Assembly (NCBI RefSeq): GCF_021405525.1
Contig: NZ_JAGQAG010000001.1
Coordinates: 434,001 to 498,000, forward strand
Source: Ruegeria pomeroyi
Lineage (GTDB): Bacteria; Pseudomonadota; Alphaproteobacteria; Rhodobacterales; Rhodobacteraceae
DNA: 64,000 nucleotides
Reading direction: 5' to 3'
Shown here: positions 1-64,000 of the stretch, piece by piece
Position numbering within the stretch: the first letter of the stretch is position 1
Layout of the letters: each line of letters begins with the position of its first letter
Made by a program: the position numbers and the translations under genes
The notes under the pieces: generated by a model
What the model saw: only the letters and a program-made list of their open reading frames with translations
Told to the model about the DNA's origin: nothing
Database searches by the model: none

Positions 1-4
1 TATC

Positions 5-1063
5 ATGACCTATCGCAGAAAGATTCTGGGCCTGATCGGCGGCGCTGCAGTTGCGGCTCTGGCCACCGGGTTCAGCGCCGGCACAGCACTGGCGCAAGAG
101 GTTACGCTGAAACTGCACCAGTTCCTGCCGGCGCAGGCCAATGTGCCGAAACTGGTCCTGGACGTCTGGGCCGACGGCGTTGAAAAGGACTCGGGCGGCC
201 GTATCAAGGTCGAGCGCTATCCCTCGATGCAGCTGGGCGGCAAGCCGCCGGAACTGATGGATCAGGCGATCGACGGCGTTGCCGATGTGGTCTGGACCGT
301 GGTCGGCTATACGCCGGGCCGCTTCCCCTCGACCGAGGTGTTCGAACTGCCCTTCATGATGACCAACGCGCGTGCGGTCAGCCACGCGTATTGGGAAATG
401 TTCGAAAAGCACATGAAGGACGACGAGTTCAAGGACGTGCATATCCTGGGCACCTGGGTGCACGGGCCGGGCATGATCCATACCGCCGATCCGGTGGAAA
501 CCCCGGCCGATTTGCAAGGCATGAAAATCCGCGGCGGCTCGCGCTCGGTCAACTCGCTGCTGACCAAGTTGGGCGCCACCCCGGTCGGTATGCCGGTGCC
601 CGCGGTGCCCGAGGGGCTGAGCAAGGGTGTAATCGACGGCACCACCATCCCGTGGGAGGTGACGACGGCCCTCAAGGTGCCGGAACTGGTCGAGAACCAT
701 ACCGAGTTCGAGGGCCGCGCGCTGTACACGCTGACCTTCGTGCTGGCGATGAACAAGGCCAAGTATGACAGCCTGCCCGACGATCTGAAGGCGGCGGTCG
801 ATAAGAATTCGGGCCTCGAATTCTCGGTCTTTGCCGGTGGGACACAGGCCGATTCCGATGGTCCGGCGCGTCAGGTGGCCGAGGATCTGGGCAACAACAT
901 CATCACCATCGATGCCGCAGGGGTCGAGGAATGGCGTGCCCTGGCCCAGCCCATTTATGACGAATGGCTGGCTGACATGGAATCCAAGGGCAAGGACGGT
1001 AAGGCGCTTCTCGAAGAGGCGCAGATGCTGATCGAGAAGTATACGCCGCAATATTCCAACTGA
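5..1063 (+). CDS. TRAP transporter periplasmic solute-binding protein (DctP family)
   Basis: A 352-residue extracytoplasmic solute receptor of the TRAP family, which captures a carboxylate in the periplasm and hands it to the two membrane subunits encoded next. Residues 1-30 form a signal peptide (RRK, hydrophobic stretch, AxA site ALA|QE). The remainder has the DctP pattern, including the conserved KIRGGSR segment near residue 175 that normally supplies the ligand-binding arginine. The ligand is not readable from sequence. A feruloyl-CoA-synthase-type ligase downstream suggests an aromatic acid, by analogy with the p-coumarate/ferulate TRAP system TarPQM. The ATG is at base 5, so promoter and ribosome site lie mostly outside the window. 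Confidence 0.93.
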   Translation: MTYRRKILGLIGGAAVAALATGFSAGTALAQEVTLKLHQFLPAQANVPKLVLDVWADGVEKDSGGRIKVERYPSMQLGGKPPELMDQAIDGVADVVWTVVGYTPGRFPSTEVFELPFMMTNARAVSHAYWEMFEKHMKDDEFKDVHILGTWVHGPGMIHTADPVETPADLQGMKIRGGSRSVNSLLTKLGATPVGMPVPAVPEGLSKGVIDGTTIPWEVTTALKVPELVENHTEFEGRALYTLTFVLAMNKAKYDSLPDDLKAAVDKNSGLEFSVFAGGTQADSDGPARQVAEDLGNNIITIDAAGVEEWRALAQPIYDEWLADMESKGKDGKALLEEAQMLIEKYTPQYSN

Positions 1064-1077
1064 TCCGGCAACTGCCA

Positions 1078-1108
1078 GCGGATACGGCGCGCCCTGCGCC
1101 GTATCCGC
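1078..1108 (+). promoter_or_regulatory. Perfect intergenic stem-loop between TRAP dctP and dctQ
   Basis: Two exact 13-base arms (1078-1090 and 1096-1108) flank a 5-base loop. No T-run follows, so it is unlikely to be a simple rho-independent terminator. Its place right after the binding-protein gene suggests an mRNA-stabilising or partial read-through structure that raises receptor over permease expression. The structure is seen; the role is inferred. Confidence 0.6.
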
Positions 1109-1136
1109 CACGCGGCCTGAAACCGACCGAGGACCG

Positions 1137-1721
1137 ATGCATAAACTGATGACGGGGTTGGCCAGAACGTTGGCCATCATCGGCGGGATCGTTCTGAGCC
1201 TTCTGATCCTGCTGACCTGCGCCTCTATCCTGGGCCGTTTGCTGAACGGCTTCTTCCACGGTGACTTCATGCAATCTGTTGCCCCCGGTCTGGCCGATTG
1301 GGCCATCGGAATAGGTATCGGCCCGGTGAACGGCGATTTCGAACTGGTCGAGGCCGGAGTGGCCTTTGCCATCTTCTGCTTTCTGCCGCTCTGCCAGATC
1401 ACTGCCGGGCATGCGTCGGTCGATATTCTGGCCAACTCGTTCAGCCGCCGGGTGAACCGCATCCTGCGGATGCTGACCGAATTGACCTTTGCCGCTGTCC
1501 TCGTCCTGATCGCGTGGAAACTGTTCGACGGCATGATGAGCAAACGCGCCTATGCCGAGACCACCTTTCTGCTGCAATTTCCCATCTGGTGGGCCTATGC
1601 GCTCAGCTTTGTCGCGGCCTTCGCGGCGGCGTTGGTGGGAACTTATATGGGCGCGGTGCGCACCTATGAATGCTTTACCGGCCGTATCCTGGTCTGGGAC
1701 GGGGTGGAGGCAACACAGTGA
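1137..1721 (+). CDS. TRAP transporter small permease (DctQ family)
   Basis: A 194-residue integral membrane protein, the four-helix small subunit of a TRAP transporter. Hydrophobic segments lie near residues 15-38, 78-100, 115-135 and 150-172. The ATG follows a GAGGACCG ribosome-binding region. The stop overlaps the GTG start of the large permease (GTGA at 1718-1721), so the two permease subunits are translationally coupled, as usual for dctQM. It works only with the neighbouring receptor and DctM. Confidence 0.9.
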   Translation: MHKLMTGLARTLAIIGGIVLSLLILLTCASILGRLLNGFFHGDFMQSVAPGLADWAIGIGIGPVNGDFELVEAGVAFAIFCFLPLCQITAGHASVDILANSFSRRVNRILRMLTELTFAAVLVLIAWKLFDGMMSKRAYAETTFLLQFPIWWAYALSFVAAFAAALVGTYMGAVRTYECFTGRILVWDGVEATQ

Positions 1722-3217
1722 GCGCGCTTGAAATCGGTATTGCCTCGTTTCCTGCCCTGATGGTGCTGATCTTTCTCAGGGTGCCCATCGGTCTGGCCAT
1801 GTTCCTGGTCGGGCTTTTGGGGCTGGTGCTGGTCACCGACGGCACCCAGGTCGCCTTTGCCCGGCTCAAGAACGAAACCTATACGACCTTTTCCAGCTAT
1901 TCGCTGACCATCGTGCCAATGTTCCTGCTGATGGGCCATTTCGCGACACTGGGCGGCATGTCGACCGCTTTGTTCAAGGCCGCAGAGGGCTGGCTGGGCC
2001 ATCGCAAGGGTGGTATCGCCATGGCCTCGATCGGGGCCTGCGCCGGTTTTGGTGCCATCTGCGGCTCGTCTCTGGCGACGGCGGCAACCATGGGCCGCGT
2101 CGCCCTGCCGGAACTGCGCCAATACGGCTATGCGGGCGGGTTTTCCACCGCGACGCTGGCGGCGGGCGGAACGCTGGGTATCCTGATCCCGCCCTCGGTG
2201 GTGCTGGTGATCTATGCGATCCTGACCGAACAGAATATCGCCAAGCTGTTCCTGGCCGCCTTCATCCCCGGCATCATGGCGGCGCTGGGCTATGTCATCG
2301 CCATCTCGGTCTATGTGCGGCTTTACCCCGACAGCGCCGGTACGCGCCCGCCGGTCCCCTATGCCGAACGGTTCGCTGCCCTGTTGCAGGTCTGGCCGGT
2401 GCTTCTGGTCTTTGGTCTGGTTGTAGGCGGCATCTATCTGGGGTGGTTCACCCCGACCGAAGGCGCCGCCGTGGGTGCGCTGGGCACGGGCGTGATTGCC
2501 TGGCTGAATGGTGGGCTGACCCGCGCCAGCCTCTCTGAAAGTTTTCTGGTCACGGCGCGTTCTACCGCGATGATCTTCTTCATCGTGCTCGGCGCCGCCT
2601 TCTATAACGGGTTCCTTGCCCTGACCCAGGTGCCACAGGAGTTGTCGAATTTCGTGGTTGCCCAAGGCTACAGCCCCTGGGTGGTGCTGGCGCTGATCCT
2701 CGCCTTCTACCTTGTGTTCGGTTGTCTGATGGACAGCCTCAGCATGATCCTTTTGACGATCCCGATCTTCTTTCCGGTGATCTCGGCGATGGATTTCGAT
2801 CTGGTGTCGCTGGCCGCGATGCAGGCCGATGCAGCAATGGAGGTGCTGAAGGCGGGCGTGCCCGAAGCGATGAGCGCCGAGGCGCTGGCGGGCATCAAGG
2901 ACGCCATTGCCAGCGGAGCCGAACTGACCCGCGAGCAGATGAAAGAGCTGGGTATCCGCGTGACGCGCGGCATGGCCAACCGGGCCGAGGCCGAGCATGT
3001 GGCGATCTGGTTCGGCATTCTCGTGCTGATCGTGGTCGAGGTCGGGTTGATCACACCACCGGTGGGGATGAACCTGTTCATCATCAACGCGATGGACCGG
3101 ACCACCCGCATGGCCGACACCTACAAGGCGGTGATGTTCTTTGTCGGTTCGGACATCGTACGCGTGATCATTCTGGTCGCGTTCCCCGCGATCACTCTGT
3201 TTCTGTTGCCGGGATAG
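1718..3217 (+). CDS. TRAP transporter large permease (DctM family) with a long C-terminal insertion
   Basis: A 499-residue multi-span permease that catalyses sodium-coupled uptake of the bound solute. The GTG start at 1718, overlapping the dctQ stop, is preferred over the upstream in-frame ATG at 1670, which lies inside dctQ. Typical DctM patterns are present: GILIPPSVVLVIYAI near residue 160 and GLITPPVGMNLFIIN near residue 445. The family is usually about 425-435 residues. The excess comes from an Ala/Glu/Met-rich soluble stretch at residues 362-429, placed just before the IWFGILVLI segment. Substrate probably as for the receptor. Confidence 0.92.
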   Translation: MSALEIGIASFPALMVLIFLRVPIGLAMFLVGLLGLVLVTDGTQVAFARLKNETYTTFSSYSLTIVPMFLLMGHFATLGGMSTALFKAAEGWLGHRKGGIAMASIGACAGFGAICGSSLATAATMGRVALPELRQYGYAGGFSTATLAAGGTLGILIPPSVVLVIYAILTEQNIAKLFLAAFIPGIMAALGYVIAISVYVRLYPDSAGTRPPVPYAERFAALLQVWPVLLVFGLVVGGIYLGWFTPTEGAAVGALGTGVIAWLNGGLTRASLSESFLVTARSTAMIFFIVLGAAFYNGFLALTQVPQELSNFVVAQGYSPWVVLALILAFYLVFGCLMDSLSMILLTIPIFFPVISAMDFDLVSLAAMQADAAMEVLKAGVPEAMSAEALAGIKDAIASGAELTREQMKELGIRVTRGMANRAEAEHVAIWFGILVLIVVEVGLITPPVGMNLFIINAMDRTTRMADTYKAVMFFVGSDIVRVIILVAFPAITLFLLPG

Positions 3218-3288
3218 GCGACGTCGCCGCCCGGTCCGATGACCCGGTTCCCGGCGACCGCCGGGCAGGATGGCTTTGGGAGGAGAGC

Positions 3289-5076
3289 ATGACGCGATAC
3301 CTGGACCATGAGGTAGATGCCGAACGGCGTGGGGATGGCACCATCCTGCTGCGCTCGGCCCACGAGCCGGTGACCCCTGCTGCGCGCACCACCGACTGGT
3401 TGCACCACTGGGCAACCCAGACCCCGGACGCGGTGTTTCTGGCGGAACGCAGTGGTGGCGCCTGGCGCACGCAATCCTACGCCGAAACCCTGGGCAGGGT
3501 CCGGGCGCTGGCCACCGGGCTGCTGGCGCGTGGGCTGGTGCCGGGTGACCGTATCCTTGTCGTCTCGGGCAACAGCGTCGATCACGGTACACTGGCGCTG
3601 GCGGCGCAATATGTGGGGCTGGTGATCGTACCAGTTGCCGAGCAATACGCCCTGATCCCCGGCGCGCTGAAACAGCTGCACTATATTCTTGGCCTGATCG
3701 ACCCGGCCATGGTCTATGCCGAGGACGGCGCGCAATTCGCTGCCGCCCTGGCGATGGAGGAGATGGCCGGCCGCCGCATCGTCGTCGGGCGCAATCCCGC
3801 GCCGGGCATGACCCTGCTGACCGACCTGGAACGCGAGAGTGGCGATATCTCGGCCGCCGCTGCTGCGGTCGGCCCAGATACCGTGGCCAAGATCCTGATG
3901 ACCTCGGGTTCGACCTCGCACCCGAAGGGGGTGCTGACCACCCAACAGATGCTTTGCGCCAACCAGGCGCAATATGCCCGCGCCCTGCCGTTCCTGACCC
4001 AACGCCCGCCCCGGCTGGTGGATTGGCTGCCATGGAACCATGTCTTTGGCGGGTCCAACAACTTCAACCAGATGCTGGCCTTTGGCGGCGCGCTCTATAT
4101 CGACGGGGGCAAGCCCGCGCCCGCGCTGATCGGCAAGACATTCGAAAACAATCGCCTGATGAACGGCACCATCGCCTACAACGTGCCGGTGGGCTTTGCC
4201 CAGTTGCGTGACGAGATGCATCGCGACCCCGAGTTGAAGCACCATTTCTTCGCCGATCTGGACATGTTGTTCTATGCCGGGGCGTCGCTGTCGGCGGATG
4301 TCTGGCGCGACCTCAGTGAGATGGCCGCCGAGGTGCGTGATACCCAACCGCTGATCACTACCTGCTGGGGCATGACCGAGACCGCGCCCGCCTGCATTTT
4401 CCAGCACGTGCCTGCCAATCTGCCGGGTATCATCGGTGTGCCGCTGACCGGGGTGACCGCCAAACTGGTGCCGGCGGACGGTGGCCGGTACGAACTGCGT
4501 GTCGCGGGCCCCAATGTCTTTGCCGGTTATTTTCGCGACCCAGAAAAGACCGCCGCCGCCTTTGATGACGAGGGGTATTTCTGCACTGGCGACGCGGTGG
4601 CGATGGTTGATGCGGATGACCTGTCGCAAGGGTTACGGTTCGAGGGTCGTCTTGCCGAGGATTACAAGCTGGCCACCGGTATCTGGGTACGCGCCTCAGC
4701 GCTCCGGCTCGAGGTTCTGGCCGCGCTGGCGCCGCTGGCGGCGGATGTGGTCCTGACCGGCGAGGGCGAGGCCGAGATCGGCCTGCTGATCCTGCCCACA
4801 CCCGCGCTGGCCACGGGGCTGGAGGCAGAGGGTGGCGTGCTGCGCCCCGGCGCCATGGGTGACGAGATCGCAGACCGCCTGTCGCGGCTGAACGCGGATC
4901 GTGGCAGTTCCGCCCGCATCGCGCGCGCAGTGATTCTGTCAGACCCCCCGTCGATGGCTGAGGGCGAAGTCACTGCCAAGGGCAACCTCAACTTCCGCAA
5001 GGTACTGGAAAGGCGCGCAGAAATCGTTTCGCGCCTGTATGGGGACGTTGATGATGTAAGTATTTTTGTGCATTAA
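3289..5076 (+). CDS. Feruloyl-CoA synthase-type AMP-forming acid:CoA ligase
   Basis: A 595-residue ANL-superfamily ligase that adenylates a carboxylic acid and transfers it to CoA. Core motifs: SGSTSHPKGV (ATP loop, about residue 205), CWGMTETAP (about residue 360), FCTGDAV (about 430), KLATGIWV hinge (about 460) and AKGNLNFRK near the C terminus. The long N-terminal part and the hinge sequence resemble feruloyl-CoA synthases rather than benzoate-CoA ligases. The ATG at 3289 follows GGGAGGAGAGC; longer in-frame readings run back into the TRAP permease. It lies 71 bases after dctM and is probably cotranscribed with it. No adjacent enoyl-CoA hydratase/aldolase (Ech) is seen, so the substrate is uncertain. 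Confidence 0.85.
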   Translation: MTRYLDHEVDAERRGDGTILLRSAHEPVTPAARTTDWLHHWATQTPDAVFLAERSGGAWRTQSYAETLGRVRALATGLLARGLVPGDRILVVSGNSVDHGTLALAAQYVGLVIVPVAEQYALIPGALKQLHYILGLIDPAMVYAEDGAQFAAALAMEEMAGRRIVVGRNPAPGMTLLTDLERESGDISAAAAAVGPDTVAKILMTSGSTSHPKGVLTTQQMLCANQAQYARALPFLTQRPPRLVDWLPWNHVFGGSNNFNQMLAFGGALYIDGGKPAPALIGKTFENNRLMNGTIAYNVPVGFAQLRDEMHRDPELKHHFFADLDMLFYAGASLSADVWRDLSEMAAEVRDTQPLITTCWGMTETAPACIFQHVPANLPGIIGVPLTGVTAKLVPADGGRYELRVAGPNVFAGYFRDPEKTAAAFDDEGYFCTGDAVAMVDADDLSQGLRFEGRLAEDYKLATGIWVRASALRLEVLAALAPLAADVVLTGEGEAEIGLLILPTPALATGLEAEGGVLRPGAMGDEIADRLSRLNADRGSSARIARAVILSDPPSMAEGEVTAKGNLNFRKVLERRAEIVSRLYGDVDDVSIFVH

Positions 5077-5134
5077 GTTGCATAAACTGGGGTGGCAGTT
5101 TAGCAATATCTTGCATAAATGTGTTTGGGATGCA
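5069..5134 (+). promoter_or_regulatory. Candidate BoxR operator region ahead of the benzoate-CoA ligase operon
   Basis: TGCA at 5069-5072, six bases, then TGCA at 5079-5082 exactly fits the TGCA-N6-TGCA motif known for BoxR. This site spans the stop codon of the preceding ligase gene (5074-5076). A second, weaker site follows: TGCA at 5112, N6, TGTT, with another lone TGCA at 5131. A possible promoter (TTGCAT at 5078, 17 bases, TAGCAA at 5101) would put the first site on the -35 box. The motif is seen; regulation is inferred. Confidence 0.7.
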
Positions 5135-5222
5135 TGATGGTGCCGCCGGAGAGAGGCGCGCGCGGGAGTGGGAGAGGAGGCCCGCCCGCGCGCTGCCCCG
5201 GCCATCACCGGGAGGAGGCAGA

Positions 5223-6752
5223 ATGAGCGCAAACGCCGCGCATTACTTTGTAGACCGCCATGTCGAAGAGGGGCGCGGCGCACGCCCGGCCTTTCGCGAG
5301 GCTGCCGGCGCCCGGCGCAGGCAGAGCTATGGCGAGCTGGCCCACGACAGCGGTGCGGTTGCGGGTGCGCTCGCCCGTGCGGGCATCCCGCGCGAGGCGC
5401 GCGCGGCGATGCTGGTGCTGGATCAGCTGGAATTTCCCACCCTGTTCTGGGGCTGCCTCAAGGCGGGCGTGGTACCGGTGCCGCTGAACACGCTGCTGGC
5501 CACCTCGGTCTATGAGGTGATCCTGAACGACAGCCGTGCCTCGATCCTCTTTGTTTCCGAGGAGCTATGGCCGGTGGTGCAGCCTGCCGCGCTGGCCTCG
5601 CCGCATCTGACCCGGATCGTGGTGATCGGCGCCGCGCCCGACGGCACCCAGAGCTATGCGGATTTCGTGCAGGGTGCTGATATCCTGTCTGCGGTCGATG
5701 TCTCGCCCGACGACGTGGCCTTTTGGCTCTATTCCTCGGGCTCCACCGGACAGCCCAAGGGGGTGCGGCACGTACATGCCAGCCTCAAGGCCACCGCCGA
5801 CAGCTATGGCGCGCAGGTGCTGGGGATCGAATCGGATGACCTGGTGTTTTCAGCGGCCAAGCTGTTCTTCGCCTACGGGTTGGGCAATGGCATGACTTTT
5901 CCGATGTCGGTCGGGGCCGAGACCATCCTGTTCAACGGGCGCCCGACGCCGGATGGTGTGCGCGATATCATCGCCGCCGAGCGGCCAACCGTGTTCTGCG
6001 GGGTGCCGACGCTGTATGCCGCGATGGTTGCGATGCTCGACCGCGAGGGCGTGCCGGATGTAACGCTGCGCCGCTGTATCTCGGCAGGCGAGGCGCTGCC
6101 GGAAGAGATTGGCCGCTCTTGGCACCGGCAATGGGGGGTCGACATTCTGGACGGCGTCGGCTCGACCGAGATGCTCCATATCTTTCTGTCGAACGCGCCG
6201 GGCGACGTGGTCTATGGCACCTCTGGCCGTGCCGTGCCGGGATACGAGGTGCGGCTGGTCGATGAGAGTGGCGCCGATGTCGGACCCGGCGGGTTGGGAG
6301 AGCTTCTGGTGCGCGGCGCCTCGGCGGCGGACGGGTATTGGAACAAGCGCGACAAGAGCCGCGCCACCTTCGAGGGGGAATGGACCCGCACGGGTGACAA
6401 ATACGAGCTGACGTCCGATGGCCGCTATGTCTATTGCGGGCGCACTGACGACATGTTCAAGGTCTCGGGCATCTGGCTGTCACCGTTCGAGGTGGAGCAG
6501 GCGCTGGTGGCGCATCCCGCCGTTCTCGAAGCGGCGGTGGTGGCGGCGCGTGATGCCGACGGGCTGGAGAAACCCAAGGCCTTCATCGTGCTCAAGACGG
6601 CAGAGACCGAAGGGCTGGCCGACACGCTGCGCGATTTCGTCAAGGAGAAGGTGGGCAAGTGGAAATATCCCCGCTGGATCGAATTCGTCGAGGATTTGCC
6701 CAAGACCGCCACCGGCAAGATCCAGCGGTTCAAACTGCGCGAGGGAGGCTGA
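5223..6752 (+). CDS. bclA: Benzoate-CoA ligase
   Basis: A 509-residue AMP-forming ligase converting benzoate, ATP and CoA to benzoyl-CoA, the entry step of the box pathway. Motifs: YSSGSTGQPKGVRHVH (about residue 170), GVGSTEMLHIF (about 315), RTGDKY (about 390), CGRTDDMFKVSGIWLSP (about 405) and TATGKIQRFKLR with the catalytic lysine near the C terminus. Length and the KLFFAYGLGNG and GSTEMLHIFLSN segments are typical of benzoate/hydroxybenzoate-CoA ligases (BclA/BadA). The ATG at 5223 is preceded by a strong GGGAGGAGG. It heads a three-gene unit and sits behind a BoxR-type site. A 4-hydroxybenzoate preference cannot be excluded. Confidence 0.93.
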   Translation: MSANAAHYFVDRHVEEGRGARPAFREAAGARRRQSYGELAHDSGAVAGALARAGIPREARAAMLVLDQLEFPTLFWGCLKAGVVPVPLNTLLATSVYEVILNDSRASILFVSEELWPVVQPAALASPHLTRIVVIGAAPDGTQSYADFVQGADILSAVDVSPDDVAFWLYSSGSTGQPKGVRHVHASLKATADSYGAQVLGIESDDLVFSAAKLFFAYGLGNGMTFPMSVGAETILFNGRPTPDGVRDIIAAERPTVFCGVPTLYAAMVAMLDREGVPDVTLRRCISAGEALPEEIGRSWHRQWGVDILDGVGSTEMLHIFLSNAPGDVVYGTSGRAVPGYEVRLVDESGADVGPGGLGELLVRGASAADGYWNKRDKSRATFEGEWTRTGDKYELTSDGRYVYCGRTDDMFKVSGIWLSPFEVEQALVAHPAVLEAAVVAARDADGLEKPKAFIVLKTAETEGLADTLRDFVKEKVGKWKYPRWIEFVEDLPKTATGKIQRFKLREGG

Positions 6753-6755
6753 GCG

Positions 6756-7571
6756 ATGGAGTGGAGTACAAATCCCGCCGACAAGCTGCGCATTGATGGC
6801 GTGGCATTGGAATATGCCTGTCATGGCCCGGTGCCCGGTGACGCGCCGACCCTTGTGCTGCTGCACGAGGGGCTGGGTTGCGTGGCGATGTGGCGGGATT
6901 TTCCCGCGCAGCTTGCCGCGCGCACCGGGCTGGGGGTGCTGGTCTATTCGCGCCAGGGCTATGGTGGTTCGGACCCGATCACCCGGCCCCGGCCGCTGGA
7001 TTTCCAGACCCGCGAGGCGCTGGAGGTGCTGCCCGCCCTGCTGGATGCCGCCGGTATCCGGCAGGCGATCCTGCTTGGCCATTCCGACGGCGCCACCATC
7101 GCCGCGATCCATACCGGCAGTGTGGCTGGTCACCGGATACGCGGCGTGATCCTCGAGGCGCCGCATTTCTTTACCGAACCGGGCGGGCTGGCCTCGATCA
7201 CAGAGGCGCGCGCTGCCTATGAAAGTGGCGATCTGAAACAGAAACTGGCGCGCTATCACGCCGATCCCGATGGTGCTTTTCTGGGCTGGAACGATGCCTG
7301 GCTCGACCCCGGTTTTGCCACCTGGAACGTGGCCGAGGTGATCGACTATATCCGGGTGCCGATCCTGGCCATTCAGGGGCGGCAGGACCAGTATGGCACG
7401 CTGGCCCAGATCGAAGAGATCGAGAACCGCGCCTATTGCCCTGTGGATACATTGATCCTCGACTGTCGGCACGAACCGCATCGCGAGTGCGCCGACCGAG
7501 TTCTGCAAGAGATCGCGGATTTCTGTGCGAGGCTGATCCGCATCGAGGCGGCGGACGTCGTACCGGCCTGA
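6756..7571 (+). CDS. Alpha/beta-fold hydrolase of the box cluster
   Basis: A 271-residue single-domain alpha/beta hydrolase. The nucleophile elbow is GHSDG (serine near residue 109), an acid candidate lies in IQGRQDQYG near residue 208, and the histidine in CRHEPHRE near residue 234. The start is 4 bases after the ligase stop, so it is in the same operon. Alpha/beta hydrolases recur in box clusters. Possible jobs are hydrolysis of a CoA thioester (releasing trapped CoA) or of a ring-cleavage product; sequence alone does not decide. Cytoplasmic, with no signal peptide. Confidence 0.85.
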   Translation: MEWSTNPADKLRIDGVALEYACHGPVPGDAPTLVLLHEGLGCVAMWRDFPAQLAARTGLGVLVYSRQGYGGSDPITRPRPLDFQTREALEVLPALLDAAGIRQAILLGHSDGATIAAIHTGSVAGHRIRGVILEAPHFFTEPGGLASITEARAAYESGDLKQKLARYHADPDGAFLGWNDAWLDPGFATWNVAEVIDYIRVPILAIQGRQDQYGTLAQIEEIENRAYCPVDTLILDCRHEPHRECADRVLQEIADFCARLIRIEAADVVPA

Positions 7572-7574
7572 GCG

Positions 7575-8000
7575 ATGTCTCTGCCGCCCCTCTCGGTTCC
7601 CTATGTTCCCGGCCAGACAGCGCGGCCGCCCGAGGGTCTGTTCGAGGCCCTGCACCAGAGCGTTCCCGGCCGGATGTCACCCGAGGATTTGACCGCTTGC
7701 CCTGCCTGGACCGCAGGCTGGACATTGTTCGATCTGGGATATTTCTGGGAGGCGCATGAGGTTTGGGAGCCGGTCTGGATGGCCTTGCCCCCGAATAGCG
7801 GCGCTCGCTACCGGGTGCAGGCGGCGATACAGTTGACCAATGCGGCATTGAAACTGCGCATGGGGCGGAGGGACGCGGCCCGGCGTCTTTGTGCCTTGGC
7901 GCGCGAGGCCGCAGCGCGGGCCGGTGGATCAGGGACGCCCGAGACATGGGGGGTTTCGTTCTGCGACCGTGTTGCCATGGTTGAGGCGCGATTCGAGTGA
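7575..8000 (+). CDS. DUF309-family protein in the benzoate operon
   Basis: A 141-residue helical protein with the DUF309 signature: LGYFWEAHEVWEPVW near residue 54 followed by QAAIQLTNAALKLRMGR near residue 77. The family's function is not established. The conserved EAHEVWE run with its histidine and acids suggests a buried polar site. It begins 3 bases after the hydrolase stop and closes the bclA operon. Why a DUF309 gene travels with benzoate activation is unclear; it may be a passenger. Confidence 0.8.
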   Translation: MSLPPLSVPYVPGQTARPPEGLFEALHQSVPGRMSPEDLTACPAWTAGWTLFDLGYFWEAHEVWEPVWMALPPNSGARYRVQAAIQLTNAALKLRMGRRDAARRLCALAREAAARAGGSGTPETWGVSFCDRVAMVEARFE

Positions 8001-8002
8001 GA

Positions 8003-8147
8003 TGTATTATAATGCATGATCACACAAAATATCAGAGATATGTTGCCCAATGGTGGGTAGTGTATTGATTTTTAACGAAATCAAACATGCATTATTATGC
8101 CGCAAATTACTTGCAAATTGACTGATGCGCACTAAAATGCATATCAT
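8003..8147 (+). promoter_or_regulatory. boxC promoter with three BoxR-type sites
   Basis: Three near-copies of TGCA-N6-TGCA lie ahead of boxC: TGTA-N6-TGCA at 8003-8016, TGCA-N6-TGCC at 8088-8101 and CGCA-N6-TGCA at 8128-8141. The last lies in the spacer of the best promoter in the gap, TTGACT at 8118-8123, 18 bases, TATCAT at 8142-8147, so a bound repressor would block polymerase directly. The stretch is markedly AT-rich against its surroundings. Motifs are seen; regulator assignment rests on the adjacent boxR gene. Confidence 0.75.
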
Positions 8148-8167
8148 CATAACTCTTGGAGCGAGGC

Positions 8168-9829
8168 ATGACCCAGCGTATCGACTTTCAGACCGACCCG
8201 TCCCGCTATCGTCATTGGCGGGTCGCGTATGATGGAGAGATCGCCAATCTCTACATGGATGTGGATGAGCAAGGCGGCCTGTTCCCGGGCTATGAGCTGA
8301 AGTTGAATTCCTATGATCTTGGTGTCGATATCGAGCTGGCCGATATCGTCCAGCGGATGCGGTTCGAGCATCCCGAGGTCAAGGTGGTGGTGTTGCAATC
8401 CGGAAAGGACCGCGTGTTCTGTGCCGGGGCGAATATCCGGATGCTGGGCGGCGCCAGCCATGCGCATAAGGTCAATTTCTGTAAATTCACCAACGAGACC
8501 CGCAACACGTTCGAGGCGGCCGAGGCCGATAGCGGCCAGAAATACATTGCGGCTGTCAAAGGTGCCTGCGCGGGTGGCGGGTACGAGTTGGCGCTGGCCT
8601 GCAACTATATCATGCTGACCAATGACAGCTCCTCTTCGGTGGCATTGCCCGAGGTGCCGCTGCTGGCGGTGCTGCCCGGCACCGGCGGGCTGACCCGGGT
8701 CACCGACAAGCGCAAGGTGCGCCGCGATCTGGCCGATGTGTTCTGCTCGGTCGAAGAGGGCGTGCGCGGCCAGCGCGCGGTTGATTGGCGGCTGGTGGAC
8801 GAGATTGCCCCAAATTCGAAATTCGACGAGGTGGTGCAAGAGCGCGCGCGGGAGTTTGCGAGCGCCAGCGCCAAACCCTCGGGCCTGACCGGGATCGCGC
8901 TCACCCCGCTTGACCGCCGCTTTGCCGAGGATGGCTCGGTCACCTATTCGACCGTTGAGGTTGTCGTGGAGCGCGAGGCGGGGCGGGCGACGCTGACGAT
9001 CTCCGGTCCGACGGACGCCGCTCCCGATACGGTCGACGCGTTGCAGGCGCAGGGCGCCGAGGCCTGGATCCTGCGCGCGGCGCGTGAGCTGGACGATGCC
9101 ATCCTGCACCTGCGGCTGAACGAACGTCAGATCGGTACGCTGGTGATCCAGACCCAGGGCGATGGCGCCGCAGTTCTGGCGCATGAGGCATTGCTTCTCA
9201 ACAATCGCGACCACTGGCTGGCCAACGAAATCCTGCAATACTGGAAGCGGGTGTTGAAGCGGGTCGACATGACCTCTCGTAGCCTGGTCGCCATTGTCGA
9301 ACATGGGTCCTGTTTCGCCGGCCCACTGGCCGAACTGCTCTGGGCGGTGGACCGATCCTATATGATGCTCGAAGAGTTCGAAGGCGATAACCGCCCGCTG
9401 GCTGCGATCACGCTCAGCCCCGGCAACTTTGGCACATACCCGATGGGCAATGACCTGACCCGGCTTGCGACCCGGTTCCTGGGCACGCCCGAGGCGGTCG
9501 AAGCCGCCCGCGCGCGCATCGGCGAGGCGCTGGAAGCGGAAGAGGCTGAGGAGCTTGGTCTGGTGACCTATGTGCTGGACGATATCGACTGGGAAGATGA
9601 GGTGCGTGTTTTCCTGGAAGAGCGCGCCAGCTTTTCTCCCGATGCAATGACCGGGATGGAGGCGAACCTGCGTTTTGCCGGACCCGAGACGATGGAAACC
9701 CGCATATTCGGCCGGCTTACCGCTTGGCAGAACTGGATTTTCCAGCGCCCCAACGCGGTGGGCCCCGACGGGGCACTGCAACGCTATGGCACCGGGGTGC
9801 GCGGCGATTACGACATGGAACGTGTGTAG
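8168..9829 (+). CDS. boxC: Benzoyl-CoA-dihydrodiol lyase / 2,3-epoxybenzoyl-CoA dihydrolase
   Basis: A 553-residue crotonase-superfamily enzyme. It opens the non-aromatic ring of 2,3-epoxybenzoyl-CoA by adding two waters, giving 3,4-dehydroadipyl-CoA semialdehyde and formate. Two crotonase-like halves are visible. The N-terminal half carries FCAGANIRMLGG near residue 85 and GACAGGGYELALACNY near residue 135, the oxyanion-hole segments; the C-terminal half carries EHGSCFAGPLAELLWAV near residue 380. Length matches BoxC. The ATG at 8168 follows GCGAGG; an in-frame TTG at 8156 is less likely. It is first in the boxC-boxB-small protein-boxA unit. Confidence 0.95.
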   Translation: MTQRIDFQTDPSRYRHWRVAYDGEIANLYMDVDEQGGLFPGYELKLNSYDLGVDIELADIVQRMRFEHPEVKVVVLQSGKDRVFCAGANIRMLGGASHAHKVNFCKFTNETRNTFEAAEADSGQKYIAAVKGACAGGGYELALACNYIMLTNDSSSSVALPEVPLLAVLPGTGGLTRVTDKRKVRRDLADVFCSVEEGVRGQRAVDWRLVDEIAPNSKFDEVVQERAREFASASAKPSGLTGIALTPLDRRFAEDGSVTYSTVEVVVEREAGRATLTISGPTDAAPDTVDALQAQGAEAWILRAARELDDAILHLRLNERQIGTLVIQTQGDGAAVLAHEALLLNNRDHWLANEILQYWKRVLKRVDMTSRSLVAIVEHGSCFAGPLAELLWAVDRSYMMLEEFEGDNRPLAAITLSPGNFGTYPMGNDLTRLATRFLGTPEAVEAARARIGEALEAEEAEELGLVTYVLDDIDWEDEVRVFLEERASFSPDAMTGMEANLRFAGPETMETRIFGRLTAWQNWIFQRPNAVGPDGALQRYGTGVRGDYDMERV

Positions 9830-9838
9830 AGGGGGCGC

Positions 9839-9883
9839 AGATTTTCGCAGAAAATCTGTAGAAAAATCTTGTGCAAGATTTTT
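9839..9883. repeat. Paired palindromes between boxC and boxB
   Basis: Two back-to-back inverted repeats: 8-base arms AGATTTTC/GAAAATCT with centre GCA (9839-9857), then perfect 10-base arms around TG (9862-9883, core CTTGTGCAAG). The same two-part layout recurs at 63254-63301. It lies in the 75-base boxC-boxB gap and ends 21 bases before the boxB start, so it could shape mRNA processing there. It ends in TTTTTT, so partial termination is also possible. Confidence 0.75.
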
Positions 9884-9904
9884 TCCCCGCCAAGGAGGAA
9901 AGCG

Positions 9905-11356
9905 ATGCTTGATCTGATCAACGTAAGTTACGACACCCAGATCCCGAACAATGTGGGTTTGAGCCAGGACAAGAAGGTGCTGAAGGCGCTGGAAAAGTGG
10001 CACCCCGGTTACATCAACTGGTGGAACGACCTGATTCCGCAGAATTTCCAGGAATCGCTGGTCTATCTGCGCACCGCTGTCAGCGTCGATCCCAAGGGTT
10101 GGGCCAAGTTCGACTATGTGAAGATGCCCGAATACCGTTGGGGCGTGCTGCTGGCGCCGCAGGTCGAGAACCGCACCATCCCGTGTGGCGAGCATTACGG
10201 GCAACCCGCCTGGCAGGAAGTGCCGGGTGAATACCGCAACCTGCTCAAGCGCCTGATCGTCATTCAGGGCGATACCGAACCGGCCTCGGTCGAGCAGCAG
10301 CGCCTGCTGGCATTGACCGCGCCCTCGCTCTACGACATGCGCAACCTGTTCCAGGTGAACGTGGAAGAGGGCCGCCATCTCTGGGCGATGGTCTATCTGC
10401 TGCACAAGTATTTCGGTCGCGACGGACGGGAAGAGGCCGATGACCTGTTGCGCCGCCAGTCGGGCAGCGAGGAAGCCCCGCGCATGCTGGGCGCCTTCAA
10501 TGAAGAGACACCGGACTGGCTGTCCTTCTTCATGTTCACCTATTTCACCGACCGCGACGGCAAGATGCAGCTGGAAAGCCTGGCGCAATCCGGCTTTGAC
10601 CCGCTCAGCCGCACCTGCCGTTTCATGCTGACCGAAGAGGCGCACCACATGTTCGTGGGCGAAACCGGCGTGGGTCGCACCATCGAGCGCACATGTCAGG
10701 TGATGAAGGAAAACGGAATTGACGACCCCTATGACACCGGCCGCATCCGCGACCTGGGGGTGATCGACCTGCCGCTGATCCAGAAAAAGCTGAACCTGCA
10801 CTACACGCTGTCGCTCGACCTGTTCGGGCAGGAGGTGTCGACCAACGCCGCCAATGCGTTCAACGCGGGCATCAAGGGCCGTTACATGGAAAGCCGGTTG
10901 AGCGATGACCACCAGTTGCAGCAGGACACCTACACCGTGTGGGATTTCGAGGATGGCAAGGCAGTACAGAAGCAGGTACCGGCGCTTACCGCGATCAACA
11001 TGCGCCTGCGCGACGACTATACCAAGGATGCCGCCGGCGGTGTCGGGCGCTGGAACAAGATCATCGAGAAACACGGCGTCGATTTCGAACTCTCGCTTCC
11101 GCACGAGGCATTCCATCGCAAGATCGGCGTCTTTGCCGACAAGCATTTCGACCCGTCGGGGCAGCCCGTCTCGGGGGCCGAATATGACGCCGGTCTGCCC
11201 AAATGGCTGCCGACGCACGCGGATGGCGATTTCATCCAGTCGCTGATGAAGCCCTGCTATGAGCCGGGTCAATACGCCCGCTGGATCGCCCCGCCCAAGG
11301 TGGGAATCGACAACCGTCCGGGCGACTTCGAATATGTGAAACTTCACATGGCCTGA
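9905..11356 (+). CDS. boxB: Benzoyl-CoA 2,3-epoxidase, oxygenase subunit
   Basis: A 483-residue class I diiron protein that inserts one oxygen atom of O2 into benzoyl-CoA to form the 2,3-epoxide, using electrons from BoxA. Helical metal-ligand segments are visible: VEEGRHLWAM near residue 155 and TEEAHHMFVGETG near residue 245, giving the expected ExxH pairs. Length and overall sequence match BoxB. The ATG at 9905 is preceded by AAGGAGGAAAGCG, one of the strongest ribosome sites in the window; an upstream in-frame GTG at 9869 lies inside a palindrome and is rejected. Confidence 0.96.
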   Translation: MLDLINVSYDTQIPNNVGLSQDKKVLKALEKWHPGYINWWNDLIPQNFQESLVYLRTAVSVDPKGWAKFDYVKMPEYRWGVLLAPQVENRTIPCGEHYGQPAWQEVPGEYRNLLKRLIVIQGDTEPASVEQQRLLALTAPSLYDMRNLFQVNVEEGRHLWAMVYLLHKYFGRDGREEADDLLRRQSGSEEAPRMLGAFNEETPDWLSFFMFTYFTDRDGKMQLESLAQSGFDPLSRTCRFMLTEEAHHMFVGETGVGRTIERTCQVMKENGIDDPYDTGRIRDLGVIDLPLIQKKLNLHYTLSLDLFGQEVSTNAANAFNAGIKGRYMESRLSDDHQLQQDTYTVWDFEDGKAVQKQVPALTAINMRLRDDYTKDAAGGVGRWNKIIEKHGVDFELSLPHEAFHRKIGVFADKHFDPSGQPVSGAEYDAGLPKWLPTHADGDFIQSLMKPCYEPGQYARWIAPPKVGIDNRPGDFEYVKLHMA

Positions 11357-11378
11357 TGCCGGACAGGGGCCGGGTCCG

Positions 11379-11408
11379 GTGGGCGGTAACATTTTGTGAC
11401 CCGCCCAC
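11379..11408 (+). promoter_or_regulatory. Stem-loop after boxB
   Basis: Perfect 8-base arms GTGGGCGG (11379-11386) and CCGCCCAC (11401-11408) around a 14-base AT-rich loop, 23 bases after the boxB stop. No T-run follows. It could protect the boxB message or dampen read-through into the downstream small gene and boxA. Role inferred. Confidence 0.45.
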
Positions 11409-11477
11409 GGATTGACGGCAGGGGTGACTCTCCTGTTCGCTGAACCCGGCCTGATCGGACAACACGAGGAACCGACC

Positions 11478-11654
11478 ATGCAGATCGACCGTTCGAAACC
11501 CGATACGCCGCGGCTGCACGCTCTCTCGGGGCAGATATCCACGCTGCAGGGACCCTGCGTCGGCTGTTCCGACTGCGTAGGGCTTTGCAAGGAGTTGATC
11601 GACACGCTTGTGGTGCCCGACCTCATCCTGACCAGGAAACGCGAGACTTCATGA
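11478..11654 (+). CDS. 58-residue cysteine-cluster protein between boxB and boxA
   Basis: A very short protein whose only four cysteines (C27, C30, C33, C37) form CxxCxxCxxxC, the spacing of a [4Fe-4S] ferredoxin half-site, in the segment GPCVGCSDCVGLC. The rest is an amphipathic N terminus and a hydrophobic LVVPDLIL segment. The ATG at 11478 follows GAGGA (11466-11470). Its stop overlaps the boxA start (ATGA at 11651-11654), so it is translationally coupled to the reductase. It could be a small Fe-S electron carrier, a cluster chaperone or a BoxA partner; none is proven. No named family is recognised. Confidence 0.75.
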   Translation: MQIDRSKPDTPRLHALSGQISTLQGPCVGCSDCVGLCKELIDTLVVPDLILTRKRETS

Positions 11655-12835
11655 ACCAGCCGTTAAAGCAGCATCTGATCGATCCCGAAATCTGTATCCG
11701 CTGCTACACCTGCGAAATGACCTGCCCCGAGCAGGCGATCGAACATGATGACCTGAATGTCGTGGTGGATGCCGCCAAATGCAATTTCTGCATGGATTGC
11801 ATCCCGGTTTGTCCGACCGGTTCGATCGACAACTGGCGGGTGGTGGACACGCCCTATTCGCTTGAAGAGCAATACGGATGGATGGACCTGCCGCCACAGG
11901 AAGAGGTGGCGGGCGACGAGGCGGGGCTGGAAGCGCTGGATGATGCCATGGCCGCCCTGCTGGCCGAGGCGCACAAGGGCGCGGGGGGCAAATCGCGCGC
12001 CCCTGCGACGGCCTCGAAGCCGACGATCAATCTCTATACGCTGGGCAAACCGGCCGAGGCGCGGGTGACGGGCAACTACCGCCTGACCGCCGAAAGCAGC
12101 GACAGCGATGTGCGCCACATCATCCTGGATTTCGGCGGCCAACCCTTTCCGGTGCTCGAAGGGCAAAGCATCGGGATCATTCCGCCCGGCACCGACGAGG
12201 CGGGCAACCCGCATCTGCCCCGGCTGTATTCGGTCTCCAGCCCGCGCGACGGCGAGCGGCCGAATTTCAACAACCTGTCGCTGACGGTGAAACGCGAACC
12301 GTACGGGATCTGCTCGAACCATGTCTGCGATCTGAAACCCGGTGACACGGTGCGGGTTACCGGGCCCTTTGGCGCCACTTTCCTGATGCCTTCGGACCCG
12401 GCGGCACATCTGCTGATGATCTGCACGGGTACTGGTTCCGCGCCCTTCCGCGCCTTTACCATGCGGCGGCAGCGCGAAAACCCCAAACTGCGCAATAGCC
12501 TGACCCTTGTTTTTGGCGCGCGCCGGCCACAGGAACTGCCGTATTTCGGGCCGCTCGGCAAGGTGCCGGAACAGTTCATGGCCAAGCATTTCGCCTTTTC
12601 CCGCCAGGACGGCGAGCCCAAGCACTATGTGCAGGATCGTTTGCGCGCCGAAGCGGACCGGGTGGGAGAGTTGCTGGCCGATCCCCAGACCCATATCTAT
12701 GTCTGCGGTCTCAAGGCGATGGAACAGGGCGTGGAGGAGGCGTTCAAGGATATCGCCCGTGCCAAGGGCATCGACTGGACCGGCCTGCGTGACCGTATGC
12801 GCGACGAAGGGCGCTATCACGTCGAGACTTATTGA
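11651..12835 (+). CDS. boxA: Benzoyl-CoA 2,3-epoxidase, NADPH-dependent reductase subunit
   Basis: A 394-residue iron-sulfur flavoprotein that passes electrons from NADPH through FAD and two [4Fe-4S] clusters to BoxB. N-terminal bacterial-type ferredoxin domain: CIRCYTCEMTCPEQ near residue 17 and CNFCMDCIPVCPTG near residue 47. An Ala/Gly-rich linker (about 85-120) follows, then a ferredoxin-NADP reductase module with RLYSVSSP (FAD, about residue 194), CTGTGSAPFRAF (NADP, about 258) and YVCGLKAMEQGVEEAF near the end. The ATG at 11651 overlaps the stop of the small cysteine-cluster gene; in-frame upstream sequence belongs to that gene's shadow. Confidence 0.95.
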   Translation: MNQPLKQHLIDPEICIRCYTCEMTCPEQAIEHDDLNVVVDAAKCNFCMDCIPVCPTGSIDNWRVVDTPYSLEEQYGWMDLPPQEEVAGDEAGLEALDDAMAALLAEAHKGAGGKSRAPATASKPTINLYTLGKPAEARVTGNYRLTAESSDSDVRHIILDFGGQPFPVLEGQSIGIIPPGTDEAGNPHLPRLYSVSSPRDGERPNFNNLSLTVKREPYGICSNHVCDLKPGDTVRVTGPFGATFLMPSDPAAHLLMICTGTGSAPFRAFTMRRQRENPKLRNSLTLVFGARRPQELPYFGPLGKVPEQFMAKHFAFSRQDGEPKHYVQDRLRAEADRVGELLADPQTHIYVCGLKAMEQGVEEAFKDIARAKGIDWTGLRDRMRDEGRYHVETY

Positions 12836-12889
12836 TCTCGTTTCCGGCAGACAGCGCATTGCGCCACGGGCCGGGCTGTCCTAAGATTG

Positions 12890-12903
12890 CGCACTATTTT
12901 GCA
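12890..12903 (+). promoter_or_regulatory. Candidate BoxR autoregulatory site ahead of boxR
   Basis: CGCA-N6-TGCA at 12890-12903, 18 bases before the boxR ATG. Its half-sites and the first bases of its spacer (CGCACTA) match the boxC promoter-spacer site. The short distance to the start codon means a bound protein would cover the promoter or 5' leader. Suggests autoregulation. Confidence 0.6.
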
Positions 12904-12920
12904 CATACCCTGCGGGCCGC

Positions 12921-13838
12921 ATGACCGAGATCACCAATTTCCGGGGCGAAAGCACGCCCAACAGCGCGCGCGACCAGGCCGAGGCCGAGGTGGCGGCCCT
13001 GATCGCGCGGGTGGGCGAGCGGGTGCGCGCGGCGCGTCAGCGGCGTGGCATTCCGCGCCGGGTGCTGTCCGAGATCTCGGGTGTGTCGCCGCGCTATCTG
13101 GCACAGCTCGAGGCGGGCGAGGGCAATATCTCGATCGGCTTGTTGCAGCGGGTGGCAACCGCGCTGGATCATCGGATCGAATGGCTGGTGGGCGAGGATG
13201 ATCCCTGGTCTTCGGACGCGATGCGGGTGGCCGATCTTTACCGGGTCGCTGGGATGGAAACCCAGGCCGAGGTGCTGCGGCTCTTGAGCCCCGCGCCCTC
13301 GCTTGCGGCGCGGGCCGGGCGCATCTGCCTGGTGGGCCTGCGCGGGGCGGGAAAATCGACCTTGGGCCAGCGGTTGGGCGCGGCACTGGGCCTGCCTTTT
13401 GTGGAACTGAACGACGAGATCGAAGACCAGGCCGGAATGCCGGTGGCCGAGGTCATGGCGCTTTACGGTCAGGAAGGATATCGCAAGCTCGAGGCGCAGG
13501 CGGTGGCCCGGATCGTCGCCACCCATGACGCGCTGGTACTGGCGGTGGCAGGCGGGATCGTGGCCGAGCCCGAGACCTACAAGACCCTGCTGGCGCATTT
13601 CCACACGGTATGGCTGCGCGCTTCGCCGGTGGAGCATATGGAACGGGTTCGCGCCCAGGGGGATGAGCGGCCGATGGCGGGCAATCCCGAAGCGATGGAA
13701 GAGTTGCGCTCGATCCTGACCAGCCGCGAGGCGCTTTACGGCAAGGCAGAGGCGCAGATCGATACCTCGGGTCAGAGCGTCGAGGCCTCGCTTGTCCAAC
13801 TCACCCGCCTTGTGCGCGAACGCGGTTATCTGAACTGA
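12921..13838 (+). CDS. boxR: BoxR-type regulator: XRE helix-turn-helix fused to a shikimate-kinase-like domain
   Basis: A 305-residue regulator of benzoyl-CoA catabolism. Residues about 30-95 are an XRE helix-turn-helix (RRVLSEISGVSPRYLAQLE as recognition region). Residues about 130-300 resemble shikimate kinase, with Walker A GLRGAGKSTLG near residue 140 and a VAGGIV segment near residue 210. In characterised BoxR proteins this kinase-like domain senses benzoyl-CoA, which releases the repressor. It follows boxA by 85 bases and has its own BoxR-type site. Its sites ahead of bclA, boxC and boxR support a local regulon; none was seen ahead of the ABC genes. Confidence 0.94.
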   Translation: MTEITNFRGESTPNSARDQAEAEVAALIARVGERVRAARQRRGIPRRVLSEISGVSPRYLAQLEAGEGNISIGLLQRVATALDHRIEWLVGEDDPWSSDAMRVADLYRVAGMETQAEVLRLLSPAPSLAARAGRICLVGLRGAGKSTLGQRLGAALGLPFVELNDEIEDQAGMPVAEVMALYGQEGYRKLEAQAVARIVATHDALVLAVAGGIVAEPETYKTLLAHFHTVWLRASPVEHMERVRAQGDERPMAGNPEAMEELRSILTSREALYGKAEAQIDTSGQSVEASLVQLTRLVRERGYLN

Positions 13839-13854
13839 CCGAGCGCCAGACGCC

Positions 13855-13881
13855 CCAAGATTTTTCGTCGAAAAATCTTGG
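13855..13881. repeat. Perfect 27-base palindrome after boxR
   Basis: Exact 13-base arms (CCAAGATTTTTCG and complement) around a single T. It shares the TTTTCG-N-CGAAAA core with 55372-55396 and a related AATTCG-A-CGAATT core with 63254-63278. It sits 17 bases after the boxR stop and may act as an mRNA 3' end structure. Belongs to a dispersed family. Confidence 0.85.
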
Positions 13882-14031
13882 CCTCCGGCGGGGATATTTC
13901 CAGCAAGAGGAAGGGGGCGGGGCGAGATACGTATTTCCTCATAATTGACCGTGATGGCGTGCCGACCTTAGCCTGAGGCGGTTCAGAGTAAGACGCGCCG
14001 CAACCCATGGCGCATATCGGGGAGGAGAGAC

Positions 14032-15207
14032 GTGAAACGCATTCTTTGCGCAGGAGCGGTGTCGGTGCTGGCGTTGGCATCCGCCGCGGCCGCCGAGATC
14101 AAGATCGCCCATGTCTATGGCAAGACTGGTCCGTTCGAGGCCTATGCCAAACAGTCCCATGACGGGCTGATGCTGGGGCTGGAATATGCAACCGGCGGGT
14201 CGATGGAGATCAATGGCGAAAAGATCGTGGTGATCGAGAAGGACACCCAGCTCAAGCCTGAAAACGGCAAGGCCCTGCTGGAAGAGGCCTATGGCGACGA
14301 CGAGGTCGATCTGGCGGTGGGGCCGGTGAGTTCCGGCGTGGCGCTGGCGATGTTGCCGGTGGCCGAGGAATACGAAAAGGTCCTGATCGTCGAACCGGCG
14401 GTTGCGGATTCCATCACCGGGGCCAACTGGAACCGCTATATCTTCCGCACCGGGCGCAACAGCAGTCAGGACGCGGTGTCAAACGCCATCGCACTGGCGG
14501 GCGAGAATGTGCATATCGCGACGCTGGCGCAGGACTACGCCTTTGGCCGTGACGGCATCGCCGCGTTCAAGGAGGCGCTGGAGGGTGCGGGCTCGGGCAT
14601 CGTGCACGAGGAATACGTGCCGACCGACACCACCGATTTCACCGCGGCGGCCGAGCGTATTTTTAACGCGATGAAGGACCTGGATGGCGAAAAACGCCTG
14701 TTCATCATCTGGGCCGGGGGCGGCAACCCGATGGGCAAGATCCAGGCGATGGATCCCAGCCGTTTCGGCATCGAGATCGCGACCGGCGGCAACATCCTGG
14801 CGGCAATGGCGGCCTACAAGGATTTCCCGGGCATGCAGGGGGCAACCTATTACTATTACGAGATCCCGCAGAACCCTGTGAACGACTGGCTGGTCAAGAC
14901 TCATCAGGACCGTTTCGGCACCCCGCCCGACTTCTTCACCGCGGGTGGCATGGCGGCAGGTATCGCCGTGGTCGAGGCCATCAAGAAGGCTGGCTCCACC
15001 GATACCGAGGCGCTGATCTCGGCCATGGAAGGCATGGAATGGGAGACACCCAAGGGCAAGATGATGTTCCGCCCCGAGGATCACCAGGCGCTGCAATCCA
15101 TGTATCACTTCAAGATCAAGGTGGACCCGAATGTCGAATGGGCCATCCCGGAACTGGTGCGCGAGTTGACGATCGACGATCTGCCGATCCCGATCCGCAA
15201 CAACTAA
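14032..15207 (+). CDS. ABC transporter substrate-binding protein, branched-chain amino acid type
   Basis: A 391-residue periplasmic binding protein of the LivJ/Peripla_BP_6 type. Signal peptide residues 1-22 (KR, hydrophobic run, AAA|EIK). The mature protein opens with the family's EIKIAHVYGKTGPFEAYAKQ, followed by GLMLGLEYATGG. The start is GTG at 14032 after GGGAGGAGAGAC. Members encoded beside aromatic CoA ligases commonly bind benzoate-like acids, so benzoate or hydroxybenzoate is the likely ligand, by context. A weak promoter (TTGACC at 13945, 17 bases, TTAGCC) lies upstream; no TGCA-N6-TGCA site is present. Confidence 0.92.
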   Translation: MKRILCAGAVSVLALASAAAAEIKIAHVYGKTGPFEAYAKQSHDGLMLGLEYATGGSMEINGEKIVVIEKDTQLKPENGKALLEEAYGDDEVDLAVGPVSSGVALAMLPVAEEYEKVLIVEPAVADSITGANWNRYIFRTGRNSSQDAVSNAIALAGENVHIATLAQDYAFGRDGIAAFKEALEGAGSGIVHEEYVPTDTTDFTAAAERIFNAMKDLDGEKRLFIIWAGGGNPMGKIQAMDPSRFGIEIATGGNILAAMAAYKDFPGMQGATYYYYEIPQNPVNDWLVKTHQDRFGTPPDFFTAGGMAAGIAVVEAIKKAGSTDTEALISAMEGMEWETPKGKMMFRPEDHQALQSMYHFKIKVDPNVEWAIPELVRELTIDDLPIPIRNN

Positions 15208-15218
15208 CTCCCCGACCT

Positions 15219-15260
15219 GGCCGGTCCCGTGGCGCGTGACGCGCCGGGACCGGCCTTTTT
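15219..15260 (+). terminator. Rho-independent terminator/attenuator after the ABC binding-protein gene
   Basis: Perfect 10-base arms (15219-15228 and 15246-15255) enclose a second 6-base stem (15231-15236 with 15240-15245, loop TGA). TTTTT follows directly at 15256-15260. It lies between the binding-protein gene and its ATPase genes, so it should act as a partial terminator giving excess binding protein over membrane complex. Confidence 0.85.
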
Positions 15261-15279
15261 GCAAGCGGAAGACAAAGCC

Positions 15280-16044
15280 ATGACATCCCCCATCCTGGCG
15301 ACCGAGGGGCTGACCGTGCGGTTTGGCGGCCATGTGGCCGTGGACGCGGTATCCTGCGCCTTTCACACCGGGGAACTCACCGCGATCGTGGGTCCGAACG
15401 GTGCCGGCAAGACCACCTATTTCAACCTGATCTCGGGCCAGATCCCGGCCAGCGCGGGCCGCGTCCTGCTGCGCGGGCGCGATATCTCGGGCCAGTCGGT
15501 GTCCCAACGTACCCGCGCCGGGATCGGACGGGCGTTCCAGCTGACCAACCTGTTTCCCAATCTCAGCGTCTTCGAAAACGTGCGCCTGGTGGTGCAGTCG
15601 AAAGCGGGCCAGGGCATGAACCTGTGGTCGATGGCCAGCCGACATGCGGAACTGACCGAGGCCGCCGAGGCGATTCTGACCCGGGTGCGGCTGATTGGAA
15701 ACCGTGACCAGACGGTGTCGGAGCTGAGCCACGGCAACCAGCGCAAGCTGGAGGTCGCGCTGCTGATCGCGCTCGACCCCGCCGTGTATATGTTCGACGA
15801 ACCCACTGCGGGCATGAGCGTGGACGAGGCGCCCGTGGTGCTGGACCTGATTGCCGAGCTCAAGGAGCAGCGCGACCGGACGATCCTGCTGGTGGAACAC
15901 AAGATGGACGTGATCCGCACGTTGGCCGACCGCATCATCGTGCTGCATAACGGTGCGCTGGCCGCCGATGGCGACCCGGCCACGGTGATGGCCTCGGACG
16001 TGGTGCAAGAGGCCTATATGGGCCGGGAGCTGGAAGATGTCTGA
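15280..16044 (+). CDS. ABC transporter ATPase, LivG type
   Basis: A 254-residue nucleotide-binding subunit. Walker A GPNGAGKTTYF near residue 36, Q-loop region FQLTNLF near residue 87, signature LSHGNQRKLEVA near residue 150 and Walker B VYMFDEPTAGM near residue 170. The ATG at 15280 follows AAGCGGAAGAC. The gene overlaps the next ATPase by 8 bases, as in liv-type operons. It powers uptake of the ligand bound by the preceding receptor. Confidence 0.93.
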   Translation: MTSPILATEGLTVRFGGHVAVDAVSCAFHTGELTAIVGPNGAGKTTYFNLISGQIPASAGRVLLRGRDISGQSVSQRTRAGIGRAFQLTNLFPNLSVFENVRLVVQSKAGQGMNLWSMASRHAELTEAAEAILTRVRLIGNRDQTVSELSHGNQRKLEVALLIALDPAVYMFDEPTAGMSVDEAPVVLDLIAELKEQRDRTILLVEHKMDVIRTLADRIIVLHNGALAADGDPATVMASDVVQEAYMGRELEDV

Positions 16045-16759
16045 TCCGATCCTGCGGCTGGAGGGCGTCTATACCAACATCGCCCAGTATCACATCCTGC
16101 AAGGCGTTGACCTCGAGGTGCCGCGTGCCGCGGTGACGATGCTCCTGGGGCGCAACGGGGTGGGCAAGACCACCACCCTGCGATCCATCATCGGGCACTG
16201 GCGCGCGCATCAGGGTCGGATCGTGCTGGACGGGCAGGACATCACCCGGATACCGACCCCGGCGATTGCTCGGGCCGGTGTCGGGTTTGTGCCCGAGGAT
16301 ATGGGCATCTTTGCCAATCTCACGGTCGAGGAAAACATGGTGCTGGCCGCCGTGTCCGGCCCAATCAACAGCGCCCGGCTTGACTGGGTGTTCCAGGCCT
16401 TTCCGCCGCTGAAAACCTTCTGGAAATCCGAGGCGGGAAACCTGTCTGGCGGGCAGAAACAAATGCTGTCAATCGCGCGCGCAATGGTCGAGGAACGCAG
16501 GCTCTACCTGATCGACGAGCCAACCAAGGGGCTAGCGCCCGCCATCGTGTCGACCATGGCCCGCGCGCTGCGCGAGTTGAAGGCGCAAGGCGCCTCTATC
16601 CTGCTGGTGGAGCAGAATTTCTCGGTCGCGCGGGCGCTGGGTGATACCGCCTGCGTGATGGATGACGGGCGCATCGTCTGGTCTGGCGAGATGCGCGAAC
16701 TGGCCACCGATGCAAGTTTGCAGGAGCGGTTGATGGGTCTGAGCATGGAGGCCCATTGA
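16037..16759 (+). CDS. ABC transporter ATPase, LivF type
   Basis: A 240-residue second ATPase of the importer. Walker A GRNGVGKTTTL near residue 38, signature LSGGQKQMLSIARAM near residue 137, Walker B LYLIDEPTKGLAP near residue 157 and switch histidine replaced by Q in VEQNFS, as is common in LivF. It starts inside the end of the LivG-type gene. It pairs with that subunit to energise the LivH/LivM-type permeases. Confidence 0.93.
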   Translation: MSDPILRLEGVYTNIAQYHILQGVDLEVPRAAVTMLLGRNGVGKTTTLRSIIGHWRAHQGRIVLDGQDITRIPTPAIARAGVGFVPEDMGIFANLTVEENMVLAAVSGPINSARLDWVFQAFPPLKTFWKSEAGNLSGGQKQMLSIARAMVEERRLYLIDEPTKGLAPAIVSTMARALRELKAQGASILLVEQNFSVARALGDTACVMDDGRIVWSGEMRELATDASLQERLMGLSMEAH

Positions 16760-16781
16760 GATGCGCGGGAAGAGGTTGGAA

Positions 16782-16808
16782 TTGAGTATTTTTGACCAGA
16801 AAGAAGCA
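16782..16808. repeat. 27-base intergenic repeat, copy 1
   Basis: A 27-base sequence beginning TTGAGTATTTTTGACCAG, found again with no mismatch, in inverse orientation, at 61541-61567. Here it lies in the 60-base gap before the LivH-type gene, and its GAAGCAGGAGG continuation supplies that gene's ribosome-binding site. Confidence 0.8.
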
Positions 16809-16819
16809 GGAGGCGTGTC

Positions 16820-17851
16820 ATGAGCATGGCCCCGGAACACGCGCCCACGATGGCGCGGCTGTCGCTGGCGCAGCGGCTGGCGCCCTGGATGCCGGTGCTG
16901 CTGGTGCCACTGCTTGTCGTGGCCGGGCTGCTGGCGATCCCGAACACGTCGTCCTGGCTGACGCTGACGGTGTCGGGGCTGGCCATGGGCATGATGATCT
17001 TTCTGATGGCCTCGGGTCTGACGCTGGTGTTTGGCCTGATGGATGTCATCAATTTTGGCCATGGCGCGTTTGTCTCGGTGGGCGCCTTTGTCGGCGTTTC
17101 GGTGCTGCTTCTCTTGGGTGGCATGACCGGCGCGCCCTCGCTGGCGCTGAACCTTGCGGCGATGGGGCTCGCGGTGATCGGCGCGATGCTGGCCACCGGC
17201 GCCATGGGCTGGGCCTTTGAAAAGGTCATCGTCGAGCCGGTCTATGGTCATCACCTGAAACAGATCCTGGTCACCATGGGCGGGCTGATCGTGGTCGAGC
17301 AACTGATCATCGTGCTCTGGGGACCCGAGGAGATCTATATCTCGCGCCCCGAGGCGCTGAAGGGCGCGATCACATTCGCGGGCGCCGCGCTGGAGAAATA
17401 CCGGCTGGTGGCGGTGGGTCTGGGTCTTGTCGTCTTTGCCGCCATGCGCTGGACGCTGAGGCGCACCAAGATCGGGCTGATCGTGCGCGCGGGCGTCGAG
17501 AATGGCGAGATGGTGCAGGCGCTGGGCTATCGGCTGCGGCTGGTCTTTGTCGGTGTGTTCATCGCCGGGTCCGCGCTGGCCGGGCTGGGGGGCGTCATGT
17601 GGGGCCTCTATCAGGAGGTCGTGAGTGCCCATATGGGCAATCAGGCGATGATCCTGATCTTTATCGTCGTCATCATTGGCGGGCTGGGAAGTGTCGAGGG
17701 CTGTTTCATCGGCGCCCTGCTGGTGGGACTGATGCAGAACTATGTCGCGTTTCTGGAACCCAAGGTGGCGCTGATTTCCAATATCGGCCTGATGGTCGCG
17801 ATCCTGATGTGGCGCCCCATGGGCATGATCCCGGTGGTGAAGGCAAAATGA
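16820..17851 (+). CDS. ABC transporter permease, LivH type
   Basis: A 343-residue membrane subunit with about eight hydrophobic spans. The LivH hallmark GLTLVFGLMDVINFGHGAF lies near residue 68 and ALGYRLRLVFVGVFIAG near residue 234. The ATG at 16820 follows AGGAGGCGTGTC. The stop overlaps the next gene (ATGA at 17848-17851). Forms the translocation path together with the LivM-type subunit. Confidence 0.92.
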   Translation: MSMAPEHAPTMARLSLAQRLAPWMPVLLVPLLVVAGLLAIPNTSSWLTLTVSGLAMGMMIFLMASGLTLVFGLMDVINFGHGAFVSVGAFVGVSVLLLLGGMTGAPSLALNLAAMGLAVIGAMLATGAMGWAFEKVIVEPVYGHHLKQILVTMGGLIVVEQLIIVLWGPEEIYISRPEALKGAITFAGAALEKYRLVAVGLGLVVFAAMRWTLRRTKIGLIVRAGVENGEMVQALGYRLRLVFVGVFIAGSALAGLGGVMWGLYQEVVSAHMGNQAMILIFIVVIIGGLGSVEGCFIGALLVGLMQNYVAFLEPKVALISNIGLMVAILMWRPMGMIPVVKAK

Positions 17852-18900
17852 TCAAAGCGGTTCTTTCGGGCGACATGCCCCGCTCATCGGTGCTGGCCCT
17901 GGTCCTGGGGCTGATCCTGGTCTGTCTGGCGCTGGCGCCCTTCCTGTTTCCCGGCGTGCGCACCGTCGATACGGCGGCACGGATCTGCGTGTTCATCGTG
18001 CTGGTGGCCAGCTACGATCTGCTCTTGGGCTATGGCGGCATCGTCAGTTTCGCCCATACCATGTTCTTTGGCATCGGCGCCTATGGGGTCGCACTGGCCC
18101 TGACCCATATGGGGCGCGGGTTCGACGCGATCCTTGTGGGCGCGGCTGCGGGTGCGCTGCTGGCGGCGGTGCTGGCCTTTGTCATCGGCCTCTTCAGCCT
18201 GCGGGTAAGGGCGATCTTCTTTGCCATGATCACGCTTGCGGTGGCCTCGGCAGTGGCGGTTCTGGTCAGCCAGCTGTCGGGCCTGACCGGTGGCGAGGAT
18301 GGGCTGACCTTCAAGACGCCGCGCGCGCTGGGACCGGCCTTCAAGTTCGGGGACGAGCTGTTCGGGGTGAAACTGAACGGCAAGCTGCTCTCCTATTACG
18401 TCGTGTTCATCGGCAGTCTGGTCCTGTTCCTGCTGATGCTCAGGGTGGTGAACTCACCCTTTGGGCGGGTGTTGCAGGCGATCCGCGAGAATGATTTCCG
18501 CGCCGAGGCGATCGGCTATCGGGTGGTCTATTACCGGGTTGCGGCGACTTGTCTCTCGGCGGCGGTGGCGGCGCTGGCGGGCAGTCTTTATGCGATCTGG
18601 CTGCGCTATGTGGGGCCGGATACCACGCTGAGCATGGAGATCATGATCGACATCCTGCTGATGGTGGTGATCGGCGGCATGGGAACCATGTATGGCGCGG
18701 TGATCGGGGCAACGCTGCTGGTCTTGGCGCAGAACTATCTGCAAAACCTGATGGGCGTTGCCGGGTCTCTGGTTGAAGGAGTGCCGGTGCTGCCGCAACT
18801 CCTGGATGCCGACCGCTGGCTCTTGTGGCTGGGCGTGCTCTTTATCCTCAGCGTCTATTTCTTTCCCACCGGCGTGGTAGGGCGGTTGCGGCGCGGTTAA
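17848..18900 (+). CDS. ABC transporter permease, LivM type
   Basis: A 350-residue membrane subunit, last gene of the importer. LivM hallmarks: YDLLLGYGGIVSFAHTMFFG near residue 54, an AIRENDFRAEAIGY segment near residue 211 and VVIGGMGTMYGAVIGA near residue 272. The ATG overlaps the LivH-type stop. Its TAA stop lies in TTAA at 18897-18900, which on the other strand is also the stop of the DUF3095 gene. Confidence 0.92.
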   Translation: MIKAVLSGDMPRSSVLALVLGLILVCLALAPFLFPGVRTVDTAARICVFIVLVASYDLLLGYGGIVSFAHTMFFGIGAYGVALALTHMGRGFDAILVGAAAGALLAAVLAFVIGLFSLRVRAIFFAMITLAVASAVAVLVSQLSGLTGGEDGLTFKTPRALGPAFKFGDELFGVKLNGKLLSYYVVFIGSLVLFLLMLRVVNSPFGRVLQAIRENDFRAEAIGYRVVYYRVAATCLSAAVAALAGSLYAIWLRYVGPDTTLSMEIMIDILLMVVIGGMGTMYGAVIGATLLVLAQNYLQNLMGVAGSLVEGVPVLPQLLDADRWLLWLGVLFILSVYFFPTGVVGRLRRG

Positions 18901-20042
18901 GTTCCGCGGATACGCTCGGCGGCGGCGGCGTAACCGCCCGCCGCCCCGTCGATGAAATGCACGTGGTCGTCGCGCATAGCCGAGGGCACGAAACAGGTCA
19001 TCATTGCCTCGTCCTGAGCAAACAGACCATAGCGGATCTTGCCACGGCGCCGGGCTTCCTCGAGGATCGTCTCTATCCGTGCGCGAGTCTCGGCATCGCA
19101 ATCGAGGGTCATCTTCAGCCCGTCATCGAATTTGCGGAAATCGGCGTTGCGGCTGACCATGCGGGCATAGTGACCGGGCTGAAAGTCGCCCAGCCGCAGA
19201 CCGGTACGGAACAACAGCCAGATCAGCAGGTTCTGGCCCAGGAGCTTCAGCTTGTGCAGGCCCAGATTGCGGCCCTCGCGCGAGACATGTGCATCGAGCG
19301 ACAGACCCGGCGGCGGCCAGGTGACGCCCGGACCACCCGGAGGGACTGGGTGGCCGCCTCTTTCCAGCCCGTCGGCGGTGATGACGACGCGCCGGGCCAG
19401 ATCGGCAAAGTCGCGCTCGCTTGCCCTGTCGGTCGGATGCACCACAAGAGAGACGATCTGCCCATTCTGGGCACGCATGTTGGACCAGCGACAGGACAGG
19501 CCGGTCAGATCAGGCTGTGCACCGGGCGGGGCCGGGTCGACAGCGAAATCGCCAGCTTTCATCCGCGCCTCGGCCCAGGCCAGCCCGCGTCCCGAAAACA
19601 TGGCGTAGTCGACCCCCGGCGAGGCTGCGTAGCGTGCTACTCGCACATCGCGTCGGGCCGTGCGAATCGCAGCCACCGGAATCAGGGCAGCCCGCAAGGC
19701 GATGCCGAACTCCTCTTCCGCCCAGCGGCGCAGATCTGCCAGCACCGCGCGCACTTGCTCGGCCTTGTCACCGGGCACCGCGAAACCGGCGCCGTCGCCG
19801 CCAAACACATAGGGAAAGCGCAGGTCACCCATTGCGTTGATCGTGGCCGAGATAACCGCCGCACCCACCATGTTCACTGTCTTGTAGCGCCCGCGCGCGA
19901 TCTCTCCGGTACTGTCCACGATATCGGCGGTACCCAGCACCCAGTCATCGGGAAGGGGCGTGAACCGGGACGGCTCGGAAAGCTCGGGGAAATCCATCAC
20001 CGGGCGTAGGGATGCATAAAACGAATCCGGATCGTCAACCAT
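18897..20042 (-). CDS. DUF3095 family protein (nucleotidyl-cyclase-like)
   Basis: A 381-residue protein matching DUF3095. The N-terminal part has the look of a class III cyclase fold: TADIVDSTGEIARGRYK near residue 38 (metal-binding D candidates) and FGGDGAGFAVPG near residue 75, echoing the GDG of cyclases. The C-terminal 120 residues are family-specific. The start at 20042 (ATG GTT GAC) follows GAGGGTCAC; in-frame extension upstream looks non-coding. Activity is unknown. It converges with livM, sharing the four stop bases. Confidence 0.8.
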   Translation of the reverse strand: MVDDPDSFYASLRPVMDFPELSEPSRFTPLPDDWVLGTADIVDSTGEIARGRYKTVNMVGAAVISATINAMGDLRFPYVFGGDGAGFAVPGDKAEQVRAVLADLRRWAEEEFGIALRAALIPVAAIRTARRDVRVARYAASPGVDYAMFSGRGLAWAEARMKAGDFAVDPAPPGAQPDLTGLSCRWSNMRAQNGQIVSLVVHPTDRASERDFADLARRVVITADGLERGGHPVPPGGPGVTWPPPGLSLDAHVSREGRNLGLHKLKLLGQNLLIWLLFRTGLRLGDFQPGHYARMVSRNADFRKFDDGLKMTLDCDAETRARIETILEEARRRGKIRYGLFAQDEAMMTCFVPSAMRDDHVHFIDGAAGGYAAAAERIRGT

Positions 20043-20178
20043 GTGACCCTCATAACAATACCCTTCTACATAGCAGCTTGACGGCGAAATCCAGAGCCTT
20101 GCGGCATGACGGGCGCGCTTGTGCGCAGGCCGATAACATGGCAACCATCGCGCACGCGTTCATGTGGGAGGAAAGCGC

Positions 20179-21351
20179 ATGCAGGCTGGTCTGATCATTC
20201 TGTGTCTGGCCTATGTGCTCAGCCAGTTCTTTCGTGCCTTTCTGGCAGTGCTGACCGCCGATCTGGCCCGTGATATCGGCGCGCAGCCCGACGACCTGGC
20301 CTTTGCCTCGGGTCTGTGGTTTCTCACCTTCGCCGCGATGCAGATCCCCGTTGGCTGGGCGCTGGACCGGATCGGCCCGCGCCGGACGGCCGCAGCGCTG
20401 CTGATGGTGGGTGGCGGTGGTGGCGCTGCATTGTTTGCCCTGGCCACGGCGCCCCTGCATATCAGCGCGGCGATGGTACTGATTGGTGTGGGCTGTTCAC
20501 CGGTGCTGATGGCCTCGTATTTCATCTTTGCGCGCGAATACCCGCCCGCGCGCTTTGCCACACTGGCTGCCGTGATGCTGGGTGTCGGGTCGGTGGGCAA
20601 CCTTGTGGCCTCGTATCCCACCGCGCTGGCGGTTGAGCTGATGGGATGGCGCGCGACGCTGACCGGGCTGGCGGCGGTCTCGGCGGCGGTTGCGGTTGGC
20701 ATCTGGCTATCGGTGCGTGACCCCGAAATGGTGCAGCACGATACCAAAGGCTCGCTGCTCGACCTGTTGAAGCAGCCGCTTCTGTGGACGATCCTGCCGC
20801 TGATGCTGGTGGCCTATGCGCCCTCGGCGGCGCTGCGCGGGCTCTGGGCGGGTCCCTATCTGCGCGATGTGTTCGGGCTTGAGACCAGCCAGATCGGGCA
20901 GGCGACGCTGATCATGGGGGCGGCGATGATTGCCGGCACCTTTGCCTATGGTCCGCTCGATCGGGTTCTCGGCTCTCGGAAATGGGTGGTGTTCGGAGGC
21001 AATCTGGGCGGCGCGCTGGCGCTGGGTCTGCTGGTTCTGTGGATCGACTTTGGTGTCTGGTCCTCGGTGGCGCTGATGGCGGCGATCGGCTTTCTGGGCG
21101 CCTCGTTTCCGGTGATCATGGCGCATGGCCGCGCCTTTATCCCTGCGCATCTGGTTGGGCGGGGTGTGACGCTTCTCAACCTCTTTGGCATCGGCGGTGT
21201 CGGGTTGATGCAATTCGTCACCGGGCGCCTGCACGAAGGCTATGCCGCCGCCGGCCCGGCCGCGCCCTATACTGCGATCGTGACCTTTTTCGCGGTCTCG
21301 ATGGCGGTTGGTCTGGTGATCTATCTGTTCAGCCGCGACAGTCTGGCCTGA
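20179..21351 (+). CDS. MFS transporter
   Basis: A 390-residue major facilitator with 12 predicted spans. The DRIGPRRTAA loop between helices 2 and 3 (near residue 70) is the MFS motif A variant. A charged central loop lies near residue 190. The ATG at 20179 follows GGGAGGAAAGCGC; an in-frame GTG at 20164 would include the ribosome site. Substrate unknown. Monocistronic in appearance, with asd 83 bases downstream. Confidence 0.87.
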   Translation: MQAGLIILCLAYVLSQFFRAFLAVLTADLARDIGAQPDDLAFASGLWFLTFAAMQIPVGWALDRIGPRRTAAALLMVGGGGGAALFALATAPLHISAAMVLIGVGCSPVLMASYFIFAREYPPARFATLAAVMLGVGSVGNLVASYPTALAVELMGWRATLTGLAAVSAAVAVGIWLSVRDPEMVQHDTKGSLLDLLKQPLLWTILPLMLVAYAPSAALRGLWAGPYLRDVFGLETSQIGQATLIMGAAMIAGTFAYGPLDRVLGSRKWVVFGGNLGGALALGLLVLWIDFGVWSSVALMAAIGFLGASFPVIMAHGRAFIPAHLVGRGVTLLNLFGIGGVGLMQFVTGRLHEGYAAAGPAAPYTAIVTFFAVSMAVGLVIYLFSRDSLA

Positions 21352-21434
21352 CAGGGGCCTTTCCTCGGCGCCACTTTCCCTGTATGGAACCGCCGCCGGT
21401 CAAGGCGACCGGGTATATCTGGAGAAACAAGAAA

Positions 21435-22457
21435 ATGGGTTATCGCGTCGTCGTCGCTGGCGCCACGGGCAATGTGGGCCGCGAAATGCTGAACATCCTG
21501 GCCGAGCGCCAGTTCCCCGTGGATGAGATTGCCGCGTTGGCAAGCCGTAAATCCCTGGGCACCGAAGTCAGCTTTGGCGACAAGACTATCAAGACCCAGG
21601 ATCTGGACACTTTTGATTTCACCGGCTGGGACATGGCGCTGTTCGCCATCGGCTCGGACGCGACCAAGGTCTATGCGCCCAAGGCGGCGGCGGCTGGGTG
21701 CGTGGTGATCGACAACAGCTCGCTCTACCGCTACGACCCCGAGATTCCGCTGATCGTGCCCGAGTGCAACCCGCAGGCGGTGCATGGCTACAAGAACAAG
21801 ATGATCATCGCCAACCCCAACTGCTCGACCGCGCAGATGGTGGTGGCGCTGAAGCCGCTGCATGACCGCGCCAAGATCAAGCGCGTCGTCGTCTCGACCT
21901 ATCAGTCGGTGTCGGGCGCGGGCAAGGAAGGCATGGACGAGCTGTGGGAACAGACCAAGGCGGTCTATAACCCGACCTCGGACGTGCCGCCGAAGAAGTT
22001 CCAGAAGGAGATCGCCTTCAACGTCATTCCCCATATCGACGTCTTCATGGAAGACGGCTCGACCAAGGAGGAATGGAAGATGGTCGCCGAAACCAAGAAG
22101 ATCGTCGATCCCTCGATCAAGGTCACCGCGACCTGTGTGCGGGTGCCGGTCTTTGTCGGACACTCCGAGGCGGTGAACATCGAGTTCGAGGAATTCCTGG
22201 ACGAGGACGAGGCCCGCGACATCCTGCGCGAAGCGCCCGGCATCATGGTGATCGACAAGCGCGAGCCCGGCGGCTACGTCACGCCCAAGGAATGCGTGGG
22301 CGATTTCGCCACCTTCATCAGCCGCATCCGGCAGGATTCGACCGTCGAGAACGGGCTGAACCTGTGGTGCGTCTCGGACAACCTGCGCAAAGGCGCGGCG
22401 TTGAATGCGGTTCAGATCGCCGAATTGCTGGGTCGCGAGGTCCTGAAAAAGGGCTGA
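21435..22457 (+). CDS. asd: Aspartate-semialdehyde dehydrogenase
   Basis: A 340-residue NADP-dependent enzyme reducing aspartyl phosphate to aspartate semialdehyde, for lysine, threonine, methionine and cell-wall diaminopimelate synthesis. GATGNVGREML NADP loop near residue 9, catalytic cysteine in NPNCSTAQM near residue 132, and STYQSVSGAGKEGM near residue 156. The ATG at 21435 follows GGAGAAACAAGAAA. Longer in-frame readings run back through the MFS gene in another frame. A strong terminator follows. dapA, a downstream pathway gene, lies at 60622. Confidence 0.97.
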   Translation: MGYRVVVAGATGNVGREMLNILAERQFPVDEIAALASRKSLGTEVSFGDKTIKTQDLDTFDFTGWDMALFAIGSDATKVYAPKAAAAGCVVIDNSSLYRYDPEIPLIVPECNPQAVHGYKNKMIIANPNCSTAQMVVALKPLHDRAKIKRVVVSTYQSVSGAGKEGMDELWEQTKAVYNPTSDVPPKKFQKEIAFNVIPHIDVFMEDGSTKEEWKMVAETKKIVDPSIKVTATCVRVPVFVGHSEAVNIEFEEFLDEDEARDILREAPGIMVIDKREPGGYVTPKECVGDFATFISRIRQDSTVENGLNLWCVSDNLRKGAALNAVQIAELLGREVLKKG

Positions 22458-22481
22458 CAGCGCTTAGCCAGAGATCGTTCT

Positions 22482-22514
22482 ACACCCCTGCTCATCTGGG
22501 CAGGGGTGTTTTTT
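22482..22514 (+). terminator. Rho-independent terminator of asd
   Basis: Arms ACACCCCTG (22482-22490) and CAGGGGTGT (22501-22509) with a 10-base loop, followed by an uninterrupted run of T to 22514. Confidence 0.92.
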
Positions 22515-22932
22515 GTTGGCTTCAGGGCGCAAATCAACTCATGATTGAGATGGCTTGGGCTTTTTGATCAAAGTTGACCTGTTTCCGAATTCTCAAAAAT
22601 TCGTTTTATTCGTGGCCAATTTTGGCCAGATCGAGTACAAACTTTTGTTTTTAGTGTGATTTATCACTTTTTTGACACAATCTTGCGCGATTCCCGACCG
22701 AATCGCGGCCAAGTATTAAGTCATCAGGAAGTCGAACCTTCGGCAAACACAGCAAGGCTTACCGGCCAAAGACCCTCAAAGAGGTACCGGAAAGGTTGTG
22801 CTCAACATGTGTCGCCGAGACTGTGCGCAAGTGTAAAGAGTCCGGATCGCGGCAAGTCTCCCAAGCGGTTTGACCCGGTCGATCAAGAAAAAAACAAGGC
22901 GGTATCGCCTCTGGACATAGAGGAAAACGAAA
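22515..22932. other. AT-rich leader ahead of two small genes; no gene recognised
   Basis: About 420 bases without a convincing reading frame. The part 22550-22690 is clearly AT-rich for this genome. A TTGACA at 22672-22677 could be a -35 box, but no good -10 follows at 16-18 bases. The last 60 bases include AGGAAAACGAAA, the likely ribosome site of the next small gene. Could hold a promoter, a long 5' leader or an unrecognised small RNA. Confidence 0.4.
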
Positions 22933-23112
22933 ATGGCAACCATCATCACCTTCCCGCATCGCGACATCCAAACCCCCGTTTCGGGCGTCGAACCCAATGC
23001 CGATAACATCCTGTCGCTCGCCGATTGGCGCTCGCGGGGCAGGGCGTTGCGGACCGCCAACGGCGTCTTTTTCGTTTCGAATCCCTGGGGCAGCTCCGGC
23101 GACGCCGCTTGA
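22933..23112 (+). CDS. 59-residue small protein of unknown function
   Basis: A short frame from ATG 22933 to TGA 23112, preceded by GAGGAAAACGAAA. It starts MATIITFPHRDIQ and contains LSLADWRSRGRALRTANGVFF, a basic amphipathic segment, then SNPWGSSGD. No transmembrane stretch or cysteine. Another small gene starts 38 bases downstream with its own ribosome site, and one terminator follows both, so they are probably one transcript. No family recognised. Support comes from the ribosome site, codon choice and context. Confidence 0.55.
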   Translation: MATIITFPHRDIQTPVSGVEPNADNILSLADWRSRGRALRTANGVFFVSNPWGSSGDAA

Positions 23113-23150
23113 CCTCGACCATTCAACAACATTTTTCAGGAGTGACAGAG

Positions 23151-23342
23151 ATGACCCAGACCCTTGCCCAGAAAGCCCGCCAGAACCGTATCGCCGCGCT
23201 GCAACATCTTCGGCTGACCCGTCAGGGTGCCGAAATGGAAAGCGAGGTGATCAACCTCTTTGCACACCGCGCGAGGCAAAAGGCGAAACCGGTCTTCAGC
23301 TCGGTGCGGGGTCAGGTCGGAGAAACACAGCTCGCCGCCTGA
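23151..23342 (+). CDS. 63-residue basic small protein of unknown function
   Basis: ATG 23151 follows CAGGAGTGACAG. The protein is rich in Gln, Arg, Lys and Ala (MTQTLAQKARQNRIAALQ...) and should be largely helical and basic; the INLFAHRARQKAK part is the most hydrophobic. No family recognised. A terminator hairpin lies 24 bases after the stop. Longer in-frame readings start inside the preceding small gene and are not preferred. Confidence 0.6.
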   Translation: MTQTLAQKARQNRIAALQHLRLTRQGAEMESEVINLFAHRARQKAKPVFSSVRGQVGETQLAA

Positions 23343-23365
23343 GACCTGGTTGGATGGACATGCAG

Positions 23366-23388
23366 AAGGCGCCCGACGGGCGCCTTTT
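23366..23388 (+). terminator. Rho-independent terminator after the two small genes
   Basis: Arms AAGGCGCCC (23366-23374) and GGGCGCCTT (23378-23386) around GAC, ending in TTTT. The AA at its other end could also serve the opposite strand weakly. Confidence 0.85.
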
Positions 23389-23459
23389 CCATGCGGTGAC
23401 GAGCGGAGGGGTCCAGCTGGCGCCCGGTCAAAGTTACGAACAACAAGGTCCTGACCGCC

Positions 23460-24110
23460 TCAGACGGGTACGAAACGTTCCTCTGCCGGCTCGTAGCATT
23501 GCAGGCCACCTTCGCCGATATCGGTCCAGAGGCCGTGCAGGCTCAGGCTGCCTTCGTCGACCGCCGAGGCGATGAAGGGGAAGGTCATCAGGTTCTCCAG
23601 CGAGGCGACGACGGCGTGTTTTTCAAGTTGTCGAACCTGCTCGTCCTCGTCCTCGATCTTGGCCACATGATCGTATTTCGGCTTGAGGATATCCATCCAG
23701 CGCCCGACAAAGCTCTCCTTGGCCTCCAACTGGGGCGCGTGACCCTTGCACATGTCCAGACACCCGCGAACACCGCCGCATTGCGAATGGCCCAAAACGA
23801 TAAGGTGCGCGACCTTGAGCACGGTAACCGCGTATTCGACCGCGGCGCTGGTGCCGTGATGGTCGCCATCGGGCAGATAGGGCGGCACCAGGTTGGCGAC
23901 GTTGCGGTGGATAAAGAACTCTCCCTGATCGGCCCCGAAGATCGAGGTGACATGCACCCGGCTGTCGCAGCACGAGATCACCATGGCGCGTGGCCGCTGG
24001 CCCTCGGTCGCCAAGCGCCGGTACCAGACCTGGTTTTCGGCATAGGTTGTCGCCTTCCAGCCATGGTAGCGCTGGACCAGATAATTGGGCAGAGGGCGGG
24101 CGAGTTTCAT
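23460..24110 (-). CDS. Beta-class carbonic anhydrase
   Basis: A 216-residue zinc enzyme interconverting CO2 and bicarbonate. Beta-class zinc ligands and active-site pair are present: C47 with D49 and R51 in CCDSR, then H108 and C111 in GHSQCGG. FFIHRNVANLVPP near residue 66 is also family-typical. Cytoplasmic, with no signal peptide. Single gene on the minus strand, with 158 bases to the divergent gene at 24269. Likely housekeeping bicarbonate supply. Confidence 0.95.
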   Translation of the reverse strand: MKLARPLPNYLVQRYHGWKATTYAENQVWYRRLATEGQRPRAMVISCCDSRVHVTSIFGADQGEFFIHRNVANLVPPYLPDGDHHGTSAAVEYAVTVLKVAHLIVLGHSQCGGVRGCLDMCKGHAPQLEAKESFVGRWMDILKPKYDHVAKIEDEDEQVRQLEKHAVVASLENLMTFPFIASAVDEGSLSLHGLWTDIGEGGLQCYEPAEERFVPV

Positions 24111-24268
24111 CGTTGAATTTCCTGTCGCTGACCTGTCGTGACAGCTTCCTTTAGGCCAGTTTGAAAGAAAATTCGAGGTATTTCCCGTCGCAGCGGAAAC
24201 CTTTTGAAAACCTCTCTGAAACCAGAATGCCAGACGTGTCGTGGGGGCACAGGACTTTGGGGTGAGAT

Positions 24269-24652
24269 GTGGTGGTTGAAGTAATCACGCTTGTGCAAAG
24301 CGAGTCCGTAAGGCTGGATCCGGATCGGCTGGGCGGGCTCTATCGGCAATTGGGAGACGCCGGGGCCGAGGATGTCGTCTGTCGCGCGATAGAGGAGCTG
24401 GCGGTGCGGTTGACCAATTGCGAACGGCTGTGGCGCGCGCGCGACTGGACGGCGCTGCGCAAATGCGCCCGGTCGCTGATTGCGATCTCGGAACAGATCG
24501 GCATGGTGGCGCTGGCCCGTGTTGCGCGTCAGGTCACCGACGCCATCGACAATGGCGACTATGTCGCCACCAGCGCCGTGCTTTACCGGCTGATCCGGGT
24601 CGGCGAGAAATCCCTGACCGAGGTCTGGGACCAGCAGGATCTGTCGATCTAG
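24269..24652 (+). CDS. Small helical protein, Hpt-like in shape, unknown function
   Basis: A 127-residue all-helical protein starting at GTG 24269 (a second GTG follows at 24272). No ATG is available in frame near the start. The RLTNCERLWRARDWTALRKCARSLIAISEQIG and ARVARQVTDAIDNGDY segments give the rhythm of a four-helix Hpt-type bundle. The phosphorylatable histidine of true Hpt domains is missing: there is no HxLKG. It may be a degenerate phosphotransfer-like protein. The leucyl aminopeptidase gene follows 75 bases later. Confidence 0.65.
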   Translation: MVVEVITLVQSESVRLDPDRLGGLYRQLGDAGAEDVVCRAIEELAVRLTNCERLWRARDWTALRKCARSLIAISEQIGMVALARVARQVTDAIDNGDYVATSAVLYRLIRVGEKSLTEVWDQQDLSI

Positions 24653-24727
24653 CCCGGTGATCTGAGGGCTTGCAGGTCACGGCAGGCCCGATAGTCTGGA
24701 CCTGTCACCATGTTGGAAAGGTCGCAG

Positions 24728-26107
24728 ATGCCCCTCAGTTTCGCCCCCGCCGATGCGGATGCGCTGCCGCTTCATGTCGTCGAACAGGCCGCTCTGGAGG
24801 GGTGGCTGCAAGATCAACCCGCGCCCGTCGCGACCTGGGTCAAGGCGAGCGGGTTTACCGGAGCCATCGGCCAGGCGCTGCCGATTCCGGGCGAGGCTGG
24901 TGCGCCCGTCATGGCGCTGGCGGGATATGGCAGCGCCCAGACTCGCGCCCGCAAACGGTTCGTGCTGGCCGCTGCGGCCGAGAAACTGCCCGAAGGCATC
25001 TGGCGCATCGCCTCGGGCCTGCCCGCAGCCCAGGCCGAGGCCGAATGCTTCGGCTGGCTGATGACCGGTTATGCGTTTGACCGGTACAAGGGGCAGTCTC
25101 CGGTCCAGGCCCGTCTGGTGGCCCCCGCCGGGGTCGATGCCGCCCGGATCGAGGCGATGGCGGTATCCGAGGCGCTGATCCGTGACCTGATCAACACCCC
25201 GGCGCAAGATATGGGTCCCGATGCGCTGCACGCGGCCGTCGAGTCGCTGGCGGCAGAGTTCTGCGCCACCTGTACCGCGATTGTCGGCGACGATCTGCTC
25301 AGCCACAACTTCCCGATGATCCATGCGGTCGGACGCGCCGCCGCCCGCGCGCCGCGATTGATCGAGCTACGCCGGGGCGAGAGCGGTCCGAAACTGACGC
25401 TGGTGGGCAAGGGGGTCTGTTTCGACACCGGTGGTCTGAACCTCAAGCCGGGCAACAGCATGGCCCTGATGAAAAAGGACATGGGCGGGGCGGCCAATGT
25501 GCTGGGCCTGGCGCGGATGATCATGGCGCTGGATCTGCCGGTGCAGCTCAGGGTTCTGATTCCAGCGGTGGAAAACGCGGTGTCGGGCAATGCGTTCCGC
25601 CCCGGCGACATCCTGACCTCGCGCAAGGGGCTGACGGTCGAGATCAACAATACCGATGCCGAGGGGCGGCTGGTGCTGGCTGACGCGCTGGCACTGGCGG
25701 ATGAGGGCGCGCCCGATCTGGTGATCTCGATGGCGACGTTGACCGGGGCCGCGCGGGTCGCGGTTGGCCCCGATCTGGCGCCCTTCTACAGCGATGACGA
25801 CAGCGCCGCGCAGGCCTTGGCCGAGGCGGCGGCAGGCGCGGCGGATCCGGTCTGGCGAATGCCGTTCCACACTCCTTATGAAGAGATGATCGAGCCGGGC
25901 ATCGCAGATCTGGACAACGCACCCGGCGGCGGTTTCGCCGGGTCGATCACCGCCGCGCTGTTCCTGCGCCGCTTTGTCGACGCGCGCTACATGCATTTCG
26001 ACATCTATGGCTGGCAGCCGGTCAAGGCGCCGGGTCGTCCCAAGGGTGGCTTGGGTCAGGGGCCGCGAGCGCTGTTGGCGGCGCTGCCACGGATGCTGAA
26101 CCTGTGA
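24728..26107 (+). CDS. M17 leucyl aminopeptidase family protein
   Basis: A 459-residue cytoplasmic metallopeptidase removing N-terminal residues. Catalytic domain motifs: GKGVCFDTGGLNLKPG near residue 225 (metal-ligand D and lysine region), KKDMGGAAN near residue 248 and the M17 signature NTDAEGRLVLADAL near residue 305. It is shorter than E. coli PepA (503), as are many alphaproteobacterial members. ATG 24728 follows GAAAGGTCGCAG and is preferred over ATG 24710. The stop overlaps the GTG of the NlpC/P60 gene, suggesting joint peptide or murein-peptide recycling. Confidence 0.92.
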   Translation: MPLSFAPADADALPLHVVEQAALEGWLQDQPAPVATWVKASGFTGAIGQALPIPGEAGAPVMALAGYGSAQTRARKRFVLAAAAEKLPEGIWRIASGLPAAQAEAECFGWLMTGYAFDRYKGQSPVQARLVAPAGVDAARIEAMAVSEALIRDLINTPAQDMGPDALHAAVESLAAEFCATCTAIVGDDLLSHNFPMIHAVGRAAARAPRLIELRRGESGPKLTLVGKGVCFDTGGLNLKPGNSMALMKKDMGGAANVLGLARMIMALDLPVQLRVLIPAVENAVSGNAFRPGDILTSRKGLTVEINNTDAEGRLVLADALALADEGAPDLVISMATLTGAARVAVGPDLAPFYSDDDSAAQALAEAAAGAADPVWRMPFHTPYEEMIEPGIADLDNAPGGGFAGSITAALFLRRFVDARYMHFDIYGWQPVKAPGRPKGGLGQGPRALLAALPRMLNL

Positions 26108-26853
26108 GCGGCCCCTGCATCCTGCGCCCGGTCGTCGACCTGTTGCGCCACCCGGAGGGGCCGCGAGAACGGCAGGTTCTGCTGGGTGCACGGGTCGAGG
26201 TGCTGGAAACCCTGGGCGACTGGGCCCGTATCCGCGCCGACAAGGACGGCTACGAGGGCTGGTTGCGCGCCGATACTCTGGGCGCAGAGGAGGCGCCGAC
26301 CCATTGGGTCAGTGCGCCCGCAACCCATGCCTATGCCCGCGCCGACCTGAAAAGCCCCGACCTGATGGCGCTGAGTTTCGGGTCACGGGTCAGGGTGCGC
26401 GCGGTGTCGGGCCGGTTCGCAGAAACGGCGCAGGGCCATATCCCGGTGCAGCATCTGACCCCGATGGGCAAGACGCTGACCGACCCCGTGGCAGTGGCCG
26501 AGCTGTTTCTGGGCACGCCTTATCTCTGGGGTGGGGACAGTCGCTGGGGGATCGACTGTTCGGGGCTGGTGCAGGCGGCGCTGCTGGCCTGTGGTCACCC
26601 CTGCCCCGGCGACAGCGGCCCGCAATCGCGCGCGGTCGGCACCTTGCTGGCGCCTGGCACCCAGCCTCAGCGTGGCGACCTGCTGTTCTGGAGCGGTCAC
26701 GTGGCACTCGTCGCGGATGCCGACCGCATCCTGCACGCCAATGCCAATGACATGGCGGTCGCTTATGAGCCGACCGCCGCGGCAATCGCGCGTATCATCG
26801 CGCAGGGCGAAGGGCCAGTGACAGCGCATCGCAGGCCCGCCATCCCCGCTTGA
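26104..26853 (+). CDS. NlpC/P60 cysteine peptidase with SH3-like N-terminal domain
   Basis: A 249-residue protein. Residues about 10-60 and 75-120 look like bacterial SH3 repeats (e.g. ETLGDWARIRADKDGYEGWL). Residues about 130-245 are NlpC/P60, with catalytic cysteine in WGIDCSGLVQAAL near residue 157 and histidine in WSGHVALVAD near residue 199. Members cleave gamma-D-Glu-diaminopimelate bonds in murein peptides. No signal peptide, so it probably acts on recycled peptides in the cytoplasm, fitting its coupling (GTGA overlap) to the aminopeptidase. Confidence 0.9.
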   Translation: MSGPCILRPVVDLLRHPEGPRERQVLLGARVEVLETLGDWARIRADKDGYEGWLRADTLGAEEAPTHWVSAPATHAYARADLKSPDLMALSFGSRVRVRAVSGRFAETAQGHIPVQHLTPMGKTLTDPVAVAELFLGTPYLWGGDSRWGIDCSGLVQAALLACGHPCPGDSGPQSRAVGTLLAPGTQPQRGDLLFWSGHVALVADADRILHANANDMAVAYEPTAAAIARIIAQGEGPVTAHRRPAIPA

Positions 26854-26905
26854 ACCCGTGTCTCGGGTTCGGTAGGGACAGAATGCGCGCAATCGGGAGG
26901 CATTT

Positions 26906-27760
26906 ATGCAGGACGATCCGAAAACACTGGTTTCCACCGACTGGCTCGCCGCCCATCTGAAGGATCCCGATCTGCGGATTCTCGACGGGTCCTGGCACCT
27001 GCCGCATCTGGGACGTGACGCCAAGGCTGAATATGATGCCGCCCATATCCCCGGCGCACGGTTCTTCGATATCGACGATATCTCGGACCACCGCTCGGAC
27101 CTGCCGCATATGGTGCCGCCGGTCGAGAAATTCATGTCGCGCCTGCGGGCGATGGGCGTGGGCGATGGCCATCAGGTGGTGGTCTATGACACGCTTGGCC
27201 TGCAATCGGCGGCGCGGGTGTGGTGGCTGTTCAAGCTGATGGGGCAGGACAATATCGCGGTGCTGGATGGCGGTCTGCCGAAGTGGCAGGCCGAGGGGCA
27301 TCCGATCGAGGACCTGCCACCGGTGATCCGTGACCGGCACATGACTGTTCGCGTCCAGAACCACCTGTTGCGGGATGTCACGCAAGTGTCGGCGGCGGCC
27401 AAGCTCAATGATCACGAGATCGTCGATGCCCGCTCGGCCGGGCGCTTTGCCGGAACCGATCCCGAACCGCGCCCGGGTCTGCGTGGCGGCCATATCCCGG
27501 GGTCGAAGAACGTGCCCTTTGCCACGCTCTTGACCAAGAACGGTACGATGAAATCGCCCGCCGACTGCCGCGCCGTGTTCGAGGCCGCGGGTGTCGATCT
27601 GTCCAAGCCGGTGATCACCACCTGCGGGTCGGGCGTGACGGCGGCGATTCTCAGCCTGGCGCTTCAGCGCATGGGCAAGACCGATCACTCGCTTTATGAC
27701 GGCTCCTGGGCTGAATGGGGTGCCTTCCCGACCCTGCCCGTCGCAACTGGAGAGAACTGA
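26906..27760 (+). CDS. sseA: 3-mercaptopyruvate sulfurtransferase
   Basis: A 284-residue two-rhodanese protein. The C-terminal active loop is CGSGVTA near residue 236, the variant typical of mercaptopyruvate rather than thiosulfate sulfurtransferases. The ARSAGRFAGTDPEPR segment near residue 174 is also SseA-typical. It overlaps the aminotransferase start by one base (TGATG). The pairing makes sense, since an aspartate/aromatic aminotransferase can produce mercaptopyruvate from cysteine. Confidence 0.93.
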   Translation: MQDDPKTLVSTDWLAAHLKDPDLRILDGSWHLPHLGRDAKAEYDAAHIPGARFFDIDDISDHRSDLPHMVPPVEKFMSRLRAMGVGDGHQVVVYDTLGLQSAARVWWLFKLMGQDNIAVLDGGLPKWQAEGHPIEDLPPVIRDRHMTVRVQNHLLRDVTQVSAAAKLNDHEIVDARSAGRFAGTDPEPRPGLRGGHIPGSKNVPFATLLTKNGTMKSPADCRAVFEAAGVDLSKPVITTCGSGVTAAILSLALQRMGKTDHSLYDGSWAEWGAFPTLPVATGEN

Positions 27761-28944
27761 TGTTCGAAAACCTCAAGGCGCAGCCTGCGGACAAGATCCT
27801 TGCATTGATGCAGATGTACAAGGACGATCCGCGCACCGACAAGATCGACCTGGGCGTTGGCGTCTACAAGAACGCCGAGGGCGTGACCCCGGTGATGCGC
27901 GCCGTGAAGGCCGCCGAAAAGATCGTGTGGGAGCAACAGGAGAGCAAATCCTATACCGGGTTGATTGGCGATCCGGCCTATTCGGATGCGATGATCAAGC
28001 TGATCCTGGGCGACGCGGTGCCGCGCGCAAATGTCGGCGCTGCGGCCACACCGGGTGGCACCGGTGCCTGTCGGCAGGCGTTCGAGCTGATCAAGATGGC
28101 CAGCCCCGAGGCGCGGGTTTTCGTGTCGGACCCGACCTGGCCCAACCATATCTCGATCCTGAATTATCTGGGCATGACCATGGTGCCCTATCGCTATTTC
28201 GATGCCGAAAGCCGTGGGGTCGATTTCGAGGGCATGCTGACCGACCTTGGTCAGGCGCGCGCGGGCGACGTGGTGCTGCTGCATGGCTGCTGCCACAACC
28301 CGACCGGCGCCAACCTGAACCTGAGCCAGTGGCAAGAGGTGGTGAAGCTGATCAACGCCAAGGGTCTGGTTGCGATGATCGACATCGCCTATCAGGGCTT
28401 TGGCGACGGGCTGGAGGAAGATGCGCAGGGCACCCGGCTGGTGGCCGCGTCGGTCAAGGAATGCCTGATCGCGGCGTCCTGCTCGAAGAACTTCGGTGTC
28501 TACCGCGAGCGGACCGGCCTGTTGATGGCGGTGAGCCAGGACAGCGGCCAGACCGCACTGAACCAGGCGACGCTGGCGTTTCTGAACCGCCAGAACTATT
28601 CCTTCCCGCCCGATCACGGCGCGCGGGTGGTGACGACGATCCTCAACGACGACGCGCTGCGCGCCGACTGGATGGCCGAGCTGGAGGAAATCCGACTGTC
28701 GATGCTGGGTCTGCGTCAGCAATTGGCCGACGAGTTGCAGCGGCTGAGCGGCTCGGACCGGTTCGGCTTCATCGCGCAGCATCGCGGCATGTTCTCGCGC
28801 ATCGGCGCGGCGCCCGAGCTGGTCGAGAAGCTGCGGACCGAGTTCGGCATCTACATGGTGGGCGACAGCCGGATGAATATTGCCGGGCTGAACGCCAAGA
28901 CGGTGCCGATCCTGGCCAAGGCAATCATCGACGCCGGGATCTGA
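27760..28944 (+). CDS. Aromatic/aspartate aminotransferase, class I
   Basis: A 394-residue PLP enzyme of the AspC/TyrB family, moving amino groups between aspartate or aromatic amino acids and 2-oxo acids. PLP lysine in SCSKNFGVYRERTG near residue 248; LHGCCHNPTGANL near residue 180 and the family's DLGVGVYKN near residue 29. ATG 27760 overlaps the sseA stop; an in-frame GTG at 27715 lies in sseA. Possible cysteine transaminase feeding SseA. Terminator follows. Confidence 0.92.
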   Translation: MFENLKAQPADKILALMQMYKDDPRTDKIDLGVGVYKNAEGVTPVMRAVKAAEKIVWEQQESKSYTGLIGDPAYSDAMIKLILGDAVPRANVGAAATPGGTGACRQAFELIKMASPEARVFVSDPTWPNHISILNYLGMTMVPYRYFDAESRGVDFEGMLTDLGQARAGDVVLLHGCCHNPTGANLNLSQWQEVVKLINAKGLVAMIDIAYQGFGDGLEEDAQGTRLVAASVKECLIAASCSKNFGVYRERTGLLMAVSQDSGQTALNQATLAFLNRQNYSFPPDHGARVVTTILNDDALRADWMAELEEIRLSMLGLRQQLADELQRLSGSDRFGFIAQHRGMFSRIGAAPELVEKLRTEFGIYMVGDSRMNIAGLNAKTVPILAKAIIDAGI

Positions 28945-28962
28945 GCCCCAGCGCCCAATGGC

Positions 28963-28988
28963 AAAGGCCGCCCCGACGGGCGGCCTTT
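28963..28988. terminator. Bidirectional terminator between the aminotransferase and the cytochrome-b-like gene
   Basis: Perfect 11-base arms, AAAGGCCGCCC (28963-28973) and its complement (28978-28988), around CGAC. It has short T-runs on both strands and lies between two convergent genes. Confidence 0.8.
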
Positions 28989-28995
28989 GGTCGTT

Positions 28996-29637
28996 TCAGG
29001 GGGTAAAGCCCGGCACGAACTGGTGCAGATAGGCCAGCCATTCGGGCGGCAGCGTGATCTCGTAGAACGCCCCCAGCAACATCGCCACGATCAGCCAGGC
29101 GACGGTGATCCCTGCCAGCACGATGCCCCAGAACGCCGCGCGGGCCTGTCCCCGTGCGCCCCGGCGCAGCAGGATCAGCCGCAAGGCACAACCCAGATGC
29201 ACAAACAGGGCAATCACGCCCAGGCTGTAATAGGGGATGAAATACCAGGTGAAGGGCGCGCCGCTCATCACCGAGGCGGGCCAGTAGAAATTGGTGTCCA
29301 GCCCATCGACCCAGCGCGCCAGCACCAACGCGATCAGGTGCTCGGTCATGAAATAGAGAACCACCCCACCCGAGATCGCCTGTGCCCGGGCCCAGGGTTC
29401 GCGCAGCCCGCGCCGGATACGGGCGGTCAGCAGTTTCAGGCCCAGACCCATCTGCGCCAGCGCCGAGGCGAGAACCAGCGGTTCGACCACCGGGTTGCGA
29501 TAGATCAGGCGCAGTGCATCCTGGGTGGCGTTATAGGCGTTCACGCCCCATAGCCCGGACAGGTGGGTGATGAAATGCAGCAGCAGGAAAGCGGCAAACA
29601 CCGCCCCGTTCCAGCGGTGAATCTTGCGGGCGATCAT
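28996..29637 (-). CDS. Multi-histidine membrane protein, succinate-dehydrogenase cytochrome b-like
   Basis: A 213-residue integral membrane protein with five hydrophobic spans. Histidines sit in or near helix ends (IHRWNG near residue 7, LLLHFITHLSG near 21 and 25, MTEHLIAL near 108, LFVHLG near 151), the pattern of heme-b anchors such as SdhC/FrdC. No soluble catalytic subunit is adjacent. ATG at 29637; a longer frame would overlap the Rrf2 gene. It is 5 bases downstream of the Rrf2 gene and surely cotranscribed, so its expression probably follows an Fe-S, redox or NO signal. Function unknown. Confidence 0.8.
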   Translation of the reverse strand: MIARKIHRWNGAVFAAFLLLHFITHLSGLWGVNAYNATQDALRLIYRNPVVEPLVLASALAQMGLGLKLLTARIRRGLREPWARAQAISGGVVLYFMTEHLIALVLARWVDGLDTNFYWPASVMSGAPFTWYFIPYYSLGVIALFVHLGCALRLILLRRGARGQARAAFWGIVLAGITVAWLIVAMLLGAFYEITLPPEWLAYLHQFVPGFTP

Positions 29638-29642
29638 GGCGC

Positions 29643-30152
29643 CTACTCCTTGGCGGTCGTGTCTTGCGAAAGTTTGTCTTGGAACCAGGCCAGCGCCTTG
29701 GCGGCCTGTTCCGGTGGGGTGTCCTGCATCCCCATCTTCAGGATATCGGACAGCGTCACACCGGCCAGTTCGCGCCGCCACGCCGCCTCGGCCCGCCACA
29801 TGGATCGGGCGATGCCGCAGGGGCGCAGGTATTTGTCATCGGCCACGCCGCTGGGCCCGCAGCGGCGGAGCTCGGTACAGGTGAAATGCCGCGTCTCGCC
29901 GTCGATGGCCTGCACCATCTGCAACAGCGTGATCTCGGCCGGGGCGCGGGCCAAGGCATAGCCGCCGCGCGGCCCGCGGCGGGTTTCGACAATGCCCGCC
30001 GCCGACAGTTTCTGCATCTGCTTGGCCAGATACGGCTCGGGCAGGTCAAAGAATTCGGCCAGCAACCGCGCGGGCAGGGATGTATCGGGGGGCAGGGCGG
30101 CCAGCAGGCTACAGGCATGCGCCGCCCATTCCAGTCCTTCGGTGTGTTTCAT
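29643..30152 (-). CDS. Rrf2-family transcriptional regulator
   Basis: A 169-residue winged-helix regulator. The DNA-binding part spans residues about 5-80 (LLAEFFDLPEPYLAKQMQKL then RGPRGGYALAR wing). Cysteines follow at residues 91, 98 and 112 (CTELRRC and RPCGIA), the three-cysteine arrangement that binds an Fe-S cluster in IscR/NsrR/RsrR-type proteins, though the spacing is longer than in IscR. It heads a two-gene unit with the cytochrome-b-like gene. A perfect palindrome lies 3 bases ahead of its start codon. The sensed signal is unknown. Confidence 0.9.
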   Translation of the reverse strand: MKHTEGLEWAAHACSLLAALPPDTSLPARLLAEFFDLPEPYLAKQMQKLSAAGIVETRRGPRGGYALARAPAEITLLQMVQAIDGETRHFTCTELRRCGPSGVADDKYLRPCGIARSMWRAEAAWRRELAGVTLSDILKMGMQDTPPEQAAKALAWFQDKLSQDTTAKE

Positions 30153-30155
30153 AAA

Positions 30156-30176
30156 TACGGATAAAGAATATCCGTA
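30156..30176 (-). promoter_or_regulatory. Probable Rrf2 operator (TACGGATA-N5-TATCCGTA)
   Basis: An exact 8-base inverted repeat with 5-base spacer, starting 3 bases before the Rrf2 start codon. No clear ribosome site is left in that space. A weak TTGACG (-35, 30185-30190) and TTTATC (-10) would put transcription start near the ATG, i.e. a leaderless message with the operator overlapping the promoter. Palindrome seen; promoter uncertain. Confidence 0.75.
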
Positions 30177-30200
30177 ATTGATTCGTCAAGTGTCGGGCAC

Positions 30201-30230
30201 AAAAAAGACCCGGGCACGATGGCCCGGGCA
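30201..30230 (-). terminator. Rho-independent terminator of amtB
   Basis: On the minus strand, arms GCCCGGG-type (30223-30230 with 30209-30215) around a 6-base loop, followed by TCTTTTTT. It lies 29 bases after the amtB stop. Confidence 0.8.
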
Positions 30231-30258
30231 AGGTCTCACCAATGGTGAGGAAGGAAGG

Positions 30259-31587
30259 TCAGCTTTTCGAGAATTCGGGATAGGCCTCCATGCCCAGTTC
30301 TGCCATGTCGAGCCCGTTGATCTCTTCCTCTTCGCTGACACGGATGCCCATGACTGCTTTGAGGATGAACCAGACCACACCCGATACGACAAAGGTGAAC
30401 ACACCGACCACGATGATGGCATAAAGCTGGGTGCCCAAGCTTGCGTCGCCATTGGTCAGGCAGACCGCGAGCGTGCCCCAGATACCGGCCATCAGGTGCA
30501 CCGGAATGGCGCCGACCACATCGTCGATCTTGAGCCGATCAAGGAAGGGCACGGCGAACACTACGATCACGCCACCCACGGCACCGATCAGGGTGGCCGA
30601 GCCCAGGCCCGGGGTCAGCGGCTCGGCGGTGATCGACACCAGACCGGCCAGCGCGCCGTTCAGCACCATGGTCAGGTCGACCTTCTTGTAGAGCAGCTGC
30701 GTCAGCAGCAGCGCCGCAATGGCCCCACCGGCAGCGGCGGTGTTGGTGTTGGCAAAGATGCGGCTGATATCGGCGACGTTCCCGGCGGTATCCATGTACA
30801 GCTGCGAGCCACCGTTGAAGCCGAACCAACCCAGCCACAGGATGAACGTGCCCAGCGTGGCCAGCGGCAGGTTCGAGCCCATGAAGGGGATCACGCGACC
30901 GTCCTTGTACTTGCCCAGACGCGGACCCAGGATCAGGGCACCGGCAAGTGCTGCCCAGCCACCGACCGAATGCACCACGGTCGAGCCGGCAAAGTCGAGG
31001 AAACCCGCACCGTCAAGGAAGCCGCCGCCCCATTTCCACGACGCCTGGATGGGATAGATCAGCCCGGTCAGTACCAGCACGAAGATCAGGAAGGGCCACA
31101 GCTTGATCCGTTCGGCCAGCGTGCCCGACACGATCGAGGCGGTGGTGGCGCAGAACATCAGCTGAAAGTAGAAATCCGATCCGACCGAGGCATAGGTCAG
31201 GTCGGTCTCGGTATCGGCCAGGCCCACCGGTTCCATCGCAGCGGGCGAGAAGGCGCCCAGAACACCGTCGATCGACCAGCCATCGCCCGGATACATCAGG
31301 TTATAGCCGATCAGGTAATACATCAGCGCCGCCAGCGAAAACAGCGCGATATTCTTGGTCAGCTGCATGGTCACGTTCTTCTGGCGCACCAGCCCGGCCT
31401 CGAGCATGGTAAAGCCCGCGGCCATCCACATGACCAGAAAGCCCGAGACCAGGAACATGAAGGTGGTGAAGATATAGCCGATTTCCTCGTTCGGCGGGGT
31501 AGTGTCCGCTGCGGCCTCCTGGGTCAGGCCCAGCGTGGGCAGCACGATCAGCGCCGCCGCCGGAAGAAGTGTCTTGATAAGCGTCAT
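30259..31587 (-). CDS. amtB: Ammonium transporter
   Basis: A 442-residue Amt/Rh channel. A cleavable signal-like N terminus (to about residue 28) is followed by 11 spans. Hallmarks: AGFTMLEAGLVRQKN near residue 60, FAGSTVVHSVGGWAALAGA near residue 197 (first pore histidine) and HLMAGIWGTLAVCL near residue 350 (second). It is 35 bases downstream of glnK, the standard glnK-amtB pair, in which unmodified GlnK plugs the channel under nitrogen excess. Confidence 0.97.
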   Translation of the reverse strand: MTLIKTLLPAAALIVLPTLGLTQEAAADTTPPNEEIGYIFTTFMFLVSGFLVMWMAAGFTMLEAGLVRQKNVTMQLTKNIALFSLAALMYYLIGYNLMYPGDGWSIDGVLGAFSPAAMEPVGLADTETDLTYASVGSDFYFQLMFCATTASIVSGTLAERIKLWPFLIFVLVLTGLIYPIQASWKWGGGFLDGAGFLDFAGSTVVHSVGGWAALAGALILGPRLGKYKDGRVIPFMGSNLPLATLGTFILWLGWFGFNGGSQLYMDTAGNVADISRIFANTNTAAAGGAIAALLLTQLLYKKVDLTMVLNGALAGLVSITAEPLTPGLGSATLIGAVGGVIVVFAVPFLDRLKIDDVVGAIPVHLMAGIWGTLAVCLTNGDASLGTQLYAIIVVGVFTFVVSGVVWFILKAVMGIRVSEEEEINGLDMAELGMEAYPEFSKS

Positions 31588-31622
31588 GGCTTTGGTTCCC
31601 TTGGATGATTCTGACGGTCGGC

Positions 31623-31961
31623 TTACAGCGCGTCGTCGTCGGTTTCCCCGGTGCGCACGCGCAGGGCCTGCTCGACGTCGAGGACGAAAATCTTGCCATC
31701 ACCGATCTTTCCGGTGCGGGCGGTGCGGGCGATGGTGTCGGCGATCTGCTCGGCCATCTGGTCGGCGACGACCAGTTCCAGCTTGATCTTGGGCACGAAG
31801 TTCACGGTGTATTCCGCGCCGCGATAAATCTCGGTATGGCCCGACTGGGTGCCGAAGCCCTTGATCTCGGTGACCATCATGCCGCGTATGCCGGCCTCGG
31901 TCAGCGCTTCGCGCACCTCGTCCAGCTTGAACGGTTTGATCGTTGCAATGATCAGTTTCAC
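31623..31961 (-). CDS. glnK: Nitrogen regulatory protein P-II
   Basis: A 112-residue PII signal protein. It opens MKLIIATIKPFKLDEVREAL, and the T-loop has the uridylylation tyrosine Y51 in YRGAEYTVNFVPK. TGKIGDGKIFV near residue 83 binds ATP and 2-oxoglutarate. Direct control of AmtB is expected from the operon. Upstream, 31962-32216 separates it from the divergent penicillin-binding-protein gene. Confidence 0.97.
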   Translation of the reverse strand: MKLIIATIKPFKLDEVREALTEAGIRGMMVTEIKGFGTQSGHTEIYRGAEYTVNFVPKIKLELVVADQMAEQIADTIARTARTGKIGDGKIFVLDVEQALRVRTGETDDDAL

Positions 31962-32077
31962 GTCTTTCCCCTTCGTTCAGCCGGCGTATCCGGCGTGTTT
32001 GCACTTGCAGAAAGACAGCGTCAGAGGCGGTTTCGGAACGAAATCTCGGCGAAATCGGGGTCGGAATCGCGGAAAGT

Positions 32078-32112
32078 TGCACATTTTTTGCACATCTGCG
32101 CGCAGGTGCACA
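32078..32112. promoter_or_regulatory. Triple TGCACA repeat between glnK and the penicillin-binding-protein gene
   Basis: TGCACA occurs at 32078, 32089 and 32107, spaced 11 and 18 bases, with CTGCGCGCAG between the last two. It lies in the shared 255-base upstream region of two divergent genes. It does not fit the spacing of the NtrC box (TGCAC-N7-GTGCA) or of BoxR. A binding array is possible; identity unknown. Confidence 0.35.
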
Positions 32113-32216
32113 AAAAATCATCGGGGATTAAAGGGGAAGATCGGGAAAAACACACCTCAACAGTACTGTCCACCCGCGCTATGGTGCGGCACAGGCAAAG
32201 ACCGGGCAGAATGGGC

Positions 32217-34364
32217 ATGACGGATTCCAAGCGTCGCAAATCGCAGCTTGTCGCGGACAAGCGATATCAGACCAAGGGCAAACCGGCCGCCAAGACCGGG
32301 CCCAAGAGAAAACCCGCGCCCAAGCGCAAGGCGCCACCTCCCAAACGCCCCGGTCGCAGCGGCCCGCTGGGCTGGATCGGGCGGTTCTTTGGCTGGATCT
32401 TCGGCCTGATCTGGGGCTTTGCCTGGCGGATCGGGATGATCGTGATGTTGCTGATCGGTTTGGCCGTGGCGTTGGTTTATTCGACCCTGCCTGACGTGAC
32501 CGCTTTACTGGACGGGCGCGCGCGCGGGTCGGTCACACTCCTCGACCGCGAGGGAGATGTTTTTGCCTGGCGCGGCGATCAGTTCGGCGGGGTGATCACC
32601 ACAGATACTGTCTCGCCACATCTCAAGAACGCGGTCGTCGCGACCGAGGACAAGCGGTTCTACTACCATGTCGGCATCAGCCCCCGCGGGGTGGCCAGTG
32701 CGGTGCGGATCAACCTGCGCGAGGGGCGCGGTCCGCTGTCTGGACATGGCGGATCGACCATCACCCAGCAGACCGCGAAACTTCTGTGCCTGGGGGTGCC
32801 TTTTGACCCCGACGAATGGAAATCCGAAGCGGAGTACGAATCCGACTGCCGTCGCGGTTCGCTGTGGCGCAAGGTCAAGGAGGCCGTTTATGCCCTCGCG
32901 ATGGAGGCCAAGTACAGCAAGGACGAGATCCTCAACATCTATCTGAACCGTGCCTTCCTGGGTGCTGGCGCGCGTGGTTTCGAGGCAGCCAGCCAACGTT
33001 ACTTCGGTAAATCATCGGCCCAGGTGGACCCGGCCGAGGCGGCTATGCTGGCCGGGCTTCTGGTGGCGCCGACCCGCTATGCGCCCACCAACAGCCTCAC
33101 GCGCTCGCAGGAGCGGGCACGCGTCGTGGTGGCGTTGATGGAAGAGCAGGGATACCTGACCGCGGCTCAGGCCGATGACGCCCGCGCCAATCCGGCCCGC
33201 CTGTCCGAGGCCGCTGCCGCCCAGGCGGGGGGCTATTTCGCCGACTGGGTGATGAGCGAGCTCCCCGATTATTTCGGCGGCAACACCACCGAAGACGTAA
33301 TCATCCGCACCACGCTTGACCAGCGCATCCAGACCTCGGCCGAAGAAGCGATGCGTTTCGTGTTCCAGGAAAAGGTGCGCGATGGGTCCAAGGCGCAGGC
33401 CGCAATCGTGGTGATGTCCGCCGATGGTGCTGTGCGTGCCATGGTCGGGGGGCGCGACACAAAGGTCACCGGCGCATTCAACCGCGCCACTCAGGCGGCG
33501 CGCCAGACCGGGTCGTCGTTCAAGCCCTTTGTCTATGCGACCGCGCTGGAGCTGGGTCACTCACCGCTGGATACCGTGGTGGATGAACCCTATTGCATAA
33601 CTATCGCCGGTTCGGGGCAATGGTGCCCCAAGAACTATACCAACAAGCATTATGGCCGGGTCACGCTGGCCGATGCGCTGAAGGACTCGCTGAACGTGCC
33701 CGCGGTCAAGGTGGCCGAGGCGATGGGGCTTGATAACGTACGCAAGGTGGCTAGCGATTTCGGCATCGAAAGCGATCTGGCGGCGGGTCCGGCGCTGGCT
33801 CTGGGTGCCTCGGAAAGCTCGCTTATCGAGATGACGGGCGCCTATGCCGGCATCCTGAACGGCGGATCTTCGGTAGAACCTTACGGTCTGACCGAGCTGC
33901 GCCTACAGGGCGAGAACGAGGTGCTGATGGCGACCGGAACCGGCATCGGTGAACGGGTGATCAACAAGGACGCCGCTGCGCAGCTGATCTGGATGATGGA
34001 AAAGGTGATCTCCGAAGGCTCGGGCCGTCGCGCCGCGTTGCCGGGGCGTCCCGCTGCGGGCAAGACCGGCACCACCCAGGCCGCCCGCGATGCCTGGTTC
34101 ATCGGCTTTACTGCCGACTACGTGGCCGGTGTTTGGATGGGATATGACGACAACACGCCGCTCAAGGGGGTTACCGGCGGCGGATTGCCGGCGGAGATCT
34201 GGCACGAGACCATGATCCGTGTACACGAGGGCACCCCTGTGAATCCGCTGCCGATGCAGGCGCCGCGCCAGCCCAAGCCGATTGCCCAACCCAAACCGCA
34301 AGAGCCCAAGGGTGGGTTTGGTCAGGCGGTAGATCAGTTGCTGCGGGATCTGTTCGGTAACTGA
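32217..34364 (+). CDS. Class A penicillin-binding protein (PBP1A family)
   Basis: A 715-residue murein synthase. Lys/Pro-rich cytoplasmic tail to about residue 45, then one membrane span (about 60-85). Glycosyltransferase domain (about 100-270) has ATEDKRFYYHVGI with the catalytic glutamate and GHGGSTITQQTAKLL. Transpeptidase domain (about 370-640) has TGSSFKPF (SxxK), SLN and KTGTTQ. Glycan chains are polymerised and cross-linked outside the membrane. Pro/Lys-rich C-terminal tail. ATG 32217 (MTDSKRRK) is chosen; ATGs at 32211 and 32181 are in frame and possible. Confidence 0.93.
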   Translation: MTDSKRRKSQLVADKRYQTKGKPAAKTGPKRKPAPKRKAPPPKRPGRSGPLGWIGRFFGWIFGLIWGFAWRIGMIVMLLIGLAVALVYSTLPDVTALLDGRARGSVTLLDREGDVFAWRGDQFGGVITTDTVSPHLKNAVVATEDKRFYYHVGISPRGVASAVRINLREGRGPLSGHGGSTITQQTAKLLCLGVPFDPDEWKSEAEYESDCRRGSLWRKVKEAVYALAMEAKYSKDEILNIYLNRAFLGAGARGFEAASQRYFGKSSAQVDPAEAAMLAGLLVAPTRYAPTNSLTRSQERARVVVALMEEQGYLTAAQADDARANPARLSEAAAAQAGGYFADWVMSELPDYFGGNTTEDVIIRTTLDQRIQTSAEEAMRFVFQEKVRDGSKAQAAIVVMSADGAVRAMVGGRDTKVTGAFNRATQAARQTGSSFKPFVYATALELGHSPLDTVVDEPYCITIAGSGQWCPKNYTNKHYGRVTLADALKDSLNVPAVKVAEAMGLDNVRKVASDFGIESDLAAGPALALGASESSLIEMTGAYAGILNGGSSVEPYGLTELRLQGENEVLMATGTGIGERVINKDAAAQLIWMMEKVISEGSGRRAALPGRPAAGKTGTTQAARDAWFIGFTADYVAGVWMGYDDNTPLKGVTGGGLPAEIWHETMIRVHEGTPVNPLPMQAPRQPKPIAQPKPQEPKGGFGQAVDQLLRDLFGN

Positions 34365-34386
34365 CAGGTCCGGGCCGGGCGCGGGG

Positions 34387-34995
34387 TTACCCCGCGCTGG
34401 CCAGATCGCGGATCAGCGCGTTCAGGTCGCCCTTGCGTCGATCCAGCATCGAGCCGATCTCGGTGCGCTCGGTCAACAACAGGTTCACCCCTTCGATGAA
34501 CATGTTGAAGAACTTGTCCTTGCCGGATTTGTCCGAAACCAGAAAGGTCACGTCAAACGGTGCCTGACCTTGCAGCTTGACCGAGGTCTTGACCTCGTAA
34601 CCTGCCTTGATCTTGCGCGCGGTCTTGACGGTCACCTCACCGCCGATGAACTCGCGGAACCGTTTGCCATATTTGCGCGAGATGTACCCCTGAAACGCCT
34701 GGGTAAAGGACCGCAGCTGTGCAGGAGAGGCTGTGCGTGCGTCCGGCCCCAACGCATAGCGCGCCATGATCGGCACATCGCCGTAGCGAACAAACAGTTT
34801 CTCGAAATCGCGGATCATCGCACTTTCGGACTTTCCCGAGGCGATGACACGGTTGATCTCGTTCACCACTTCGTTGACTAGCGAGGCCGCGCGTGCCTCG
34901 GTCAGGGCCAAGGCCGGCAGCGGCAGTGCCAGCGCGGTAAGGCCGACACAGACGGTGGAAACGAAAGAGCGGCGGGAAAAGAGCTTACTCGGCAT
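34387..34995 (-). CDS. mlaC: MlaC-like phospholipid-binding protein
   Basis: A 202-residue exported protein of the MlaC/Ttg2D family. The N terminus has SRRSFV, a twin-arginine-like pair, then a hydrophobic segment ending ALA near residue 30. The mature part shows the family's YISRKYGKRFREF and VTFLVSDKSGKDKFFNMFIEGVN-like segments. MlaC carries phospholipid between MlaA at the outer membrane and the MlaFEDB importer. Here it overlaps mlaA by 11 bases; the MlaFEDB genes are not in the window. Confidence 0.88.
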   Translation of the reverse strand: MPSKLFSRRSFVSTVCVGLTALALPLPALALTEARAASLVNEVVNEINRVIASGKSESAMIRDFEKLFVRYGDVPIMARYALGPDARTASPAQLRSFTQAFQGYISRKYGKRFREFIGGEVTVKTARKIKAGYEVKTSVKLQGQAPFDVTFLVSDKSGKDKFFNMFIEGVNLLLTERTEIGSMLDRRKGDLNALIRDLASAG

Positions 34996-35791
34996 AAGGG
35001 TCCTCGTAGGGGTCGGTCACTGCGGTAGAACCGGGATCCGCATAGGGGTCGGTGTAGAGACCCAGATAGGCATCCTCGTCATCACCTGCCAGTTCAAATC
35101 GGCGGTTTTGCAGATAGATCAGGCGAAGCTGGGCGTAACTGTCGGAGCTGCCATAGAGAATCGAATCGACTGTATCGGAGTAGAGACCGCGATCACCCAG
35201 GCGACGGACCACTTCGGCATAAAGCCCCAGGTTGTTGATCGGACGGGTCGGAGCAAAGTCGACGGGATTTGTGAACAGGTTGACCACCACACCGACCGCG
35301 TCGCGCGCCGTCGAGGGCCCATAAAGGGGCAATTCCAGATAGGGCCCCTCGGCCACGCCCCAGACATGCAGGGTTTCGCCGAAATCGGTATCGGCGCGCG
35401 GGATCTCGAAATCGCTGGCCGGATCTGCCAGTCCAGCAAAGCCGACGGTCGAGTTCACCACAAAGCGGAACAGCGTGGTGCCCATTTCCTTGGGTTTGCC
35501 CTGCAGAAGATAGTCCACCGCCTGTCCCGGCAGCGACAGGTTCTCGGCAAACATGTTGAACGAGTTCACCATCGGACGCGGCACGACGGTGACGTATCCC
35601 TTGGCCGCTGGGCGAAAAAGCGCCTTGTCGACCCCCCGGTTGAAGTTGTGTATCGAGCGATTTGTGTTTTCATAGGGGTCATGGACCCGGCTACCACCAT
35701 CCGATTCCGGTGCGGGTCCTGTGCACGCGGCCAGAATCGCAATCAATGATACCAGGCTGACCCTGACAAAGGAGGTGGAGAATTTGGACAT
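34985..35791 (-). CDS. mlaA: MlaA/VacJ outer-membrane lipoprotein
   Basis: A 268-residue lipoprotein. Signal peptide ends in lipobox LAAC near residue 22. The VacJ domain follows with DPYENTNRSIHNFNRGVDKA near residue 38, and FAGLADPASDFEIPR and LYGPSTARDAVG downstream. MlaA removes mislocalised phospholipid from the outer leaflet and passes it to MlaC, encoded next. The acidic tail (TDPYEDPYAE) is unusual but common in this group. Start at 35791 after GAGACCGACATG context; 198 bases separate it from the divergent secretion genes. Confidence 0.92.
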   Translation of the reverse strand: MSKFSTSFVRVSLVSLIAILAACTGPAPESDGGSRVHDPYENTNRSIHNFNRGVDKALFRPAAKGYVTVVPRPMVNSFNMFAENLSLPGQAVDYLLQGKPKEMGTTLFRFVVNSTVGFAGLADPASDFEIPRADTDFGETLHVWGVAEGPYLELPLYGPSTARDAVGVVVNLFTNPVDFAPTRPINNLGLYAEVVRRLGDRGLYSDTVDSILYGSSDSYAQLRLIYLQNRRFELAGDDEDAYLGLYTDPYADPGSTAVTDPYEDPYAE

Positions 35792-35989
35792 GTCGGTCTC
35801 GGTATGTAACCTACGAGTTTATTTGCGATTTGGGCTTGAAATCAGCGCGACTACGATGTGTTTCTGCGGATGCATTGGAGACACATAGTTTATCTTCCGT
35901 CGATTTGAAACAGGGTCGGTTCTACCCCGCCCTTTGGATATCGTAAATGTGTCCACAAAGGGACGCCCAAGAATTGGAACCGAGGTGAC

Positions 35990-37723
35990 ATGAAACCAAA
36001 ATCACATCTGCACGGTGCCGAAGAGCTGCGCGCAGCGCGCCGGCAAAGCCGGGGCCTCTATTGGTTTGTCGCCTTGTTCAGCTTCTTTGCCAACCTTCTG
36101 ATGCTGACCGGGCCGCTTTACATGTTGCAGGTCTATGACCGCGTTTTGGGCAGCCGCTCAGAACAGACCCTGGTCGCGTTGTCGCTGCTGGTGGTTTTCC
36201 TTTATGGTGTCATGGGCATACTGGATTACACGCGGGGCAGGGTGATGTCGCGCGCCGGTGCACGGTTTCAGGAGGCACTGGACCATCGTGTGTTCGATGC
36301 CATGGTGCGGCGCTCGGCGGTGGCACAGGATCCGCTGGCGCAGACCGGGTTGGCCGATCTGGAGTCAGTACAACGTTTCATCGCCTCGCCGGTTGCGATG
36401 TCGATCTTTGACTTGCCATGGACGCCGATCTTTCTGTTTGCGATCGCCATTTTTCACCCGTGGCTGGGCTTGCTTGCGCTTGTAGGCGGAGTCCTGCTGA
36501 TTGCGATAACCGGGATTAACCAGCTGGTTTCGCGCAAACCTGCCTTGCATGCGGCCATCGCCTCGAACCAGGCGGCCAAAATGGGCGAAGAGATAAGGAC
36601 CGAGGCGGAAACCATTCAATCCATGGGCATGAGAGGGGCCGCGTTCGGCCGCTGGCGCAAATCTCGGGTCGCTTCTTTGAAGGATGGATTGAGTGCCAGT
36701 GACGTCCTGGGCAGTTTCTCGACCCTGACGAAAACGCTGCGCCTGTTCCTGCAATCCGCCATGTTGGGCCTGGGGGCCTATCTTGTGCTCCAGGGTGAAG
36801 TGACGCCGGGCGCGATGATCGCTGCCTCGATCCTGATGGGGCGCGCATTGGCGCCGGTCGAGATGATCGTAAACCAGTGGCAGGTTGTGCAGCGTGCGCT
36901 CAAAGGTTGGTCGAACTTGAGTGAGTTGCTGGAAAAGGTTCGGCCGGAAAACAAACGCATGGACCTGCCGAAACCCAAGGCCAAACTGGATGTTCAGTCG
37001 TTGACCGTCGTGCCCCCTGGGGACACGAGGGCGCAGCTCAAAACTGTCAGCTTTACGGTGCAGCCGGGGCAGGCGGTCGGGGTGATCGGCCCTTCGGGAT
37101 CAGGTAAGTCGACGCTGGCGCGCGCGCTGACCGGGGTGTGGAAACCTGCGGGTGGGACAGTGCGGCTGGATGGTGCGGCGATCGAGCAATACGATCCTGA
37201 CGTGCTGGGTCAGCACATCGGCTATCTACCTCAACGGGTGCAACTGTTCGAGGGTACGATCGCCGAGAATATCGCCCGTCTCAGCGGGGAACCCGACGCG
37301 AAAAAGGTAGTCGAAGCCGCGACCAAGGCCGCAGTGCATGACATGATCCTGCAGTTGCCCGATGGCTATGACACGCACATAACGGCCGGGGGCGGGCGCC
37401 TGTCGGGCGGCCAGATGCAACGGGTTGGCCTGGCTCGCGCGTTGTACGACGATCCCGTGATCGTCATTCTGGATGAGCCGAATTCGAATCTCGACAATGA
37501 AGGCTCGATAGCGCTGAACAAGGCTATAAAGACTCTGAAAGAGGCCGGGAAATCTGTGTTGATTATGGCTCATCGCCCGGCGGCGATTGCGGAATGTGAC
37601 ATGTTGCTGGTGCTCGATCACGGCGTCCGAACCGCATTTGGTCCCAAGGATCAGGTCCTGCGAGAGATGGTGACCAACCACCAGGCCCTCAAAACCAACA
37701 AGACAATGGGGGGCGTCCGATGA
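35990..37723 (+). CDS. Type I secretion system permease/ATPase (PrtD type)
   Basis: A 577-residue exporter half-molecule. Residues about 20-300 are an ABC membrane domain with six spans ([20 protein letters not shown]). Residues about 330-570 are the ATPase, with Walker [15 protein letters not shown] near residue 368, signature [19 protein letters not shown] near residue 468 and Walker [15 protein letters not shown]. It lacks the C39 peptidase-like domain of HlyB, as PrtD/LipB types do. It is coupled by ATGA to a HlyD gene. No TolC or RTX substrate lies nearby. Confidence 0.93.
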
Positions 37724-39021
37724 GCGCGCAAGAAATCTCTGCCCGAAAGCCGATCATCCTTGGTCTTATCGGGCTGGTGGTGCTTGTAGGAGGCTTTGGA
37801 ACTTGGGCCGTACTGAGCCAGATAGCTGGAGCGGTGGTGGCCGGTGGGCAGATCGAGGTCGATCGGAATCGACAGGTGGTGCAGCATCTCGACGGTGGTG
37901 TGGTCGCAGAAATCCTGGTGGACGAGGGCGATACCGTGCCCGAGGGCCAGACCCTGATCCGGCTAGACGCCAATCTGCTGACCTCGCAACTGTTGATCAC
38001 CGAGGGCCAGCTGTTCGAGCTGATGGCCCGGCGCGGTCGGCTGGAGGCCGAACGTGACAGCAATTCCGAGATCATCTTCGACGACGAATTGCTGGAGGCT
38101 GCGCGCGCGCGCGCCGAAGTCGCCGAATTGCTCGACGGGCAGGAACGCCTGTTCCGTGCCCGGCAGGAATCGGTCACCAAGGAAACCGAACAGCTTGAAA
38201 AGCGGCGCGGTCAGATCGGCAACCAGATCGAAGGGATCGTGGCGCAACAGCGCTCGCGCCGCTCGCAGCTGGAGCTGATCGAAGAGGAACTGACCAGCCA
38301 GCAATCGCTGCTGGACAAGGGGCTGGCCCAGGCCGGACGGGTGTTGAGCCTGGAGCGCACCAAGGCAGAGCTTGAGGGTTCGTTGGGCGAGCTTATTGCC
38401 TCGCAGGCGCAGCAAGAGGGTCGTATCACCGAAATCGACATCGAGATCCTGAAACTGGGGACACGCCAGCGCGAGGAGGCGATCACCCGGTTGCGTGATC
38501 TGCAATATCGCGAACTGGAACTGGCCGAACAGCGCCGCTCGCTTCTGGAGCAGCTCTCGCGGCTGGATATCAAGGCGCCGGTGTCCGGCATCGTCTATGG
38601 CTTGCAGGTGCATACGCCGCGCTCGGTAATCCGGCCCGCCGAGCCGGTGCTATTCCTGGTGCCTCAAGACCGCCCACTGGTGATCGCGGCCAAGGTTGAA
38701 ACCATCCATATCGACCAGATACACGTTGACCAGCCGGTCACGCTGCGGTTCTCGGCGCTGGATCAGCGCCTGACGCCGGAACTGATCGGCACGGTCATGC
38801 AAATCTCGGCCGATGCCTTTGTCGACGAGGCCAGCCGAGCCTCCTATTACCGGGTCGAGATCGAGCTGAACGAGGGGGAGACCGACAAGCTGCCACCGGG
38901 CGCCGCCCTGATCCCGGGTATGCCGGTCGAGGCCTTTATCCGTACCGCCGACCAGTCGCCGATCTATTATTTAGTCAAGCCGCTGGCGGACTATTTCACC
39001 AAGGCGTTCCGGGAAACCTGA
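37720..39021 (+). CDS. HlyD-family type I secretion adaptor
   Basis: A 433-residue periplasmic adaptor (PrtE/HlyD). One N-terminal membrane span (about 12-35), a barrel/lipoyl part with [18 protein letters not shown] near residue 48, a long heptad-rich hairpin (about 85-270) and the C-terminal lipoyl and barrel halves with [18 protein letters not shown] near residue 282. It links the ABC exporter to an outer-membrane TolC, here encoded elsewhere. Confidence 0.93.
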
Positions 39022-39093
39022 TCTTTGGCCCTTTTCGTGGCGGACGTTCCCGGCTAGCGTCCGCCCGTCAATGCGAACAGGAGGACGCACGCC

Positions 39094-39552
39094 ATGGGAT
39101 ATGAGGACAAGCTGGCCAGCCTGGGGGTGACCCTGCCCAATGCGCCGGCACCAGCGGCCAACTACGTGCCTTTCGTCAAGATCGGCAATACCGTCTATGT
39201 CTCGGGTCAGATCTCGAATGACGAGAATGGCCTGATCACCGGCAAGCTGGGCGATGACATGGAGGTCGATGCCGGTGCCGCCGCCGCCAAGCGCTGTGCG
39301 ATCAACCTGTTGGCGCAGGTCAAGGCCGCCTGTGGCGGGGATCTGGATCAGCTGGTGCGTGTTATCAAGCTGACCGGCTTTGTGAATTCGACCGCCGATT
39401 TCACCGCGCAACCGCAGGTGATCAACGGCGCCTCTGATTTCCTGGTCGAGGCGCTGGGCGATGCTGGACGGCATTCGCGTTCGGCCGTCAGCGCTGCTGC
39501 GCTGCCGTTGGGCGTTGCGGTCGAAATCGAAGGTATCTTCGAGGTCAAATGA
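39094..39552 (+). CDS. RidA/YjgF family protein
   Basis: A 152-residue member of the RidA superfamily, whose archetype hydrolyses reactive 2-aminoacrylate imines. The segment GNTVYVSGQISNDENG near residue 31 and GRHSRSAVSAAALPLGVAVEIEG-type C terminus fit the longer subgroup, with SRSAV replacing the archetype's RxxV arginine segment. It overlaps the phosphodiesterase gene by 4 bases (ATGA). The exact substrate is unclear since subgroup members differ at the active site. Confidence 0.88.
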   Translation: MGYEDKLASLGVTLPNAPAPAANYVPFVKIGNTVYVSGQISNDENGLITGKLGDDMEVDAGAAAAKRCAINLLAQVKAACGGDLDQLVRVIKLTGFVNSTADFTAQPQVINGASDFLVEALGDAGRHSRSAVSAAALPLGVAVEIEGIFEVK

Positions 39553-40307
39553 CGCCTGAACTGCCCGCCGCGCTGCTGGGGAGACCCATCGCCCATCGCG
39601 GATATCACGATATCGCCGCCGGACGGCCCGAGAACAGCCGCGCGGCCATCCGCGCGGCGATCGAGGCTGCCTATGGGATCGAGATCGACCTGCAACTCAC
39701 GCGCGACGGGCAGGCGATGGTGTTCCACGATTATGACATGGGCCGGCTGACAGGCCGGCCCGGCCCGATCCGCCAGATCTCCGCTGCCGAGGCCGCTGGA
39801 ATTGCGCTGTTGCATGGCGATGGCGAGGGCATCCCGACGTTGACCGAAATCCTCGACCTGGTGGCTGGTCGGGTGCCGTTGCTGATCGAACTCAAGGATC
39901 AGGATGGCGGCATGGGGCCGGATGTGGGGCCGCTGGAACAAGCCACCGCCGAGGCGTTGAGTGGATATCACGGTCCGGTTGCGGTCATGTCCTTCAACCC
40001 GCACAGTATCGCGGCAATGGCGCGGTTTGCCCCCGATCTGCCGCGCGGGTTGGTGACCAGCGCCTACGATCCCGCCGAATGGCCGCTGTCGCTGGCGACC
40101 TGCGAGCGGCTGCGCGACATCCCCGATTACGACCGGGTTGGCGCCAGCTTCATCAGCCACGAGGTCGAGGACCTTGCCCGCCCGCGCGTGGCAGAGTTGA
40201 AGTCTCGTGGTGTGCCGGTCCTGTGCTGGACGGTACGCTCGGCAGAGCAAGAGGCCGAGGCGCGCCGGGTCGCCGACAATATCACCTTCGAGGGCTACGC
40301 GGCTTGA
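39549..40307 (+). CDS. Glycerophosphodiester phosphodiesterase family protein
   Basis: A 252-residue GDPD TIM barrel without signal peptide. IAHRGYHD (catalytic histidine near residue 15), RPENSRAA near residue 28, IEIDLQLTRDG near residue 45 and VFHDYDMGRLTG near residue 58 supply the metal and catalytic residues. It releases glycerol-3-phosphate from deacylated phospholipids in the cytoplasm. Start overlaps the RidA stop; the GNAT gene follows after 43 bases. Confidence 0.92.
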   Translation: MTPELPAALLGRPIAHRGYHDIAAGRPENSRAAIRAAIEAAYGIEIDLQLTRDGQAMVFHDYDMGRLTGRPGPIRQISAAEAAGIALLHGDGEGIPTLTEILDLVAGRVPLLIELKDQDGGMGPDVGPLEQATAEALSGYHGPVAVMSFNPHSIAAMARFAPDLPRGLVTSAYDPAEWPLSLATCERLRDIPDYDRVGASFISHEVEDLARPRVAELKSRGVPVLCWTVRSAEQEAEARRVADNITFEGYAA

Positions 40308-40350
40308 TCCCTTCGCGCGCCAGCACAGATTAACCGGCAAGGAGGCCGGC

Positions 40351-41538
40351 ATGGATCAGGCGCAGATCGAGGTTCAGATAGTGCCGTCGCTGACAGCGAT
40401 CGCGGCGGCGGACTGGGATGCCTGCGCCTGTCCCGAAAGTGCCGATGGCGGCCCGCCGCGTGACCCGTTCACGACTCACCGCTTCCTGAGCGCGCTGGAG
40501 GAGAGCGGATCGGTCGGGCGCGGCACTGGCTGGCAGCCGCAATATCTGACCGCTCATCTGGATGGCATGATGATCGCCGTCGCGCCGATGTATGTGAAAT
40601 CCCACAGCCAGGGCGAATACATCTTCGACCACAGCTGGGCGCATGCCTATGAACGGGCAGGCGGGCACTATTACCCCAAGCTGCAGATTACGGTTCCGTT
40701 CACACCCGCGACCGGCCGGCGCCTGCTGGTGCGTCCGGGATATGAAGGTATCGGCCAATCGGCGCTGGTGCAGGGCGCGGTACAACTGGCGGCCAACAAC
40801 AATGTCTCCAGCCTGCATGTCACCTTTTGCACCGAGGCAGAGGCCGAAGCAGGCGCCGAAATGGGGCTGATGCACCGGGTCTCGCAACAGTTTCACTGGG
40901 TCAATGACGGGTATGCCGATTTCGACGGTTTCCTGGCGGCGCTGTCCTCGCGCAAGCGCAAGGCGATCCGCAAGGAGCGCGCCCAGGCGCAGGGCTTCGG
41001 TGGCCAGATCCGAGAATTGACCGGCAGTGATCTCAGACCTGAACACTGGGATGCGTTCTGGCGCTTCTACCAGGATACCGGCGCGCGCAAATGGGGCTCG
41101 CCCTATCTGACGCGGGCGTTTTTCGACATCGCTCATCAGACGATGGCCGATGACATGGTGCTGGTGCTGGCCGAACGCGACGGGGTTCCGGTGGCGGGCG
41201 CGTTGAACTTCATCGGGCGCGAGGCGCTTTTCGGCCGTTATTGGGGCTGCGTCGAACATCACCCCTGCCTGCATTTCGAACTGTGTTATTATCGCGCCAT
41301 CGACTGGGCCATCGCCCATGGTCTGGCCCGGGTCGAGGCCGGGGCGCAGGGCGAGCACAAGCTGGCGCGCGGCTATCTGCCGGCGGTGACGCACAGCCTG
41401 CATTGGGTTGGCGACCCGGGCTTTGCCGATGCGGTGGCCCGGTATCTGGAGGCGGAGCGCGCGGCAGTGGATGAAGAGATCGAGATCTTGACCGATTACG
41501 GCCCATTCAGACGGGCACAAGTAGAGGAGCGGGAATGA
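40351..41538 (+). CDS. GNAT/FemAB-like N-acyltransferase (COG3146 type)
   Basis: A 395-residue protein of the family annotated as peptidogalycan-type N-acyltransferase, with two GNAT-like halves. Visible: [20 protein letters not shown] near residue 92, [13 protein letters not shown] near residue 204 and [20 protein letters not shown] near residue 292. ATG 40351 follows GGCAAGGAGGCCGGC. The reaction is not known for the family. Translationally coupled to phhB (ATGA at 41535-41538). Confidence 0.85.
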
Positions 41539-41828
41539 CCGAACGTTTGTCCGAAGAAACCCGGGGGCCACTGTTGGGGCCGCTCTTTGCCAATGGCTGG
41601 ACCATGGTCGATGGCCGCGATGCGATCACCAAGACCTTTGCCTTTGACAATTTCGTCGAGGCGATGGGCTGGATGATGCGGGTGGCGATCTGGGCCGAGA
41701 AATGGAACCACCATCCCGAATGGTCCAATGTCTATGGCCGGGTCGCGGTGGTGCTGACCACCCATGATGTCGACGGGCTGAGCGCGCTGGACGCCAAGCT
41801 GGCTCGCAAGATGGACAGCCTCTGCTAG
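41535..41828 (+). CDS. phhB: 4a-hydroxytetrahydrobiopterin dehydratase (pterin carbinolamine dehydratase)
   Basis: A 97-residue PCD family protein. Active-site pattern [14 protein letters not shown] near residue 56 and [13 protein letters not shown] near residue 75. It dehydrates the pterin product of aromatic amino acid hydroxylases. No phenylalanine hydroxylase is nearby, so it may serve one elsewhere or act in molybdopterin metabolism, as proposed for some PCD proteins. Its TAG stop lies in CTAG (41825-41828), which is also the stop of the opposing MerR gene. Confidence 0.93.
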
Positions 41829-42247
41829 CGCGTCGCGTGTTTCCCACCCCGCGCCGCCGTCCGCTCGGCCTGGCGCATCAGCTTCTGAAAACTGGGACAG
41901 TCCAGATGTGACGGCGCCGGGCAATCGGCGACGTGTCTGAGTGTATCCTGTAACAGTTGCAGGCGCCGGATCTGGCGGCCCAGATCGTCGGCGCGCGCGT
42001 GCAACTCGTCGCGGGGCAGGTCGGGGCGCCCGTCCGCGCCCAGCATCCGAACAATTTCGGGCAGGCTGAACCCGGCCGCCTTGCCCATCGAGATCAGGGT
42101 CAGCCGCAGCAGGGTCTGTGGCCCGTATTGCCGCCGCAGTCCCTTGCGCCCGATGGGTGCAATCAGCCCCTGTTCCTCGTAATAGCGCAGCGTCGAGGGC
42201 GGCACGCCCGATTGCGCGGCAACCTCGCCGATATCCAGAATTTTCAC
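41825..42247 (-). CDS. MerR-family regulator without the SoxR iron-sulfur cysteines
   Basis: A 140-residue MerR regulator. Winged helix at residues 1-70 ([26 protein letters not shown] as opening), then a dimerisation coiled coil ([16 protein letters not shown]) and [11 protein letters not shown] near residue 120. SoxR's C-x2-C-x-C-x5-C is absent; only two cysteines, eight residues apart, remain. The GTG at 42247 is the only sensible start; longer frames read across the promoter. Divergent from an MFS gene, with a SoxR-box-like palindrome between. Confidence 0.87.
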
Positions 42248-42249
42248 GC

Positions 42250-42280
42250 TTGACCTCAAGTTGGCTTGAATTCGCAGAGT
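42250..42280 (+). promoter_or_regulatory. MerR-type promoter with SoxR-box-like palindrome
   Basis: TTGACC (42250-42255), 19 bases, CAGAGT (42275-42280): the over-long spacer typical of MerR-activated promoters. The palindrome TCAAG-TTGG-CTTGA (42256-42269) lies in the spacer, one change away from the SoxR core TCAAGTTNACTTGA. It points toward the MFS gene. Confidence 0.75.
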
Positions 42281-42314
42281 GCGCGCCTGATGCGAATGGA
42301 TCAAGAGGCCGATC

Positions 42315-43535
42315 ATGAAATCCCCTATCGAAATCCCCCCTGCCCAAGCGATCTGGCGCGACCGGCGCGCGCAGGCGCTGCTGTTGGCGGCCACGCTGAC
42401 CATCATGGCAAACGCCACGATCAGCCCGGCCCTGCCTGGTCTGGCGCGCGAGTTTGCGGCTCATCCACAAGTCGATTTGTTGACCCGCCTGCTGGTGCCT
42501 GCGCCCTCGCTTGCGGTGGTGTTCGTCGCGCCGCTGATTGGGGTGCTGTCCGACCGCATCGGGCGGCGCGGCTTGCTTGTCTGGGGCATCGCCCTCTTTG
42601 TTCTTGCGGGCAGTGCCGGGTTGGTGCTGCCGAGCCTGGAGAGCATGCTGGTAAGCCGCTTGATCCTGGGTATCGCGGTGGCCGCGATCACGACCACCCA
42701 GACCGCATTGACAGGGGATTACTTCAGCGGTGCGGCGCGGGCGGCGCTGACCGGATTGCAAACCTCGGCCCGCAATTTTGGCGGCTTTGTCTTCATCTCA
42801 ACTGCCGGGGTGCTGGCGGCGCTGTCGCCGCGGTTGCCCTTTGCCATCTATGCCTTGCCGCTGCTGGTCCTGCCCTTTGTCCTGCAATCCTTGCCGCGTC
42901 CGGTCCGCCTGGTCGCCGCGCAGGTCGGTAAGGCCTCGGCGACAGACGGGCACCGAAACTGGCTGTTGATCCTGACTGGCCTCTTGCTGCTCCAGATGGT
43001 CACAAACATGACCTTCTTCATCATGCCGACGCAGATCCCGTTCTATCTGGACGCTCTCGGCCATGACAGCGCGGTAATGACAGGCACGGTGCTGGGCCTG
43101 CTGACGCTGGCCGGGGGGCTGGCCGCGTTGGTATACGGGCGACTTGCCGCCCGGCTAGGCGTGACTGGGATCTGGGCGCTAGGATATGGCGCCATGGCGA
43201 TAGGCATGGCCGCCATCGGGGCCCAGGCGGGGCTTCCCGCGATGCTGGCCGGGGCGGTGTGCATCGGGATCGGCTTTGCCTGGGTGCTGCCCGCCTTTGT
43301 GACTGTGATGCTGGCGATTGCCCCGGCACGGCGCCGGGGGGCCGCCGGTGGCCTGCTGACCACGGCCATCTTTCTGGGTCAGGTCCTGTCGCCCTTCGTG
43401 AGCCTGCCCATCATCGCCGCCATAGGCTTTGACGGGCTCTACCTCGGGGCTGGGGTGCTGCTGGCAACGATCAGCGCGCTGGCGCTGATCGGTTGTGTCT
43501 TGCAGCGCAGGCGCATTCGCGGCCACGCGGTCTGA
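42315..43535 (+). CDS. MFS transporter under MerR-family control
   Basis: A 406-residue 12-span major facilitator, probably a drug or metabolite exporter (DHA1-like): GVLSDRIGRRGLLVWG near residue 74 is motif A. ATG 42315 lies 35 bases after the predicted -10. Its MerR-regulated promoter suggests induction by a redox-active or small hydrophobic compound. Convergent with the peroxiredoxin gene, only 4 bases apart. Confidence 0.88.
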   Translation: MKSPIEIPPAQAIWRDRRAQALLLAATLTIMANATISPALPGLAREFAAHPQVDLLTRLLVPAPSLAVVFVAPLIGVLSDRIGRRGLLVWGIALFVLAGSAGLVLPSLESMLVSRLILGIAVAAITTTQTALTGDYFSGAARAALTGLQTSARNFGGFVFISTAGVLAALSPRLPFAIYALPLLVLPFVLQSLPRPVRLVAAQVGKASATDGHRNWLLILTGLLLLQMVTNMTFFIMPTQIPFYLDALGHDSAVMTGTVLGLLTLAGGLAALVYGRLAARLGVTGIWALGYGAMAIGMAAIGAQAGLPAMLAGAVCIGIGFAWVLPAFVTVMLAIAPARRRGAAGGLLTTAIFLGQVLSPFVSLPIIAAIGFDGLYLGAGVLLATISALALIGCVLQRRRIRGHAV

Positions 43536-43539
43536 GATG

Positions 43540-44025
43540 TCAGATCTGCTCCAGCAGTTCCTCGCCCACGGTCAGCTTGCAGGCGCCGGCCTCTTCTTCG
43601 AGGTTCAGCACCTTGACCACCCCATCCTCGGCCATCAGGGCAAAGCGCTGGCAGCGGTCGTAGAGGCCGACCACCGGTGCGCTGAATGCCAGCCCGATGG
43701 CCTTGGTGAACTCGGCAGTCGGGTCGGCCAGCATGGTGATACCGGCCTCGGTTGCGCCGCTTTGCTGGCCCCAGGCCGTCATCACGAACGGGTCATTCAC
43801 GGAAACGCAGATCACCTCGTCCACGCCCTTGTCGGCCAGGGCCTGACGGGTACGGATGAAGCTGGGCAGATGGGTCATCGAACAGCCACGGGTAAAGGCG
43901 CCCGGCAGGCCGAACATCACCACCTTGCGGCCCTTGAGCTTGGCGCCAAGATCGACCGTCTCGGGGCCCTTGTCACTGAAGACCATGAATGTGGCGTCCG
44001 GCAGCGTATCTCCGACTGAAATCAT
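43540..44025 (-). CDS. Peroxiredoxin, Prx5-like
   Basis: A 161-residue thiol peroxidase of the Prx5 group. Peroxidatic cysteine in LPGAFTRGCSMTHLPSF near residue 49, where most members have GAFTPTCS; the Pro-Thr to Arg-Gly change is notable. A second cysteine in VDEVICVSVNDPF (near residue 73) is usual in this group. Reduces H2O2 and alkyl peroxides, with glutathione/glutaredoxin as likely reductant. Confidence 0.92.
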   Translation of the reverse strand: MISVGDTLPDATFMVFSDKGPETVDLGAKLKGRKVVMFGLPGAFTRGCSMTHLPSFIRTRQALADKGVDEVICVSVNDPFVMTAWGQQSGATEAGITMLADPTAEFTKAIGLAFSAPVVGLYDRCQRFALMAEDGVVKVLNLEEEAGACKLTVGEELLEQI

Positions 44026-44123
44026 CCTCGTGAACCTCTCTGTTGGATTTGCGGAACTCGTCCCTCCGGCATATAGCTGTCAGATATGACAAGGCCATGG
44101 GAAAAAGCGGGGCGGGCAGAGTG

Positions 44124-45335
44124 ATGAGCCATATCGTTGTGATCGGTGCCGGACAGGCGGGGGCGTCTCTGGTCGCGCGGCTGCGCAAGGACGGGTTTGC
44201 GGGAGAGATCACCCTGATCGGCGCCGAAGCGGTTCCGCCCTATCAGCGCCCGCCGCTCAGCAAGGCCTATCTGCTGGGCGAGATGGAAAAAGAGCGGCTG
44301 TTCCTGCGGCCCGAGAGTTTCTATGCCGAGCAGAACATCACCTTGCGGTTGGACGCACGGGTGAGTGCCATCGACCCGGCGGCCAAGACCGTTTCGCTGG
44401 GGGGTGAGGTCATCTCTTACGACCAGCTGGCGCTGACCACCGGGTCCGAACCGCGGCGCCTGCCCGCCGCCATCGGTGGCGATCTGGCGGGTGTGCATGT
44501 GGTGCGCGACCTCGCCGATATCGACGCAATGGCCCCTGCGGTGACCGAAGGCGCCCGCGCCCTGATCGTTGGGGGCGGGTATATCGGCCTTGAGGCTGCT
44601 GCCGTCTGTGCCAAGCGTGGGGTGAAGGTCACGCTGGTCGAAATGGCCGACCGCATCCTGCAACGGGTCGCGGCGCCTGAGACCAGCGCCTATTTCCGCG
44701 CGCTTCATACCGGCCACGGGGTCGATATCCGCGAGGGTGTGGGCCTGACCCGACTGACCGGCGCGCAAGGCCGCGTGAGCAGCGCGGTGCTGACGGACGG
44801 AAGCGAATTGCCGGTCGATTTCGTGGTGGTCGGCGTCGGCATCGCCCCAGCCACGGCTCTGGCCGAAGCGGCGGGTCTGGCGATCGAAAACGGCATCCGC
44901 ACCGATGCGCAGGGCCGCACCTCGGACCCGTCGATCTGGGCGGCGGGCGATTGTGCCTCGTTCCCCTACAAGGGCGGGCGCATCCGGCTGGAAAGCGTGC
45001 CCAACGCCATCGACCAGGCCGAAACCGTGGCACAGAACATGCTGGGCGCGGGCAAGGATTATGTGGCGCAGCCGTGGTTCTGGTCTGACCAATATGACGT
45101 CAAATTGCAGATCGCCGGGCTGAATACCGGCTATGACCGGGTGGTGACCCGTCCAGGCGAAGGGCAGACGGTGTCTTTCTGGTATTACACCGGTGACCAG
45201 CTGGTGGCGGTCGATGCGATGAACGACCCGCGCGCCTATATGGTGGGCAAGCGGCTGATCGACAGTGGCAAGACCGCCGATCCGGCCGTCGTGGCCGACC
45301 CGTCGGCGGACCTGAAGCCGCTGCTCAAGGCGTGA
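44124..45335 (+). CDS. FAD/NAD(P)H ferredoxin reductase (rhodocoxin/putidaredoxin reductase type)
   Basis: A 403-residue pyridine-nucleotide flavoprotein. FAD loop IVVIGAGQAGASLVARL near residue 4, PPYQRPPLSKAYL near residue 42, NAD loop GGGYIGLEAAAV near residue 151 and WAAGDCASF near residue 272. The family reduces [2Fe-2S] ferredoxins for P450s or dioxygenases; no such partner is adjacent. ATG 44124 (MSHIVV) is chosen over GTG 44121. Stop overlaps the rsmD start. Confidence 0.9.
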   Translation: MSHIVVIGAGQAGASLVARLRKDGFAGEITLIGAEAVPPYQRPPLSKAYLLGEMEKERLFLRPESFYAEQNITLRLDARVSAIDPAAKTVSLGGEVISYDQLALTTGSEPRRLPAAIGGDLAGVHVVRDLADIDAMAPAVTEGARALIVGGGYIGLEAAAVCAKRGVKVTLVEMADRILQRVAAPETSAYFRALHTGHGVDIREGVGLTRLTGAQGRVSSAVLTDGSELPVDFVVVGVGIAPATALAEAAGLAIENGIRTDAQGRTSDPSIWAAGDCASFPYKGGRIRLESVPNAIDQAETVAQNMLGAGKDYVAQPWFWSDQYDVKLQIAGLNTGYDRVVTRPGEGQTVSFWYYTGDQLVAVDAMNDPRAYMVGKRLIDSGKTADPAVVADPSADLKPLLKA

Positions 45336-45892
45336 GGATCATCGCAGGCGCATTCCGGGGCCGGGCGCTGGCCTCGCTCGGCAAGGGTGATGCGGGCGCG
45401 CATCTGCGCCCCACCACCGACCGCGTCCGCGAAAGCCTGTTCAGCGTGCTGACCCATCTGGATGTGATCGAGGGCGCGCAGGTGCTCGACCTGTTTGCGG
45501 GTACCGGTGCGCTGGGGCTCGAGGCACTGTCGCGCGGGGCCGCGCATGTCACATTCGTCGATGACGGCCGGGTGGCGCAGGGGCTGATCACCAAGAACAT
45601 CTCGCTGACCGGCAGCGGTGACAGCACCACGCTGATCCGCCGCGATGCCACCCGCCTTGGCCCCAATCCCGGCGCGCCCTGCGGCCTGATCTTTCTCGAC
45701 CCGCCCTATGGCAAGGGAATCGGCGCGCGCGCCCTTGCGGCAGCGTTGGCTGGCGGCTGGGTGGCTGATGACGCCCTGATCGTGTGGGAGGAAAGCGCCC
45801 CCATGCCCGCGCCCCAAGGGTTCACCCTTCATGATACCCGCAAATATGGTGATACCCACATATCCCTGATGTGGAGGGATGTTTCAGGGTGA
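45332..45892 (+). CDS. rsmD: 16S rRNA (guanine966-N2)-methyltransferase
   Basis: A 186-residue SAM-dependent methyltransferase. Opens with MRIIAGAFRGRALAS from a GTG start; RPTTDRVRESLFSVL near residue 29, SAM loop LDLFAGTGALGLEAL near residue 54 and catalytic LIFLDPPYGKG near residue 118 (DPPY). Modifies G966 of 16S rRNA during 30S assembly. GTGA overlap with the flavoprotein gene. Confidence 0.95.
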   Translation: MRIIAGAFRGRALASLGKGDAGAHLRPTTDRVRESLFSVLTHLDVIEGAQVLDLFAGTGALGLEALSRGAAHVTFVDDGRVAQGLITKNISLTGSGDSTTLIRRDATRLGPNPGAPCGLIFLDPPYGKGIGARALAAALAGGWVADDALIVWEESAPMPAPQGFTLHDTRKYGDTHISLMWRDVSG

Positions 45893-45979
45893 AACAGGAT
45901 CGGCATGCCGTCGCTTGCTGCTGATTTGCCCCTACGCCCTGGCCGCGATAGACCTCGTTTGGATAACTCGGAGCACCTC

Positions 45980-46627
45980 ATGCGACTTGAATTGGTGATA
46001 TTCGATTGTGACGGGGTTCTGGTGGATAGCGAGCCGGCGTCGAACCGGTCAATGGCGGAAAACCTGACGCGGCATGGGCTGCCGCTGACCACAGAACAGT
46101 CCATGGAACTGTTCGTTGGCTGTTCCATGGCCGGGGTAAGGGAAAAGGCAATCAGCCTGGGTGCGCAACTGCCAGACAATTGGGTTGAGCAGGTCTATTC
46201 CGAGGAATACGCCTGTCTTCGAAAGGGTGTGCCGCTGGTGTCCGGTATCCCGGAATTGTTGAAAAGGTTGGATACCGCTGGCATCCGATGTTGCGTGGCC
46301 TCCAACGGCAGCGAAGGCAAAATGCGCATCACACTGGGCCAAAACGGGCTGTGGGAACGGTTCCATCCCAACGCCATGTTTTCAGCGCATGAACTTGGTG
46401 TTTCCAAGCCTGATCCGGGTCTGTTCCAGACCGCTGCCAGACAATTCCAGGTGCAGGCAAGGGATTGCGTGGTGATCGAGGACAGCACCAGCGGTGTGAC
46501 CGCCGCTATTCGGGCCGGAATGCGCTGCCTTGGTTTTGCCGCCCATGATGACGGTGCGCGGCTGCGCGAACTCGGGGCCGAGGTGTTTCACGAAATGGCC
46601 GAGGTTCCGGCGCTGCTTGGACTCTGA
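45980..46627 (+). CDS. HAD-superfamily hydrolase, beta-phosphoglucomutase-like subfamily
   Basis: A 215-residue phosphatase-type HAD protein. Motif I FDCDGVLVDSEP near residue 8, motif II CVASNGS near residue 106, motif III lysine in SKPDPGLFQ near residue 140, motif IV VIEDSTSGVTAA near residue 162. Probably a sugar-phosphate or nucleotide phosphatase; substrate unknown. ATG 45980 fits the domain start. Base composition looks slightly lower in GC than the neighbours. Confidence 0.9.
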   Translation: MRLELVIFDCDGVLVDSEPASNRSMAENLTRHGLPLTTEQSMELFVGCSMAGVREKAISLGAQLPDNWVEQVYSEEYACLRKGVPLVSGIPELLKRLDTAGIRCCVASNGSEGKMRITLGQNGLWERFHPNAMFSAHELGVSKPDPGLFQTAARQFQVQARDCVVIEDSTSGVTAAIRAGMRCLGFAAHDDGARLRELGAEVFHEMAEVPALLGL

Positions 46628-46700
46628 CCGGTCCGAGCGCGCGGAACCTTCCATCGGCTGCGCGCCTTGTCTTTCCTCTTGCCAAAAATATCCCGGGGGC

Positions 46701-46718
46701 CCGGGGGCTGGCCCCCGG
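46701..46718. terminator. GC-rich hairpin between two convergent genes
   Basis: Arms CCGGGGGC and GCCCCCGG around TG, 12 bases before the map stop, preceded by CCAAAAATATCCCGGGGGCC. No proper T-run on the plus side; on the minus side a TTTTTGG run lies 14 bases beyond the stem. It may end transcription from either gene. Confidence 0.5.
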
Positions 46719-46729
46719 TTCCGCCCTGG

Positions 46730-47539
46730 TCAGGCATAGGTCGGATGGAATTTGCCGCCCGGCGACAGGGTAAAGATCTCGACCCCGTCTGCCGTCACCC
46801 CCACCGAATGCTCGAACTGTGCCGAAAGCGACTTGTCGCGAGTGACCGCGGTCCAGTCATCGGCCAGCGTCTTGGTCTCGGGGCGGCCCAGGTTCACCAT
46901 CGGTTCGATGGTAAAGAACATACCCTCTTCCAGCACCGCGCCGGTACCGGGACGGCCGTAATGCAGCACGTTGGGTGGGGCATGGAACACCTGGCCCAGC
47001 CCGTGACCGCAGAAATCGCGTACCACCGACATGCGATGCGCCTCGACATAGGTCTGGATCGCGTGGCCGATGTCGCCAAACGTGTTGCCCGGCTTGACCA
47101 TCTCGATGCCTTTGAACAGCGCGTCATGGGTGACCTGGATCAGCCGTTCGGCCTTGCGCGGCAGCTTTCCCGCCACATACATCCGGCTTGTGTCGCCGAA
47201 CCAGCCGTCGACGATCACGGTCACGTCGATGTTCAGGATGTCGCCATCGCCCAGACGCTTGTCGCCGGGAATCCCGTGGCAGACCACATGGTTGACCGAG
47301 ATGCAGCTGGCGTGCTGATAGCCCTTGTAGCCGATGGTCGCCGATTTCGCGCCGGCCGCCTCAACCATCTCGGTGATGATCCGGTCAATCTCGCCCGTGG
47401 TCTGTCCCGGAAAGACATGTTCCGCGACATCGTCCAGGATGCGCGCCGCGACTGCCCCTGCGGCATGCATGCCGGCAAAGTCCGCGGGTTCGTAGATGCG
47501 GATGCCATCCTTGGTCAGGCGGCCACGATGTTCCTTCAT
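46730..47539 (-). CDS. map: Methionine aminopeptidase, type I
   Basis: A 269-residue cytoplasmic metallopeptidase removing initiator methionine. Metal ligands: D in ILNIDVTVIVDGWFGD (two aspartates near residues 106 and 117), H in GHGLGQVFH near residue 181, E in FTIEPM near residue 214 and E in QFEHSVGV near residue 245. Single gene, 85 bases from sfsA. Confidence 0.96.
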   Translation of the reverse strand: MKEHRGRLTKDGIRIYEPADFAGMHAAGAVAARILDDVAEHVFPGQTTGEIDRIITEMVEAAGAKSATIGYKGYQHASCISVNHVVCHGIPGDKRLGDGDILNIDVTVIVDGWFGDTSRMYVAGKLPRKAERLIQVTHDALFKGIEMVKPGNTFGDIGHAIQTYVEAHRMSVVRDFCGHGLGQVFHAPPNVLHYGRPGTGAVLEEGMFFTIEPMVNLGRPETKTLADDWTAVTRDKSLSAQFEHSVGVTADGVEIFTLSPGGKFHPTYA

Positions 47540-47624
47540 CGGTGCGGGGCTCCATTTGTTGCGCGCGGAACCCTATTTAGGCTGCTTGCGCAGAAAGTGC
47601 CAGAGGTCGCAGGGTCGCAATATG

Positions 47625-48317
47625 TCAAAGCATCTCGGCGATTTCGACCCCTTCGGGCGAGATATGGGTCGACAAGATCAGCTTTTCCACACCCTGGCTC
47701 CGGGCAGTTTCAAAGGCGCGCGCGTAGGTCGGGTCGATATCTGCGGCCAAAGAGAAGCTGTCGCAATCGGTGCGCTGCACGAGATAGAGCATGATCGCCC
47801 GATGCCCCTGCCGCGCCACCGTGGCCAGTTCCGCCAGATGCTTTGCACCGCGCGCGGTCACGCTATCGGGAAACTCTGCCAGCCCAGGCTGGCGGCATAG
47901 CGTTACGCTTTTCACTTCGACATAGGCGTCCGGCAGGCCGGGCTGGCTGAGCAGAAAGTCGATACGGCTGTTCTGGCCGTATTTAACCTCGGGCCGGACC
48001 GTTTCATAGGCGGCAAGCGCCGGGATGGTGCGGCGCTCGAGCGCACCCTTCAGCGCCCGGTTCGGGACCGAGGTATCGACGCCGGTGAAATGGCCGTTCT
48101 CGTGATCTACTAAACGCCAGCCGAATTTCAGCTTCTTCTTCGGATCGTCATTGGGCTCCAACCAGATTTTCATACCCGGTTCGGCCAGGCCCAACATGGA
48201 GCCGGGATTGGCGCAATGGGCGGTCACCTCGCGCCCGTCCTCCAGCCGGCAATCGGCCAGAAAGCGTTTATAGCGGCGGATCAGACGGGCGGGGACAAGA
48301 GTTGTTTGAAAGCGCAT
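47625..48317 (-). CDS. sfsA: SfsA family protein
   Basis: A 230-residue SfsA protein. LIRRYKRFLADC near residue 12, THCANPGSM-type segment near residue 34 (here AHCANPGSMLGL), RIDFLL near residue 112 and AYVEVKSVTL near residue 125, a PD-(D/E)xK-like nuclease core. Named for a sugar-fermentation stimulation phenotype; DNA-binding/nuclease role presumed. ATG 48317 is chosen; in-frame upstream reading crosses a divergent gene. Confidence 0.93.
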   Translation of the reverse strand: MRFQTTLVPARLIRRYKRFLADCRLEDGREVTAHCANPGSMLGLAEPGMKIWLEPNDDPKKKLKFGWRLVDHENGHFTGVDTSVPNRALKGALERRTIPALAAYETVRPEVKYGQNSRIDFLLSQPGLPDAYVEVKSVTLCRQPGLAEFPDSVTARGAKHLAELATVARQGHRAIMLYLVQRTDCDSFSLAADIDPTYARAFETARSQGVEKLILSTHISPEGVEIAEML

Positions 48318-48366
48318 GATACCGGGCCTATACCTGCGGCAAGGGTCGATCAAGAGAGAGGGCGCC

Positions 48367-49089
48367 ATGCCAAACCCAACCGCCGCCATGCTGGTCATCG
48401 GGGACGAGATCCTGTCGGGCCGAACCCGCGACGCCAACACGCACCACCTGGCCGGGGAACTGACCAAGCACGGGATCGACCTGAAAGAGGTGCGGGTCGT
48501 CAGCGACGATGCGCCCGCCATCGAAGCGGCGGTCAAGGCTCTGTCAGACGGGTTCGACCATGTGTTCACCAGCGGTGGCATCGGTCCCACTCATGACGAC
48601 ATCACCGCCGACTGCATCGCTCGCGCCTTTGGCGACCATATCGACATCCGCGCCGATGCGCGCGCCCTGCTCGAGGCGCATTATGCCAAGACCGGGCTGG
48701 AGTTGAACGCGGCCCGCCTGCGCATGGCCCGTATCCCTGACAGTGCCACGTTGATCGACAATCCGGTCAGCACGGCGCCCGGTTTCACCATCCGAAATGT
48801 GCATGTCATGGCCGGTGTCCCCAGCGTGTTTCAGGCGATGGTCGCCAGTATCCTGCCGACACTGACCGGCGGTGAGCCGTTGTTGTCGCAGACCCTGCGC
48901 ATCGACCGGGGCGAGGGCGACATTGCCGCCACCCTGACACAGCTTGCGGCGGACTTTCCCGATCTGACGATTGGGTGCTACCCGTTCCAGATCAACGGGG
49001 CGTTCGGTGCCAATGTCGTAGTGCGGGGCACGGATGGTGCCCGGATCGACGCGGCAGTAACCCGGCTTGCGCGGGAGACCGCGCAATGA
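48367..49089 (+). CDS. Molybdopterin-binding (CinA/MoaB-like) protein
   Basis: A 240-residue protein of the MoCF_biosynth family, CinA N-terminal type: AMLVIGDEILSGRTRDANTH near residue 7, FTSGGIGPTHDDITAD near residue 67. It lacks the C-terminal deamidase of full CinA. CinA-type N domains hydrolyse ADP-ribose-like compounds, so the exact role is open. ATG 48367 follows GAGAGGGCGCC. ATGA overlap with the following GNAT gene. Confidence 0.88.
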   Translation: MPNPTAAMLVIGDEILSGRTRDANTHHLAGELTKHGIDLKEVRVVSDDAPAIEAAVKALSDGFDHVFTSGGIGPTHDDITADCIARAFGDHIDIRADARALLEAHYAKTGLELNAARLRMARIPDSATLIDNPVSTAPGFTIRNVHVMAGVPSVFQAMVASILPTLTGGEPLLSQTLRIDRGEGDIAATLTQLAADFPDLTIGCYPFQINGAFGANVVVRGTDGARIDAAVTRLARETAQ

Positions 49090-49811
49090 CGCCTGACTGG
49101 TTCGCGGTAGTCGATGCGACTTGGCCCGCCGCCGACAGCCGGACAGACGGCACCCTGACCCTGCGCGAGGGGAGTGGCGGCGGCAAGCGGGTCTCTGCCG
49201 CCTCTGCCTCGGGTGCGGTTTCCGAGGTTCAGATCGATGCCGCCGAGGCCGCGATGCGGCAAATGGGTCAACCGCCGCTTTTCCAACTGCGCCCCGGTGA
49301 CGAGGCACTGGATGCGTCACTGGCAGGACGCGGCTACTCCATCGTCGATCCGGTCAATATCTATGCCTGTCCCGTCACCCAGCTGACCGATACCCCGATC
49401 CCGCGTGTGACCGTCTTTGCCCTGTGGGAGCCGCTGGCCATCATGCGCGAGTTGTGGGCCGAGGGCGGCATCGGACCCGGACGGCTGGCGGTGATGGACC
49501 GGGTCACCGGGCCCAAAACCGGCCTTCTGATGCGGCATCGGGACAAGCCGGGCGGTGTCGCGTTTGTCGCTATCCATGACGGCGTCGCCATGCTCCATGC
49601 GCTTGAGATTCCGCCGAACCAGCGCCGTCAGGGTCTGGGCCAATGGGCGATGCGCGGCGCGGCCTTTTGGGCGATGGACAACGGCGCGCATACTCTTAGC
49701 GTGGTCTGCACCAAGGCGAACGAGGGCGCCAATGCGCTCTACCGCTCTCTCGGCATGGAGATCGTCGGAGAGTATCACTATCGCCTGCTGGAGGAGAAAG
49801 AGACCGCATGA
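49086..49811 (+). CDS. GNAT-family N-acetyltransferase
   Basis: A 241-residue acetyltransferase. The C-terminal half has the acetyl-CoA loop EIPPNQRRQGLGQWAMRGA near residue 178 and VCTKANEGANALYRSLGM near residue 206; the N-terminal half is divergent. Substrate unknown. Both ends overlap neighbouring genes by 4 bases, so it belongs to the four-gene coupled unit 48367-51291. Confidence 0.88.
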   Translation: MTPDWFAVVDATWPAADSRTDGTLTLREGSGGGKRVSAASASGAVSEVQIDAAEAAMRQMGQPPLFQLRPGDEALDASLAGRGYSIVDPVNIYACPVTQLTDTPIPRVTVFALWEPLAIMRELWAEGGIGPGRLAVMDRVTGPKTGLLMRHRDKPGGVAFVAIHDGVAMLHALEIPPNQRRQGLGQWAMRGAAFWAMDNGAHTLSVVCTKANEGANALYRSLGMEIVGEYHYRLLEEKETA

Positions 49812-50380
49812 CCGACCAGACCCGCCCCACCGCGCTGGACCTGCCGATGGTGGACCCGTTGCCGCCGGAAACGCAGAAATACTTCGATATCTGTGTCGAG
49901 AAACTGGGCATGGTGCCCAATGTCCTCAAGGCGAACGCGTTCGACATTGCCAAGCTCAATGCCTTTACCGCGATGTATAACGATCTGATGCTGGCACCCA
50001 GCGGCCTGAGCAAGCTGGAACGCGAGATGATCGCGGTTGTGGTTTCGTCGATCAACAAGTGTTTCTACTGCCTGGTCGCGCATGGCGCTGCCGTGCGGCA
50101 GTTGTCGGGCGATCCGAAACTGGGTGAGATGCTGGTGATGAACTATCGCGTGGCGCCGCTGGATGCGCGTCAGCGCGCGATGCTGGATTTCGCCGCCAAG
50201 ATGACCACCGCCAGCGCCGAGATCGAGGAAGAGCATCGCCAGGCCCTGCGCGATGTGGGGTTCAGCGACCGTGACATCTGGGACATCGCCAATGTCGCCG
50301 GTTTTTATAACATGTCGAACCGGGTCGCCAGCGCCACGGCGATGGTGCCCAATGACGAGTATCATTCACAATTCCGATGA
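49808..50380 (+). CDS. AhpD/carboxymuconolactone decarboxylase-like peroxidase-related protein
   Basis: A 190-residue helical protein of the uncharacterised peroxidase-related group. The CFYC pair in NKCFYCLVAHGAAVR (about residues 85-88) and the nearby histidine form the AhpD-type thiol relay. Probably an alkylhydroperoxidase or oxidative-stress thiol enzyme. The Pro-rich start and the FYNMSNRVAS tail are typical. Coupled by ATGA overlaps on both sides. Confidence 0.9.
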   Translation: MTDQTRPTALDLPMVDPLPPETQKYFDICVEKLGMVPNVLKANAFDIAKLNAFTAMYNDLMLAPSGLSKLEREMIAVVVSSINKCFYCLVAHGAAVRQLSGDPKLGEMLVMNYRVAPLDARQRAMLDFAAKMTTASAEIEEEHRQALRDVGFSDRDIWDIANVAGFYNMSNRVASATAMVPNDEYHSQFR

Positions 50381-51291
50381 TCGTCAGGCTTGCCCTCTGC
50401 GCCGCACTGGCGGCGACACCTGCACTGGCGCAGGAGTTGAGCCTGACCTTGCCGCAGGGCAGCCGGCAACTGACCGAGCGTATTCGCGCGCTTGACAGCT
50501 ATGCCTTGCCGACCGGTGTGCACGGGGCGGAGGGGCTGCCTTCGGTCCTGCTCGAAGGACGGATCGAAAAACGCACCTGGCGGATCAGCATCGGATCCAA
50601 GACCACCTTGCAGGTCTTCGCCCCTCTGCGTGACCAGATACTTGAGGCCGGATACGAGATCCTCCTCGATTGCCCGGCCGAGAACTGCGGCGGCTTCGAT
50701 TTCCGCTTTGCGACCGAGGTGGTGCCGAGCCCCGACATGTATGTGGCGGTGCGTGACTATCGGTTTTTGTCGGCGATGCGTGGGGACGAGGCGCTGAGCC
50801 TTTTGGTCAGCCGCAATCCGCCCGATGCATATGTACAGCTGATCCAGGTGTTTCCAACCGGGTCGGTGGCGCTTGACCCTATCGCAGTCGAGAAACCCGC
50901 TGCAGCCGCTGTGCCGCTCGACCTTGCCGGGCGCCTTCAGACCCGTGGACGGGTGATTCTCTCTGGGCTCGACTTCGCCACCGGATCGGATGCTCTGGGC
51001 GAAGGGCCTTTTGACACGCTGGCTGAACTGGCGCAGTTGCTGCTGCGGGATGGCGGTATGCGCCTGGTTCTGGTCGGGCACACCGACAACATCGGCAGTC
51101 TGGAGACCAACATCGACCTGTCCCGCCAGCGGGCCGAGGCGGTGCGGGCCCGGCTGATCGAGCAGTACGACATCCGGCCGGAGCAGTTGCAGGCGCAAGG
51201 AGTTGGATACCTAGCGCCTGTCGCCTCGAACCTGACCCTGGAAGGGCGCGAGGCCAACCGGCGGGTCGAGGCGGTGCAACTTTCGCCGTAG
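50377..51291 (+). CDS. OmpA-family cell-envelope protein
   Basis: A 304-residue exported protein. Signal peptide to about residue 15 (AALAATPALAQE). Middle part of unknown fold (about 20-165) with two cysteines in LDCPAENCGG. OmpA C domain (about 190-300): FATGSDAL, LVLVGHTDNIGS near residue 228, LSRQRAEAVRARL and VGYLAPVASN...NRRVEA, the murein-binding residues. Likely anchors envelope to peptidoglycan. It is the last gene before the mobile-element scar. Confidence 0.92.
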   Translation: MIVRLALCAALAATPALAQELSLTLPQGSRQLTERIRALDSYALPTGVHGAEGLPSVLLEGRIEKRTWRISIGSKTTLQVFAPLRDQILEAGYEILLDCPAENCGGFDFRFATEVVPSPDMYVAVRDYRFLSAMRGDEALSLLVSRNPPDAYVQLIQVFPTGSVALDPIAVEKPAAAAVPLDLAGRLQTRGRVILSGLDFATGSDALGEGPFDTLAELAQLLLRDGGMRLVLVGHTDNIGSLETNIDLSRQRAEAVRARLIEQYDIRPEQLQAQGVGYLAPVASNLTLEGREANRRVEAVQLSP

Positions 51292-51618
51292 GGTCCGGAC
51301 TTCGGTAACGGGGGCGTCCCAGTCAAGCCATTTTGCTCAGAACAATTGATCCGCCATAGCGGTTCCTTTGATATTCTTGGTGCCCGCCCTGGCTTTTGTC
51401 GCGGCTTTCGGCTGAGACCCTTGGGGTACATGCTTCGGTTCGTGGTCAGCGCGGCGGCTGCCAACATGACGCTGGTTCGATAAATTTCCGATGTGCCCTT
51501 CTCATAGGCGTGCTTGACGGAGGCAGCGACAATCCAGACCCCGGCATCATCGGAACCACGTCCCTGCGGGTCCTCGAAAGCCTGCAATCAAGCAGGCAAC
51601 TGGTGGGATATCATTCTG
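51292..51618. other. Gap between the OmpA gene and the IS110 remnant; no gene supported
   Basis: 327 bases with frames on both strands but none with a ribosome site or recognisable protein. It borders the 3' side of the IS110 transposase and may include that element's non-coding end, so it is where a bridge-RNA-like transcript would lie if the element were of the IS1111 kind. No terminator for the OmpA gene was seen. Confidence 0.4.
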
Positions 51619-52661
51619 TCAGACAAGGTTCGATGCCGCATCTGATTGGAAGGTTGAGCCATCAACCCAAATCCGATGAAGAATGACCGCGATGCGGTGT
51701 GCGAGGGCGACCATCGCAATTTTGCTTCCACGCCGCTGTGCGAGTTGGGCTCCCCATGCTCTCAGCCATGTCGATCGGCCACGGTTCATCATGACGGTTG
51801 CCGCCTGGCACAATGCGCGCCTCAGATTGACGTCACCAGCTTTGGTGATGCCGCCTGACACGTCCCGTTCACCGGACTGGTTGCGTGAGGGCGTCAGACC
51901 AACCCAGGGGCCGACCCGCTTCGAAGAGCGAAAGCGCTTTGGATTATCGATAGCTGCACGGAGGTCAGCGCCACGACCGCGCCGGTTCCCGGCATTGTCA
52001 TGAGGCGACAGCAAACTGGATCGTCCCCCGCAAACTGGCGCACGTGTTTTTCGAGACCGGTCAGTTCCTGCCGCAGGGGCGCTCGGGCCCGCAGCATCGG
52101 CTCTGTCGCGGTTTCCAGCATCGGATTACCATCAGCCAATTCCCGAATGCGTGTCTCAAACCTACCGCGGGAGATCGCACCGACCTTGAGGCCAAAGTTC
52201 CGCAGTAGTCCACGAAACGACATTTCCAGAGCGATCATGTTCTGCTGGATAGCCTTTCGAGCGCCGAGAACCGCTCGGGTTTCCTGAGCAGAGACGGATT
52301 TGCAGTGGACCGGCCGGAACCAGCCGAGATGAAGAAGGCGTGCAATCCCTTCTGCATCGCGTCGATCCGTCTTGATCGGCATCGCCTTCAGCGCTCCTTT
52401 CACCTGGCGCGTTTCCTTGAGCACCACATCAAGGCCAGCTTCGGTCAGGCCTCGGTGCAGCCATTGCGACAGTGGCCCGGCTTCCAGGCCAATTGCTGCG
52501 ATGCTGCCGTTAAGTTCGACCAACCAGCGCGCCAGAGCTTCGGGTTCACTTTCAGTCTCCGCCTCCTTGACGATCTGGCCATGCTCGCTGACCACACACA
52601 CTGCAGTTTTCGCCAACGACAAATCCAATCCAAAAAATAGCTCGATCCCGTCATCCTCCAT
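51619..52661 (-). pseudogene. IS110-family transposase, broken by a one-base deletion
   Basis: Two overlapping frames together make one IS110 transposase of about 347 residues. The N-terminal piece (51894-52661) has the DEDD/RuvC-like residues: FFGLDLSLAKTA, IGLEAGPLSQWL and KTDRRDAEGIARLL. The C-terminal piece, visible within 51619-52014, has the Transposase_20 part: RAAIDNPKRF, VGPWVGLTPSRNQSGE and GGITKAGDVNLRR. The reading switches after GAVVALT: ACCTCCGTG where ACCTTCCGTG would keep frame, i.e. one T lost near 51962. The enzyme would be truncated before the catalytic serine region. Confidence 0.88.
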
Positions 52662-52715
52662 CTGGGTTCAATACGGGAATGGCGACAGCGCGGTGCTGAT
52701 CTGACAAGTGGCAAC

Positions 52716-53197
52716 GGTCGTGCGTGACGCAGGCCCCGTTACAGCATCTCATAGCCAGAAAAGGACGGTGGCAGCGAGAGCGATGGCTGACAGGAAGACC
52801 TTCGGGCACCTGTCGTAGCGGGTTGCGACACGTCGCCAGTCCTTCAACCTGCCGAACATGATCTCGATCCGGTTTCGGCGTTTGTACCGACGCTTGTCGT
52901 ACTTTACCGGTTTCTTTCGCTGCTTCGGGCCAGGGATGCAGGCGCGTAACCCCTTGTCGCTCCACCGTTTCCAACGGTTGTACAGGGTCTTGTGCGGACC
53001 GTCCTCCTTGGGTGCATCCCTCCATCGCAACCCATTGCGGTTGATGAAGATAATTCCGCTCAACACACGTCGATCATCAACGCGAGGTTTGCCGTGGGAC
53101 TTCGGGAAGAAGGGCACAAGGCGCGCCATCTGCGCGTCCGTAAGCCAGAAAAGGTCAGACATGGTCACCGCTCGTTTTCGAACCGTGAATCACGCCC
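52716..53197 (-). mobile_element. Internally deleted IS5-family element
   Basis: About 480 bases against 800-plus for intact relatives. Its right end carries a GAACCGTGAATCACGCCC-like terminal repeat (ending 53197). A degenerate counterpart, GGTCGTGCGTGACGC, lies at 52716-52730. No matching target-site duplication is seen (TTAA right, CAAC left), so the left boundary is tentative. It abuts the 5' side of the IS110 remnant. Confidence 0.7.
52749..53162 (-). pseudogene. IS5-family transposase with its middle third deleted
   Basis: A 137-residue in-frame remnant. Residues 1-71 are the IS5 N-terminal domain (MSDLFWLTDAQMARLVPFFP ... HKTLYNRWKRWSDKG). Residue 72 onward is the C-terminal end (RACIPGPKQRKKPVKYD ... 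KRRNRIEIMFGRLKDWRR). In intact relatives about 120 residues, with the DDE aspartates (IDATYLKAHR, LLADRGYD), separate these parts. The join near 52950 falls at DKG, which recurs at both deletion ends in relatives. Not catalytically active, though its ends could be moved by a full copy. Confidence 0.85.
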
Positions 53198-53600
53198 TTA
53201 AGCGGAAATAAATGTGTCCTGACCCTAGGCTGCTCCTTCTATCTGCCTCGATGAGGATCGTAGTTTGTCGGCCTGCCGAAAGAAACACTGACACTACCGT
53301 GCCGTTCGACTTTCTGGAGAGTACAGTTGGCAAGCTGGCGCGATCTGAACCGCAGAGCAGAGTGTCCCTCGACAGCCTACCCGGGTTGATCGTAACGCAC
53401 AGCCCAGGACATGCGCGGGTTCAGGTCACGGTTGCGGTAAGAAGCGGCACACGTTTTTGGTGGTCTAAGGCGTGCTCAAATATTGCTTCTCGGGAAAGGA
53501 ATCCACCGTTGTCAGAATACATCCACACAAGCGGTGGACCTTCACACCTTCGCCAAGTACCGTCTGCGGACGTAGAATCCAGACCCGACGAAAGCTAACA
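53198..53600. other. Gap between the IS5 remnant and dnaX; no gene supported
   Basis: 403 bases. Frames exist on the plus strand (one open from 53212 to 53598) but resemble no protein. A 7-base-arm hairpin (TCCACCG ... CGGTGGA, 53501-53537) lies near its end. The dnaX promoter should be here but no strong -35/-10 pair stands out. SRP RNA, often placed before dnaX, was looked for and not found. Confidence 0.45.
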
Positions 53601-55346
53601 ATGTCCGACGCGCCCTCGACCCCCTATCAGGTGCTGGCCCGCAAGTACCGGCCCGAGACCTTTGCCGATCTGGTGGGGCAGGACGCGATGGTGCGGACGC
53701 TGAAAAACGCCTTTGCCGCCGACCGGATCGCGCAGGCCTTTATCATGACCGGCATCCGGGGCACCGGCAAGACAACCACGGCGCGGATCATCGCCAAGGG
53801 AATGAACTGTATCGGCCCGGATGGGAATGGCGGGCCGACCACCGAACCTTGCGGGACATGCGAGCATTGCGTCGCCATCATGGAAGGCCGCCATGTCGAC
53901 GTGATGGAGATGGACGCCGCCAGCCGTACCGGCGTGAACGACATTCGCGAGATCATCGACAGCGTCCGCTATCGCGCCGCCAGCGCGCGCTACAAGATCT
54001 ATATCATCGACGAAGTTCACATGCTGTCGACCAGCGCGTTCAACGCGCTCTTGAAGACTTTGGAGGAACCGCCCGCGCATGTGAAGTTCATCTTTGCCAC
54101 CACCGAGATCCGCAAGGTGCCGGTAACCGTGCTGAGCCGCTGCCAGCGGTTCGACCTGCGCCGGATCGAACCCGAAGACATGATCGCGCTGATGCGCCGG
54201 ATTGCCGATGCCGAAGGCGCGCAGATCGCCGAGGATGCGCTGGCGCTGATCGTCCGGGCGGCGGAAGGGTCGGCGCGGGATGCGACCTCGCTGCTCGATC
54301 AGGCGATCAGCCATGGCGCGGGCGAGACCAGCGCCGAGCAGGTGCGCGCGATGCTGGGGCTGGCCGACCGTGGCCGTGTGCTGGACCTGATGGACATGAT
54401 CCTGCGCGGCGATGCGGGCGCGGCCCTGACCGAACTTGGCGCGCAATATGCCGAAGGTGCGGACCCGATGGCGGTGCTGCGCGACCTGGCCGAGATCACC
54501 CATTGGGTATCGGTGGTCAAGATCACGCCCGATGCCGCCGAGGATCCGACCGTATCGCCAGACGAGCGCGCGCGTGGTCGGCAGATGGCGGATGCGCTGC
54601 CGATGCGGGTGCTGACCCGGATGTGGCAAATGCTGCTGAAGGCACTGGAAGAGGTGGCCGCCGCCCCCAACGCGATGATGGCCGCCGAAATGGCGGTGAT
54701 CCGGCTGACCCATGTGGCCGACCTGCCCAGCCCCGAGGAACTGATCAAGCGGTTGCAGGATGCGCCGCCGCCGCCGAACCCCGGCGGCGGGGGGCGCGGC
54801 GGTCAGGGCGCCCCGGTCTCTAACGGGGTAAGCGCCAGCTATGCGCCCGCCCCGCGCGGCGGTGGCGGTGGGCCGGTGGCGGCGCTGGCACAGGATGCGC
54901 AAACCGCGCTGGCGCGGTTTCCCACGTTTGAACATGTGGTCGAGCTGATCCGCGCCAATCGCGACGGCAAGCTGTTGGCCGATATCGAGATGGATCTGCG
55001 GCTGGTCAGTTATCAGCCGGGCCGGATCGAGTTTCAGCCCACCGAGCGCGCACCCAGCGACCTGGCGCAGCGGCTGGGCAGTGCGCTGCAACGCTGGACC
55101 GGCAATCGCTGGGCGGTGAGCGTGGTGGCACAGGGCGGCGGCAAGACCATCGACGAGGTCCGCAACGCCGAGAAATACGCGCTGGAGGAAAAGGCGCGCG
55201 AACACCCGCTGGTGCAGGCGGTGCTGGCGCAGTTTCCCAAGGCGCGGATCACCCATATCGAGACCCCCGAGCAGCGCGCCGCCAAGGTGGTGACCGAGGC
55301 GCTGCCCGAGGTCGAGGATGAATGGGATCCGTTCGAAGACGGCTGA
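53601..55346 (+). CDS. dnaX: DNA polymerase III subunits gamma and tau
   Basis: A 581-residue clamp-loader ATPase. It opens YQVLARKYRPETFADLVGQ; Walker A GIRGTGKTTTARII near residue 51, zinc-binding cysteines in MNCIGPDG... and CGTCEHC near residues 70-95, Walker B IIDEVHMLS near residue 135, sensor ATTEIRKVPVTVLSRCQ near residue 170. A Gly/Pro linker (about 395-425) precedes the polymerase-binding tail. ATG 53601 is set by the conserved N terminus. No ybaB-recR follows, unlike many genomes. No obvious slippery heptamer for a gamma form was noted. Confidence 0.96.
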   Translation: MSDAPSTPYQVLARKYRPETFADLVGQDAMVRTLKNAFAADRIAQAFIMTGIRGTGKTTTARIIAKGMNCIGPDGNGGPTTEPCGTCEHCVAIMEGRHVDVMEMDAASRTGVNDIREIIDSVRYRAASARYKIYIIDEVHMLSTSAFNALLKTLEEPPAHVKFIFATTEIRKVPVTVLSRCQRFDLRRIEPEDMIALMRRIADAEGAQIAEDALALIVRAAEGSARDATSLLDQAISHGAGETSAEQVRAMLGLADRGRVLDLMDMILRGDAGAALTELGAQYAEGADPMAVLRDLAEITHWVSVVKITPDAAEDPTVSPDERARGRQMADALPMRVLTRMWQMLLKALEEVAAAPNAMMAAEMAVIRLTHVADLPSPEELIKRLQDAPPPPNPGGGGRGGQGAPVSNGVSASYAPAPRGGGGGPVAALAQDAQTALARFPTFEHVVELIRANRDGKLLADIEMDLRLVSYQPGRIEFQPTERAPSDLAQRLGSALQRWTGNRWAVSVVAQGGGKTIDEVRNAEKYALEEKAREHPLVQAVLAQFPKARITHIETPEQRAAKVVTEALPEVEDEWDPFEDG

Positions 55347-55371
55347 GCGCCGCCTCTCGAACGCGGAGCGC

Positions 55372-55396
55372 CGAGAATTTTCGACGAAAATTCTCG
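55372..55396. repeat. Perfect 25-base palindrome after dnaX
   Basis: Arms CGAGAATTTTCG and complement around a single A. Same core design as 13855-13881 and 63254-63278. It lies 25 bases after the dnaX stop, between convergent genes, so a 3'-end structure role fits. Confidence 0.85.
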
Positions 55397-55425
55397 TGGT
55401 CGCCCGGGGCGACCGTCGGCGCGCT

Positions 55426-55896
55426 TCAGACGAGCGTCTTTTGCATGGTGATCGAAGTGGGACGGTCGTAACCGGGATGCGCGGTCTCTCCGGTTCGGAC
55501 AAAGCCAAGCTTGGCGAAAGTGGCGTGGTTCTCTACCAGTTCCACCCGCGTTTCCAGCTCGATCATCGGCAGGCCCAGCGCACGCGCCCGGGTCTCGGCC
55601 TGCGCCACCAGCCGGCGGGCCAGCCCTTGCCCTCGTAATCCAGCGTCCACCGCAAGCTTGCCGAGATAGAGCCGCCCGGGTTTGACCGTCAGGAACACCA
55701 CCGCCAGCGGGGGTGTTCCAATTGCCCAGATTTCGTGCCGCGCCGCATGGTCCGCGACTGCCTTCTCGGTGAGCCGGTGCATTGACGAGGGCGGGTCGAT
55801 CCGGCCATCCATGAAGGCGAAGCTCTTGCGGATCAGGCTCAGAATTGCCCCGATTTGCGGGCTATCCGGTGCGACCCGGTAGGGGGAGAGGTTCAC
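55426..55896 (-). CDS. GNAT-family N-acetyltransferase
   Basis: A 156-residue single-domain acetyltransferase. Acetyl-CoA loop LAVDAGLRGQGLARRLVAQAE near residue 80 and the family's ELVENHATFAKLGFVRTGE near residue 122. Substrate unknown. Its start overlaps the stop of the upstream flavoprotein gene by 4 bases, so the two form a unit. Confidence 0.9.
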   Translation of the reverse strand: MNLSPYRVAPDSPQIGAILSLIRKSFAFMDGRIDPPSSMHRLTEKAVADHAARHEIWAIGTPPLAVVFLTVKPGRLYLGKLAVDAGLRGQGLARRLVAQAETRARALGLPMIELETRVELVENHATFAKLGFVRTGETAHPGYDRPTSITMQKTLV

Positions 55897-56936
55897 AGCG
55901 AAGCCTCCGGGCGGAAATCCTCGGGGATGCTGTCGCGCCCCTCCAGCACCAGATCGGCCATGACCTGGGCCACTTTGGGCGCCATGCCGAAGCCGATCTT
56001 GAACCCGCCATTGGCGATGAACTGGCCGGGATAGAGCGGATGCGCCCCCAGAATCGGCGCGCGCGAGCGCGAGCGGGGGCGCACGCCCGCCCAGCGCTCG
56101 ATCACCTCGGCCCCGTGCAACAGCGGCACCGCCTGCATTGCGCGGTCCAGAACCGCGTCCAGTGCCGCATCGGTGCCGGTCGGGTCGTCATAGTCGCGTT
56201 CCGAGGTGGAGCCGATTGCCAGCGTGCCATCCGCGTGGGGCACGATATGCATCGTATCGGCAAAAAGCTGCGGCGCCTGCCGCCCGGCATCGAAGCGCAA
56301 CAGCGCCGCCTGGCCCTTGACCCCGGTCCCCACGATGCGACCCTGCGTGCGGTTCAACTCTTCCAGCCCGGCGATGCCGGTGGCATGGACCACCTGCCCC
56401 CGGCCGGGCGCCTCGACCAGCACCTCGACCCCGCGCACCGCCAGCGCAGCCACCAGCGCGGCACAGGCGCGGCGGGGGTGCATCCGGGCGCTGAGCGTAT
56501 CCTGCACCACCAGCCCGGTGGGTGAGGGCGGGCACCAGCCGCCTACCTCCGCAACCGGACAGACCCGCCATTCGGCCTGGCCCTGCCACAGGCTGCGGGC
56601 GTTCTCTGCCCGCTCATGCGCCAGAGCCACAGCGCGGTCATCGGCCAGCGGCTGGATACGCCCGGTGCGGCCATAGCCGGGCGACACGCCGCCTGCCGCC
56701 TCGACCCCCGCCCAGAATCCTTCGGCCATCATCAAGCTGTCGAACTGGAACGCCTTCTTGGCGTTCCAGTTTTCGGGCACATGCGGAGCCAGCGCACCAA
56801 CCAGCCCGCCGGACGACCCGGCCCCCGGCCCGAACGGATCGACCACCTGCACTCGCGCCCCGCGCAGGACGCAGGCCCATGCGATGGAAAGGCCGAATAT
56901 CCCCGCGCCGCGTATCGTCACATCGGCCATTGCCAT
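55893..56936 (-). CDS. DAO-family FAD oxidoreductase, MnmC(o)-like
   Basis: A 347-residue flavoprotein of the D-amino-acid-oxidase/glycine-oxidase fold. FAD loop VTIRGAGIFGLSIAWA near residue 6, GSSGGLVGALAPHVPENW near residue 41, HIVPHADGTLAIGSTSE near residue 220 and FIANGGFKIGFGMAP near residue 312. It diverges from mnmD with a 49-base gap. In enterobacteria a DAO domain is fused to MnmD as MnmC, so this may be the separate oxidase of tRNA cmnm5(s2)U34. A thiO/amino-acid oxidase role is the alternative. ATG 56936 follows AAAGGGACGGGCG. Confidence 0.82.
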   Translation of the reverse strand: MAMADVTIRGAGIFGLSIAWACVLRGARVQVVDPFGPGAGSSGGLVGALAPHVPENWNAKKAFQFDSLMMAEGFWAGVEAAGGVSPGYGRTGRIQPLADDRAVALAHERAENARSLWQGQAEWRVCPVAEVGGWCPPSPTGLVVQDTLSARMHPRRACAALVAALAVRGVEVLVEAPGRGQVVHATGIAGLEELNRTQGRIVGTGVKGQAALLRFDAGRQAPQLFADTMHIVPHADGTLAIGSTSERDYDDPTGTDAALDAVLDRAMQAVPLLHGAEVIERWAGVRPRSRSRAPILGAHPLYPGQFIANGGFKIGFGMAPKVAQVMADLVLEGRDSIPEDFRPEASL

Positions 56937-56985
56937 CGCCCGTCCCTTTCGCCAGTGTCGCGCCGATTTCGTAGGGGATATTCGC

Positions 56986-57651
56986 ATGGTTGACCAGCAA
57001 GCGGAACTCAGCTGGACCGAGGACCGGATACCGGTCTCGGACAGGTTCGACGATCCCTATTTCTCGCTTGAAAACGGTCTGGCCGAGACGCGCCATGTGT
57101 TTCTGGCGGGCAACAGCCTGCCAGAGCGGTTCCGACCGGGCTTTCATATCGCCGAACTGGGCTTTGGCACCGGGCTCAACATGCTGACCGCCTGGGCCGC
57201 CTGGGAAGACGCAGGCATGACCAGCCCGCTGCGCTTTACCAGTTTCGAAGCCTATCCGATGGCGCCGGGCGACATGGCGCGGGCTCTGGCCGCCTTCTCC
57301 GAGCTTGGCCCCTGGGCCGAGCGATTCCTGAAGGCATGGACCGGGGCGCCCTGCGATCTGGACACATTGCAACTGGATGTGGTGCAGGGCGACGCGCGCC
57401 AGACCCTGCCGGAATGGACGGGCCGGGCCGATGCCTGGTTCCTCGACGGCTTCTCTCCCGCCAAGAACCCCGAGCTCTGGCAGGAGGATTTGCTGACCCA
57501 TGTCGCAAACCGGACAGCGCCGGGCGGCACGGTTGCCACATACACGGCAGCAGGCTTTGTGCGGCGCGGGCTGGAGGCGGCCGGGTTTGCCGTGACGCGC
57601 GTGCCGGGATACGGCCGCAAACGGCACATGACACAAGGGGTTCTGCCATGA
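56986..57651 (+). CDS. mnmD: tRNA 5-methylaminomethyl-2-thiouridine methyltransferase (MnmD, DUF752)
   Basis: A 221-residue SAM-dependent methyltransferase finishing mnm5(s2)U at tRNA wobble position 34. It opens AELSWTEDRIPVSDRFDDPY; SAM loop IAELGFGTGLNMLTAW near residue 56 and DAWFLDGFSPAKNPELW near residue 148 (DGFSPAKNP is the MnmC methylase signature). Stand-alone, without the oxidase domain of E. coli MnmC. ATG 56986 matches the domain start. Coupled to the EamA gene by ATGA. Confidence 0.92.
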   Translation: MVDQQAELSWTEDRIPVSDRFDDPYFSLENGLAETRHVFLAGNSLPERFRPGFHIAELGFGTGLNMLTAWAAWEDAGMTSPLRFTSFEAYPMAPGDMARALAAFSELGPWAERFLKAWTGAPCDLDTLQLDVVQGDARQTLPEWTGRADAWFLDGFSPAKNPELWQEDLLTHVANRTAPGGTVATYTAAGFVRRGLEAAGFAVTRVPGYGRKRHMTQGVLP

Positions 57652-58544
57652 CGCAAGGTACGGCACGGGTGCAGCAGAACAATATTCCCGCCGGTATCGC
57701 GCTGATGCTGGCCGCCACGGTGGTGTTCGCACTTCAAGACGGTATCTCGCGCCATCTCGCGTCAAGCTACAACACCTACATGGTGGTGATGATCCGCTAT
57801 TGGTTCTTTGCCGCCTTTGTGATCGCGCTGGCGGCCCGGTCGCGCGGCGGATTGCGGGCTGCCACCCGTACTGCACAACCGGGCCTGCAAATCTTTCGCG
57901 GGTTGCTGCTGGCGGGCGAGATCTGCGTGGCGGTATTCGGCTTTACCGTTCTGGGCCTGATCGAGAGCATGGCGGTGTTCATCTGCTATCCCCTTCTGGT
58001 GGCGGCCCTGTCCGGCCCGGTGCTGGGGGAAAAGGTCGGCTGGCGGCGCTGGGCGGCGATCGGAGTCGGGTTGGTCGGCGTGCTGATCATCCTTCAGCCG
58101 GGCATGGGCGTGTTCAACCCCTGGGCGGTGGTGCCGCTGATTTCGGCCCTGATGTTCGCGCTTTATGGTCTGCTGACCCGCTATGCCGCCCGTCAGGACA
58201 GCACCGCCACAAGCTTTTTCTGGACGGGCGTGTCGGGGGCGGTTGCGATGACTGCCGTGGGCCTGTGGTTCTGGGAGCCGATGAGTGCCGCCGACTGGCG
58301 CTGGATGGCACTGCTCTGTGTCAGCGGCGCCACCGGGCACTGGCTGTTGATCAAGTGCTACGAGATGGCCGAGGCCAGCGCGGTGCAGCCCTTTGCCTAT
58401 TTCCACCTGATGTGGACCGCGATCCTGGGCATCACCGTGTTTGGCGAGACCCTGCGCAGCGCCGTCATCATCGGCGCCGCGCTGATCGTGGCCGCCGGTC
58501 TATTCACCCTGTGGCGCGAACGCGCGCAAAGTCGATCCCGCTAG
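57648..58544 (+). CDS. EamA-family (DMT superfamily) transporter
   Basis: A 298-residue ten-span exporter made of two EamA repeats (ALMLAATVVFALQDGISRHL near residue 17; ALMFALYGLLTRYAARQD near residue 167). Likely exports a metabolite or amino acid; substrate unknown. ATG 57648 overlaps the mnmD stop. Its 3' end overlaps the convergent lytic transglycosylase gene by 45 bases. Confidence 0.9.
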   Translation: MTQGTARVQQNNIPAGIALMLAATVVFALQDGISRHLASSYNTYMVVMIRYWFFAAFVIALAARSRGGLRAATRTAQPGLQIFRGLLLAGEICVAVFGFTVLGLIESMAVFICYPLLVAALSGPVLGEKVGWRRWAAIGVGLVGVLIILQPGMGVFNPWAVVPLISALMFALYGLLTRYAARQDSTATSFFWTGVSGAVAMTAVGLWFWEPMSAADWRWMALLCVSGATGHWLLIKCYEMAEASAVQPFAYFHLMWTAILGITVFGETLRSAVIIGAALIVAAGLFTLWRERAQSRSR

Positions 58545-60482
58545 TTCGGCGGAAAACGGCAACGGCAGCGGTTCCTTGCCAAGGCGCGCACGATAGACCG
58601 GCAGGCTCTCGGTCACCCGCATGATGTAATTGCGGGTCTCCTCGAACGGGATATGTTCGATCCAGTCGACGATATCCGGAGTGCCGCTGCGCGGATCGCC
58701 GAACCGCTCCATCCAGCTTATCGGGCGATTGGGGCCGGCATTATAGCCCGCCGCCATCATCACCACATTGCCGTCGAACTCTCCGGCCAGTTCGGCCAGG
58801 TAATTGGCGCCCAGCTTGGCGTTATACTCCCAATCGGACGTCAGACTGTCGGTCGAGTGCCCGCCCAGAATACCCAGCGTGTCGGCCACCAGCCGCGCCG
58901 TCGCGGGCATCACCTGCATCAGGCCGCGCGCGCCCGCGCCCGAAATCACCACCGGGTCGAACTCGCTTTCACGGCGCGCGATTGCCAGCGTCATTTCGGG
59001 CGCCATCGGCAGGTTCAGCCGCCCGACCGGATGCAGCGGGTAATAGGCGCCGGTCAGCACCACCCCTTCTTGCGCCTTTCGCTTGGCGATCATCACCGAC
59101 AGATGCGGTTCCTGCATCTCCAGCGCCATCTCGGCCAGCTGCGTCGCCTGTACCGGGTCGAGACTCTCGGCCAGATGGGTCAGGAACCGCTCGGCCAGAT
59201 CCCGCTCTCCGGCACGCAGCAACAGCAGCCCGGCCTCAAGCACGCTGGAGGACATGAATGCCGCCTCGCGCCAGGGGGGCGTTGCGGGCGGGTTGGCCAG
59301 GGCCGGGTCGAACGGGCGCCCGATCCGCTCGGCAGCCAGCAGACCATAGAACGAGGTCTGATGCTCGGCCCCCATGGCATAGGCGGCATGGGCCTTGTCC
59401 ACATCGCCCAGCGCCGCATAGGCGCGGCCCAGCCAATAGCCCGCCCGCCCTTTCGAAATCGGCGAGTTGACCGCCGCATCGAAGCGCTGGAAATGGGCGA
59501 CGGCCGCAGCTGGGTCGCCCAGCTTGGCCAGGGCAAGATACCCCGCCAGCCATTCCAGATCGGCATAGGCATAGCCCATCCCCGGTGTCATGAAATGGCG
59601 CGCGGCCATCTGATAGGCACGTTCGTTGCGGTCCTGCCGCATCATCAGCCGCGTCAGCCGCGCGCGCGCCTTGCCCCACATGCCCGGCTCGCCCAGCGCC
59701 TCGGCACTGACCGAGCGTTCCAACATCAGGTCTATGGCGCTGTCATCCAGCTCCTTTCGGTCACGCCAGACAAATCGGTCATGCGCCAGCCCCGGCGACT
59801 GCGCCAATGCCTCGGGCACAGCGGCGATCAGGGCATCAATTCCAGGCACCCGATCCTGCAATCCGATCCGCGCCTGTGCCAGCTTGCGCTGGCCCTCGTC
59901 CACCAGCAACAGCATCTGCTTGGCGCTGATGGTGTAGCCCTCCCACAGCATCCGGTCCAGCCGCGCGACATGATGCGGCGCCAGCAGTTTGCCGTAATTC
60001 TCGATATAATCGCGTTGCAGCCCGGCGCCCATCGGCAGGGTGCGCCAGGCCTTGACCAGTTCCGCTTCGGCATCGCCACGCTGTCCCGTGGCCAGCAGCG
60101 CCACAGCATAGTTCAGCACGCCCTCCGCGGTCTGTGGCGGTGCGCCCGAGTAGAACTCCAGCACCCGTTCCGGCGGGGAAAGGGTGAATTGCGGCTCGGA
60201 TTGTCGGCGCAGATAGTCAAGACCCGGCCAATCGCCCCGGCGGTTCAGAAACACCAGCGCATCGCCATCGGTCCCATAGCTCCTGCGCAGCCAGTGCCAG
60301 ACGATGATGTCGCGCGACACCGATCCGCGCGCGCCCGCGACCCTCAGCGCCTCGGTCCAGTTCTCGGCCCGCATTTCCCGCAGAGCAACCCGGAGATTCG
60401 CGGCAGCATCGGCCCATACAGGGCCGATTGCCGCGAAACACCAGAAAATCGCGGCCAGACTGGCGATCAGAACGCGGGACAT
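58500..60482 (-). CDS. Soluble lytic murein transglycosylase
   Basis: A 660-residue exported Slt-type enzyme cleaving glycan strands with 1,6-anhydro ends. Signal peptide to about residue 25 (PVWADA). A long helical superhelix (about 40-440) precedes the catalytic domain, with the glutamate in AIARRESEFDPVVISG near residue 485, GARGLMQVMPATA near residue 502 and AAGYNAGPNR near residue 565. Two closely placed in-frame starts (60491, TTG 60506) are possible; 60482 is nearest the signal peptide. It overlaps the convergent EamA gene. Confidence 0.93.
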   Translation of the reverse strand: MSRVLIASLAAIFWCFAAIGPVWADAAANLRVALREMRAENWTEALRVAGARGSVSRDIIVWHWLRRSYGTDGDALVFLNRRGDWPGLDYLRRQSEPQFTLSPPERVLEFYSGAPPQTAEGVLNYAVALLATGQRGDAEAELVKAWRTLPMGAGLQRDYIENYGKLLAPHHVARLDRMLWEGYTISAKQMLLLVDEGQRKLAQARIGLQDRVPGIDALIAAVPEALAQSPGLAHDRFVWRDRKELDDSAIDLMLERSVSAEALGEPGMWGKARARLTRLMMRQDRNERAYQMAARHFMTPGMGYAYADLEWLAGYLALAKLGDPAAAVAHFQRFDAAVNSPISKGRAGYWLGRAYAALGDVDKAHAAYAMGAEHQTSFYGLLAAERIGRPFDPALANPPATPPWREAAFMSSSVLEAGLLLLRAGERDLAERFLTHLAESLDPVQATQLAEMALEMQEPHLSVMIAKRKAQEGVVLTGAYYPLHPVGRLNLPMAPEMTLAIARRESEFDPVVISGAGARGLMQVMPATARLVADTLGILGGHSTDSLTSDWEYNAKLGANYLAELAGEFDGNVVMMAAGYNAGPNRPISWMERFGDPRSGTPDIVDWIEHIPFEETRNYIMRVTESLPVYRARLGKEPLPLPFSAELAGSTLRAFAPQGE

Positions 60483-60621
60483 CCCTTGCATTTCCTGCCG
60501 AACCAAGGCTAGAGCCTTTCACGTTATACCTTGCGCGGCCCGGATCAATTCACTTTCCGGACCAAGCGGGGGAACCGGCGGGCATCTGCCCGCTTACCAC
60601 TCTATTTAGGGAGCGTTTTCC

Positions 60622-61494
60622 ATGTTCAAAGGCTCGATGCCTGCCCTCGTCACCCCGTTCCGCAACGGCGAGCTGGACCTGGAGGCGCTCAAACGTCTTG
60701 TCGAATGGCAGATCGGCGAAGGCTCGACCGGTCTGGTGCCCGTCGGCACCACCGGCGAAAGCCCCACGCTGAGCCACGAGGAACACGAAACCGTGGTGGC
60801 CGAGGTGGTCAAGGCAGCCGCCGGCCGGGTGCCGGTGATCGCGGGCGCGGGGTCGAACAACACCACCGAAGCGATCCGCTTTGTGCAATTCGCCCAGCAA
60901 GTCGGCGCCGATGCGGCATTGGTGGTGACGCCCTATTACAACAAGCCCACACAACGTGGACTGATCGCGCATTTCACCGCGTTGCATGACTGCGCCGAGC
61001 TCCCGATCGTGATCTACAACATCCCGGGCCGCTCGGTTGTCGACATGACGCCCGCCACCATGGGCGCGCTGGCCAAGTTGCCCCGCATCATCGGTGTCAA
61101 GGATGCCACCGGAGATCTGGCCCGGGTCAGCCAGCAGCGTGCCGCATGTGGCGCCGATTTCATCCAGCTATCGGGCGAGGATGCCACCGCGCTGGGTTTC
61201 AACGCCCATGGCGGAGTCGGCTGCATCTCGGTCACCGCCAACGTGGCGCCGCGCCTGTGCGCCGAATTCCAGCAGGCGACGCTTGCCGGTGACTATGCCA
61301 AGGCGCTCGCCTATCAGGACCGGCTGATGCCCCTGCACGAGGCGATCTTTATCGAGCCGGGTCTGGTCGGCGCCAAGTATGCCCTGTCGAAACTGGGCCT
61401 GTGCAGCGAAGAGGTCCGCTCGCCGCTGACCGGTCTGGAAGACAGCACCAAGGCGTCGATCGACGCGGCAATGAAGCACGCCGGGCTGTTGTAA
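60622..61494 (+). CDS. dapA: 4-hydroxy-tetrahydrodipicolinate synthase
   Basis: A 290-residue class I aldolase condensing pyruvate with aspartate semialdehyde in lysine and diaminopimelate synthesis. [14 protein letters not shown] near residue 43, catalytic tyrosine in [13 protein letters not shown] near residue 132, Schiff-base lysine in [12 protein letters not shown] near residue 160 and [19 protein letters not shown] near residue 183. ATG 60622 lies 8 bases after a GGGAG ribosome site. Confidence 0.97.
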
Positions 61495-61509
61495 CGACCC
61501 TTTCAAAAA

Positions 61510-61550
61510 CCCGGCGTCCGATACCTGGGCGCCGGGCTCTTGCTTCTTTC
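61510..61550 (+). terminator. Terminator-like hairpin after dapA
   Basis: Arms CCCGGCG (61510-61516) and CGCCGGG (61530-61536) with a 13-base loop, then CTCTTGCTTCTTTC, pyrimidine-rich but without a clean T-run. It runs into the 27-base repeat. Confidence 0.55.
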
Positions 61551-61567
61551 TGGTCAAAAATACTCAA
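61541..61567. repeat. 27-base intergenic repeat, copy 2 (inverse orientation)
   Basis: Exact reverse complement of 16782-16808 over all 27 bases. Here it lies between two convergent genes just past the dapA hairpin. The chance of a 27-base match in 64 kb is negligible, so this is a dispersed element. Confidence 0.85.
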
Positions 61568-61588
61568 ATCGCGGCGTTGCCGCGCAGG

Positions 61589-62476
61589 CTAACGTTTGCC
61601 GTAGTAGAGCCCGACCACATGTTCCGCCTGCGCAAAGAACAGCCAGCGCGACGTGGCGATGCCGATCAGATGTGCGATCACGGCAATCAGGGCGAGCAGA
61701 TGCTTAAAGACAACGTCATGCATCGGCACCAGTAACAGCGCCAGCGGCAGGACAAAGCCAAAGCCCAAGGCCAGCATTCGCAGCTTTGCCGCGTGTTTGC
61801 GGCCGACGACATGCACGAATTCCCGCAGCAGATAGTTGGAACCGGTATGCGGTGGCTCAAAGGCGCGCACGGTGCCGCGCGATCCCAACCCGGTCGCGGT
61901 GCCGATATCGGTGCCCGAGTTCGCCAGCGCAGCGTCGCCCTGTTTCCAGTAGGCCAGTTGCACCGCACCCGCGATCAGCAGCAGCACGATTGCGGATGCG
62001 CTCTGGCCGGCCAACAGCGCGCCGCCGGCGAGGCTGAAGGACAGGAACATCGCCGGTGTCAGGTTCATGTTCCAGCGCGGAATGGTCTTGAGCTGCGCAT
62101 AGATCATCGACGTGGTGAATACCGTGCCTAACGAAAGCGCAGCGCCCAGCCAGCCAAGCACACTCCAGCGCTGGTCCAGAAAGATCACGCCAATGGCATA
62201 GAGCCCCATGACAAGCAGCGCCGCGACGGCGGCGCAGCCCTCGCGGCTAAGCCAGCTTGTGCGCCACTGGCGGAAGGCCTTCCAGGCGCGCTCGGGCCGG
62301 CCAAGGTGAAAGGTCGCGGCCAGAAGCCCGCCGACGGCCAGCCCAAAGGCGATGGCAAAGAAGACAAAGGCCACCCACCCCGAAACGTCCGGCAGGCCAA
62401 GACCGAGAAATGCCAGCAGGCCAAAACCCAAGCCCGACAAGGTGGTAAAGATGATGACGGAAGGAGCAGGATGCAT
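61589..62476 (-). CDS. soeC: Membrane anchor of a molybdoenzyme (DmsC/SoeC family)
   Basis: A 295-residue, about eight-span membrane protein of the DmsC family, passing electrons between the quinone pool and the Fe-S subunit. Starts HPAPSVIIFTTLSGLGFGLL; SREGCAAVAALLVMG near residue 75 and FEPPHTGSNYLLREFVHVVG near residue 206. Its ATG shares a base with the stop of the Fe-S gene. With a 4-cluster Fe-S protein and a cytoplasmic-looking catalytic subunit in the same order, the set resembles SoeABC, the sulfite dehydrogenase of sulfur bacteria and roseobacters. DmsABC or polysulfide reductase types remain possible. Confidence 0.8.
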   Translation of the reverse strand: MHPAPSVIIFTTLSGLGFGLLAFLGLGLPDVSGWVAFVFFAIAFGLAVGGLLAATFHLGRPERAWKAFRQWRTSWLSREGCAAVAALLVMGLYAIGVIFLDQRWSVLGWLGAALSLGTVFTTSMIYAQLKTIPRWNMNLTPAMFLSFSLAGGALLAGQSASAIVLLLIAGAVQLAYWKQGDAALANSGTDIGTATGLGSRGTVRAFEPPHTGSNYLLREFVHVVGRKHAAKLRMLALGFGFVLPLALLLVPMHDVVFKHLLALIAVIAHLIGIATSRWLFFAQAEHVVGLYYGKR

Positions 62477-63225
62477 CAGAGTTTCTCCAGGGCCTTGTCA
62501 AGCCAGGCGATGAACCCTTTGGGTTCTTCGGCCACCGGGGCCAGCAGCGGTGCCAGGATATCGATCTGATCTTCGATCCGATCCTTGGGCCGCGGCGGCA
62601 GGTACTTGTTGACGGGCTTGGTGCCCATTTCCGGCATCAGGTCCATGCCGCCGCGCTCGGCCACCAGGTGCGACACGGCGCTGTCCGGGTCGCCCAGATC
62701 GCCGAAGTGACGCGCACCGGCCGGGCAGGTGCGCACGCAGGAAGGCACCCGGTCCACCTCGGGCAGGTTCTCGTTATAGATGCGGTCGACGCAGAGGGTA
62801 CATTTCTTCATCACGCCTTCGGCCAGATCCAGTTCGCGCGCGCCATAAGGGCAGGACCAGGCGCAGAGGCCGCAGCCGATGCAGTCGCTTTCGTTGACCA
62901 GAACAATCCCGTCCTCCGAGCGCTTATAGCTGGCGCCGGTCGGGCAGACGGTGACACAGGGCGCGTCCTCGCAATGCAGGCAGGATTTCGGGAAATGGAT
63001 CAGCTGGGCGTGCCCCACAGGCGGCTGCACCTCATAGGAATGCACCCGGTTCAGGAAGGTGCCCGACGGATCGGCGCCATAGGGATTCTGATCGCTGAGC
63101 GGCGCGCCGTAATTCTCGGTGTTCCAGCCCTTGCAGGAGATCACGCAGGCATGGCAACCGACACAGGTATCTAGGTCGATCACCAGCCCCAGCTTGCGGT
63201 CGGTCGTCTTTGGTAGGCTGGTCAT
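62476..63225 (-). CDS. soeB: Four-cluster ferredoxin-type subunit of a molybdoenzyme (DmsB/SoeB family)
   Basis: A 249-residue electron-transfer subunit with four [4Fe-4S] motifs: CVGCHACVISCKGWN near residue 22, CLHCEDAPCVTVCPTG near residue 80, CIGCGLCAWSCPYGA near residue 117 and CTLCVDRIY...CVRTCPAGA near residues 142-170. No Tat signal, fitting a cytoplasmic complex. ATG 63225 (MTSLPKTTDRK) is chosen; upstream in-frame codons cross a palindrome-bearing gap. Links the catalytic subunit to the membrane anchor. Confidence 0.9.
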   Translation of the reverse strand: MTSLPKTTDRKLGLVIDLDTCVGCHACVISCKGWNTENYGAPLSDQNPYGADPSGTFLNRVHSYEVQPPVGHAQLIHFPKSCLHCEDAPCVTVCPTGASYKRSEDGIVLVNESDCIGCGLCAWSCPYGARELDLAEGVMKKCTLCVDRIYNENLPEVDRVPSCVRTCPAGARHFGDLGDPDSAVSHLVAERGGMDLMPEMGTKPVNKYLPPRPKDRIEDQIDILAPLLAPVAEEPKGFIAWLDKALEKL

Positions 63226-63253
63226 GTCCCGCTCCAATGGCCACAGGCGCACG

Positions 63254-63301
63254 CAAGAAAATTCGACGAATTTTCTTGGCAATTTTCTGTGCAGAAAATT
63301 G
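63254..63301. repeat. Paired palindromes ahead of the Fe-S subunit gene
   Basis: First palindrome: arms CAAGAAAATTCG and complement around A (63254-63278). Second: arms CAATTTTCTG and complement around TG (63280-63301, core CTGTGCAG). Same two-part layout as 9839-9883. It fills most of the 82-base gap between the catalytic and Fe-S subunit genes, so it may set the ratio of their messages. Confidence 0.85.
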
Positions 63302-63307
63302 TTCCGC

Positions 63308-64000
63308 TCATTTTCCCACCCTCCATGTCAGCTCTTTCGGACCGGTTCCCACGGGCGATTTCAACGCGGGGAACTCGGGCTGGCTTTCAGCTCTCTCCTC
63401 GGGGCCCGCCACCTTTTCGATCTTCACCTTGAGGTCGAACCACGCCGCCTGACCGGTCACCGGGTCGGAGTTGGCCCAGCGCAGCCCGTCGCCCTTGGGT
63501 GGCAGCAATTCGTGGATCAGGTGGTTGAGCAGAAAGCCCTTGGTGGCCTCGGGTGCATCCGGTTCCAGCGCCCAGGCCCCCTTGCGCTTGCCGATCGCGT
63601 TCCAGGTCCAGACGGTGTTTTCATTGAGCGCCGCCATCTCCATCACCGGCACCACGATCTCTCCATGGGGCGAGGTCAGTCGCGCCCAGTCGCCATCCTT
63701 CATCCCCTGCTCGCGCATGATTTTCGTCGGCACGTAGAGCGGATTGCGCCCGTGCAGCTGCCGCAGCCAGGCATTCTGCGTGCCCCAGCTATGGTACATC
63801 GCCATGGGGCGCTGGGTCAGCGCGTTGACGGTGAACCCCTCATTGCCTTGCTGGTCGGTCTCGTACCAGATCGGCAGCGGGTCCAGCCGCTGACTGATCC
63901 GGTCGCGCAAGTGATCGGGCGGTTGCCGTTCGCCATGGCCTTCGGCCGCCAGCTGGAACCGGCGCATGGGTTCCGAATAAAGCTGGAACAGGTAAGGTTG
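63308..64000 (-). CDS. soeA: Molybdopterin oxidoreductase catalytic subunit (SoeA/DmsA family), C-terminal part
   Basis: About 231 codons of the C-terminal end; the frame stays open through base 64000, so the gene starts beyond the right edge. Molydop_binding domain features: TQRPMAMYHSWGTQNAWLR near residue 63 of the visible part, NPLYVPTKIMREQGMKDGDW and LTSPHGEIVVPV, typical of the domain that packs on the cofactor. The catalytic Cys/Ser/Sec region and N-terminal Fe-S site are not in the window, so sulfite dehydrogenase versus other substrate cannot be settled here. Confidence 0.85.
   Translation of the reverse strand, partial: QPYLFQLYSEPMRRFQLAAEGHGERQPPDHLRDRISQRLDPLPIWYETDQQGNEGFTVNALTQRPMAMYHSWGTQNAWLRQLHGRNPLYVPTKIMREQGMKDGDWARLTSPHGEIVVPVMEMAALNENTVWTWNAIGKRKGAWALEPDAPEATKGFLLNHLIHELLPPKGDGLRWANSDPVTGQAAWFDLKVKIEKVAGPEERAESQPEFPALKSPVGTGPKELTWRVGK

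Follow-up and report, generated by a model that had tools for sequence, protein, structure and literature searches.

In Ruegeria pomeroyi, a very short gene lies between boxB and boxA, which encode subunits of the benzoyl-CoA epoxidase system. Is its product a part of that epoxidase, or does it do something else? The first-pass annotation of the window (the whole 64,000-nucleotide stretch of DNA analysed here) had proposed a possible extra component of BoxAB. We compared the gene, its neighbours and its relatives across the family, the order and the class, both where the box genes are present and where they are missing.

The small gene and its gene cluster

The gene cluster lies entirely on the plus strand of the window. 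It begins with a TRAP transporter, DctP-DctQ-DctM (5..3217), whose DctP closely resembles PDB 7nr2/7nra (542 bits) and which is presumably specific for aromatic compounds; close relatives of this transporter directly precede the small gene in roseobacters without box genes. Next come two ligase-type ORFs, one that we take from its sequence to be acyl-CoA ligase-like (3289..5076) and one of the benzoate-CoA ligase family (5223..6752; TIGR02262). They are followed by a DUF309 protein (7575..8000), by boxC, encoding epoxybenzoyl-CoA dihydrolase (8168..9829; TIGR03222, 952 bits), and by boxB, encoding the benzoyl-CoA 2,3-epoxidase subunit (9905..11356; NCBIfam TIGR03225, 936 bits). Downstream of the small gene lie boxA, whose product is the reductase subunit and contains ferredoxin motifs as well as FAD/NAD domains (11651..12835; TIGR03224, 541 bits), and a gene for a regulator with HTH and shikimate-kinase-like parts (12921..13838; NF006015), for which we assume the name boxR. 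The DUF309 gene is seen repeatedly in box clusters, and two box-less genomes (G238 and G241) have it between TRAP and the small gene. A plasmid search returned boxB/boxA-type matches in 14 records.

The small gene itself (11478..11654, plus strand) runs from an ATG at 11478 to a TGA stop at 11652-11654. Its 58-residue product has exactly four cysteines (positions 27, 30, 33 and 37), all within CVGCSDCVGLC, as the first-pass annotation had described; the sequence and its aligned members contain a single CX2CX2CX3C motif and no second one. The gene is single-copy in the R. pomeroyi genome, where two further matches reach E-values of 0.6-0.7. A whole-protein search found it in 8 of 41 genomes, including its own, at 37-100% identity. 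In an alignment of seven sequences (that of the window and six relatives with 38-93% identity; the eighth match, from G013, is frameshifted and was omitted), all four cysteines, Gly35, Pro47 and Leu51 are kept. The same core is conserved in larger alignments (28 and 91 sequences), although their cysteine invariance is not independent evidence, because the motif was itself used in part to collect the members; aligned members are mostly 47-60 residues long. Taken together, these data confirm a genuine gene, conserved beyond chance, whose protein family occurs in roseobacters and their relatives. The protein scores below every Pfam and NCBIfam cut-off, the nearest matches being weak ones of Fer4 and CcoG type. 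A literature search, conducted largely outside subscription papers, found no paper on it, and the accessible parts of PMC12442348, PMC3305630, PMC9873259, PMC12920312 and PMC5489048 do not mention it.

The start codon of boxA (ATG 11651) overlaps the stop codon of the small gene by the four nucleotides ATGA, in agreement with the position and overlap given by the annotation. Among 94 input loci, both ends could be placed in 50, and 45 of these have the exact overlap; removal of nine duplicates leaves 37 of 41 distinct loci. Such a pattern implies that translation is coupled with that of BoxA. In G099 (locus L040), boxA lies on another contig and the small gene still stands behind boxB.

Readings that would require recoding were rejected. 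An in-frame TGA read as selenocysteine in eight matches is in all eight the normal terminal stop, and the TGA of G112 lies within a chance match that is not a copy of the small gene. For G013 and G162, in which the frame breaks after the third cysteine, sequencing error or decay is likelier than programmed frameshifting, since both breaks occur at G-runs and boxC of G013 is also split between frames.

The predicted iron-sulphur site and its relation to known systems

A profile search of solved structures gave PsaC as the best match, with an E-value of 3e-5 summed over the two motifs of PsaC, each of which alone reaches about 0.1-0.2. Together with the motif, this match favours a predicted [4Fe-4S] site in the small protein. 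Against Fer4_18 the window protein scores 15.6 bits, below the cut-off of 27, and the lowest E-values among 91 family members are no better than 0.0019 and 0.0011, with the matches spread across dissimilar Fe-S families. Two AlphaFold runs (pLDDT 64 and 61) predicted a low-confidence, all-helical monomer with no strands; these models lend no support to a ferredoxin half fold and are too weak to exclude one.

The C-[VIL]-G-C-x-x-C spacing is common to the small protein, the 2[4Fe-4S] bacterial ferredoxins and PsaC, but the small protein has one motif only and a conserved glycine two residues before the fourth cysteine. In two-cluster ferredoxins the fourth cysteine of each motif serves the other cluster, so that four cysteines in a single motif would suit a homodimer. 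A further comparison is offered by half-ferredoxins. The accessible text of PMC12648291 describes designed examples ('semidoxins') and the testing of one natural peptide, PD1 of Thermoanaerobacter; it uses a length criterion of about 30 residues, with a broader set under 60, and presents extant half-ferredoxins as rare and so far found only in thermophilic anaerobes. In the accessible part of PMC13348028, natural candidates are likewise limited to anaerobes, and one of these two sources, both dating from 2025-2026, states that the functions of the natural examples are untested. The likeness of the small protein to half-ferredoxins lies in its single CX2CX2CX3C motif and very small size, and binding of an Fe-S cluster by a monomer or a dimer is conceivable for it too. 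It differs from them in length (mostly 47-60 residues in its family versus about 30), in its O2-using gene cluster, in its helical low-confidence model and in an Fe-S cluster that is predicted only; unlike both half-ferredoxins and ferredoxins, it has no proline after the fourth cysteine. Roseobacters, moreover, are aerobes.

The related diiron epoxidase acting on phenylacetyl-CoA likewise has a small extra operon gene, whose DUF59/SufT-like product PaaD is, in the accessible text of PMC4498308, required by the PaaABCE epoxidase in vivo and dispensable to it in vitro. At about 170 residues, PaaD is far longer than the 58-residue protein, and a Pfam search found no DUF59 domain in the small protein or its family members, which places it outside the PaaD/SufT family. 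The same partial source describes BoxA as holding two [4Fe-4S] clusters and being needed only in small amounts (PMC4498308). The N-terminal ferredoxin domain of BoxA, the product of the neighbouring gene, has two full motifs and forms part of a reductase, whereas the small protein has one motif; BoxA is also present in family genomes that have no small gene.

Distribution of the small gene among genomes with BoxB

BoxB was found in 46 of 198 genomes of the family (Rhodobacteraceae). A CxxCxxCxxxC ORF follows boxB in 28 of these 46 (a count that takes in one frameshifted copy, L036, one divergent copy, L020, and L040 of G099), compared with three carriers among 152 BoxB-negative genomes (G125, G212 and the frameshifted G162). 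The enrichment corresponds to a Fisher p of about 1e-18, or about 1e-13 if only raw profile matches are counted (27/46 versus 9/152); carriers were detected by motif in BoxB genomes and by profile in BoxB-negative ones, and both p values are too small because the genomes are related and thus non-independent. Matches in G010, G014, G098, G112, G164 and G189 (E-values from 6e-4 to 0.009) were inspected as possible carriers and rejected, none having the four-cysteine motif.

At the other 18 of the 46 family loci, no small gene follows boxB. The gap between boxB and boxA measures 3-117 nt in 14 of these loci and 209 nt in one, and the remaining three have no boxA beside boxB (one is at a contig end); in carriers with an adjacent boxA, the gap is 193-402 nt. 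Presence of the small gene is clustered in a BoxB tree (53 rows), yet requires at least nine gains or losses, five of which well-supported branches make unavoidable. When the search was extended to the class, 66 of 337 genomes proved to have BoxB, and 64 of these lie outside the family and are not the genome of the window. Loci from 28 of these 64 were examined, 11 with boxA next to boxB and 17 with no BoxA relative beside boxB, where 700 nt downstream were scanned; none of the 28 has a motif ORF behind boxB. In the family genomes G158 and G075 (loci L094 and L095, respectively), the order is boxC-boxB-boxR and no BoxA match in the assembly exceeds the cut-off; BoxB may use another reductase there.

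An order-wide profile search of 390 genomes yielded 69 matches in 68 genomes, 62 of them adjoining boxB or boxA. The annotation had proposed to check whether homologues sit beside boxA or elsewhere, and since they are mostly box-linked, the idea of an extra component passes that check. The seven matches away from box genes are in G404, G533, G255, G238, G241, G522 (one of its two copies) and G405, the last so weak (E 3.7e-4) that we judged it a chance match. A scan of named species gave 49 loci, of which 29 are box-linked (28 assigned by script, plus L222), 15 directly follow a TRAP DctM, four lie elsewhere (L227, L242, L246 and L253) and one, L255 of Embleya hyalina, is a chance match to what we take to be a ClpX-like zinc finger. 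These proportions are no census, since the pattern used for the scan is biased towards close relatives of the window, and 16 of the 49 loci are already in the genome sets under G handles.

Copies outside box clusters

No match to BoxB was found in eight of the nine genomes whose small gene lies away from box genes, the ninth being G522. For the 17 named loci away from box genes, 15 genomes show no BoxB match, a further one has a match below the threshold (E 9.5e-4), and the last has a true BoxB; this exception is Antarctobacter heliothermus, which is G522 and common to both sets. Combined, 24 of 25 distinct genomes with non-box copies have no BoxB above the cut-off, several of them being drafts or MAGs. 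The two copies in A. heliothermus (L202 and L163) have diverged; an intact box cluster contains one of them, and the other stands in a remnant made up of TRAP, ligase and boxR genes.

Gene order suggests how the box-less loci may have arisen. In Ruegeria, boxC-boxB-small gene-boxA-boxR is followed by a convergent pair of genes that, like the other neighbours named here, we assign from sequence as presumed YcaQ and LacI. In Leisingera the order is a fumarylacetoacetase-like gene (though not at every locus), TRAP, the small gene, in some cases a thioesterase gene, and YcaQ-LacI. The box-less loci still have the small gene and, in most cases, TRAP, together with the YcaQ-LacI pair found beside the Ruegeria box cluster, so that excision of the box genes would be the simplest reading. 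In the genome of the window (L258), the LacI-YcaQ pair lies upstream of a fumarylacetoacetase-like gene and TRAP, on the opposite side from its place bordering the box cluster in Ruegeria relatives, which implies a local rearrangement. Remnants of boxA are also visible: behind the small gene of Sedimentitalea arenosa stands a 14-codon remnant, MAALLMQRLVDPKI-stop, that matches the start of the window BoxA, MNQPLKQHLIDPEI, at 7 of 14 positions, and a decayed boxA follows the small gene of Marinibacterium, where the small ORF reads on to 74 residues.

Box-less copies are under selection. Median omega (Nei-Gojobori, over pairs) is 0.13 in 12 box-less copies (10 from named Leisingera plus two; pair range 0 to 0.54) and 0.12 in six box-linked Ruegeria copies, values that come from short sequences and non-independent pairs. 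Within the box-less set, pN/pS is 0.11 in the cysteine half versus 0.29 in the N-terminal half. Five more distant box-less pairs give omega values of 0.25-0.82, the highest for G404-G212. Selection on box-less copies as strong as on box-linked ones was seen in the one group that could be measured well, that of Leisingera type. Among the box-less genomes, no common partner was identified.

The upstream region

A perfect palindrome, GTAACATTTTGTGAC (GTNACA-N3-TGTNAC), lies upstream of the small gene (11386..11400, plus strand). It is the sole match in the window at up to one mismatch; at least one match also occurs in 45 of 100 shuffles, so that the palindrome alone is no rarer than chance allows. 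Conserved with the palindrome region is GGATTGAC (11409..11416, plus strand), possibly part of a promoter. The arrangement GTAACATTTTGTGA-N10-GGATTGAC is recognisably kept in box-linked Ruegeria and box-less Leisingera, and not in the other aligned lineages. A consensus scan found no promoter and no terminator. Around the palindrome, a GC-rich inverted repeat (window 11370-11420) has a computed folding energy of -25 kcal/mol; its stem is not obviously kept across all Ruegeria relatives.

Discussion

The small gene is usually coupled to boxA; box systems in general can do without it, and it is under selection where they are missing. How, then, should the annotation's extra component of BoxAB be judged? 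The tie to the box system holds (28/46 versus 3/152 genomes, with 62 of 69 order-wide matches adjoining boxB or boxA); the word 'dedicated' does not fit, because 18 of 46 family loci and all 28 out-of-family loci examined do without the small gene, and genomes without BoxB retain it under selection. An obligate component would be present wherever BoxAB is and absent or decaying elsewhere, whereas 24 of 25 genomes with non-box copies keep the gene in the absence of a BoxB above the cut-off, with a median omega of 0.13 in the set measured. BoxA, furthermore, already has its own ferredoxin motifs. Despite the position between boxB and boxA, the ATGA coupling and the enrichment with BoxB, we therefore consider a dedicated extra subunit or mini-ferredoxin of the epoxidase unlikely. 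A role as a small regulator or sensor of the aromatic-acid locus that responds to metal or redox state and binds Zn or Fe-S seems slightly less improbable, though still doubtful: the palindrome region common to box-linked and box-less copies, the stand-alone occurrence in several genomes, the lack of a fixed enzymatic partner and the helical low-confidence model would all suit it, but no DNA-binding family is matched in Pfam or NCBIfam, the C-x-G-C-x-x-C spacing is of ferredoxin type, and a boxR-type regulator is already in the cluster.

The 15 of 49 loci in which DctM of a transporter closely related to the window TRAP immediately precedes the small gene could point to an accessory of a transporter importing aromatic acids. 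Such a role is quite improbable, given that a DctP at least 75% identical occurs in eight BoxB-negative family genomes, only two of which have the small gene, that the 62 of 69 order matches adjoin box genes instead, and that some copies have no such TRAP nearby. Least probable of all is a leader ORF that merely couples or tunes boxA translation, for which the ATGA overlap at 37 of 41 distinct loci speaks; against it stand selection at the amino-acid level in BoxB-less genomes and the copy of G099, which stays behind boxB with boxA elsewhere.

Our preferred reading, to which we assign a probability of about 0.5, is that the small protein is a non-essential accessory of the box system, a [4Fe-4S] carrier that also has other clients. 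A non-essential helper with other clients is favoured by the ATGA coupling, by the small amounts in which BoxA is needed and by the PaaD precedent. Its single CxxCxxCxxxC motif would most likely bind one [4Fe-4S] cluster in each chain (or two in a homodimer). The protein and BoxA are probably synthesised together, since the small gene follows boxB and its stop overlaps the boxA start in most carriers. As a small electron or cluster carrier, the small protein could keep BoxA or BoxB reduced or supplied, a help useful in the cell and dispensable for catalysis. It may also serve clients besides the Box system, as is suggested by its retention under selection after loss of the box genes. We infer the Fe-S cluster, the partners and the helper role, with Fe-S binding predicted from the motif only.

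A bolder version of this carrier role, which we hold tentatively and as rather less probable, is that the small protein is a widespread natural half-ferredoxin of aerobes, a [4Fe-4S] homodimer or monomer that is coupled to an O2-using epoxidase and also stands alone. For now it represents a one-motif family with no matching model in the Pfam and NCBIfam versions searched, and its half-ferredoxin status is putative. If true, a natural half-ferredoxin in aerobes would contradict the anaerobes-only view found in the accessible parts of PMC12648291 and PMC13348028, and would provide a genetic system for probing the role of such proteins. [4Fe-4S] binding, if true, would mean that aerobic cells can make use of a single-motif protein beside an oxygenase. 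The distribution of the small gene already corrects the notion that BoxAB has a third subunit. Furthermore, the box-less roseobacters amount to a natural deletion experiment, and because they have lost the epoxidase and kept the small gene, genetic work on cultured strains can look for its wider role.
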